From NCBI GenBank assembly GCA_026461075.1, contig JAPJNH010000029.1:1-33685 (forward strand): a stretch of DNA of 33,685 bases. The letters are read 5' to 3'. Position 1 is the stretch's first letter; every line of letters begins with the position of its first letter. The DNA comes from Chitinophagales bacterium. GTDB taxonomy: Bacteria > Bacteroidota > Bacteroidia > Chitinophagales > CAIODY01. The position numbers and the translations under genes were made by a program. Shown here piece by piece: positions 1-33,685 of this stretch. Below the pieces are notes generated by a model that saw nothing but the letters and a program-made list of their open reading frames with translations, ran no database searches and had not been told where the DNA came from.

Positions 1-44
1 AATAATGAATAATGAATGATGAAAAATGGATAATGAATGATTAG
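1..44. repeat. AT-rich simple repeat (AATGAATA-like units)
   Basis: The left edge is built of imperfect 7-9 bp units such as AATGAATA, AATGAATGA and GGATAATGAATGA. It lies downstream of the TonB receptor terminator and codes for nothing visible. Degenerate tandem repeats of this kind are seen between genes in many AT-rich bacteria. It may continue beyond the window, so the true extent is unknown. Confidence 0.5.
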
Positions 45-62
45 TGAGGAATGCTTGAAAAC

Positions 63-89
63 AAAAAAGGACCCGATAGGTCCTTTTTT
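63..89. terminator. Bidirectional rho-independent terminator after the TonB receptor
   Basis: An 11-bp perfect stem (AAAAAAGGACC at 63-73, GGTCCTTTTTT at 79-89) with a CGATA loop. The A- and T-runs make it a terminator in either direction. It sits 23 bp beyond the stop of the minus-strand TonB-dependent receptor gene and would end that transcript. Confidence 0.85.
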
Positions 90-112
90 GTGGGTAGTAT
101 TTTGACAAAAAC

Positions 113-2509
113 TTAGAAATCGATTTTGTAATACAATAGTGGTAAGAAGCCTAATTGATATTGTTTTACGAAAGGATCTATTCCCAATTTTACGTTATCA
201 GGTTGGTAAGTATAACTCAATTCGTTTTTATGTGCCGTTAAGTTGATTAAATCAATCGCGATTTCATGTGTGATACCGTGCTTATGCGAATTGTATTTCC
301 AACCTAATTTCATATCGAAGCGGAAATAGTTGGCCATTCTTTTTTCATTTCTTTTACTATCTAACACCACCAATTCTCCTTTAAGTCTTGACGCAGCAGT
401 GTCGGGGTCGGTATATCTTTTTCCTCCGCCAATCGTCAATTTACCGCTCACGTTAAAGGCTGATTTCCCAATTTTCTTCTCTGTTCCGGCTACTGCATTC
501 ACTGCATAACGACCGTTGAAGTCGGTATTGCGCCAAACATTATCATTTCCTTTAGCCTTTGAGTCATACAAAGATCCAGTTAGCAAAAAGAAATAACCTT
601 TGTTGAAGAATTTTTCAAGGGTTAATTCTACCCCCATATTTTTACCGACACCTTTATTCACTAAAGTATCTGGGAACATACGCACAAACCCTGAGCCTTC
701 ATTAAGAATCGAGAAACTACTTCCTGCACGTTTTTCAATTGGGACATTGAATAAATATTGATAATAAGTTTCTGCTTTCAGACGCATGAATGGATTGATT
801 TGTTTGTCGTAGCCCAATACGACTTGATGTGAACGCGTGAAATCCATTTTTTGGTTATACATACCATCGCTGCTAGGCTGGTCGGTGCCTTGACGATAGA
901 AGTAAGTATAATAAGGTTGCATCTGACTATGCAAGCCATAGCCTAATGTTAATTTCTGTTGATGTGGTAATGAATAATTAAATCCGATACGAGGTTCTAG
1001 ACTCTTACTTTTACTACCCGTATAGTATTGCGCATGCAAACCTGCGGTCAGGAAAAACTGTTCACTAAACGAATGTTTCATCTGGATATAAGGTTGAATC
1101 AAGAACGCGCTTCCTTCATAGTTCCAACGGTATTTCCAGTTTGGTGTAAACTCGCGAATACTGTCTTTATAATTGAAGCTAAACATATCCGCATGTATAC
1201 CTGATTTTAAAGTAGTAGCGCTGCTAAATTTGCGATTAACAAACCAAGATAGACTCCATTTACTTTGTCCAAAATGGTAACCCAAGATAGGTTTGATATC
1301 TGTTACTTTATAAGCTGAATCTCTATAAACACGATCGTGATTAGCGTTTACGGTTTGACCTTGATTGGCTATTGTAATCTTTGTGAATGTTTTTGGATTG
1401 ATGATATGACTGAAAGAAGCTCCAGCAACATAAATATTTGAACCGAAATATTGATCGCGATCGTTTTCACCATACAATTCAGTTGGAGGGACCGTGTCGT
1501 TATGAACTAATAAATCGATATTACTGATACCGCCGATAGCAAAGAAGGCTAGCTTACTTTTCTTTCCAATAGGGAAGTTCAAACGTAAAGACGCATCTTG
1601 GTATTCAGGAATAGATTTTGTTCCAATAGGAATGTGTGCTTTTTGTAAAAAGTTGAAATTACTGTAGCGATAAGTCGCCAAGAAAGATGCTTTGTGTTTT
1701 TTGCTCAAAGGACCTTCAATGGCTGCTTCCGTTCCAAGAATACCTACTTGGCCTGTGAATTCAATTTTGTCTTTATTACCATTACGCATGTGTAAATCGA
1801 ATACAGAGGCAACGGCGTTACCGTATTCAGCTGCGAAAGCACCGGTCATGAAATCAGAATTCGATAAGTATTTATTGTTGATGATACTTAATGGTCCGCC
1901 AGAGCTACCAGGGATGGCGAAGTGGTTAGGGTTGAAGATATCGATATCTTCAAAGCGCCATAGAACACCGAGAGGCGAGTTGCCTCTCACTACGATATCA
2001 TTACGGCTATCATCAGTTCCTTGTACGCCTGCGAAGTTAGAAGCCATACGCGCAGGATCCTGACGGCTACCGGCATAACGTTCTGTTTCATGCACATCGA
2101 ATGTTCGCGTGCTTACAGTCGCCATTTCATTGATGGTTTCGCCTGTTTTTCTAGCTCCGATTCTTACTTCACCTAAATTCTTTTTTACACTTTCTTCCAT
2201 CTCTACGATGAGGTCGACTTGCTTACCGCTATTCACCTCAATGTTAGTTAGGATGCGTTCATTATAGCCAACATAACGTGCTACGAATTGGTGTTTGCCA
2301 ACAGGCACATTTTTGATGATAAAGTTGCCTAATGAATCTGCTTCTCCAACTAAATTTTGATTGGCATCATCTGTGCAAGCAATCACTGCCATTGCTAATG
2401 GCGATTTTGAGTCTTTGTCGATGATAATTCCTTTAACTGTTTGCGTACCTTGTGCAAAGGCAGCTAGTTGAAACAAGCAAAGGGTGATGAAAAGTAAAGA
2501 TTTACGCAT
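113..2509 (-). CDS. TonB-dependent outer-membrane receptor with N-terminal carboxypeptidase-regulatory-like domain
   Basis: A 798-aa outer-membrane active transporter. It has a Sec signal peptide ending near residue 19 (AFAQ|G). Next comes an Ig-like carboxypeptidase-regulatory domain (about 23-105, with VKGIIIDKDSKSPLAMA and GNFIIKNVPVGKH). A TonB plug follows (about 125-270), with the motif RNDIVVRGNSPLGVLWR at about 169-185 and NPNHF at 193-197. The rest looks like an alternating-residue beta-barrel, ending in aromatic Phe (YYKIDF) as outer-membrane proteins usually do. No SusD-like partner is adjacent, so a polysaccharide-utilisation locus is unlikely; the substrate cannot be read from sequence. 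crcB lies 24 bp upstream on the same strand and is probably co-transcribed. Confidence 0.93.
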   Translation of the reverse strand: MRKSLLFITLCLFQLAAFAQGTQTVKGIIIDKDSKSPLAMAVIACTDDANQNLVGEADSLGNFIIKNVPVGKHQFVARYVGYNERILTNIEVNSGKQVDLIVEMEESVKKNLGEVRIGARKTGETINEMATVSTRTFDVHETERYAGSRQDPARMASNFAGVQGTDDSRNDIVVRGNSPLGVLWRFEDIDIFNPNHFAIPGSSGGPLSIINNKYLSNSDFMTGAFAAEYGNAVASVFDLHMRNGNKDKIEFTGQVGILGTEAAIEGPLSKKHKASFLATYRYSNFNFLQKAHIPIGTKSIPEYQDASLRLNFPIGKKSKLAFFAIGGISNIDLLVHNDTVPPTELYGENDRDQYFGSNIYVAGASFSHIINPKTFTKITIANQGQTVNANHDRVYRDSAYKVTDIKPILGYHFGQSKWSLSWFVNRKFSSATTLKSGIHADMFSFNYKDSIREFTPNWKYRWNYEGSAFLIQPYIQMKHSFSEQFFLTAGLHAQYYTGSKSKSLEPRIGFNYSLPHQQKLTLGYGLHSQMQPYYTYFYRQGTDQPSSDGMYNQKMDFTRSHQVVLGYDKQINPFMRLKAETYYQYLFNVPIEKRAGSSFSILNEGSGFVRMFPDTLVNKGVGKNMGVELTLEKFFNKGYFFLLTGSLYDSKAKGNDNVWRNTDFNGRYAVNAVAGTEKKIGKSAFNVSGKLTIGGGKRYTDPDTAASRLKGELVVLDSKRNEKRMANYFRFDMKLGWKYNSHKHGITHEIAIDLINLTAHKNELSYTYQPDNVKLGIDPFVKQYQLGFLPLLYYKIDF

Positions 2510-2533
2510 GTGTGGTTGTTTTGAGTAAATAGT

Positions 2534-2905
2534 TTAATTTTTTGAGGTTTGTAAAATAGCCCAAACGGCACTTAAGCTTGCAAATACCGAGCCAAAAACA
2601 TAAATAATTGTTAATACGAACTGCCTGTTTTGAATCAGTTTTATGGTTTCGAATGAGAACGTAGAAAAAGTAGTAAAACCGCCACAGAATCCAGTCATTA
2701 GAAGGAGTTTGAGTGGTAAATTGGATTCTTCTTGACCAAATTTTACGTAGAAAAGGGCAATTAATAATGATCCAAGGGTATTGATCAGAAAGGTGGCCCA
2801 TGGAAATTGCTGTCCGTCAAAAGGGATGAAATTAGAAAACAGATATCTTGTTACGGCACCCAAAGCACCGCCCAATGCGACAAGTAAAATATTGGACCAG
2901 GTCAT
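2534..2905 (-). CDS. crcB: CrcB/Fluc fluoride ion channel
   Basis: A small membrane protein of the CrcB/Fluc family, which exports toxic fluoride as a dual-topology dimer. Visible family motifs are GGALGAVTRY near the N-terminus, NTLGSLLIA, and the Thr/Ser/Phe-rich TGFCGGFTTFSTFSFE segment that lines the fluoride pathway; four hydrophobic segments are evident. The open frame extends to 2965 (143 aa), but the ATG at 2905 is preferred. It puts the family's usual hydrophobic start (MTWSNILLVALGG) at the N-terminus, gives 123 aa, and avoids running almost into the divergent gene at 2970. No fluoride riboswitch is recognisable upstream; only 64 bp separate the two starts. Pairing with a TonB receptor is probably only co-transcription. 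Confidence 0.93.
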   Translation of the reverse strand: MTWSNILLVALGGALGAVTRYLFSNFIPFDGQQFPWATFLINTLGSLLIALFYVKFGQEESNLPLKLLLMTGFCGGFTTFSTFSFETIKLIQNRQFVLTIIYVFGSVFASLSAVWAILQTSKN

Positions 2906-2954
2906 GACTCCAAGATAATGAATTTTAAAGCAATTATAAATCGAAGGAATAAGT

Positions 2955-2962
2955 TTACTTTG
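2955..2962 (+). promoter_or_regulatory. Candidate -7 element (TTACTTTG) for the 408-aa membrane protein gene
   Basis: Matches 7 of 8 positions of the Bacteroidota -7 consensus TAnnTTTG. It ends 7 nt before the ATG at 2970, so transcription would begin at or just before the start codon. No clear -33 TTTG is visible. Confidence 0.4.
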
Positions 2963-2969
2963 CATTTAC

Positions 2970-4196
2970 ATGGGCAATTCTTGGCTAGATTTTATTGGGC
3001 TATTCCTTCCACTCTTTCTATTTCTGTGGTGGACCAGGCGTGCTAAGTGGGGGAAAGAAATTGCTCCTACCGTCTATTATCTATGGGCAATCTTGCTACT
3101 TAAAACCGCAGTTGGCATGATTTATTTGGAATGGCATCACCGAACATTCGGTGTCTGCGATTCGGATGCTTATCTGCGCACCATTCAAATATTTAACGGA
3201 GCCTTACCACATCATATTGGTCATTATTTGCAGTTTTTGTTTTATCCCGGAGGAGAATATTTGCCCCCAGATTTATGGTATTATATCAAGCATACTCGTT
3301 TCTGGAGCGATAAGGGGATGATGCTTTTTATTAAGGTGCTTTCCATTTGTTCGCTTCTTGGTGGAGGTAAAGTGGTTTGGATTATGTTTTGGTATAATGT
3401 AGTTGGGATGTTAGGTCCTGTTTATTTACTAAAGCGCGTAACTCCTTATTTTGATTCGAAGTTGAATGGGAGATGGCTTTTGGTGTTTTTGATTCCACAG
3501 GTTTTATTTTGGGGATCGGGTTTACATAAAGAAGGCTTTATCATTTCGATGCAATGTTTTGTGATTGGCGCCTTTATTGATATGGCGCAATTGGGTTCAT
3601 GGAAAAGAATTTTTAAAAACGCTGCCCTGTATACGTTTTTATTGGCTTGGAGCGTTTTATTACTGATAAGAGGCTTCGATGCGGTCGTGATTGCTTTGGT
3701 GCTGGTATTGTACTTGGTGCGTAGCTGGCAGGTGCTGCTTTATTCTTTTGCGTTGTTGATAGCGGCGTTGTTAGTGAGTGATTGGCTGAATCTCGGCGTG
3801 GGGAATTTTTTGGTGCAGAAGCAGCAAGCGTATTTGCATAACGGAGTGGTTGTATCTGTACAGCAGGTGTTGGCACTCGATGGACATAGTGTTTGGAGCT
3901 TCGTTAGGAATATTCCGATGGCTTTACTTTTTTCTTTGGTAGGTATGCCTGGCTTGGTTTTGGAAACGGTCTATTTCGTGTTTCAGCTTATCTGCGTATC
4001 CTTATTAGTAGTGTTGTTGATTCGCCATACTTCCAGCATTTGGATATGGCGTTTCATCAGCATCGCCTTATTGCAACTGACCTTCATTGGCTGGGTGGTG
4101 ACGAATCAAGGTTCTGTAGTGCGATACGCCTCTATACCGTGGTTTTGGCTTGGTCTAAGTATGATTTGTCTAAGTTTGCGTGTTAAAAGGAAGTAA
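2970..4196 (+). CDS. Polytopic inner-membrane protein of unknown function
   Basis: A 408-aa protein with about ten hydrophobic membrane segments and a basic C-terminus (LRVKRK). Not recognised as a named family. After the second segment a polar loop carries CDSDAYLRTIQIF, and a later loop carries SGLHKEGFI. Short SG..KE signatures next to membrane helices recall Bacteroidota proteins annotated as EpsG/Wzy-like polymerases or GT-C-like enzymes of surface-polysaccharide synthesis, but that resemblance is weak and from memory. The gene stands alone: divergent from crcB, and 71 bp before clpX, which has its own promoter-like element. The ATG at 2970 is the first in frame and leads directly into the first membrane helix. 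Confidence 0.8.
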   Translation: MGNSWLDFIGLFLPLFLFLWWTRRAKWGKEIAPTVYYLWAILLLKTAVGMIYLEWHHRTFGVCDSDAYLRTIQIFNGALPHHIGHYLQFLFYPGGEYLPPDLWYYIKHTRFWSDKGMMLFIKVLSICSLLGGGKVVWIMFWYNVVGMLGPVYLLKRVTPYFDSKLNGRWLLVFLIPQVLFWGSGLHKEGFIISMQCFVIGAFIDMAQLGSWKRIFKNAALYTFLLAWSVLLLIRGFDAVVIALVLVLYLVRSWQVLLYSFALLIAALLVSDWLNLGVGNFLVQKQQAYLHNGVVVSVQQVLALDGHSVWSFVRNIPMALLFSLVGMPGLVLETVYFVFQLICVSLLVVLLIRHTSSIWIWRFISIALLQLTFIGWVVTNQGSVVRYASIPWFWLGLSMICLSLRVKRK

Positions 4197-4234
4197 AAAG
4201 CTTCGTTAAAAAAGGAAAAGCGCCTTTCGTTTTG

Positions 4235-4242
4235 TAAATTTG
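4235..4242 (+). promoter_or_regulatory. Candidate -7 element (TAAATTTG) for clpX
   Basis: A perfect match to the Bacteroidota -7 consensus TAnnTTTG in the gap upstream of clpX. It predicts a transcription start near 4247-4249 and a leader of about 20 nt. No good -33 TTTG is seen at the expected spacing. Confidence 0.55.
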
Positions 4243-4267
4243 CGCTCGCGTTAGCGTATATAGCATT

Positions 4268-5521
4268 ATGTCGAAAAAAAATAATACCGTGTTGGAATGC
4301 TCTTTTTGTGGTAAAAAAGCCACAGAAGCAGCAATGATGATTGGAGGAGGACTCTCTAATATTTGTGATGAATGTGTGGAACGTGCCCATGAGATGGTGA
4401 TTCAGGAGGTGAAGGGTGGTCGTCCTAGTTTAGGAAAATCTGTCCTTTCTGTTCCTAGCTTGCCAAAAGAAGTGAAGCCAAAAGATATTAAGCTTTACCT
4501 TGATCAATATGTAATTGGTCAGGATGATGCGAAAAAGTCTTTGGCGGTAGCCGTTTATAATCACTTCAAACGTATCTCTCAACCTTTGAATGACGAAATC
4601 GAAATTGAAAAGTCGAATCTCGTGATGATTGGTCAGACAGGTACGGGCAAAACATTATTGGCGCGCACCGTTGCAAAATATTTGAATTTGCCATTCGCTA
4701 TCGTAGATGCGACTGTATTCACTGAAGCAGGTTATGTGGGCGAAGACGTTGAAAGTATCTTGACGCGCTTGTTGCAGGTTTGTGATTATAATGTAGAGCA
4801 AGCTGAGCACGGCATCGTATATATTGATGAGGTGGATAAATTAGGTCGCCGTGGCGATAACCCGAGCATCACTAAAGATGTTAGTGGGGAAGGCGTACAG
4901 CAATCTTTATTGAAGTTGTTAGAAGGTACGGAAGTGTTAGTTCCACCACATGGCGGAAGAAAGCATCCAGAGCAAAAGTTGATTAAAGTAAATACCAAGA
5001 ATATTCTATTCATTTGCGGTGGTGCGTTCGATGGTATCGAGCGTATTATTAGTGCTCGTGTTCAAAGCCGTTCTATCGGTTATGGTTCGAATGATGAATT
5101 AGATGAACAAGAGAAGAAGAATGTATTGCAGTTTGTGAATCAGCACGACTTGAAGAAGTTCGGTTTGATTCCTGAATTGGTAGGCCGTATGCCAGTGGTC
5201 GTTGCTTTGGATCAGTTAGATATTCCTGCCTTGCGCATGATCTTGACAGAACCGAAGAATGCGATTATAAAGCAGTATAAGCGTTTGTTTGCCCTTGAAG
5301 GTATCGAACTTACGGTAGCAGAAGATGTGCTTGATTTTATCTCCGAACAAGCGTTTGAGAATAAGTTAGGTGCTCGTGGCTTGCGCAGTATGTGTGAGCT
5401 TTTGATGGCCGATTTAATGTACGAATTACCTTCCGGAGACGTGACAGCATTCACCTTAACTATGGATTATGCTGCCAACAAATTGACCGGTAAGATTTTG
5501 AAAAAATTAAAAGCTGCTTAA
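4268..5521 (+). CDS. clpX: ATP-dependent Clp protease ATP-binding subunit ClpX
   Basis: AAA+ unfoldase that recognises, unfolds and feeds substrates to ClpP in the cytosol. The 417-aa length is normal. The N-terminal zinc-binding domain has its four cysteines at 11, 14, 33 and 36. Walker A GQTGTGKT is at 122-129, the pore loop GYVG at 155-158, Walker B IVYIDE at 183-188 and the RKH loop at 231-233. The sensor-2 GARGLR lies near 372-377. No clpP is adjacent, so it must lie elsewhere. The gene has its own promoter-like element. It ends 4 bp from a convergent gene, and its probable terminator lies inside that neighbour's coding sequence. Confidence 0.98.
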
Positions 5522-5525
5522 GCGT

Positions 5526-7178
5526 TTAATTTGTTTTTATAAAAGAGGCGGTACCAATGGTGCCGCTTTTTTTATGGGCCACTAGTAGCTTGTAAGTGCC
5601 TGTAGCAATTTCTTTTGAAAGATAAATGGTGTTTGCTCCTTCCGTTAAAATCCCCGCTTGAATTAAGGCTCCGTTAATAGCCACAATACTATAAGTAGCT
5701 TCCTCGCTGCAAGTCAATTGAATTTGTTCGGCACACGGGTTAGGAGAAACTAATAAGGTAATTCCCTTCGGTTCCAATTGCTCGACATTTGTTTTGAACG
5801 TAGTGTCGCCAACATAATTGATGATTCTAAACGTATTATTCGGAGCGTATGTAGCCGAACGCAAGGAAAGAATACTGAGATCGGTATTACTTGCATTCAT
5901 CACTATGTCTTGCGCGATATTGCCATTCAAATAAGTGTCATTAGGGATAGGGTGATGTCCGAACTTTCCGTTTTTGCCAAAAGTTTTATCCGGTTGACCG
6001 TTGGCGAAATAACGGAAGAAATAGACATCCTGTGTTCCTGGAGTGAGGTTATTATACCAATGTAAAAGTAAGCGGCCATACTTGTCTTCACAAAAACGAA
6101 CACGATTAGCCGTGCAGGTCAAAAGCTGCGTGCCATTATTGCCGAAGCCTTTATCAACTTGGCCTGCTGGCGTTATTTTGAGCATATTCACTACTGCAGA
6201 ATCGGGTTGACCAGGTAAGTAGGGCGCATTGTTGGACAAAAGTAGAAAGCTATTATCTTTCAAAATGTACAGGGTTGTCAATTCGTTGGCTGGCATAGGA
6301 AATTGATTCACCGGCAGATTTACAATACCATTGCTACCAAAGCTGTTGTCATAGGTGCCGCTGCTATTATACTTTATGAAATAGAGTGCTGAGTCCATCG
6401 GATGAAATAATCCGCCCAATAGAATCTGATTATTACTAACAATCTTTAGATCTAAAGGAATCGTGTAGGGTGTAATAGACGTAAAGTTTAGTGCGATGCT
6501 AGATGCACCTGTTTGAATAAATCCGCTTGAGTTAAAGTTTGTATTCAAGCTGCCATTCGGCAAATAAGAAGCGATAAACCACGCTCCGGTACCTAATGCG
6601 CAGTTCCAATTGCCATAATCACGCACCGCTCCAGCAATATAAATAGTGCCTAATTCGTCAATGTCTAAGGTCTTCGTTTCATATTCGGAGTTTTGTAGTA
6701 AAGAACTTATTAGAAGTCCTGTATGATTAAAGGAAGTGTCAGGGGTTCCATTGCTATTGAAACGCGCTAGCGCAATAAAAGATTGCGTCGCATTGAAGCT
6801 GCCCGTACTCCAAACAGCATCTGCTAAAACGACAATTTTGCCATCATTTTGAACCTTTGCATCTGTGACAGTTACATAAGTGATTGGAACAGGTACTTGC
6901 ACATATCCCATACCAAAACCATTGCCGCCGAAGCTTAAATCATTGCTTCCATCTTGCAAATATTTCCATACACAAATTTGACTGAGAGAGGTTTGCCATC
7001 TACCTGCTACTATCAAATCATTTTGTGGCGTATACATTAGTTTATTGCCATTCACAATATTTCCTGCTAATTGCGTGAACTCGTTATAGGCAGTATGATT
7101 GAAAGTAGTATCGATTTGAAATTGGGCAAACGAATGCAAGCAAAGGGTTAAAAACAAAGAAGTAAGTAGGGTACGCAT
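5526..7178 (-). CDS. Secreted delta-60-repeat (beta-propeller-like) protein with T9SS sorting domain
   Basis: A 550-aa protein with a signal peptide (first 18 or so residues, ending HSFAQ). It has at least six repeats whose core reads G..D.sFg.nG: DLSFGGNG, GTPDTSFNHTG, GSLNTNFNSSG, GTYDNSFGSNG, GQVDKGFGNNG, GQPDKTFGKNG. These are the delta-60 repeats (DUF5122-type propeller). The last 80 or so residues begin with LVSPNPCAEQIQLT and form a type A T9SS sorting domain, so the protein should be exported by T9SS and attached at or released from the surface. The biological role of such proteins is not established. It appears monocistronic, with a candidate promoter overlapping the terminator of the gene upstream. 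Confidence 0.88.
   Translation of the reverse strand: MRTLLTSLFLTLCLHSFAQFQIDTTFNHTAYNEFTQLAGNIVNGNKLMYTPQNDLIVAGRWQTSLSQICVWKYLQDGSNDLSFGGNGFGMGYVQVPVPITYVTVTDAKVQNDGKIVVLADAVWSTGSFNATQSFIALARFNSNGTPDTSFNHTGLLISSLLQNSEYETKTLDIDELGTIYIAGAVRDYGNWNCALGTGAWFIASYLPNGSLNTNFNSSGFIQTGASSIALNFTSITPYTIPLDLKIVSNNQILLGGLFHPMDSALYFIKYNSSGTYDNSFGSNGIVNLPVNQFPMPANELTTLYILKDNSFLLLSNNAPYLPGQPDSAVVNMLKITPAGQVDKGFGNNGTQLLTCTANRVRFCEDKYGRLLLHWYNNLTPGTQDVYFFRYFANGQPDKTFGKNGKFGHHPIPNDTYLNGNIAQDIVMNASNTDLSILSLRSATYAPNNTFRIINYVGDTTFKTNVEQLEPKGITLLVSPNPCAEQIQLTCSEEATYSIVAINGALIQAGILTEGANTIYLSKEIATGTYKLLVAHKKSGTIGTASFIKTN
5548..5573 (+). terminator. clpX rho-independent terminator embedded in the opposite gene
   Basis: An 8-bp stem with one G-U pair (GCGGTACC at 5548-5555, GGTGCCGC at 5559-5566), an AAT loop and seven T's on the plus strand. 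It lies 27 bp beyond the clpX stop but inside the last codons of the minus-strand delta-60 protein (encoding SGTIGTA), so the same DNA is both coding sequence and terminator. Confidence 0.75.
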
Positions 7179-7196
7179 ATGGATAAGATTGTACTA

Positions 7197-7204
7197 CAAA
7201 AATA
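7197..7204 (-). promoter_or_regulatory. Candidate -7 element (TATTTTTG) for the delta-60 protein gene
   Basis: A perfect match to TAnnTTTG on the minus strand, 18 nt before the ATG at 7178. Its T's are the T-tract of the terminator of the upstream hbd-like gene, so one short sequence may end one transcript and start the next. Confidence 0.4.
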
Positions 7205-7230
7205 AAGGCCAATCCTGAGAATGGCCTTTA
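7198..7230 (-). terminator. Rho-independent terminator of the 3-hydroxyacyl-CoA dehydrogenase gene
   Basis: A perfect 9-bp stem (TAAAGGCCA at 7203-7211, TGGCCTTTA at 7222-7230) with a 10-nt loop. Read on the minus strand it is followed by five T's, then G. It lies 29 bp past the stop of the dehydrogenase gene. Confidence 0.85.
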
Positions 7231-7259
7231 CAAAATTTGATATTATTACGGAGTCACTT

Positions 7260-8147
7260 TTATTTGAAACTCGGACTAACCACTAGTTCTTTACTGCCTG
7301 GCGTGTGCACATAAAAGCCTTCACCACTTTTTACACCTAGTTTTTTTGCAGTCACCATATTCACTAATAAAGGACAAGGAGCATATTTAGGGTTGCCGAA
7401 GCCATCATGCAAGACGCGTAAAATCGCCAAGCAAGTATCTAATCCGATGAAATCAGCTAGTTGTAAGGGTCCCATTGGGTGTGCCATACCTAATTTCATA
7501 ACCGTGTCAATTTCTTCCACTCCTGCAACACCTTGGAAAAGGGTTTCGATTGCTTCATTGATCATCGGCATCAAGATACGGTTGCTAACGAAGCCAGGGT
7601 AGTCGTTTACTACGGTAGGAATCTTGCCTAATTTCTTAGAAAGCTCAACGATCGTATTAGCTACTTCGTCTGTGGTCGCGTAGCCGCGAATCACCTCTAC
7701 CAATTTCATTACTGGCACTGGGTTCATGAAGTGCATTCCGATTACAGCAGCTGGACGCTTGGTAGCGGCAGCGATACGTGTGATGGAGATAGAAGAAGTA
7801 TTTGACGCAAGGATACAGCCTTCTGGTGCGTTCGCATCGATGTCCGCGAAGATGCGCAATTTAAGGTCGATGTTCTCTGTTGCAGCTTCCACGACTAAAT
7901 CAGCAGTTTTACATGCGTCAGCTAAAGAAGTATTGGTTTGTATATTTTGCATACAAGCAGTCATTTCTTCTGCTGTAATCGTTCCTTTGCCAACCATTCT
8001 TTCATTGTTCTTTGCAATGGTAGCAATAGCTTTTTCCAAAGCTGGAGCAGATACATCTACCAATTGAACTGAAAAACCTTTAAGCGCGAAAACATGTGCA
8101 ATGCCATTACCCATTTGACCAGCACCAATAACTGTGATATTTTTCAT
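7260..8147 (-). CDS. hbd: 3-hydroxybutyryl-CoA / 3-hydroxyacyl-CoA dehydrogenase
   Basis: Cytosolic NAD(P)-dependent oxidoreductase interconverting 3-hydroxyacyl-CoA and 3-oxoacyl-CoA in fatty-acid or short-chain acyl-CoA metabolism. The 295-aa length fits the single-function enzyme rather than the FadB fusion. The N-terminal Rossmann motif GAGQMG is at 8-13, followed by VVEAATEN (about 85-92) and SNTSSI (115-120). The probable catalytic His139 is in GMHFMNPVPV, with Glu151 a plausible partner. The dimerisation domain carries NDYPGFVSNRI and HPMGPLQLADFIGLD. No thiolase or crotonase lies nearby, so the exact pathway is open. A two-part promoter-like sequence lies upstream. Confidence 0.95.
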   Translation of the reverse strand: MKNITVIGAGQMGNGIAHVFALKGFSVQLVDVSAPALEKAIATIAKNNERMVGKGTITAEEMTACMQNIQTNTSLADACKTADLVVEAATENIDLKLRIFADIDANAPEGCILASNTSSISITRIAAATKRPAAVIGMHFMNPVPVMKLVEVIRGYATTDEVANTIVELSKKLGKIPTVVNDYPGFVSNRILMPMINEAIETLFQGVAGVEEIDTVMKLGMAHPMGPLQLADFIGLDTCLAILRVLHDGFGNPKYAPCPLLVNMVTAKKLGVKSGEGFYVHTPGSKELVVSPSFK

Positions 8148-8199
8148 GGAATGAGATTTAATTCTGCAATTTACAATTTTTAGTCGTAATGCTCAATAG

Positions 8200-8231
8200 C
8201 AAAGATGTTATAGTATTCATTTAACGATAAA
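8200..8231 (-). promoter_or_regulatory. Candidate -33/-7 promoter for the dehydrogenase gene
   Basis: On the minus strand TTTA (8228-8231) is followed after 20 nt by CATCTTTG (8200-8207). Each differs by one base from the Bacteroidota consensus TTTG and TAnnTTTG, and the spacing fits. Predicted leader about 45 nt. Confidence 0.45.
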
Positions 8232-8264
8232 ATGATTATATTTATTTTACCTTAAAGAAATTAA

Positions 8265-10799
8265 ATGAAAAAGACCATACTCTTCCTCTTTGGAATGCTT
8301 TTAGTGTGGAATGGCAGTTTGCTAGCTCAAGTAAAGATTAACGAATATTCCTGTGCGAATGTCAGCAATAGTGCAGACGCATTTGGAGGTTTTTCCGATT
8401 GGATCGAATTATATAATAGCGGCGCAAGTACTGTTGCCTTGACTGGTTATCATCTGAGCGACAGCAAAGGAAATGTTATGAAATGGGCTTTTCCTGCAGG
8501 CTCAACGATTGGCGCTGGCACTTTTTTATTAATTCGTGCTTCGGGAATGAATACCGTGATGGGAACGGAGATTCATACGTCTTTTAAATTGACGCAGTGT
8601 GCCAATGAAGAAATTGTTTTTTCAGATGCAAGTGGTCTTATTCTTGATTCATTTACCATTCTTCGCAATCAAGCGAATCACTCCAGAGGAAGAACTACTG
8701 ACGGAGCAAGTACTTGGTCGGTATTTCTTGCGCCCACACCAGGAATCACGAATAGCAATCCGTTTAAGGAATATGAACCCTTAGTGAACTTTTCAATAGC
8801 TCCTGGATTTTACTCGGGAACACAAAACATTAGTTTGAGTTGCGCGGACGCAACAGCTTTGATACGCTACACAACTGACGGAAGTTCGCCTAATACGCTT
8901 TCTACGATCTACAGCGGACCATTCCCTATAACGGCTACCACAGTAATCAAGACTCGTGCTTGGTGCACCGGCGATCCTTTAGTGCCGCCAAGTTTTATTG
9001 AGCCGAATACTTATTTTATTAATGACAACCGACATATACCAGTTGTTTCTGTTTCTTCTTTGAGTTTATATTCCTTATTACAAGCGGGTGGTTGGGCAAC
9101 TTCAGATGAGGTGTCTGTTGAGTTTTTTGATTCAACGGGCCTATTTCAATGGCAGCAAGTAGGGGATGGCGGAAAACACGGAAATGATTCATGGGCCTAT
9201 CCACAACGCGGTTTTGATTTCGTCTGTAACGATGAGTATGGATATAATGATGCTATCAAGTACAAATTATTTCCAAATGTAACGAAGCGAAAAAGTTTTG
9301 ATCGCGTGATTTTCAAGGCTGCAGCTTCAGATAATTACCCGTTCGGTCCAAGCGTCTCTTGTCATACACGAGATGCCTTTGTACAGGACTTTGCACAGAA
9401 AAGACATTTAGATGTCGACTGTCGTTCTTATTTGCCTTGTGCGATGTTTGTGAATGGTTCCTACTATGGCTTGTATGAAATTCGAGAGAAAGTAAATGAC
9501 AAGGATTATACTAAATACTATTACAATCAGGATGAAAACAATATTGATCTTTTACAATTCTGGGGAGGAATGAATATTACTTATGGCAGTGATACAGCGT
9601 GGAATAATACCTATAATTTCGCTATGGCTAATTCCATGACTAATCCTGGCGCTTATCAGTATGTCAAGGATAGAATTGATTTCAGTTCAATGATTGACAA
9701 TGCGATTTACAATACCTATATCGTAAACTCCGATTGGATTAATTGGAATACGATGTGGTGGCGCGGAAGAAATCCTGCTGGTCAAAAATTGAAATGGCGC
9801 TATTGTTTATGGGATGAGGATAATACCTATAATCTAGGACAGAACTTTACCGGTTGGCCAACAACGACTGCCAATGCAGATCCTTGTGATTTGGATAATA
9901 ACTGGGGTAATATTAATACGCCACCCAGTGCTAGTATGGGACATTTAGCGCTATTAAATAAGTTGCTTTTAAATCCTGAATTCAAGTCGATGTATATAAA
10001 TCGTTATGCTGATTTAATCAATAGAGATTTGAATTGCGATACCGTGAATTATTATTTTGGCAAACAGATTTCCATTATCAATCTTGAAATTCAAAGTCAA
10101 ATTAATCGTTGGGGAGGAACGTATGCAGGCTGGCAATCCAATGTTGCGTTGATGCAGAATTTTATCACTACGCGTTGCAATAATATCGATACAGGACTCA
10201 TCGGTTGTTATACACTGACCGGACCTCACAACATCACAGTAATGGTTGATCCTATTGGGGCGGGCACAGTTGGAGTGAGTACCTTGAATCCTTTACCATA
10301 TTATCCATGGACTGGAAAATATTTTGGCGTTACCAATTTGCCATTTCAAGCAAAGGCAAGCTCTTCTAAGTGTATGTTTGATCGTTGGGAAGTGAAGCAT
10401 CACAACGCGAGTACCTTGATAAAAGATACGATGAGTATTTATGTGAATCAGTCGGATACGATTATCGCTCATTTTACGTGCTTAGTTCCTCCGCCACCAG
10501 TGCCTGGTCCGAAGGATACGGCTATGGTTCTTCCCAATGCGTTTTCCCCTAACGGAGACGGGGTGAATGAAAGGATACGCTTGTTAGGAAATAACTTAAC
10601 GAAAGTGGATTGGAGAATTTACAATCGTTGGGGACAATTAGTATTCTCAACCCAAGATATCACCGTTGCGAAACAAGGTTGGGATGGTACTTTCAACGGC
10701 GTTCTTCAAGTAAGCGACGCATATTCGTATTACCTAAGTTATGAAAAAACAAATGGTACCACCAATACGATTAGCGGTACCATTGCCTTAATTCGATAA
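8265..10799 (+). CDS. Surface CotH-kinase-like protein with lamin-tail, chitobiase-C and CHU_C-type domains
   Basis: An 844-aa multidomain exported protein. After a signal peptide (ends near LLAQ, residue 22) comes a lamin-tail domain (about 23-140; KINEYSC, DWIELYNSG, GYHLSDSKG). A chitobiase/hexosaminidase C-terminal-type Ig fold follows (about 170-250; YTTDGSSPNTLSTIYSGPF). A CotH kinase-like core spans about 310-640, with YGLYEIREKVNDKDY near 400 and LWDEDNTYN near 514-522. The last 89 residues (from 756, LPNAFSPNGDGVNE ... YNRWGQLVF ... WDGTFNG) match the gliding-motility-associated CHU_C / type B T9SS sorting domain. CotH proteins include spore-coat kinases; activity of this bacterial surface version is unproven. 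It is monocistronic, and its stop is 5 bp from the convergent DPP4-like gene. Confidence 0.9.
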   Translation: MKKTILFLFGMLLVWNGSLLAQVKINEYSCANVSNSADAFGGFSDWIELYNSGASTVALTGYHLSDSKGNVMKWAFPAGSTIGAGTFLLIRASGMNTVMGTEIHTSFKLTQCANEEIVFSDASGLILDSFTILRNQANHSRGRTTDGASTWSVFLAPTPGITNSNPFKEYEPLVNFSIAPGFYSGTQNISLSCADATALIRYTTDGSSPNTLSTIYSGPFPITATTVIKTRAWCTGDPLVPPSFIEPNTYFINDNRHIPVVSVSSLSLYSLLQAGGWATSDEVSVEFFDSTGLFQWQQVGDGGKHGNDSWAYPQRGFDFVCNDEYGYNDAIKYKLFPNVTKRKSFDRVIFKAAASDNYPFGPSVSCHTRDAFVQDFAQKRHLDVDCRSYLPCAMFVNGSYYGLYEIREKVNDKDYTKYYYNQDENNIDLLQFWGGMNITYGSDTAWNNTYNFAMANSMTNPGAYQYVKDRIDFSSMIDNAIYNTYIVNSDWINWNTMWWRGRNPAGQKLKWRYCLWDEDNTYNLGQNFTGWPTTTANADPCDLDNNWGNINTPPSASMGHLALLNKLLLNPEFKSMYINRYADLINRDLNCDTVNYYFGKQISIINLEIQSQINRWGGTYAGWQSNVALMQNFITTRCNNIDTGLIGCYTLTGPHNITVMVDPIGAGTVGVSTLNPLPYYPWTGKYFGVTNLPFQAKASSSKCMFDRWEVKHHNASTLIKDTMSIYVNQSDTIIAHFTCLVPPPPVPGPKDTAMVLPNAFSPNGDGVNERIRLLGNNLTKVDWRIYNRWGQLVFSTQDITVAKQGWDGTFNGVLQVSDAYSYYLSYEKTNGTTNTISGTIALIR
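10752..10784. repeat. Perfect 9-bp inverted repeat at the 3' end of the CotH gene
   Basis: AATGGTACC (10752-10760) and GGTACCATT (10776-10784) are exact inverted copies around a 15-nt loop. They lie in the final codons, 15 bp before the CotH stop. A second perfect 7-bp inverted repeat (TAATTCG 10789-10795, CGAATTA 10801-10807) spans the junction with the convergent gene. No T-run follows, so these may be mRNA 3'-end structures rather than classical terminators. Confidence 0.5.
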
Positions 10800-10804
10800 G
10801 CGAA

Positions 10805-12967
10805 TTATAAGTTCGTCTCGAAATAATTAGAGATCTTATTTAATAAATGTACACGGTCTTTACCCATTACATTGTGTAAATGACCAGGATAGACGAAGTA
10901 ATCAATTTGCTTGCCTTTCTCTACGCATTTTTGAATATACATCAAGCTGTTTTGCCAAACCACCACATCATCTGAAGTGCCGTGAATCATTAGCAATTTG
11001 CCTTTTAAATTGTCGATATAATTAACTGTGTTTGCTTTTTGATAGCCTTCAGGATTTTCGCTAGGGCTATCCATGTAACGCTCCGTATACATTACTTCAT
11101 AATAATTCCAATCAATCACTGGTCCGCCACAAATGCCCACTTTATAAGCGTTTGGTGTACGTGTCATTAAAGAAGTCGTCATGAATCCTCCGAAGCTCCA
11201 GCCATAAATACCCATACGTGTACTATCGACATAACTTAAAGAACGAAGATATTTATTGCCTTGTAGTTGATCTGCAATTTCCGCATCTCCTAAATGACGA
11301 TGTATCGCTTGCTCGAAGGCCAATCCACGATGATCAGATCCTCGGCCGTCTAATACAAAAACAATATAACCGCGTTCAGCCATTAGGTGTTGCCATAAGT
11401 CAGCGCCATTCAACCAGCCGTTGTTCACTAACTGAACATGAGGTCCATTATAGACATAAGTAATACTTGGATATTTTTTAGTGCTATCGAAGTTCGTTGG
11501 AAGAATCATGCGAGCATAGAGGTCGGTTTTACCATCTGTTGATTTTAAATAAATCAGGCTTGTTTTTCCTAAAGCATAGTCCTTAAGCGGATTTGCAGCC
11601 GTCAATAAATTTTTCTCGACCTTGTTTGCAGCTGTCATTACGTTGACTATTCTTGGCGTTGTTGCATTGGAATATTGATCGATCCAATAGCCATTTGTTT
11701 CATTAATGAGTGGAGTATGTATACCTGCAATACTTGTTAATTTGCTTGTTGGTGTTGTTACTACTTTTTTAGCAAATGAAAGTGTGGTGCACGCGAGATG
11801 TATATCTAGGCCATTAGTCCAAGTATAATAAACCTTGTTGTTTGCATAGGCCAGGATGTCCAAAACATCACAACCTGTAATCCCGAAACTTGTTACTATA
11901 TCACCGCTTTTTAAGTCGACTAGCGAATATTGATGGTGGCCTGTATAGTTTGCACTCTCCCAAATAGCCCATTGCGTCGAGTTTGGAAGCATATAAAGTG
12001 GATGAGTAGGCTCTAACCAAATGGAGTTGTTTTGAGAGAATAATGTTTTGATGAAACTTCCATCAGTTGCATTGTAAGCATTCACATCTAGATGATTCGT
12101 TTCACGATTTAAAACAACCACATAGATAGTCTGATTATCGTTATTCCATGAAATGTTCGTGAGGTATTGATCTTTCGGACCTGTAACTTGCAAATAAACA
12201 GTCTTCTTCGTTTGTGTATTATAAACACCAACTCTTACTTCATGACTTTTCATTCCGGCCATCGGATATTTTATCATTTTTGCGGTAGCAGGTTTTTGAT
12301 CCAAATGGTAGATTGGATAGTCAGTTACCATGCTTTGGTCCATACGATAGAAGGCGAGTGATTGTCCGTTCGGGCTCCAGAAAGTACCTTTATTGATACC
12401 ATATTCATTACGGTGAACGGATTGTCCATACACGATATCCTCGCTGCCGTCCGTAGTAATTGTTTGAATCGTATTCGCTCCGTCACTAATGAAGAGGTTA
12501 TTGTTTTTTACAAAGGCCGTCTGATGAGTCGCTTCATGAAAGTCGTTGTGCTCGGCGTTTTCAGGGATTTGTAAACTTGAAACACTTGCACGTATCCAAT
12601 CGAAATAAATTGTTGAATTTTTAAGTGTAAAACGCATACTGCTATTCGCGATACCTTCTATCATAGGTAAGCGCGTTAGTGTATCATTCTTTGCCGTTTT
12701 AAGTGCAGCATTTATCTCACGTAAGCTGATGGTACGATCTGGATTACGATGGGTAGCATCACTTATCAAAAAGAATTCTTGACTGCCTTCTTTCTTAACA
12801 GCAATATACGCGTTACTGTTTTTAATCCACTGCAATTGCGCAATACGTTCTGGAGCTAAAGTGCTACGCTGACGGAGCACTGCGTCTTCCATGCTCAATT
12901 GTTTCAGCTGTGCAAAAGTTGAGATGCTTAGAACGCCCATACAGAGCGTCATTACCAGTTTTTTCAT
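10805..12967 (-). CDS. Dipeptidyl peptidase IV-like serine peptidase (family S9)
   Basis: A 720-aa exported peptidase expected to release N-terminal dipeptides, typically X-Pro, from peptides in the periplasm. A signal peptide ends near residue 19 (STFAQ). The first 450 or so residues are the DPP4-type beta-propeller (WSPNGQSLAFYRMD is typical). The C-terminal alpha/beta-hydrolase has GRGSDHRG, the nucleophile elbow GWSFGG with Ser591, DWNYYEVMYTERYMDSP, the acid in HGTSDDVV (Asp666/667) and the probable catalytic His698 in PGHLHNVMGKDRVH. All three catalytic regions are intact. It follows the lipoprotein gene after 4 bp, as the last gene of a lolD-mnmA-lipoprotein-peptidase run. Confidence 0.93.
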   Translation of the reverse strand: MKKLVMTLCMGVLSISTFAQLKQLSMEDAVLRQRSTLAPERIAQLQWIKNSNAYIAVKKEGSQEFFLISDATHRNPDRTISLREINAALKTAKNDTLTRLPMIEGIANSSMRFTLKNSTIYFDWIRASVSSLQIPENAEHNDFHEATHQTAFVKNNNLFISDGANTIQTITTDGSEDIVYGQSVHRNEYGINKGTFWSPNGQSLAFYRMDQSMVTDYPIYHLDQKPATAKMIKYPMAGMKSHEVRVGVYNTQTKKTVYLQVTGPKDQYLTNISWNNDNQTIYVVVLNRETNHLDVNAYNATDGSFIKTLFSQNNSIWLEPTHPLYMLPNSTQWAIWESANYTGHHQYSLVDLKSGDIVTSFGITGCDVLDILAYANNKVYYTWTNGLDIHLACTTLSFAKKVVTTPTSKLTSIAGIHTPLINETNGYWIDQYSNATTPRIVNVMTAANKVEKNLLTAANPLKDYALGKTSLIYLKSTDGKTDLYARMILPTNFDSTKKYPSITYVYNGPHVQLVNNGWLNGADLWQHLMAERGYIVFVLDGRGSDHRGLAFEQAIHRHLGDAEIADQLQGNKYLRSLSYVDSTRMGIYGWSFGGFMTTSLMTRTPNAYKVGICGGPVIDWNYYEVMYTERYMDSPSENPEGYQKANTVNYIDNLKGKLLMIHGTSDDVVVWQNSLMYIQKCVEKGKQIDYFVYPGHLHNVMGKDRVHLLNKISNYFETNL

Positions 12968-12971
12968 TGTA

Positions 12972-13679
12972 TTAATTATGACTGTTGATACGATATTCTA
13001 CACTAAATCCAGACTGCCAAGTAAGATCAGAAGGCTGTTTTTCAAGGTATTCTCTCTTAGCGTAAATAGGGCCAATATGTTTGGCGTAAATAGTTTTGAA
13101 GTTGCTACTTTCCACTTGCGGGATCAATTCACCGTTTTCTAAAACTACGATTGTTGAATCGTAGGTGGTGCCTTTTAATTCGAATGGCTGATCTACTGCA
13201 GTGAATGAATAATCCCAATTGCCTAAGAATTTAGAACGAGGGTCGTTTAAATCGGCTTTGATATAAGCGTTTCCTTTCCAAGAATTGCCAAGTACTGGCG
13301 GATAAATGTATTTGATGAATCGTTGATTTTCTTCCACCACTTCCACACGTCCGTTTTGTTGCGTGGCCGACCAAACATCTGCTAGTTGAAAGGCTTGCTT
13401 GGAGTTTTCGCGGGTATATCTTTCGTAGCGGTAATTCAATTTCATGTTGCTATCACGGAAAGTATCCGCAACAAGCATCTTTACTTGAAATTGGTGTAAA
13501 TAAGAACTTTGCGAGAACTCATCGTATACGGTAGAATCGACATCGTAAATGATATATTTCCCTACTTGCAAAGGGTAATAGCTGTCTTTTAAGTCGAGTG
13601 CTTGCAAGTCTTGCTTCGTGCATCCTGTAATAAAACAGAAGGCGCCGATTAACAAGAATAGTAGGGATGAAATTCGCAT
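12972..13679 (-). CDS. Predicted lipoprotein of unknown function
   Basis: A 235-aa protein if started at the ATG at 13679. This start puts a lipoprotein signal at the N-terminus (hydrophobic run, then ITG|C with Cys20 as lipidated residue). The open frame continues to 13703, but that start would overlap mnmA and add eight charged residues before the signal. After the lipobox come YYPLQVGKYIIYDVDSTVYDEF and mixed beta-rich sequence; I do not recognise a characterised family. No Asp follows the lipidated Cys (next residues TKQ), and Bacteroidota surface-export rules are not clearly met, so periplasmic or surface location is uncertain. Its gene follows mnmA after 17 bp and precedes the DPP4-like gene by 4 bp. 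Confidence 0.82.
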   Translation of the reverse strand: MRISSLLFLLIGAFCFITGCTKQDLQALDLKDSYYPLQVGKYIIYDVDSTVYDEFSQSSYLHQFQVKMLVADTFRDSNMKLNYRYERYTRENSKQAFQLADVWSATQQNGRVEVVEENQRFIKYIYPPVLGNSWKGNAYIKADLNDPRSKFLGNWDYSFTAVDQPFELKGTTYDSTIVVLENGELIPQVESSNFKTIYAKHIGPIYAKREYLEKQPSDLTWQSGFSVEYRINSHN

Positions 13680-13696
13680 ATCGAAAGATTCTAATT

Positions 13697-14794
13697 TTAC
13701 CAAGCGCTATGGATTCTGCCTCCGCCAACAACATCATCACCTTCGTAAAAAACGGCAGATTGACCAGGAGCAATACCATTCACATATTTGTCGAAATGTA
13801 TTAAAGCTTTATCGGCTTGCGTGAGTTGTAAATTGGCAGGATTACCGCTGTCCTTATAACGTATTTTAACGGTTAAATTTTCTAAGGAACTAGGGGATAA
13901 ATATTTTTGCCAAGTCAGTTTATGAACGAACATTTCACTGCGTTGTAATTCCTCTTGCGGACCTAAAGTCACGCGATTATGTTCTGGGTCGATATTCGTG
14001 ACGAACATCGGTTGACCTAATGCAATGCCTAGACCTTTTCTCTGTCCGATAGTGAAGAATGGATAACCTTCATGTTTACCTAATTCTTTTCCTTGGGCGT
14101 CGACAAAGGTTCCTTCTTTTACTTGCTCTTGTAAGCCTGGGCGTTGACGTTTCAAGAAGCCTCTATAGTCGTTGTCAGGGACAAAGCAAATTTCATAGCT
14201 TTCACTTTTTGAAGCCACTGCGTCGTAACCAGCATCATAGGCTTGCTGACGAACTTCCGTCTTGCGTAAGTCGCCTAGTGGAAATAAAGTGCGCTTAAGA
14301 GATTCTTGTGAAAGTCCCCACAGCACGTAGCTCTGATCTTTGGTGTCATCTACTGCTTTACGAATATAATAGCGTCCGTCTAATTCAGCTTTACGGGCAT
14401 AGTGACCAGTAGCAATGAATTCACAGCCTAATTGATCCGCTTTCTTTAAGAGGGCATCCCATTTGATATGCGTATTACAAAGCACGCATGGGTTTGGTGT
14501 TCGTCCGGCAAGATATTCATCGATGAAATCTTCTATTACCATCTGACCGAATTCCTCTTTGATATCGAGAATATAATGTGCGAAGCCGTTTTTGACAGCC
14601 ACTTCGCGCGCATCATTGATCGTATCTAAATTACAACAGCCAGTTTCTTTTTTACTGCCACCTGATTTGGCGTAGTCGAATGTTTTCATGGTCACACCTA
14701 CCACTTCATATCCTTGCTCGTGAAGATGTAAGGCCGCCATGGTGCTATCTAAACCACCACTCATCGCCACTAAGATTTTCCCCATTTTACTCAT
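13697..14794 (-). CDS. mnmA: tRNA-specific 2-thiouridylase MnmA
   Basis: Cytosolic enzyme that adds sulfur to U34 of the tRNAs for Lys, Glu and Gln, using ATP and a persulfide relay. It is 365 aa, normal length. The PP-loop SGGLDS is at 12-17. The two catalytic cysteines are Cys106 (in VLCNTHIKWDAL) and Cys203 (in YEICFVPDND); an extra Cys103 precedes the first. FATGHYAR and GQRKGLG segments are also family hallmarks. An ATG at 14794 and another nine bases later (14785) are both possible starts. A perfect TAnnTTTG element ends only 4 nt before the first, which suggests a leaderless transcript. It lies 15 bp after lolD. Confidence 0.97.
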   Translation of the reverse strand: MSKMGKILVAMSGGLDSTMAALHLHEQGYEVVGVTMKTFDYAKSGGSKKETGCCNLDTINDAREVAVKNGFAHYILDIKEEFGQMVIEDFIDEYLAGRTPNPCVLCNTHIKWDALLKKADQLGCEFIATGHYARKAELDGRYYIRKAVDDTKDQSYVLWGLSQESLKRTLFPLGDLRKTEVRQQAYDAGYDAVASKSESYEICFVPDNDYRGFLKRQRPGLQEQVKEGTFVDAQGKELGKHEGYPFFTIGQRKGLGIALGQPMFVTNIDPEHNRVTLGPQEELQRSEMFVHKLTWQKYLSPSSLENLTVKIRYKDSGNPANLQLTQADKALIHFDKYVNGIAPGQSAVFYEGDDVVGGGRIHSAW

Positions 14795-14798
14795 ACTG

Positions 14799-14806
14799 CA
14801 AAGGTA
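14799..14806 (-). promoter_or_regulatory. Candidate -7 element (TACCTTTG) directly upstream of mnmA
   Basis: A perfect TAnnTTTG match within the 15-bp lolD-mnmA gap, ending 4 nt before the mnmA ATG. Transcription would start at or about the start codon. No -33 TTTG is visible, because that position lies in lolD coding sequence. Confidence 0.45.
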
Positions 14807-14809
14807 AGG

Positions 14810-15502
14810 TTAAAGCGTGTTATTTGTCGCATCTGAAAGTATCTGTCCATCTTTCATTAACAATTTTCTGTCGGACATATTGGCGAGCTCTTCGTTATGC
14901 GTAACGATTAGAAAAGTAATATTGAATTCTTTACGTAAGTCGAAGAAAAGTTGATGTAATTCTCTTGCTTTTTCGGAGTCGAGGTTTCCACTCGGTTCAT
15001 CGGCGCAAATCAGTTGTGGTTGGTTCATTAAGGCACGAGCGACAGCTACACGTTGCGCTTCTCCACCACTTAATTCAGCAGGCTTGTGTTGAGCTCTTTC
15101 CTTCAGCCCTAATTTTTCTAGGAGTAGGAGGGCACGTGGTTCTAGCTCGGCTTTCTTTTGATTGGCCAATAGACCGGGCATCATAATATTCTCCAGGGCT
15201 GTGAACTCAGGCAATAGATGATGGAATTGGAAAATGAATCCAATATTCTTATTTCTAAAGGCTGCGAGTTGTTTGCTAGAAAAGGATTTTAGATTCTCTC
15301 CGCGAAAGAAAATTTCCCCTTCATCAGGAGTATCTAAGGTGCCGAGAATATGCAACAAGGTGCTTTTTCCTGCACCGCTGCTTCCGACAATACTAACGAC
15401 TTCTCCTGCGTGAATAGAAAAATTCACACCTTTCAAAACCGGAAGGGAGCCATAGCGTTTGCTGATGTTATTTGCGGATAATAAAATTTCAGGCGTATCC
15501 AT
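14810..15502 (-). CDS. lolD: Lipoprotein-releasing ABC transporter ATPase LolD-like
   Basis: A 230-aa ABC ATPase of the LolD/MacB-type subfamily. It would energise release of lipoproteins from the inner membrane to LolA. Walker [10 protein letters not shown] is at 40-48, the Q-loop FQFHHLLPE at 91-99, the signature LSGGEAQ at 144-150 and Walker B LICADEP at 164-170, with the downstream His in VTHNEE. The [15 protein letters not shown] stretch is characteristic of LolD. No LolC/E permease is adjacent, so the partner must be encoded elsewhere, and a related MacB-like role cannot be excluded. The cupin gene ends 24 bp upstream. A TATCTTTA sequence just before the start may be an internal promoter. 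Confidence 0.93.
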
Positions 15503-15507
15503 TGCTT

Positions 15508-15515
15508 TAAAGATA
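15508..15515 (-). promoter_or_regulatory. Candidate -7 element (TATCTTTA) upstream of lolD
   Basis: Differs from TAnnTTTG in the last base. It ends 5 nt before the lolD ATG in the 24-bp gap after the cupin gene. It could separate the lolD-mnmA-lipoprotein-peptidase unit from the copper-oxidase unit upstream. Confidence 0.3.
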
Positions 15516-15526
15516 CGATTATCCTT

Positions 15527-16039
15527 TTATCTAGTAAAGGCAAGAATGAATTCTCGGTATTGTGGAAATTGATGCACTAAAATCTCCCTATCCGCTAGTA
15601 CGAAATCTTGGAAATCAAATCCTGGAGCCACCTGACAGCCAACGAGGGTATAACCTTCAGGGTTGATTGACTTGGAGGCAAACCAACAATCTGCTGGAAC
15701 CGTGTATTGCATAACTTCACCCTTTTCTAGGTCTGGACCAATCATTACTTTCGAAAGACTGCCACCGTCGCAAAGCATCCATAATTCTAAAGAATCACCT
15801 CCCTGATAATACCAGGTTTCATCTGAATGAATTCTATGCACAGCAGAAAAAGTATTTCCTGGCAAAAGAAAGTAAATGGAGGTACTAAAATTTCGGTCTC
15901 CTAAAAATCCTTCCGGAAGTGCATCTTGCGAAATCACTCCTTTGCTTCGAAACGTTTCTCGGTAAAAACCTCCTTCTGGGTGTGGAAGAAGGTTTAAGTT
16001 CTTTATATAATACTCTATGGGTTTATGGGTAGTGTTCAT
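15527..16039 (-). CDS. Cupin-fold protein of the DUF985 (cupin_5) family
   Basis: A 170-aa single-domain cupin. The family signature LLPHPEGGFYRETFRS lies near residues 17-32, and SAVHRIHSDETWYYQGGDSLEL near 61-82 supplies the cupin motif with metal-ligand-like His and Glu. VGCQVAPGFDFQDFVLADRE is the typical C-terminal part. There is no signal peptide, so it is cytosolic. The family is structurally known but has no agreed reaction. Its ATG overlaps the stop of the multicopper oxidase gene (TAATG), so it is translationally coupled to it; a metal-linked or small-molecule role is an inference from that context only. Confidence 0.9.
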   Translation of the reverse strand: MNTTHKPIEYYIKNLNLLPHPEGGFYRETFRSKGVISQDALPEGFLGDRNFSTSIYFLLPGNTFSAVHRIHSDETWYYQGGDSLELWMLCDGGSLSKVMIGPDLEKGEVMQYTVPADCWFASKSINPEGYTLVGCQVAPGFDFQDFVLADREILVHQFPQYREFILAFTR

Positions 16040-17754
16040 TAGTTCGATTTGACGAATTTATAGCGTAGTTGATTGATTTGAAGAATGTAAATACCTTCCT
16101 TAAGGGATGCAGTGTTCAAGGTCGTTGGATTGATTTTTTCTAATGGAATCTCTTCACCCAAAATATTCCAACAATGTATTTGATCTGTATTCTTCAAAGA
16201 ATGTTTAAGGGACAAGTAGTCGTGACATGGGTTGGGGAAAAGGATTCCTTCTTGCATTAATTGATCACCAATTCCCATATGCATCGTAGTGTCTAGTACG
16301 ACGAAACTGCCCATCATACCATCGTCTTCGTGATGTAAGAGATGACAATGATACATATACGGTACCATCGGATCTGCGAAGTCTTCGAACTTAGTAACAA
16401 ACGTTAAAGAGTCGCCTGGCATCACCAATACAACATCTTTTCTACCTTGATAGTCGATCGGAATAGTTGTATTCTGATTGATAGAATGAACATAAAAATG
16501 CATGTCGTGTACGTGAAAAGGATGTGCAATCATCGTGCGATTGACAATGCTCCACGTTTCGGTCGTGTTTAGGTAAACCGTATCATTGATATGCATTTCG
16601 TTATAGCTCGTATCATTGATGTGAAAGGGTCCCATCACCATCGTCGCAGGCATACTGTCGATGGGTGTAAACACTAAATCACGGTGCACCGTTGCATTAA
16701 CGGCAAGAAATGGGATATCGGAGGCTAGGTTATTGGGTATACTTAAAATTGCGCCTGGGGTTGGTGCAGTTACAGTTAAATTAAGTAATGTATAATCAGC
16801 ACCATTCAGCGGATTCAAATCATAATCCATTATCGAAGCCATTCCTGTGCCAATACTATCAGCACCTTTGATACCTTTTGGAATTTCGCTACCATAGCAC
16901 ATCAATTGAATCGATTGACCTTGTTTGTTGCTCGCGTCCAAAATCATTTCTACCCGTTCTCCGTTAGAGATCATGATTCTTGTGCATTTGTACAGATGAT
17001 TTAATAAACCATTATCAGTTCCAATTACTGTCATGGAATCGCCAGTAGACAGACCAACATAGAATGTTCTATTTGATGATCCATTTAACAAACGAAAACG
17101 AACCATCTGCGCAGGGATATTCAAGGTAGCTCGAGGAGTGCCGTTGACCATCACCAATGTATCTAATTCAGTAGAGATAGCGGCTTGATATAAAACATCA
17201 AATGCTTTTGTTTGAAGAATAATTGGAAAATCATCAATACCATATTTACGAGGTAGATTCAAAGCAAGTTCTTGACTATCACGAACAATAATCATTCCCG
17301 CCAAGCCTTTACTTACTTGCAAATCGGTTGTATGCGCACCGTGTGGATGATACCAACAAGTCGCAGCCGGGTTCATTACTTTAAATGCGGCTGTCCAACT
17401 TTGATTCGGGTAGATGATACTGTGAGGACCGCCATCATCCATAGATGGCACGTGCATCCCATGCCAATGCATGGTGGTTGGTGCATTGATCTTATTATGG
17501 ACGGTCAATGCTACTTGATCGCCTTTCCAAAGTTCTATGGTTGGCGCCAAGAAATTACCATTCACCCCATAGGTTGGTGTTGTTTGTCCTGCCACCCAAT
17601 TCGCTGTTCCATTTTGTACGTTCAAATTAAAATTCTTCCCGCTTAATAATGGCGGGATGAATAAATTGTTTTGCGCATTTACAATTTGGAAAATCGAAAT
17701 GATTAGGAGGACAATTGTAGCTAACAATTGTTTCATCGAATTTCGAAAGTGCAT
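16039..17754 (-). CDS. Multicopper oxidase with T9SS sorting domain
   Basis: A laccase/bilirubin-oxidase/CueO-like enzyme oxidising a substrate with reduction of oxygen to water. Counting from the ATG at 17754 it is 571 aa with a signal peptide (IFQIVNAQ, cut near 28). All four copper motifs are present: HWHG at 96-99, HPH at 136-138, HPFHVH at 411-416, and HCH...H....M with Cys470, His475 and axial Met480. It is therefore likely active with type 1, 2 and 3 coppers. The last 75 or so residues (ILFPNPCHDYLSLK onward) form a type A T9SS sorting domain, implying export across the outer membrane. The frame is open to 17844, but that overlaps the upstream gene; ATG 17754 is one base after its TAA, and ATG 17736 is an alternative. 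Confidence 0.94.
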   Translation of the reverse strand: MHFRNSMKQLLATIVLLIISIFQIVNAQNNLFIPPLLSGKNFNLNVQNGTANWVAGQTTPTYGVNGNFLAPTIELWKGDQVALTVHNKINAPTTMHWHGMHVPSMDDGGPHSIIYPNQSWTAAFKVMNPAATCWYHPHGAHTTDLQVSKGLAGMIIVRDSQELALNLPRKYGIDDFPIILQTKAFDVLYQAAISTELDTLVMVNGTPRATLNIPAQMVRFRLLNGSSNRTFYVGLSTGDSMTVIGTDNGLLNHLYKCTRIMISNGERVEMILDASNKQGQSIQLMCYGSEIPKGIKGADSIGTGMASIMDYDLNPLNGADYTLLNLTVTAPTPGAILSIPNNLASDIPFLAVNATVHRDLVFTPIDSMPATMVMGPFHINDTSYNEMHINDTVYLNTTETWSIVNRTMIAHPFHVHDMHFYVHSINQNTTIPIDYQGRKDVVLVMPGDSLTFVTKFEDFADPMVPYMYHCHLLHHEDDGMMGSFVVLDTTMHMGIGDQLMQEGILFPNPCHDYLSLKHSLKNTDQIHCWNILGEEIPLEKINPTTLNTASLKEGIYILQINQLRYKFVKSN

Positions 17755-17755
17755 A

Positions 17756-18496
17756 TTATTGAATGCTGATGGTTTGTGTGCTTGTCTTGTTGGATTGACG
17801 TAGACGAACAACATAATTGCCCTTATTCCAAAGGTGTGTATCAATATTTAGAACTGGACTTGCGTTATGATCTGCAAATAGTAAACGACCATTCATGTCG
17901 AAAATTTCAAGACTCGTATAGGTCGAGTTTTCAATTTTGATTTGGATGAAATCATTCGCCGGATTTGGGGAGATACTCATCGCTGCGTTTTCAATTGCCT
18001 CAACGCCATTACTTTTAAATAGATTGCGCACAGCAGTACCTGCAGCAGCAGTATCAATGTATCCAAGAGAATTGTAACATAAGGTATGATTGTTACCGCC
18101 AATAACTGCTACGGTAGGCATTCCGAATCCGCCATATTGTGCTACTAAGGTTGCACCAGAATCGAATGCAGGACAAGAGAAATTATTACTTGCTTGCCAG
18201 TTGACCATGGTCGCACATGTATAAGAATTCGTATACGCTAACTGGTAAAAACGAAAGCTCTTATTTGGGAATTCACTTTGCAAACGTGCAATCGCAGATT
18301 CGATTTTATGACCAACGTTCGCACAAGTGGTGCAGGTCATGACGAATTCTAAAAAGACAATCGTATCATTGTTTACTTCGCTAAACAAATGATGTGTTGT
18401 GCCTGAGCAGTCTGTTTTAGTAAAGTCATTAGCGGTTTGAGAAAAGGAATAAGTAGAAAGTAAAGTAAGGCAAAGTGCCAAGAAGATTTTTTTCAT
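17756..18496 (-). CDS. Exported thioredoxin-like protein with T9SS sorting domain
   Basis: A 246-aa protein from the ATG at 18496, chosen because it starts a clear signal peptide (MKKIFLALCL ... STYSFSQ, cut near 20). The frame is open to 18598, but the extra residues are not signal-like. The middle has a thioredoxin-type fold: IVFLEFVMTCTTC with Cys55 and Cys58, and GGFGMPTVAVIGG with the expected cis-Pro near 127. Further cysteines occur at 30, 94, 108 and 140. From about 173 (MSISPNPANDFIQIK) it has a type A T9SS sorting domain. It is probably a cell-surface thiol or metal-binding protein. The multicopper oxidase starts one base after its stop, so the two are coupled. An SCO1-like copper role is possible but not shown. 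Confidence 0.85.
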   Translation of the reverse strand: MKKIFLALCLTLLSTYSFSQTANDFTKTDCSGTTHHLFSEVNNDTIVFLEFVMTCTTCANVGHKIESAIARLQSEFPNKSFRFYQLAYTNSYTCATMVNWQASNNFSCPAFDSGATLVAQYGGFGMPTVAVIGGNNHTLCYNSLGYIDTAAAGTAVRNLFKSNGVEAIENAAMSISPNPANDFIQIKIENSTYTSLEIFDMNGRLLFADHNASPVLNIDTHLWNKGNYVVRLRQSNKTSTQTISIQ

Positions 18497-18563
18497 TGTA
18501 AAGTTTTTAGATAATTTAAAATAAAGGAGGTCCATAAGGACTAAAACTGTTCGTCCTTTTATT

Positions 18564-18953
18564 CTAAATTCTAAAAACATTGGTTTGCGACCGGACATCT
18601 AACGGAGGCCTAATTTTCAGAGGGATTCCTTTTTGATAATTATGGATTGTTGGCTCCTCTTTGAAATTGTGACTCGAGAAATGCAGTAGGTGATTATCTA
18701 AAACTCGACTAGCGTTGTTTTCTGCTAATGCAAGCTGTGAAGAATGTGCGTGTGCCGTTTCAATTTTAATCCAAGTAGAGTGATCATGGCAACAATCATC
18801 CATCTCTACTTCTCCGCAACAATCTATTTCGCTCGGTTTAATGAATAGACCTACCAAACTAAGTTTACTTCCGCAAAAATGCAGATTTAACATAACCCCA
18901 CTGAAGGAAGCAATGTAAAGGCTAAGTAGTAAAATCGGGACTATTCTTTTCAC
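18564..18953 (-). CDS. HYC_CC_PP-like small Cys-rich exported protein
   Basis: A 129-aa protein if the GTG at 18953 is used (VKRIVPILLLSLYIASFSGV), which gives an N-terminal signal or anchor segment. It then has LHFCGSKL (25-27 HFC), DCCG (45-46), DDCCHDH (54-55) and RPPL (115-118). This order matches the Bacteroidota family named for HYC, CC and PP motifs, here with Phe for Tyr. The middle is rich in His (TAHAHSSQ, DNHLLHFSSHN), so metal binding, perhaps copper, is plausible. The frame is open to an ATG at 19022, but that start would abut the divergent gene and add 23 unlikely residues. It leads the operon-like run ending in the multicopper oxidase and cupin, 67 bp before the thioredoxin-like gene. 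Confidence 0.75.
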   Translation of the reverse strand: MKRIVPILLLSLYIASFSGVMLNLHFCGSKLSLVGLFIKPSEIDCCGEVEMDDCCHDHSTWIKIETAHAHSSQLALAENNASRVLDNHLLHFSSHNFKEEPTIHNYQKGIPLKIRPPLDVRSQTNVFRI

Positions 18954-18984
18954 CTTACTAAAATAAACGTTTAAAAACGAAATA

Positions 18985-18992
18985 CAAAGCAA
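18985..18992 (-). promoter_or_regulatory. Candidate -7 element (TTGCTTTG) for the copper-oxidase operon
   Basis: Seven of eight matches to TAnnTTTG, between the divergent starts at 18953 and 19023. It predicts a leader of about 25 nt before the GTG start, and so supports that start over the ATG at 19022. No clear -33 motif. Confidence 0.35.
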
Positions 18993-19022
18993 TTGGGGTC
19001 TGGGCTTCTGCGTTATTAGCAT

Positions 19023-20924
19023 ATGTTGAAGTTTTTCGCCTTTATTCTGTTACTAGCTTACTCATTTTTAGGTTATCCCCAAGATCTATCTGAAAATGGG
19101 TTTTACGGCGAAACTTTTGAAGGGCTAGAATATCCTATTGCTACTCAAGAAGCTAAATATGATTTGAATAATCTCGATTTAAATACCTTGTTGATCTGTT
19201 CATTTTTGAACTCGCAGGATGCATCACGCTTATTAGAACATAAAAATCGATTTGGAGAGTGGCGTTGTGTAGAAGAATTGCAATCTTGTACTTTTTTGCG
19301 AAGTGGACAAATGGATAGCTTGCGGAGCATGGTATTTGTTGCCATGAACTATTTTCCAAGCAGCAAACTGGCCAATAAATGCCAAGCCTATTTAGCATGC
19401 AGATATTTGCAGAAAGAGTCGTTTGCTTTACAGCAACTCCCCGACCTATTGGCTATTCGAACACAATTCAAATTTCAGTTCGATGAGTTGAAATCTTTTA
19501 ATTTCTCTGCAGAGAGAGATGCAGGCGAAGCATGGATTTATAAGAAGAGTCCACATCCGTTTGATTACTGTGTCTGTACTTTTAGCGGACTTAACAAATC
19601 CTCATCCATACGATATTTCGTCGGCGACTATGAGGTGTTATTTGGTTATGGATTAGGTCTTTATCAAGGCTATCTTTTGTCGAGTCGAAATGCATGGAAT
19701 GGTATACAAGCTTCGGCACAACTTTTTAAAGCGCATACTAGTATGCGTGAGAATGGCTACTGTGAGGGACTTGCAATCGAATGGAATCGAAAGAACTTGA
19801 CAGTCGGCGCTTTTATGTCGTATCGAAAATTGGATAATAGCGCTCCGAAAGCAATAATTAGTTTATCACAGGTTTCTCAATCGAGTGGCTTGCATGTCAC
19901 CACTGCGAGTAGAGAAGCGCGGCAGAGTATTCCTTTTTATCAGTGCGGCATTGAATCTAAATGGACTCATAAAAATGGGGCCATAGCTACTTACTTGCTT
20001 GCACATGTATTGCCCACGCATCCATTATCCATTGATGAACGATTGTATGATTTTTCCTGGTCGACCCCTTTTCTGCAGGCTGGTCTATGCGCACACTATA
20101 CTATTCGTAATACCTATCTGCAAGCAGAAGCAGTTTTAGATAATCAGAAGAATTTCAAGTATCAAATCAAACTGATACATCCCTTTTATGGTGGTGATTT
20201 GTATTGCGGGTTAGATGATAATCGACTACAATTCTTTAATTGGGGTACAGTCCCAGGTGCCTTGAATGAAGGCGCAAGGAGTTGGAATATCAATTGGCAA
20301 TCGCCTTTGTTTTTACGTGCCTCGAAAGTAAATATTGGCTTCTTTCAAATGCGGAATAGTTACTTCAAAAAGGATCAGTTAGCGGAGCAAGGGGTGCTAC
20401 AGTTTCGCTGTGAACATGCTTTGACGAAGAAGCAAGTTTTGATTTTTACGTGGCAGGAACGATGGGATAATGGTGTATGGGAATCTAGTGGCGAACATTT
20501 TTCAAAACGAATGGATAATCACAAACGCCTATTTGCTATCGGAGCGAAGAGTGAGGAAGTCGGACTAGGATCCTTTTCATGGCTTGTGCAAATGTCGATT
20601 GGAAAGGATAATCGCATGAACGGTTTATTGTCGAGTTGCAAACAAAAATTCCGGCTCCGTTACCTGCCTGGGACCTGGATCATTGATTGCCAGTTTTATC
20701 AAATAAAAGACTACGCTAATCGGATGTATCTAGTGCAAGCCGATTGGCCAGGCACGATGATACAGACAGCCTATTCCGGAGATGGTATCCGAGCACAAAT
20801 CAATTGGAAGTTCCCCATCCATAAAAACATAGACTTGTCCTGCTTTTTAGGGAATAAATGGCAATTTTCACCTGTAATCAGTCGATCTTTCTTCGGCTTA
20901 TTGGCATTGCAAATGCGGGTATAG
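19023..20924 (+). CDS. Helix-hairpin-helix protein with probable outer-membrane beta-barrel
   Basis: A 633-aa exported protein. A signal peptide (about 1-19, SFLGYPQ) is followed by a helix-hairpin-helix region at about 48-108 (LNNLDLNTLLICSFLN ... FGEWRCVEELQSCTFL) resembling the ComEA/tandem-HhH DNA-binding fold. From about 120 onward the sequence alternates polar and hydrophobic/aromatic residues in short strands separated by turns, as in outer-membrane barrels, and ends in a strand-like LLALQMRV. Bacteroidota encode related HhH proteins of this size; their function is not established. ComEA binds incoming DNA in the periplasm, so a role in DNA binding or uptake is conceivable but unproven. 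It stands alone, divergent from the multicopper-oxidase operon. Confidence 0.8.
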   Translation: MLKFFAFILLLAYSFLGYPQDLSENGFYGETFEGLEYPIATQEAKYDLNNLDLNTLLICSFLNSQDASRLLEHKNRFGEWRCVEELQSCTFLRSGQMDSLRSMVFVAMNYFPSSKLANKCQAYLACRYLQKESFALQQLPDLLAIRTQFKFQFDELKSFNFSAERDAGEAWIYKKSPHPFDYCVCTFSGLNKSSSIRYFVGDYEVLFGYGLGLYQGYLLSSRNAWNGIQASAQLFKAHTSMRENGYCEGLAIEWNRKNLTVGAFMSYRKLDNSAPKAIISLSQVSQSSGLHVTTASREARQSIPFYQCGIESKWTHKNGAIATYLLAHVLPTHPLSIDERLYDFSWSTPFLQAGLCAHYTIRNTYLQAEAVLDNQKNFKYQIKLIHPFYGGDLYCGLDDNRLQFFNWGTVPGALNEGARSWNINWQSPLFLRASKVNIGFFQMRNSYFKKDQLAEQGVLQFRCEHALTKKQVLIFTWQERWDNGVWESSGEHFSKRMDNHKRLFAIGAKSEEVGLGSFSWLVQMSIGKDNRMNGLLSSCKQKFRLRYLPGTWIIDCQFYQIKDYANRMYLVQADWPGTMIQTAYSGDGIRAQINWKFPIHKNIDLSCFLGNKWQFSPVISRSFFGLLALQMRV

Positions 20925-21075
20925 ACTGACTTTTTGTCAAGGCAAATCACCCCTTTGTCAGTGAATTTGACCATAATCTGCCAAAATAACCCACAAATAG
21001 GGGGTAATGGGCGGTGGCACAAAGATTGATTGTAAGTGATTCAGAAAAAATTTACACTCAATAAAATTTAGAACA

Positions 21076-22986
21076 ATGGGAAAAATTATTGGAATTGACT
21101 TAGGTACTACCAACAGTTGCGTTTCTGTAATGGAAGGTAACGAACCGGTAGTTATTGCAAATGATGAAGGTCGTCGTACTACGCCTTCCGTTATTGGCTT
21201 CTTGGCTAATGGCGAACGTAAAGTAGGTGATCCTGCTAAGCGTCAAAGTATTACAAACCCAACGAACACCGTTTACTCTGTGAAGCGTTTCATGGGTGCT
21301 CGTTTCTCTGATTCTAAAGCAGAAGCAGCGAAAATGCCTTATAAAGTGGTAAGTGGTGATAGCGATAGTGTACGTGTTGAAATTGGCGATCGTAAATATT
21401 CTCCGCAAGAGATTTCAGCAATCGTTCTTCAAAAAATGAAGAAAACGGCTGAAGATTATTTAGGAACTACCGTGACTGAAGCAGTTATTACGGTTCCTGC
21501 TTACTTCAACGATGCACAACGTAACGCTACGAAAGAAGCGGGTGAAATCGCTGGTTTGAAAGTAATGCGTATTATCAACGAACCAACTGCAGCTGCCTTA
21601 GCGTATGGCTTGGATAAGACAGATCGTGAAATGAAAATCGCGGTATTCGACCTTGGTGGTGGTACTTTCGATATTTCTATCTTGGATTTAGGAGATGGCG
21701 TTTTTGAAGTTAAATCTACTAATGGTGATACACACTTAGGTGGTGACGACTTCGACCAAGTGATCATCAACTGGTTGGCTACTGAGTTCTTGAACGAAGA
21801 GCGTATCGACTTGCGTAAAGACCCAATGGCTTTACAACGTTTGAAAGAAGCTGCTGAAAAAGCAAAGATTGAATTATCTAACTCTTCTGAAACTGAAATC
21901 AATTTGCCTTATGTAACAGCTGTAGATGGCGTTCCTAAGCACTTGGTAAAGCGTTTGTCTCGTGCGAAGTTCGAGCAATTAGCAGATGATTTGTTCAACC
22001 GTATGTTGGAACCTTGTCGTAACGCATTGAAAGATGCAGGTTATACAACTAATGATATCAATGAAGTAATCTTAGTGGGTGGTTCTACACGTATCCCTAA
22101 GGTACAAGAGATGGTAGAGAAATTCTTCGGACGTAAGCCTAGTAAGGGTGTTAATCCGGATGAGGTGGTTGCTATCGGAGCTGCGATTCAAGGGGGTGTA
22201 TTGACGGGTGAAGTGAAAGATGTGTTGTTGTTAGACGTTACACCGCTTTCATTAGGTATCGAAACAATGGGAGGTGTGTTTACGAAGTTGATCGAAGCAA
22301 ATACTACGATTCCTACTCGTAAGTCGCAAGTGTTCTCTACAGCTGCGGATTCTCAACCGAGCGTTGAAATTCATGTGTTGCAAGGAGAGCGCCCAATGGC
22401 TAAGGATAACCGTTCATTAGGACGTTTCCACTTAGATGGTATTCCGCCAGCACCACGTGGTGTTCCGCAAATTGAAGTTACTTTCGATATCGATGCAAAT
22501 GGCATCATGAGTATCAGTGCTTTGGATAAAGGAACAAACAAGTCGCAATCAATTCGTATCGAGTCTTCAACTGGTTTAAGCAAAGAAGAAGTAGAACGTA
22601 TGAAGAACGAGGCGAAGATGAACGAAGAAAACGACAAGAAAGAACGTGAACGCGTAGAGAAAATGAACGAAGCGGACAGTCATATCTTCCAAACTGAAAA
22701 GCAATTGAAGGATTATGGTGAGAAGTTGAGTGCGGATAAGAAAGCTACTATCGAAACTGCTTTGAATGAATTGAAAGAAGCGCATAAAGCGGCTGATCTC
22801 GACGCTATCGAAGTGAAGTTGAAAGCATTGAATGATGCTTGGATGGCTGCCTCTGAAGAATTATACAAAGCAATGAACGAACAACAACAAGCAGAAGGTG
22901 GCGCAGCAAATGCGGGTGCTGAAAATGCCGCTGGTGGTGATAATGTTCAGGATGTAGAATTTGAAGAAGTGAAAGACGATAAATAG
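21076..22986 (+). CDS. dnaK: Chaperone DnaK (Hsp70)
   Basis: ATP-dependent cytosolic chaperone working with DnaJ and GrpE. At 636 aa it is of normal length. The nucleotide-binding domain starts with GIDLGTTNS (6-14) and contains [29 protein letters not shown], the phosphate loop [14 protein letters not shown], and [11 protein letters not shown]. The conserved interdomain linker region reads [16 protein letters not shown]. The substrate-binding domain and helical lid follow, and the tail ends in [13 protein letters not shown], the usual acidic EEVK-type end. Neither dnaJ nor grpE is adjacent. The 151 bp upstream hold no CIRCE element; a sequence resembling a sigma-54 promoter there is noted separately. 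A strong terminator follows. Confidence 0.99.
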
Positions 22987-23018
22987 TTTTAGTTTAATTT
23001 AGTTTTAGTGGTTTGTAA

Positions 23019-23048
23019 GGGCTTTCGAGGAATCGAAGGCCCTTTTTT
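23019..23048 (+). terminator. dnaK rho-independent terminator
   Basis: A 10-bp stem with one G-U pair (GGGCTTTCGA at 23019-23028, TCGAAGGCCC at 23033-23042), a GGAA loop and six T's. It lies 32 bp after the dnaK stop and is the first half of a duplicated segment (see repeats). Confidence 0.9.
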
Positions 23049-23068
23049 GTTTTAATTCATTATATTAG
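23019..23068 (+). repeat. Copy A of duplicated terminator segment
   Basis: Fifty bp from the terminator stem through TATATTAG. It aligns to 23678-23728 with five mismatches and one single-base gap over 51 columns. The two copies are offset by about 659 bp and bracket the 186-aa gene. Confidence 0.85.
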
Positions 23069-23090
23069 TATTGAGTGAAATTTATATAAA

Positions 23091-23651
23091 ATGAATACAA
23101 ACAAAAAGGTAAATACCTCCATCTTAAGTGCAGCAAGTACTTTTGTCTTATTAAAATTATCTAAAAATAAGATAGATCCCTTTACGCGCGCTTTCTTAGG
23201 CACAAGTTTAGGAATTTGTACCGCTGCACTTGGTTCAATGACGGAAAATCAGTTAGTCAAAACAATTGGTATCGGCATTGCTCTTGGCGGAGCATTAACT
23301 TTGGAAGAGATAGTTAGGTTGAAAGGCGCAAAGATTGTTTCTAATAACTTTGGAGGTAACCTTTACACCTTGCATGAAACAGAAGGTGTTAAGAAATTAG
23401 CCCCTGGGACAGTCCCAAATTATCGAGTGGATGGTGTGACGCTTCCAGGCTTAAACGGAGTTTTTAAGGCACATGATGGCGTTTATTTCGAAATATTATC
23501 CAATGGGATGATACAGCCGAACTCAATTGCAGGAAACCTTATTAACTCAGTTAAAGCCGGATTTCAATCTAAAGCTTGGGCTGAAGAACAAGCCAGAAAG
23601 GGAGATTCACGATGGCTTGAATTGTATAATGCAGGCCAACAAGATAATTAA
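23091..23651 (+). CDS. Unknown 186-aa protein with N-terminal membrane segments
   Basis: Not recognised. The N-terminal half has two or three hydrophobic stretches (about 11-25, 33-52 and 56-76, the last two Gly/Ala-rich: FLGTSLGICTAALGS and IGIGIALGGALTL). The C-terminal half is soluble and includes VDGVTLPGLNGVFKAHDGVYFEIL and a helical, charged tail (SKAWAEEQARKGDSRWLELYNAG). There is no cleavable signal. Start codon and coding bias look normal; a TATATTAG sequence precedes the gene. It lies between dnaK and the nucleoside transporter gene and is bracketed by two near-identical terminator segments, so it may be a later insertion or may have arisen with a local duplication. Function unknown. 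Confidence 0.75.
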   Translation: MNTNKKVNTSILSAASTFVLLKLSKNKIDPFTRAFLGTSLGICTAALGSMTENQLVKTIGIGIALGGALTLEEIVRLKGAKIVSNNFGGNLYTLHETEGVKKLAPGTVPNYRVDGVTLPGLNGVFKAHDGVYFEILSNGMIQPNSIAGNLINSVKAGFQSKAWAEEQARKGDSRWLELYNAGQQDN

Positions 23652-23677
23652 TAATAAAACTGACTTTATCCAACACT

Positions 23678-23706
23678 GGGCCTTCCGAGGAATCGAAGTC
23701 CCTTTT
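23678..23706 (+). terminator. Terminator-like hairpin after the 186-aa gene
   Basis: Related to the dnaK terminator: GGGCCTTCCGA (23678-23688), a short loop, TCGAAGTCCC, then TTTTAT. The stem has a bulged C and one unpaired position, so it is weaker than the dnaK copy. Confidence 0.65.
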
Positions 23707-23728
23707 ATGTTTTATTTGATTATATTAG
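23678..23728 (+). repeat. Copy B of duplicated terminator segment
   Basis: Fifty-one bp matching copy A at 23019-23068 (45 of 51 columns), running from the hairpin through GTTTTA and TATATTAG. It precedes the nucleoside transporter gene by 39 bp, so its distal part may carry promoter signals. Confidence 0.85.
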
Positions 23729-23767
23729 CAAACAATCTTTTAATAATTATTTAATAACCTCTACACC

Positions 23768-25030
23768 ATGCAGCGTTTTATTGGCATAATTGGAATTATT
23801 GTCATTCTTGGAATTGCCTATCTAGCTTCTGAAAACAGAAAGAAAATAAACCTTCGCGTTATTTTGAGTGGGATGCTGTTACAAGTCGTTATAGCCCTCT
23901 TGGTCTTTAAAGTGCCTGCTGTCAACCGCTTTTTCCAAATTCTTGGTCATGGTATGGAGAAAATTGAAGGCTTCGCTCGTCAAGGTGCAGCCTTTGTATA
24001 TGGAGGTTTGGCAACTGTTGGTCCGGATGGCCAGCCCGCTAATTTCTACGCTAAAGGTTTTGTCTTTGCCTTCAACGTAACGGCTACCATTGTATTGGTA
24101 GTGGTGCTCGTTTCAATATTATATCACATTGGATTTATGCAACGCGTGGTTTCTGTCATCGCGAAGGGGATGAACTTTATCATGCGCGTGAGTGGGGCAG
24201 AAGCTTTATCTAACGTAGCGAGTGCCTTCGTTGGTCAGGTAGAAGCACAAGTAATGATCCGTCCGTATTTACCTTCCATGACACGTAGTGAGCTTCTCGC
24301 ATCGATGAGTGGTAGCTTGGCGTGTATCGCAGGTGGTATCTTGATTGTTTATGCCAACATGGGTGCTGCGGCAGGAATGGATCTGGCGCCGACCTTAATC
24401 GCGGCTTCGTTAATGGCTGCTCCTGGCGCTTTGGTAATCTCTAAAATTCTTATCCCAGAGACAGAAGAGAGCCTGACCATGGGTAATGTGAAGTTGGAGG
24501 TAAAATCAAACTATACGAATATCATCGACGCTATAACACATGGTGCAGGTGATGGTTTTAAAATCGCGATGAACGTAATTGCTATGCTAATTGGCTTTAT
24601 CGCTTTAATCGCGATGGTGGATTGGATGTTGGTGCACGTAGGACATTGGTTTAATCCGCAATTGAATTTAACGCTCGACTTTATCTTCGGTAAATTATTC
24701 TATCCCCTTGCATGGTGTATGGGCGTACCTAACGAAGACGTGAGTAGCGTAGCTACCTTGTTGGGTCAGAAGCTTACGGTGAACGAGTTCTTGGCCTTCC
24801 AACACTTAACGGATCATTCGGTAAAGATTGTTTCGCAGAAAGGTTTATTGATTGTAAGTATCGCGATTTGCGGCTTCGCTAACTTTAGTAGCGTAGGGAT
24901 GCAAATCGGTGGTATTGGAGAATTGGCGCCTTCTCGTCGTACTGATTTAGCGAAGTTGGGCTTGAAAGCTTTATTGGCAGGCACATTGGCTTCTTACTTA
25001 TCTGCGACGATTGCTGGAATATTAATGTAA
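23768..25030 (+). CDS. Concentrative nucleoside transporter (NupC/CNT family)
   Basis: A 420-aa inner-membrane symporter importing nucleosides with H+ or Na+. The order is an N-terminal pair of helices, a linker with GHGMEKIEGFARQGAAFVYGG, the gate segment (ILYHIGFMQRVV) and the CNT core. Core motifs are GAEALSNVASAFVGQVEAQVMIRPYL, ASMSGSLACIAGGILIVYANMG (substrate-binding half), GAGDGFKIAMNVIAMLIGFIAL, and the C-terminal half with SVGMQIGGIGELAPSRR, near the family's second binding hairpin. Bacterial CNTs are about 400 aa, so it is full-length. The GNAT-like gene begins one base after its stop (TAATATG), so the two are probably translated together. Confidence 0.95.
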   Translation: MQRFIGIIGIIVILGIAYLASENRKKINLRVILSGMLLQVVIALLVFKVPAVNRFFQILGHGMEKIEGFARQGAAFVYGGLATVGPDGQPANFYAKGFVFAFNVTATIVLVVVLVSILYHIGFMQRVVSVIAKGMNFIMRVSGAEALSNVASAFVGQVEAQVMIRPYLPSMTRSELLASMSGSLACIAGGILIVYANMGAAAGMDLAPTLIAASLMAAPGALVISKILIPETEESLTMGNVKLEVKSNYTNIIDAITHGAGDGFKIAMNVIAMLIGFIALIAMVDWMLVHVGHWFNPQLNLTLDFIFGKLFYPLAWCMGVPNEDVSSVATLLGQKLTVNEFLAFQHLTDHSVKIVSQKGLLIVSIAICGFANFSSVGMQIGGIGELAPSRRTDLAKLGLKALLAGTLASYLSATIAGILM

Positions 25031-25031
25031 T

Positions 25032-25511
25032 ATGCAGAAGAACTTAGCACGTATGTTGGAGATGGTACATTCCTTCTTCGATATGAAAAACGATCCGGAT
25101 CAATTGCAAGTGAGTGAGGCTGCGCAAGCTCGTTTGCAACGCATACATCCGATGTGCTTGACGGAAGTGACTAACGAAGACGGACCTATTCTTTGGCTTC
25201 TTGTTTTTCCTACGAGTCAAGCTTTAGTTGATTCTTTTCTGAAGGACGAAATCAATGAGCAAGAACTTTTCGATCGTACACCGGAAGATAGTAAGGGACA
25301 CGATTGCATCTACCTTTGCTCCGCCAGTGTATTGCCTGAGTTTAGAAATAAAGGTCTAGCAAGCCAACATACTATTGCGGCTGTTCAAGCCATGCAAAAG
25401 GAATTTCCAATAAAGTCATTATGCGTATGGCCTTTTAGTAAAGAAGGTGAACAATTAGGGCAGTATATCGCCAATAAATTGAATCTACCTTTGTACGTAA
25501 AGCCGTTTTAA
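25032..25511 (+). CDS. GNAT-like acetyltransferase-fold protein
   Basis: A 159-aa cytosolic protein. The segment IYLCSASVLPEFRNKGLASQHTIAAVQ (about 96-122) has the beta-strand, pyrophosphate-loop (R..G.A) and helix pattern of GNAT N-acetyltransferases, though the loop is less canonical than Q/R-x-x-G-x-G/A. The first half is helical and acidic (MVHSFFDMKNDPDQLQVSEAAQARL). The substrate is unknown. It follows the nucleoside transporter by one base, suggesting co-expression but not necessarily a shared pathway. Its stop abuts that of the convergent emrB-like gene with no spacer. Confidence 0.7.
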   Translation: MQKNLARMLEMVHSFFDMKNDPDQLQVSEAAQARLQRIHPMCLTEVTNEDGPILWLLVFPTSQALVDSFLKDEINEQELFDRTPEDSKGHDCIYLCSASVLPEFRNKGLASQHTIAAVQAMQKEFPIKSLCVWPFSKEGEQLGQYIANKLNLPLYVKPF

Positions 25512-27089
25512 CTAATGGTCGTTTTGAACCACTACTTTGTCTTTTTTGCTATAGCGAATCAATAACACGATCGGAATACATAACAATATTACGAATCCAA
25601 TATTGATGAACCCTTGATTGTAGCATACAATAGCTTGTTGCTTGAACAACATTCCGTCCATCATTTTCAAAGCCAATGTTTGTGCTTCGTCAATAGTCTT
25701 ACCTGCTCCGAGAAAGAGTCTGGTTAAATTTTCAAAACGTTCGCTGCTCACCACATCATATTGCGTAAGATAACCGAGCATATTTCCTCTGACTTGGGCG
25801 TTAACACTGGTTAAATATACATTGATTAAAGCAATACCAAATGCGCCTCCTAATTGACGAATCATATTCGCAAGGCCCACCGCTTGCGCCATATCTTTTC
25901 CTTTTAGGTTGCCAACGGCTAAGGCAAGAATAGGCGACATCATAAAGGCCATTCCAAATCCACGTAATACAAATGGAAAATAGAAATTCGATTCATTAGA
26001 GTCGGGAGAGGATTGTCCTAATAACATCAAAAAGCTAAAGGTAAAAAACACGCCTCCGATAATTATGACTTTCGGATTCACTCCTTTCGCCATCAGCTTC
26101 GCAACAATAGGCATCGCAATAGCGGCGCATAAGGCTCCTGGTATCATGAACACACCTGTTTGGGTAGCGGTCCATCCTAAGGAGATCTGTGCGAATAATG
26201 GGAATATAAACACCGTTCCAAAAAGTAATATACCAAGAATGAAATTCATGATACTTCCCATCGCCAAGTTATAGTTTCGATACAGACGAATATTCACTGC
26301 AGGATATTCTATGCTCAATTCTCGGATGATAAAAGCAATCAATCCTGCGACCGCTAGTATCGTGAATAAGATAATTTCACTGCTTTCAAACCAATCTTTC
26401 GAGGTGCCTTCTTCCAATACAAATTGTAAGGATCCGACGGCGACGACGAGAAATAAAATCCCCCACCAATCGATCTTTTTCGGCTTCACCGCTCCGGGGC
26501 GGTTAGTAATATAATTCCAGGCTAAGACAGCAGCGGTCATACCAATTGGAATGTTTACGAAGAAAATCCAATGCCAAGAGATATGATCGGTGATATAACC
26601 ACCTAGAGTAGGACCAAAGGTCGGTCCCATAATCATACCCATACCGAAGATGGCATTGGCCGTACCCATCTGTGCGGGAGGAAAAGCGCCAATGATAATA
26701 GTTTGTGCGGTACTTAATAAACCTCCTCCACCAAGACCTTGCACAAAGCGCCAGAATACGAGGGTCCATAGACTATCGCTGAGGCCACACATCAAGGAAG
26801 CAAAAGTGAAGAGAATAACAGATGCGGTAAAATAGACTCTACGACCGAATAAGTCGGAAAGCATACTGGTAAGTGGAATGATGATAACATTGGAGATCGC
26901 GTAGGAGGTAGTCACCCACGCAATTTCAGTAGTGGTTGCACCGATACTACCACTGATTTCTCGAAGGGATACGTTTACAATGGTCGTATCAATCAATTCA
27001 AGAATAGCACAGCTGATCGCTGTGATAACAGTAATCCATTTGGTAAATCCTTGCGGATAGCTGATGCTTTCGATGGTAGTCTCTTGCAC
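25512..27089 (-). CDS. emrB: Drug efflux MFS permease, EmrB/QacA (DHA2) type
   Basis: A 525-aa inner-membrane proton-coupled exporter with about 14 membrane helices. Landmarks are LDTTIVNVSLREI in helix 1 (the DHA2 motif D1), motif A SMLSDLFGRRVYF, and motif C-like GMIMGPTFGPTLGGYITD. In line with EmrB it works with a periplasmic adaptor and TolC, both encoded just upstream. The start is GTG at 27089, 6 bp after the adaptor stop; no nearer ATG keeps the first helix. It is the last gene of the efflux operon and ends flush with the convergent GNAT-like gene. The substrate is not predictable. Confidence 0.95.
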   Translation of the reverse strand: MQETTIESISYPQGFTKWITVITAISCAILELIDTTIVNVSLREISGSIGATTTEIAWVTTSYAISNVIIIPLTSMLSDLFGRRVYFTASVILFTFASLMCGLSDSLWTLVFWRFVQGLGGGGLLSTAQTIIIGAFPPAQMGTANAIFGMGMIMGPTFGPTLGGYITDHISWHWIFFVNIPIGMTAAVLAWNYITNRPGAVKPKKIDWWGILFLVVAVGSLQFVLEEGTSKDWFESSEIILFTILAVAGLIAFIIRELSIEYPAVNIRLYRNYNLAMGSIMNFILGILLFGTVFIFPLFAQISLGWTATQTGVFMIPGALCAAIAMPIVAKLMAKGVNPKVIIIGGVFFTFSFLMLLGQSSPDSNESNFYFPFVLRGFGMAFMMSPILALAVGNLKGKDMAQAVGLANMIRQLGGAFGIALINVYLTSVNAQVRGNMLGYLTQYDVVSSERFENLTRLFLGAGKTIDEAQTLALKMMDGMLFKQQAIVCYNQGFINIGFVILLCIPIVLLIRYSKKDKVVVQNDH

Positions 27090-27095
27090 GTGCTT

Positions 27096-28160
27096 TTAGT
27101 TTTGAGTGTGCACGTCAACATTCACGCTCAAGCCAGGAACGAGCTTCGATTTCTGCTCTTCTGTTAACTTGCCAAGTTTGATACGTACTGGAACACGTTG
27201 TGTGATTTTAACGAAGTTACCTGTTGAATTGTCAGGAGGTAAAAGGCTGAACTTAGCTCCTGTAGCACCACCGAAGCTTTCAAGGGTTCCTTCCAATGGC
27301 ATGTCTTCAAAAGCGTCAATTTTCACCATAACAGTATTACCAATTTTCATTTTAGAAATCTGTGTTTCTTTGAAGTTTGCACTCACCCAGAAGTTGTCTG
27401 TATCTACACAAGAACAAACGGCTGTCGATACTTGTAAGTATTGACCCACTTCAATCGCTTTTTTAGAAACGATTCCATTGCAGGGCGCTTTAATAACGGT
27501 GTTCGCTAACTGGCTTTTGGCTAAGGCCAGTTCTGCTTCTCTTTGTTTGATAACCGCATTCGCCAAATTCACTTGTGAAGATTGCGCATTTGCTTGCATT
27601 TTAGCACCACTTGATTGAAACTTGCTGGCTTCACTTTGTTTGATGACAGCTGTTTCTTGTGCTTTTGCTGTAAGATATTCTGCATGGTAAGCATCGTACT
27701 GTTGTTGTGTAATTGCAGCGGCTTTTAATAATTTTTCTGCACGCTCTTGATCGTGAGAAGCTTTCTCAGTGCGCGCTTGTGCGGCGCGGATATTAGCTTC
27801 AGCAGCAGCGCGGGAGGCATTACTTGCTTCTGCATTATCACCAGCAGCAGATGCGCCAGAATGCGTCGCACTACTTTGTGCTTTTGCACTTTCTAAAGCG
27901 GCTTCTGCTTGTGCTACTTTCGCTAAATAATCGGTAGGGTCGATCATAGCAAGAGTGTCTCCTTGTTTCACGCTTTGATTGTCGTGAAACTTTACGCTGA
28001 TAACGAAGCCGTTCACAATACTACGTACAGGAATGATGCTTGCGTCAATTTGCGCGTTATCGGTCTTTTCATGACCTTTCGTGCTGTAATAAATTCCGCC
28101 AACAATTGCTAATACTACTAAGGCAATCGAAGAGATGATAATTAGTTTTTTTGAATTCAT
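27096..28160 (-). CDS. emrA: Membrane-fusion (periplasmic adaptor) protein, HlyD/EmrA type
   Basis: A 354-aa protein linking the inner-membrane EmrB-like pump to TolC. Residues 6-24 (LIIISSIALVVLAIVGGIY) form the single N-terminal membrane anchor. Then come TDNAQIDASIIPVRSIVNGFV (lipoyl half), a long Ala/Gln/Ser/Glu-rich coiled-coil hairpin (about 80-200), the second lipoyl half (VIKAPCNGIVSKKAIEVGQYL) and a beta-barrel (NFWVSANFKETQISKMKIGN). The ATG at 28160 is chosen; the frame is open to a TTG at 28181, which would overlap the tolC-like gene. It starts 10 bp after the tolC-like stop. Confidence 0.95.
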   Translation of the reverse strand: MNSKKLIIISSIALVVLAIVGGIYYSTKGHEKTDNAQIDASIIPVRSIVNGFVISVKFHDNQSVKQGDTLAMIDPTDYLAKVAQAEAALESAKAQSSATHSGASAAGDNAEASNASRAAAEANIRAAQARTEKASHDQERAEKLLKAAAITQQQYDAYHAEYLTAKAQETAVIKQSEASKFQSSGAKMQANAQSSQVNLANAVIKQREAELALAKSQLANTVIKAPCNGIVSKKAIEVGQYLQVSTAVCSCVDTDNFWVSANFKETQISKMKIGNTVMVKIDAFEDMPLEGTLESFGGATGAKFSLLPPDNSTGNFVKITQRVPVRIKLGKLTEEQKSKLVPGLSVNVDVHTQN

Positions 28161-28170
28161 GGTGGTGGTA

Positions 28171-29475
28171 TTAGCTGCCAATGGCGTTTAGGTAATTCAT
28201 TTTTAAAAGTTCCAATTGCGCAAGGTGTAATTTGAGGTTTAACTCCGCTTGATTTGCGCCGTCTAAGTCGGTAAGGTAGTCAGATGCGGTGATGATGCCG
28301 TTATCTAGTTGGTTAGACGCTGTTTCTTTGATTTGATTTTTTTGATAAACGATTTGTCTGTCTAGCGCAATCATATCAATGGTCTTTTGAATATCAGCAA
28401 GAATTTGATTTGCTGCCAAGTTCAAATTAATCGCAGCCATTTCCTTTTGATGTTCAATAAGGGAAAGTTGCGCTTTGCTAAAGGAACTTTGATGTTGTAA
28501 AGTGAAATAGTTGTTTAGGTTCCAGCTTAATCCTGCGCCAACCAAGCCATAAGTCCTAAAATCATTGTTCAAGAAATTGAAACCTGGACGGCCGTAGTAG
28601 CCTCTTCCGAAGACGAATACTTTTGGCATAGAGCCAAGTACATAAGATTTGAATTTTAATTTAGTGGCAGCGGTTTGTGCTTCAAAAGCGCGGAATTCAG
28701 GACGTAATATCGTGAGATACTCATCTCTATTAGTATTTGTTTTGAATGGCTGCGCCTGTGTGTTTTGGAATTTAATATTAACAGCAGTATCAGCTTTCAT
28801 CCCAGTGTATACGCTAATCGAATAGGCTGCATTATAGATAGCAGTTTGGCACTCTATTAATTTTTGTTGTGTCGAAAGATATTCAGATTGTAATTGAAGC
28901 AGTTGACTCTTCAACAGAACTCCGTTATTGACGGCGGCTTCTGCTTTTCTAATTTTAGCATCTAGCTCCTGCAAGCGCAAGATTAAGGTTGCTTTGTTTG
29001 CCTTTTGCAAAATAAAAATGCCAACCCAGTTGTTGATACGGTCTTTAATTCCAATCCATTGCGCGTCTATTTGCGCGCGTTGTGCAATGCCCAACATCGA
29101 CTCAGCCTTCTTTTCTGTTGCTATTTGTCCGTAGTCGAAGAGGTTTTGACGAATTTCTAAGCCAAGGCTATATTGATCAGGTTTTTGTTGAAAGACTGCA
29201 TTAGCAGGCATTCCAGGGAAAACGAATTCTGTTACCTCGCTTTGGTAAGTAGCACTTCCTGTTATATTTATTTGCGGAAGATAGTTGGCGCTTAAAAAGA
29301 CTTTTTTGTCTTTTTCTTGTTGAGCGATAAGTGTCTTTTGTTCTAATAATGGGTAATGTTTTTCCGCTGCATAATACAGGTCTGAAACACTGATCTCCAC
29401 ATTGTTTTGAGCGAAGCACACGCAAACGCTACACGAGGCTATCAGTAGCCCCGCTATTCTTTTTAAAGTAAGCAT
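28171..29475 (-). CDS. TolC-like outer-membrane efflux channel
   Basis: A 434-aa outer-membrane factor of the TolC family, giving the efflux complex its exit duct. The ATG at 29475 is chosen because it begins a signal peptide (MLTLKRIAGLLIASCSVCVCFAQ, cut near 23); the frame is open to 29517. Two OEP repeats of helices and strands are visible: SDLYYAAEKHYPLLEQKTLIAQQEKD ... LPQINITGSATY and RPEFRAFEAQTAATKLKFKSYVLGSMPKVFVFGRGYYG. It is the first gene of the tolC-emrA-emrB-like operon. A perfect -7 element lies upstream; no TetR/MarR-type regulator is adjacent. Confidence 0.93.
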   Translation of the reverse strand: MLTLKRIAGLLIASCSVCVCFAQNNVEISVSDLYYAAEKHYPLLEQKTLIAQQEKDKKVFLSANYLPQINITGSATYQSEVTEFVFPGMPANAVFQQKPDQYSLGLEIRQNLFDYGQIATEKKAESMLGIAQRAQIDAQWIGIKDRINNWVGIFILQKANKATLILRLQELDAKIRKAEAAVNNGVLLKSQLLQLQSEYLSTQQKLIECQTAIYNAAYSISVYTGMKADTAVNIKFQNTQAQPFKTNTNRDEYLTILRPEFRAFEAQTAATKLKFKSYVLGSMPKVFVFGRGYYGRPGFNFLNNDFRTYGLVGAGLSWNLNNYFTLQHQSSFSKAQLSLIEHQKEMAAINLNLAANQILADIQKTIDMIALDRQIVYQKNQIKETASNQLDNGIITASDYLTDLDGANQAELNLKLHLAQLELLKMNYLNAIGS

Positions 29476-29525
29476 TTTTAAGCAATTGCGTAGTATGGTG
29501 GTTATGGTCCTAAGCAAGTGCGGTG

Positions 29526-29533
29526 CAAAGTTA
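29526..29533 (-). promoter_or_regulatory. Candidate -7 element (TAACTTTG) for the efflux operon
   Basis: A perfect TAnnTTTG match on the minus strand, predicting a leader of about 45 nt before the ATG at 29475. It supports that start over the ORF start at 29517, which would be almost leaderless. Confidence 0.5.
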
Positions 29534-29650
29534 ATCTCTTCCTTGAAATTTATTGGTTTAAATCGGTTAATCCTGTCTTAAGGAAGTATTAGCTACATTA
29601 TTATCACAATTTTTTAGGAAATAATAAACGCCACTTGTTTCGAAAATTAT

Positions 29651-29658
29651 AACCTTTG
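29651..29658 (+). promoter_or_regulatory. Candidate -7 element (AACCTTTG) for the epimerase-like gene
   Basis: Seven of eight matches to TAnnTTTG, ending 8 nt before the ATG at 29667; a very short leader is implied. Confidence 0.35.
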
Positions 29659-29666
29659 CAAGCGTT

Positions 29667-30326
29667 ATGAAAATTATACTTACTGGTGCCACAGGGCTTG
29701 TTGGGGAAGGTGTTCTTCTCACTATTTTAAATGATAAAAGAGTCGAAGTGGTTCTAAGCGTTTCTCGAAAAACGTCTGGAATAGTGCATCCTAAAATGAA
29801 AGAGTTGCTGGTCGCTGATTTTATGCAGATCCATGAATTAAAGGATGAATTAATGGGTTATGATGCCTTGTTTTATTGTGCCGGAATTAGTTCTTTAGGA
29901 ATGACAGAGGAGGCATATACCAAAGTAACCTATGATACGCCAATGGCTGTTGCCAAGGCACTTTTGAGTGTTAATCCCAATATGGTTATCAATCATATCT
30001 CCGGAGGAGAAACGGATTCAACAGAAAAGGGTAAAGTTATGTGGGCTCGTGTGAAAGGTAAAATTGAAAATGCATTAATGGCGATGCCCTTCAAAGCTGT
30101 TTATAATTTACGTCCTGGCTTTATGAAGCCTGCAGCAGGCCAACTAAATGTTCATTCCTATTATAAGGCGATTCGTTTTGCCTATCCATTTCTGAAATTA
30201 TGTTTCCCTTCTTACGGTTGTGAATTAAAGGAGTTAGGCACAGCGATGGTCAATTTAGTTGAACACGGCTACGATAAAAAAGTGTTGGAGGTCAAGGATA
30301 TTATTATGGCCTCACGTAAGGCTTAG
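29667..30326 (+). CDS. NAD(P)-binding epimerase/dehydratase-like (atypical SDR) protein
   Basis: A 219-aa cytosolic Rossmann protein. The dinucleotide loop GATGLVGEG is at 7-15, followed by VEVVLSVSRKTSG, which holds the second strand. A DALFYCAG segment and YNLRPGFMKP near the end resemble atypical SDRs of the NAD-dependent epimerase/HTATIP2-like type. The classical YxxxK catalytic pair is not obvious, so it may bind a nucleotide without the usual chemistry; the substrate is unknown. Monocistronic. Its stop codon overlaps that of the convergent desaturase gene. Confidence 0.85.
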   Translation: MKIILTGATGLVGEGVLLTILNDKRVEVVLSVSRKTSGIVHPKMKELLVADFMQIHELKDELMGYDALFYCAGISSLGMTEEAYTKVTYDTPMAVAKALLSVNPNMVINHISGGETDSTEKGKVMWARVKGKIENALMAMPFKAVYNLRPGFMKPAAGQLNVHSYYKAIRFAYPFLKLCFPSYGCELKELGTAMVNLVEHGYDKKVLEVKDIIMASRKA

Positions 30327-31414
30327 TTTCTTTTTACCCCCAGTTCCTGAAGTAGTCTGTAATGCGATGCAACCGCTTGAAATAAAGTCTGATTGATTAA
30401 ATAAGGAACATCATATTCTTTAGCAGTCGACTCTACAATTTTCGCAATAGCAGGGTAGTGCACGTGACAAATGTTCGGGAACAAGTGATGTTCTACTTGA
30501 AAGTTTAAACCTCCCATATACCACGTTAAGAATTTATTTTTTGGCGAAAAGTCAACCGTTGTATTCAACTGATGGATAGCCCAGTTATTGTCGATAACCC
30601 CAGCTTCGTTCGGAGTAGGGTGTGTTGTATGTTCGACAGTGTGTGCTAATTGGAAAGTGATGGTCAATACGAATCCCGCGATGAAGTGCATTAAGAAATA
30701 TCCTTTGAAGAACAAATCCATTGGGATGTGTAGGAAATAAATCGGCGCGAAAATAAAGAAGAAGCCATAGAATAATTTTGCTAAAATTATTCTACCTAAG
30801 ATAATTGCATTTTCTGTTTGGGAGTTTTTGTTAACGCCCTTTGAAATGTATTCATAGAACTGGTAGAAATCTTTTACAAAGGTCCAATAAATCGTCAACA
30901 TGCCATAAAACAAGAAAGAGTAATATTGTTGGTAGCGATGAAACCACTTCACTTCTGTATGCGGAGAAAGTCGTATAATTAATTTATCATTAATGTCATC
31001 ATCATAATTTGCGATGTTGGTATAGGCATGATGACGGACATTATGTTGTAATTTCCAGTTAAATACGGAACCTCCGATTAAATTAATGGAATAACCAAGA
31101 AGGGTGTTCAGTTTTGGGTTGGAAGAATAAGATCCGTGGTTTGCATCGTGCATAACGCTCATTCCAATTCCTGCTAAACCGAATCCCATAATTGACCAAA
31201 GCGTATAGTAAAGAACGTTTGGCATTGGGAGGCTAATAATGAGGGCGAATGAACCTAAATAGCAAAGTGCAAGGACTATGGTTTTGGTAACCATAGTAGC
31301 GTTACCATATTTAGTAATATTCTCGTTTTTAAAATATTCATCAACTCGGCTGCGCAATACAGAGAAAAAGTTGCTTTTAGCGGAGTCGACGAAACGTACG
31401 TGGGCTTGATGCAT
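30323..31414 (-). CDS. Membrane fatty-acid (acyl-CoA/acyl-lipid) desaturase
   Basis: A 363-aa integral-membrane di-iron enzyme introducing a double bond into an acyl chain. All three histidine boxes are present: HDANH at 89-93, HNVRHH at 124-129 and QVEHH at 306-310. The Q in the third box and the MHDANHGSYS/HHAYTN context are typical of front-end/linoleoyl-CoA desaturase-type proteins. No cytochrome b5 domain is fused, so an external electron donor is needed; a [2Fe-2S] ferredoxin is encoded about 1.2 kb upstream, though a link is only suggestive. Four membrane helices are visible. It is monocistronic. A change in lipid saturation with temperature is the usual role. Confidence 0.93.
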   Translation of the reverse strand: MHQAHVRFVDSAKSNFFSVLRSRVDEYFKNENITKYGNATMVTKTIVLALCYLGSFALIISLPMPNVLYYTLWSIMGFGLAGIGMSVMHDANHGSYSSNPKLNTLLGYSINLIGGSVFNWKLQHNVRHHAYTNIANYDDDINDKLIIRLSPHTEVKWFHRYQQYYSFLFYGMLTIYWTFVKDFYQFYEYISKGVNKNSQTENAIILGRIILAKLFYGFFFIFAPIYFLHIPMDLFFKGYFLMHFIAGFVLTITFQLAHTVEHTTHPTPNEAGVIDNNWAIHQLNTTVDFSPKNKFLTWYMGGLNFQVEHHLFPNICHVHYPAIAKIVESTAKEYDVPYLINQTLFQAVASHYRLLQELGVKRN

Positions 31415-31445
31415 GTTTAAAGATAAGGAGAATAAGGTGTTTTTG

Positions 31446-31453
31446 CAAATATT
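31446..31453 (-). promoter_or_regulatory. Candidate -7 element (AATATTTG) for the desaturase gene
   Basis: Seven of eight matches to TAnnTTTG, 31 nt before the desaturase ATG at 31414. A second, weaker TATCTTTA (31418-31425) lies 3 nt from the ATG, so two starts are possible. Confidence 0.35.
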
Positions 31454-31639
31454 GGTACTAGAGAGATGGCTCTTTTTGCGCTTGATGAAAGAAAAGACAA
31501 AAAAGTGGGAATTAGGTTAAATAAAGGTTTTGTGCAATATAAATGGTGGTTTTTACGGTAAAATACAGAATACTCGCCTCCTCGAAACTCACAAAATTTG
31601 ATTTCAGAGAATAAGGCTTAATAGCGAATACTTGGCTAC

Positions 31640-31696
31640 GGGTCGGGAGCGACTTGAATTCGTACAGTTAGGGGCAAAAAAAATCCCAACCTTTCG
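31640..31696 (-). repeat. Decayed tRNA-Leu 3'-end copy 1 plus terminator half
   Basis: Fifty-seven bp matching 31764-31820 at 55 positions, exactly 124 bp apart. On the minus strand it contains a T-loop-like TTCAAGT as in the real tRNA-Leu, but flanking stem bases no longer pair (ACGAA against CGCTC). It then joins the left half of a terminator hairpin whose loop has been replaced by a 29-bp palindrome. Confidence 0.75.
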
Positions 31697-31725
31697 TCCC
31701 GATTTCCCGAATGCTCGGGACGGGA
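31697..31725. repeat. 29-bp hairpin module 1
   Basis: A double inverted repeat: outer arms TCCCG/CGGGA and inner arms TCCCGA/TCGGGA around ATGC. It sits exactly where the intact terminator downstream (31800-31833) has its GTTA loop side. It shares 24 of 29 bases with module 2 at 31744, with differences mostly in the loop. Confidence 0.7.
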
Positions 31726-31743
31726 AGGATTTTTTGTACTCGG

Positions 31744-31772
31744 TCCCGAATTCCCGAAGTTTCGGGTCGGGA
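31744..31772. repeat. 29-bp hairpin module 2
   Basis: Outer arms TCCCGA/TCGGGA and inner arms CCCGAA/TTCGGG around GT. It interrupts the second tRNA-Leu-like copy just after the acceptor-like ACTCGG. It is the same length as module 1, and the two are probably one palindromic repeat family. Confidence 0.7.
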
Positions 31773-31820
31773 GCGACTTGAATTCGTACAGTTATAGGCA
31801 AAAAAAATCCCAACCTTTCG
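31764..31820 (-). repeat. Decayed tRNA-Leu 3'-end copy 2 plus terminator
   Basis: Partner of the copy at 31640-31696 (55/57 identical). It leads directly into the intact terminator of tRNA-Leu, so the true gene's terminator is shared with the last repeat. Confidence 0.75.
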
Positions 31821-31833
31821 GTTAGGATTTTTT
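31800..31833 (-). terminator. tRNA-Leu terminator
   Basis: A 12-bp stem with one G-U pair (AAAATCCCAACC at 31804-31815, GGTTAGGATTTT at 31820-31831), a TTTC loop, and A/T runs on both sides. It begins 1 nt after the tRNA 3' end. A related, interrupted copy lies at 31673-31738. Confidence 0.85.
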
Positions 31834-31834
31834 G

Positions 31835-31920
31835 TACTCGGGACGGGACTTGAACCCGTACAACCATTACTGGTCACAGGATTTTAAGTCCTGCGTGTCT
31901 ACCAATTCCACCACCCGAGT
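31835..31920 (-). tRNA. trnL-UAA: tRNA-Leu (anticodon UAA)
   Basis: An 86-nt class II tRNA on the minus strand. The acceptor stem is ACTCGGG/CCCGAGT, seven perfect pairs, with discriminator A. The D-arm reads GGAATTGGTAGACACGC, as in bacterial tRNA-Leu. The anticodon stem CAGGA/TCCTG encloses CTTAAAA with anticodon TAA. A long variable arm and a T-arm ACGGG-TTCAAGT-CCCGT follow. The CCA end is not encoded (genomic sequence after the discriminator is CAAAA). It reads the Leu codon UUA. Confidence 0.98.
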
Positions 31921-31926
31921 CCGTAG

Positions 31927-31958
31927 AAAAAAAAAGTACGACCCAGTCGTACCTTTTT
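31927..31958. terminator. tRNA-Gly terminator
   Basis: A perfect 7-bp stem GTACGAC (31936-31942) / GTCGTAC (31946-31952) around CCA. Nine A's on the left read as T9 on the minus strand, just downstream of tRNA-Gly. The two tRNA genes therefore probably have separate transcripts. Confidence 0.85.
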
Positions 31959-31963
31959 ATCTG

Positions 31964-32036
<73 letters not shown>

Positions 32037-32118
32037 ATGAGTGTTCTTTAGAACGGATTGCAAAGATACAACCCAACTTTAAATTTCCAAAAGTTTAACC
32101 GAAATTTTTTTTGAAATT

Positions 32119-32622
32119 CTACCGATGCTCGTCGAAATTGCCTAAAAGGTCTAAAATATGGGCATTCTCCGAATAAGCACCGATCAAATTACCTTTGCGA
32201 TCGTACTGTCGAATAAGCGGTATAAAGGCGAAGTCGAAATAATCATGCATTTTGTTTGCCCCATCCTGTAAAACAGTAATCGGTAATTTATCCAAATGAT
32301 ATTTTTCTCTAAAAGCGATGATAGCCGACTGCGGCTCGCGTGAGACCATCACAATTTGAATACCCTTGAAATACTTGATATATTCTACGATCTGCTTCGT
32401 TTCATATTGACAATGATCACACTCCGAATTGAAGCAAATAAATAACAAAGGCGTGTTCTTTATCAAGCTATCCTTCGTAAATAAACTGCTGTCCTTCAAG
32501 GTATAGAATACAAATGCTGGAATGTGTTTCGACTCCTTCAGCGTATCCATTTTGTCTTGCGCAAACGCGACTCCGTTAATGAAAACGAAAACGCTACAAA
32601 CAAGTACCAATAAGCCTTTCAT
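32119..32622 (-). CDS. Exported thioredoxin-like (AhpC/TSA-type) redoxin
   Basis: A 167-aa protein with a signal peptide (about 1-22, NGVAFAQ) and a thioredoxin fold. The redox centre CDHC (Cys68, Cys71) follows the strand LLFICFNSE, and the cis-Pro is in FAFIPLIRQYD near 132, followed by GNLIGAY. It is therefore expected in the periplasm as a thiol-disulfide protein of the TlpA/ResA kind, though it is shorter than many and its partner is unknown. Its gene starts 9 bp after the stop of the ferredoxin gene, so the two are probably co-transcribed. Confidence 0.88.
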   Translation of the reverse strand: MKGLLVLVCSVFVFINGVAFAQDKMDTLKESKHIPAFVFYTLKDSSLFTKDSLIKNTPLLFICFNSECDHCQYETKQIVEYIKYFKGIQIVMVSREPQSAIIAFREKYHLDKLPITVLQDGANKMHDYFDFAFIPLIRQYDRKGNLIGAYSENAHILDLLGNFDEHR

Positions 32623-32631
32623 TCTAAATAA

Positions 32632-32964
32632 TTAGTCGCCTAAAAGCAGACTTTGATCTGGAATACGAACTTCGATATGACCTTCCTCTTTCAATAATAC
32701 ACATTGACAAGCCAAACGAGAATTCAATCTTGGATTTTTTGCACGATCAATGAAGTTCTCTTCCTTGTCGTTCAACTCTTCCATCAAATGCTCGCCCTTT
32801 TCTACATATATATGGCAGGTGCTACAAGCACAAACGCCACCACAGTTGTGATGTAATTCGATATCGTTCTTCTCGGCAATTTCTAGAATGCTATCGCCTT
32901 TGCCATGCATTACTGTAATGCTCTCTTTTCCTTTTTCCTCGAAATGAAATGTAATTTGGTTCAT
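32632..32964 (-). CDS. [2Fe-2S] ferredoxin, adrenodoxin/Isc type
   Basis: A 110-aa cytosolic electron carrier. The cluster ligands are Cys41, Cys47, Cys50 and Cys86, with spacing C-x5-C-x2-C-x35-C as in E. coli Fdx and adrenodoxin. CGGVCACSTCHIYVEKG and RLNSRLACQC are the typical surroundings. No isc genes are near. Possible partners include iron-sulfur assembly or a membrane oxygenase. A perfect -7 element ends 4 nt before the ATG, suggesting a leaderless mRNA. The redoxin gene follows after 9 bp. Confidence 0.95.
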   Translation of the reverse strand: MNQITFHFEEKGKESITVMHGKGDSILEIAEKNDIELHHNCGGVCACSTCHIYVEKGEHLMEELNDKEENFIDRAKNPRLNSRLACQCVLLKEEGHIEVRIPDQSLLLGD

Positions 32965-32968
32965 AATA

Positions 32969-32976
32969 CAAAAGTA
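32969..32976 (-). promoter_or_regulatory. Candidate -7 element (TACTTTTG) for the ferredoxin gene
   Basis: A perfect TAnnTTTG match in the 22-bp gap after the glycosyltransferase-like gene, ending 4 nt before the ferredoxin ATG. The transcription start would fall on or near the ATG. Confidence 0.45.
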
Positions 32977-32986
32977 AGACCTCCGC

Positions 32987-33685
32987 CTATTTTTCTTCGC
33001 AATATTGAATAATTTTTATTGCTGCTTGACCCGGATTGGCTAAATAATAGCTTAAACCCTCCTGTTGTCGTTTTTGTTCGTTTAAAAAAGTGCTTTTTTC
33101 TCCTAGTAATCCTTCAACAAGTTTTTTTAGTTCACTTTCGGAACTAGCCTTTCTTGTATAATGCGTGCTCATGTCCATAAATCGATCGAAATTATTCGAA
33201 AGCTGAATAACAGGTAATTGTGCCATGCCACATTCAAATACCACGGCAGAATCTATGGTTAAAGCCAGACAACTTTCCTGAATGGTATCCGCTAAGCTGC
33301 CTTTCGCTATTTTGATAGATCCAAGGAGGGAAGAATAATCTTGTGCAATATCTAATGGGTGCAAACGTATCTGCAGTTCTTTTCCTAATCGCTGCACTTC
33401 CTGTTGAAGTTGATTCAACCAATCTAATGTAAGCGCATATTTACCTTCTCCCAAATAAGGATACTTGAAATAAGGTTGTGCAAAAAAGGTAATATACTTT
33501 TTGGCTTGCAGCTCCGATTGTGCTGCATATAATTTGGCGAATTGATCGAAATGCGGAGCGCCTGCAATTAGTATAGATTCTGCAGCGACCCCTCTTTGTA
33601 GCATCAACTCTTGGTCGTAGTTGCCCCACACTGCATATTGCTTACATAAAAGCGGAACACAAAAATCAGCGATCAAGCCATGTTG
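32987..33685 (-). CDS. Partial GT-B-like glycosyl/glycerophosphate transferase (cut by right edge)
   Basis: The frame is open to the window edge, reading QHGLIADFCVPLLCK, so the gene starts beyond 33685; 232 residues are visible. The QHG, followed by YAVWGNYDQELMLQRGV and ILIAGAPHFDQF, and later ALTIDSAVVFECGMAQLPVIQL, match the C-terminal half of GT-B-fold enzymes of surface-polysaccharide synthesis. Those include CDP-glycerol glycerophosphotransferase-like and capsule-synthesis enzymes, in which the D-S/T.....E pattern binds the nucleotide donor. Exact donor and acceptor are not predictable. It ends 22 bp before the ferredoxin start. Confidence 0.75.
   Translation of the reverse strand, partial: QHGLIADFCVPLLCKQYAVWGNYDQELMLQRGVAAESILIAGAPHFDQFAKLYAAQSELQAKKYITFFAQPYFKYPYLGEGKYALTLDWLNQLQQEVQRLGKELQIRLHPLDIAQDYSSLLGSIKIAKGSLADTIQESCLALTIDSAVVFECGMAQLPVIQLSNNFDRFMDMSTHYTRKASSESELKKLVEGLLGEKSTFLNEQKRQQEGLSYYLANPGQAAIKIIQYCEEK

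Follow-up and report, generated by a model that had tools for sequence, protein, structure and literature searches.

Copies of a tRNA-Leu(UAA) tail without an open reading frame in a Chitinophagales genome, and their likeness to tRNA-tail/GIY-YIG nuclease units

The GIY-YIG enzyme SegB of T-even phages cleaves tRNA genes internally, with a preference for the motif RAWTSGAAC, and is needed for the recombination-driven tandem amplification of a tRNA segment (PMC13096335). In the available portions of two sources, phage GIY-YIG homing endonuclease genes are described as lying between tRNA genes, often less than 1 kb from tRNAs of many isotypes (PMC13096335, PMC2988022). Enzymes of the SegB type resemble the Bacteroidota units reported here in that a GIY-YIG gene stands beside tRNAs, but they belong to phage genomes whereas the units are chromosomal; far-side partial tRNA copies, isotype grouping and ORF-less tail arrays are not described in those portions of PMC13096335 and PMC2988022. 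Mobile ORFs of fungal mitochondria (Allomyces atp6; Glomus atp6, atp9, cox2 and nad3) bring a new gene 3' end with them, and the endonuclease (LAGLIDADG, in one case GIY-YIG) lies between the rebuilt gene and the displaced copy of its 3' end, as set out in the accessible part of PMC3630166. Like the units described below, these systems have an endonuclease ORF flanked by a gene and its displaced 3' end; unlike them, they occupy mitochondrial protein genes rather than bacterial chromosomal tRNA genes, where the terminator is included in the copy and tandem arrays occur. A search of open-licence PMC full text found no published account of a target-copying element at bacterial chromosomal tRNA genes.

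Attachment sites of integrative elements involve a duplicated tRNA 3' end, and many of them begin at the tRNA T-arm. The locus studied here likewise has a duplicated tRNA 3' end, but the ten neighbouring ORFs scanned include no integrase, there is no island and the spacing is very short. REP sequences, which are commonly located behind genes, provide another comparison. With a 29-nt imperfect palindrome, about a dozen copies of it and a gene for a REP-associated tyrosine transposase (RAYT), the genome resembles known REP/RAYT systems, but such systems account only for the hairpins inside the tail copies and not for the copies themselves.

The window, that is, the whole 33,685-nt stretch of DNA that was analysed, corresponds to contig C112 in a draft genome of 2.5 Mb. 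On the minus strand, tRNA-Gly(GCC) is followed by tRNA-Leu(UAA), by a 420-nt spacer that includes a terminator-like hairpin at its start, and by a fatty acid desaturase gene (Table 1). Of the 30 tRNA places found in the genome, this is the only one for tRNA-Leu(UAA), and an Rfam scan of the region yielded nothing above gathering scores except the two tRNAs. The terminator-like hairpin folds at -17.6 kcal/mol, a stability equalled by none of 200 shuffles; a simple consensus terminator scan did not list it. Elsewhere in the window, adjoining genes for an MFS transporter, an HlyD-like protein and an OEP-like protein (25512-29517) form a tripartite efflux set.

Table 1. Features of the tRNA-Leu(UAA) locus in the window.
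Feature	Coordinates	Strand	Basis or remark
tRNA-Gly(GCC), intact	31963..32036	-	ARAGORN; Rfam 65.6 bits
tRNA-Leu(UAA), intact	31834..31920	-	ARAGORN, Rfam
Terminator-like hairpin of tRNA-Leu, perfect: 14-bp stem, GAAA loop, T run	31802..31833	-	fold
58-nt block, copy 1: terminator 3' arm, spacer and T-arm-like block	31763..31820	-	
T-arm-like tail copy 1 (TGTACGAATTCAAGTCGCTCCCGA), decayed stem	31767..31790	-	local alignment to tRNA-Leu
REP copy b, within acceptor/T-arm portion of tail copy	31744..31772	-	
Copy of tRNA-Leu 3' end and terminator 5' arm (CCGAGTACAAAAAATCC), 17/17 identical	31727..31743	-	
REP copy a, within copied terminator	31697..31725	-	
Terminator 3' arm in second block	31673-31696	-	
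58-nt block, copy 2	31639..31696	-	
T-arm-like tail copy 2, identical to copy 1; array end, TAGCCAAG flank	31643..31666	-	
Fatty acid desaturase, next gene	30323..31414	-	PF00487; same neighbour in closest relative

The spacer contains two blocks that are identical at 56 of 58 positions and lie 124 bp apart (31639-31696 and 31763-31820). Within 31200-32300 exact repeats reach 32 nt, whereas none in 1000 dinucleotide shuffles is longer than 15 nt. When the block is aligned locally with the T-arm and 3' end of tRNA-Leu, the score is 28, a value reached by none of 1000 spacer shuffles and none of 2000 block shuffles. A first-pass annotation made from the letters alone had taken the two blocks for copies of the 3' end of tRNA-Leu together with the terminator. 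This description was borne out, since both the alignment and the repeat exceed all shuffles, and the identity of 55/57 in its 57-bp frame, the 124-bp spacing and the recurrence of a 17-bp block at 31727-31743 and 31825-31841 (identical over 17 nt, 91% over 23 nt) were all reproduced. Folding also confirmed its statement that the copied T-arm has lost the stem. The span of 31640-31887 that it gave to the array was right in that the repeats are real, but position 31887 falls inside the intact tRNA-Leu and the copies stop at 31820. Each tail consists of a T-arm, the acceptor 3' strand and the terminator, and the tail copies lie about 45 and 170 nt from tRNA-Leu. The exact copy of the tRNA-Leu 3' end and terminator measures just 17+24 nt; tail and terminator together score 61 (cut 50, shuffle maximum 33), which makes the array a partial same-strand copy 3' of tRNA-Leu.

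Two 29-nt GC palindromes (31697-31725 and 31744-31772), absent from the first-pass annotation, break up the tail copies. REP copy a replaces three 5'-arm bases (AAC, minus strand) of the copied terminator and thereby abolishes its strong fold: 39 of 200 shuffles are as stable as the interrupted terminator, against none of 200 for the intact one. The two T-arm-like copies depart from the tRNA in the same way, whereas the pieces of its 3' end and terminator match the tRNA's own exactly; therefore, the T-arm copy appears to be older than the tandem duplication behind the 124-bp period, and at least two events would have taken place at the tRNA-Leu tail. Although the genomes are partly draft, the window copies differ from each other, which rules out a simple assembly echo.

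The palindrome reads TCCCG-TCCCGAA-NN-TTCGGGA-NTT-CGGGA. Allowing up to three mismatches, the full REP occurs 13 times in the genome of the window against 0 for the control, once in the relative G002 and not at all in the 38 further genomes searched; its 16-nt core has 57 sites where a reversed control has 7, so the palindrome is dispersed in the window genome beyond chance. A RAYT gene with the same palindrome on its flanks was found behind tRNA-Arg(CCT) by NF047646 (84.7 bits, cut-off 80), and G002 has an ortholog (95%). The protein scored 15.7 bits with Pfam Y1_Tnp, under that model's cut-off, and a PF01797 search of the genome at E 0.001 returned no RAYT; because the NCBIfam model did find the gene, the PF01797 search alone would be misleading. 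Six of 28 tRNA loci have a REP core in the 900 nt downstream of them and none of 30 has one upstream, where the 28 are those with downstream sequence and the window's tRNA-Gly and tRNA-Leu are counted once. The flanks of the listed REP copies, examined for GGTT targeting, share no fixed motif. The REPs in the window may have been mobilised by the predicted RAYT of this genome. A second hairpin class (GGTTCGTG...CACGAACC) is present at the RAYT locus (L153, L232), where in G002 a short unit of this class is repeated about nine times in tandem.

The same genome carries a tail copy at tRNA-Phe. On contig C69 (L003, 1400-2041), a stretch of 106 nt that takes in the 3' end of tRNA-Phe, its terminator and some DNA beyond recurs 486 bp away with 92% identity, and the ORF between tRNA and copy encodes a GIY-YIG domain (PF01541, 35.1 bits). 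The T-loop of the far copy is interrupted by a REP. The tail copies of tRNA-Leu and tRNA-Phe are of the same kind and both are hit by REPs, and the tRNA-Phe pair flanks a nuclease gene. Only one other GIY-YIG match exists in the genome, in a 613-aa open frame that is presumably UvrC. Compared with G002, the tRNA-Phe locus is conserved upstream and non-syntenic downstream, and offers no clean empty site. At a further locus (L197), tRNA-Ser(GGA), one of 28 tRNAs tested, has a 13-nt exact copy of its 3' part about 150 nt downstream, a match found in none of 200 shuffles.

Relatives of the tRNA-Phe GIY-YIG protein were present in 95 of 396 genomes of the order, this genome included. From the order-wide match table, to which fetched stretches were matched by eye, 120 loci were taken and classed by script; ten repeat stretches (L202, L220, L223, L226, L283, L284 and L339-L342) were not counted. 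An intact same-strand tRNA lies 5' of the gene at 89 of the 120 loci (82 within 150 nt and 7 at 150-800 nt) and 3' of it at 14, where the tRNA 5' head is copied in 11 cases; at the remaining 17, of which 10 are at contig edges, no tRNA stands on the same strand in the nearest 800 nt. Among the 89, a tail copy of the adjacent tRNA was detected at 77 under the strict cut and at 78 under the laxer one, for which the highest scores in 1780 shuffles are 34 (tail) and 33 (tail with terminator), so that the tail-only cut of 34 touches the shuffle maximum. The same tail search 5' of those tRNAs, used as a control, was positive at 4 of 84. Copies were missing at 12 of 89 loci for the tail (strict cut) and 3 of 14 for the head. 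Two or three genes stand in tandem at 13 of the 89, and 13/89 gene-bearing loci also have tail copies that no ORF separates from the tRNA, at a cut of 30 that leaves the weakest of these 13 within the shuffle range. These results strongly support tRNA-tail/GIY-YIG units as a real family.

The mirror arrangement, with the gene 5' of the tRNA and the head copy upstream, was seen at L210, L271, L277, L293, L297, L299, L304, L310, L311, L334 and L337. At L243, L255 and L287 the open frames of the GIY-YIG genes continue in frame from tRNA sequence, or extend into tRNA sequence at their 3' end, and deposited proteins may therefore carry tRNA-encoded ends.

The units are common in the order and also in a phylum sample, where a related protein was matched in 199 of 395 genomes. 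Among the best 30 phylum loci, which as best matches are a non-random choice and include three from the order itself, the tRNA lies 5' of the gene in 24 (21 of these with tail copies) and 3' of it in 2 (one with a head copy), and 4 have none. One of the phylum loci (L365, in the one-contig genome G674) has five tandem GIY-YIG genes at tRNA-Asp with a 315-bp period. A quick protein tree was built on 98 columns from 101 of the 120 loci, those excluded having no named tRNA or too short a match. On this tree the tRNA label (20 labels) changes 36 times, compared with 69-80 times in 300 shuffles, and the host family (11 labels) changes 37 times, compared with 47-59 when shuffled. All eight tRNA-Phe proteins, from several host families, form one supported group. 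The grouping by tRNA is the outcome expected under isotype-specific targeting, with the qualification that shared descent contributes to it and that the tree columns are few.

How variable the tRNA-Leu(UAA) tail is was seen in related genomes. The nearest relative by the window locus, G002, keeps the order of tRNA-Gly, tRNA-Leu and desaturase with a 181-nt spacer, and its tRNA-Leu spacer contains no tail copies. It does have GAATTCAAG after its own terminator, which differs from that of the window, at an almost equal spacing, so some of the T-arm likeness in the window could be old spacer. A control set of 30 tRNA-Leu(UAA) loci was made up of the window and the 29 fetched loci that match it best. 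None of these 30 loci, the nearest to the window in sequence, has a GIY-YIG gene, and tail copies are present in 3 of them, namely the window, G025 and G034; the arrays of G025 and G034 contain GC palindromes. In G034 (L027) the array has a tandem period of 177 bp, comprises the terminator, an inverted T-arm piece and the GC palindromes, and holds no nuclease gene. Elsewhere in the order, tRNA-Leu(UAA) does have a GIY-YIG gene behind it, at L209, L243, L251, L254, L264, L312 and L333, six of them with tail copies. In a same-genus set of 8 genomes around G031, tRNA-Leu(UAA) could be read at 11 loci in 6 genomes, with neither tail copies nor a GIY-YIG gene. The same-genus comparison reveals polymorphism at tRNA-Leu(UAA) without a clean junction, and no clean empty site was found.

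Our preferred reading, which we hold to be somewhat probable, is that the window contains an ORF-less, decayed tRNA-Leu(UAA) tail array, the nuclease-less relic of a tRNA-tail/GIY-YIG unit. Its tRNA is one that units use elsewhere, and its layout is that of ORF-less tails, which occur at some loci beside the gene and at others in its absence. No GIY-YIG gene lies between tRNA-Leu and the copy, and a GIY-YIG remnant was undetectable in the spacer (best hit E 0.3); we therefore call the window an ORF-less relic and not a full member of the family. A unit consists of a small GIY-YIG gene directly behind an intact tRNA, with the partial tRNA copy on the far side of the gene. In the mechanism that we consider likely, the endonuclease would cut its tRNA gene at the T-arm or close to it, and units would be inserted, multiplied or deleted when the break is repaired by recombination between tail repeats. 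The host would survive because the promoter-side tRNA keeps an intact tail. In our own reading the complement of RAWTSGAAC seems to resemble the T-loop, and the tRNA-Leu of the window differs from this SegB motif by two mismatches. These mismatches count against the relic reading, as do the undetectable remnant, the decay of the T-arm part, the shortness of the exact copy, the T-arm likeness that could be old spacer, the lack of the gene at the 30 tRNA-Leu(UAA) loci nearest to the window, the 12 of 89 loci without a tail copy (strict cut) and the 17 of 120 without a same-strand tRNA. A nuclease gene that formerly stood at the window site would since have been lost, leaving two dispensable tails, the spacing of 124 bp would stem from a final tandem duplication, and the dispensable copies may have received two REP hairpins belonging to the RAYT of this genome.

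The main rival to reading the window as a relic is a plain tandem duplication, produced by slipped replication or unequal recombination, in which a nuclease was never involved; we regard this as possible but rather unlikely. Its repeats would come from the hairpins of the terminator and of the REPs, and from the likeness between the right arm of the REP (TCGGGACGGGA) and the tRNA-Leu acceptor/T-stem strand; tRNA-Leu and REP have an 11-nt string in common. Such an origin agrees with a duplication that is tandem, local and recent, with hairpins at its junctions, in a window without a GIY-YIG gene, and with the two other genomes whose tRNA-Leu(UAA) tail arrays are also gene-less and contain GC palindromes. 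However, slippage leaves unexplained both the association of GIY-YIG genes with tail copies and the rarity of tail copies at gene-less tRNA-Leu(UAA), and it has to act at least twice at this tail because the T-arm block is the older part. For the last duplication step, slipped replication at hairpins, the alternative offered by the first-pass annotation, is a live rival. It is improbable, in our judgement, that the RAYT/REP system itself made the tail copies, with single-stranded hairpin mobilisation at GGTT-like sites carrying or re-copying the adjacent tRNA tail. The REPs within tail copies at both tRNA-Leu and tRNA-Phe, the RAYT gene behind a tRNA, the confinement of REP cores to the downstream side of tRNA loci and the replacement of GTT by a REP in two of three cases would all suit such a process, yet most listed REP copies lie outside tRNA tails, and the REP (up to three mismatches) occurs in just the window genome and G002 of 40 while tail copies are order-wide. 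A functional tRNA would purge insertions, which makes tails the places where insertions survive.

The explanation favoured by the first-pass annotation, that the copies are attachment-site scars of a tyrosine-integrase element, is very improbable. The start of the copies at the T-arm speaks for it; against it, the ten neighbouring ORFs that were scanned contain no integrase, the gene order is common to G002, which is free of copies and has no island, and the copies stand at some distance from the tRNA and are of a kind explained elsewhere by GIY-YIG cargo. That annotation had named two findings that would count against its proposal, the same repeat number in all relatives and no element ever mapping here. 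Neither describes the data: the repeat number varies, with 27 of the 30 tRNA-Leu(UAA) loci copy-free, and GIY-YIG genes do map to this tRNA in seven other genomes.

The family of GIY-YIG genes with tRNA tails is a more interesting find than the window array itself. We put at about even the chances of a wider interpretation, in which minimal selfish elements made of a GIY-YIG gene and a spare tRNA end occur throughout Bacteroidota in lineages tied to isotypes, the cut tRNA is rebuilt, and gene-less tails are non-autonomous or dead offspring that offer REPs safe landing places. Copying the target in order to stay harmless is known from fungal mitochondria, and tRNA genes are essential and conserved. 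If the interpretation is true, the spare end would rebuild the tRNA, so that insertion into an essential gene would cost nothing. The pattern predicts which nuclease cuts which tRNA gene, and where, with tail copies as the footprints of the nucleases. The abundance of small GIY-YIG genes in Bacteroidota would likewise be explained, as would recurrent tRNA fragments that could otherwise be mistaken for attachment-site scars.
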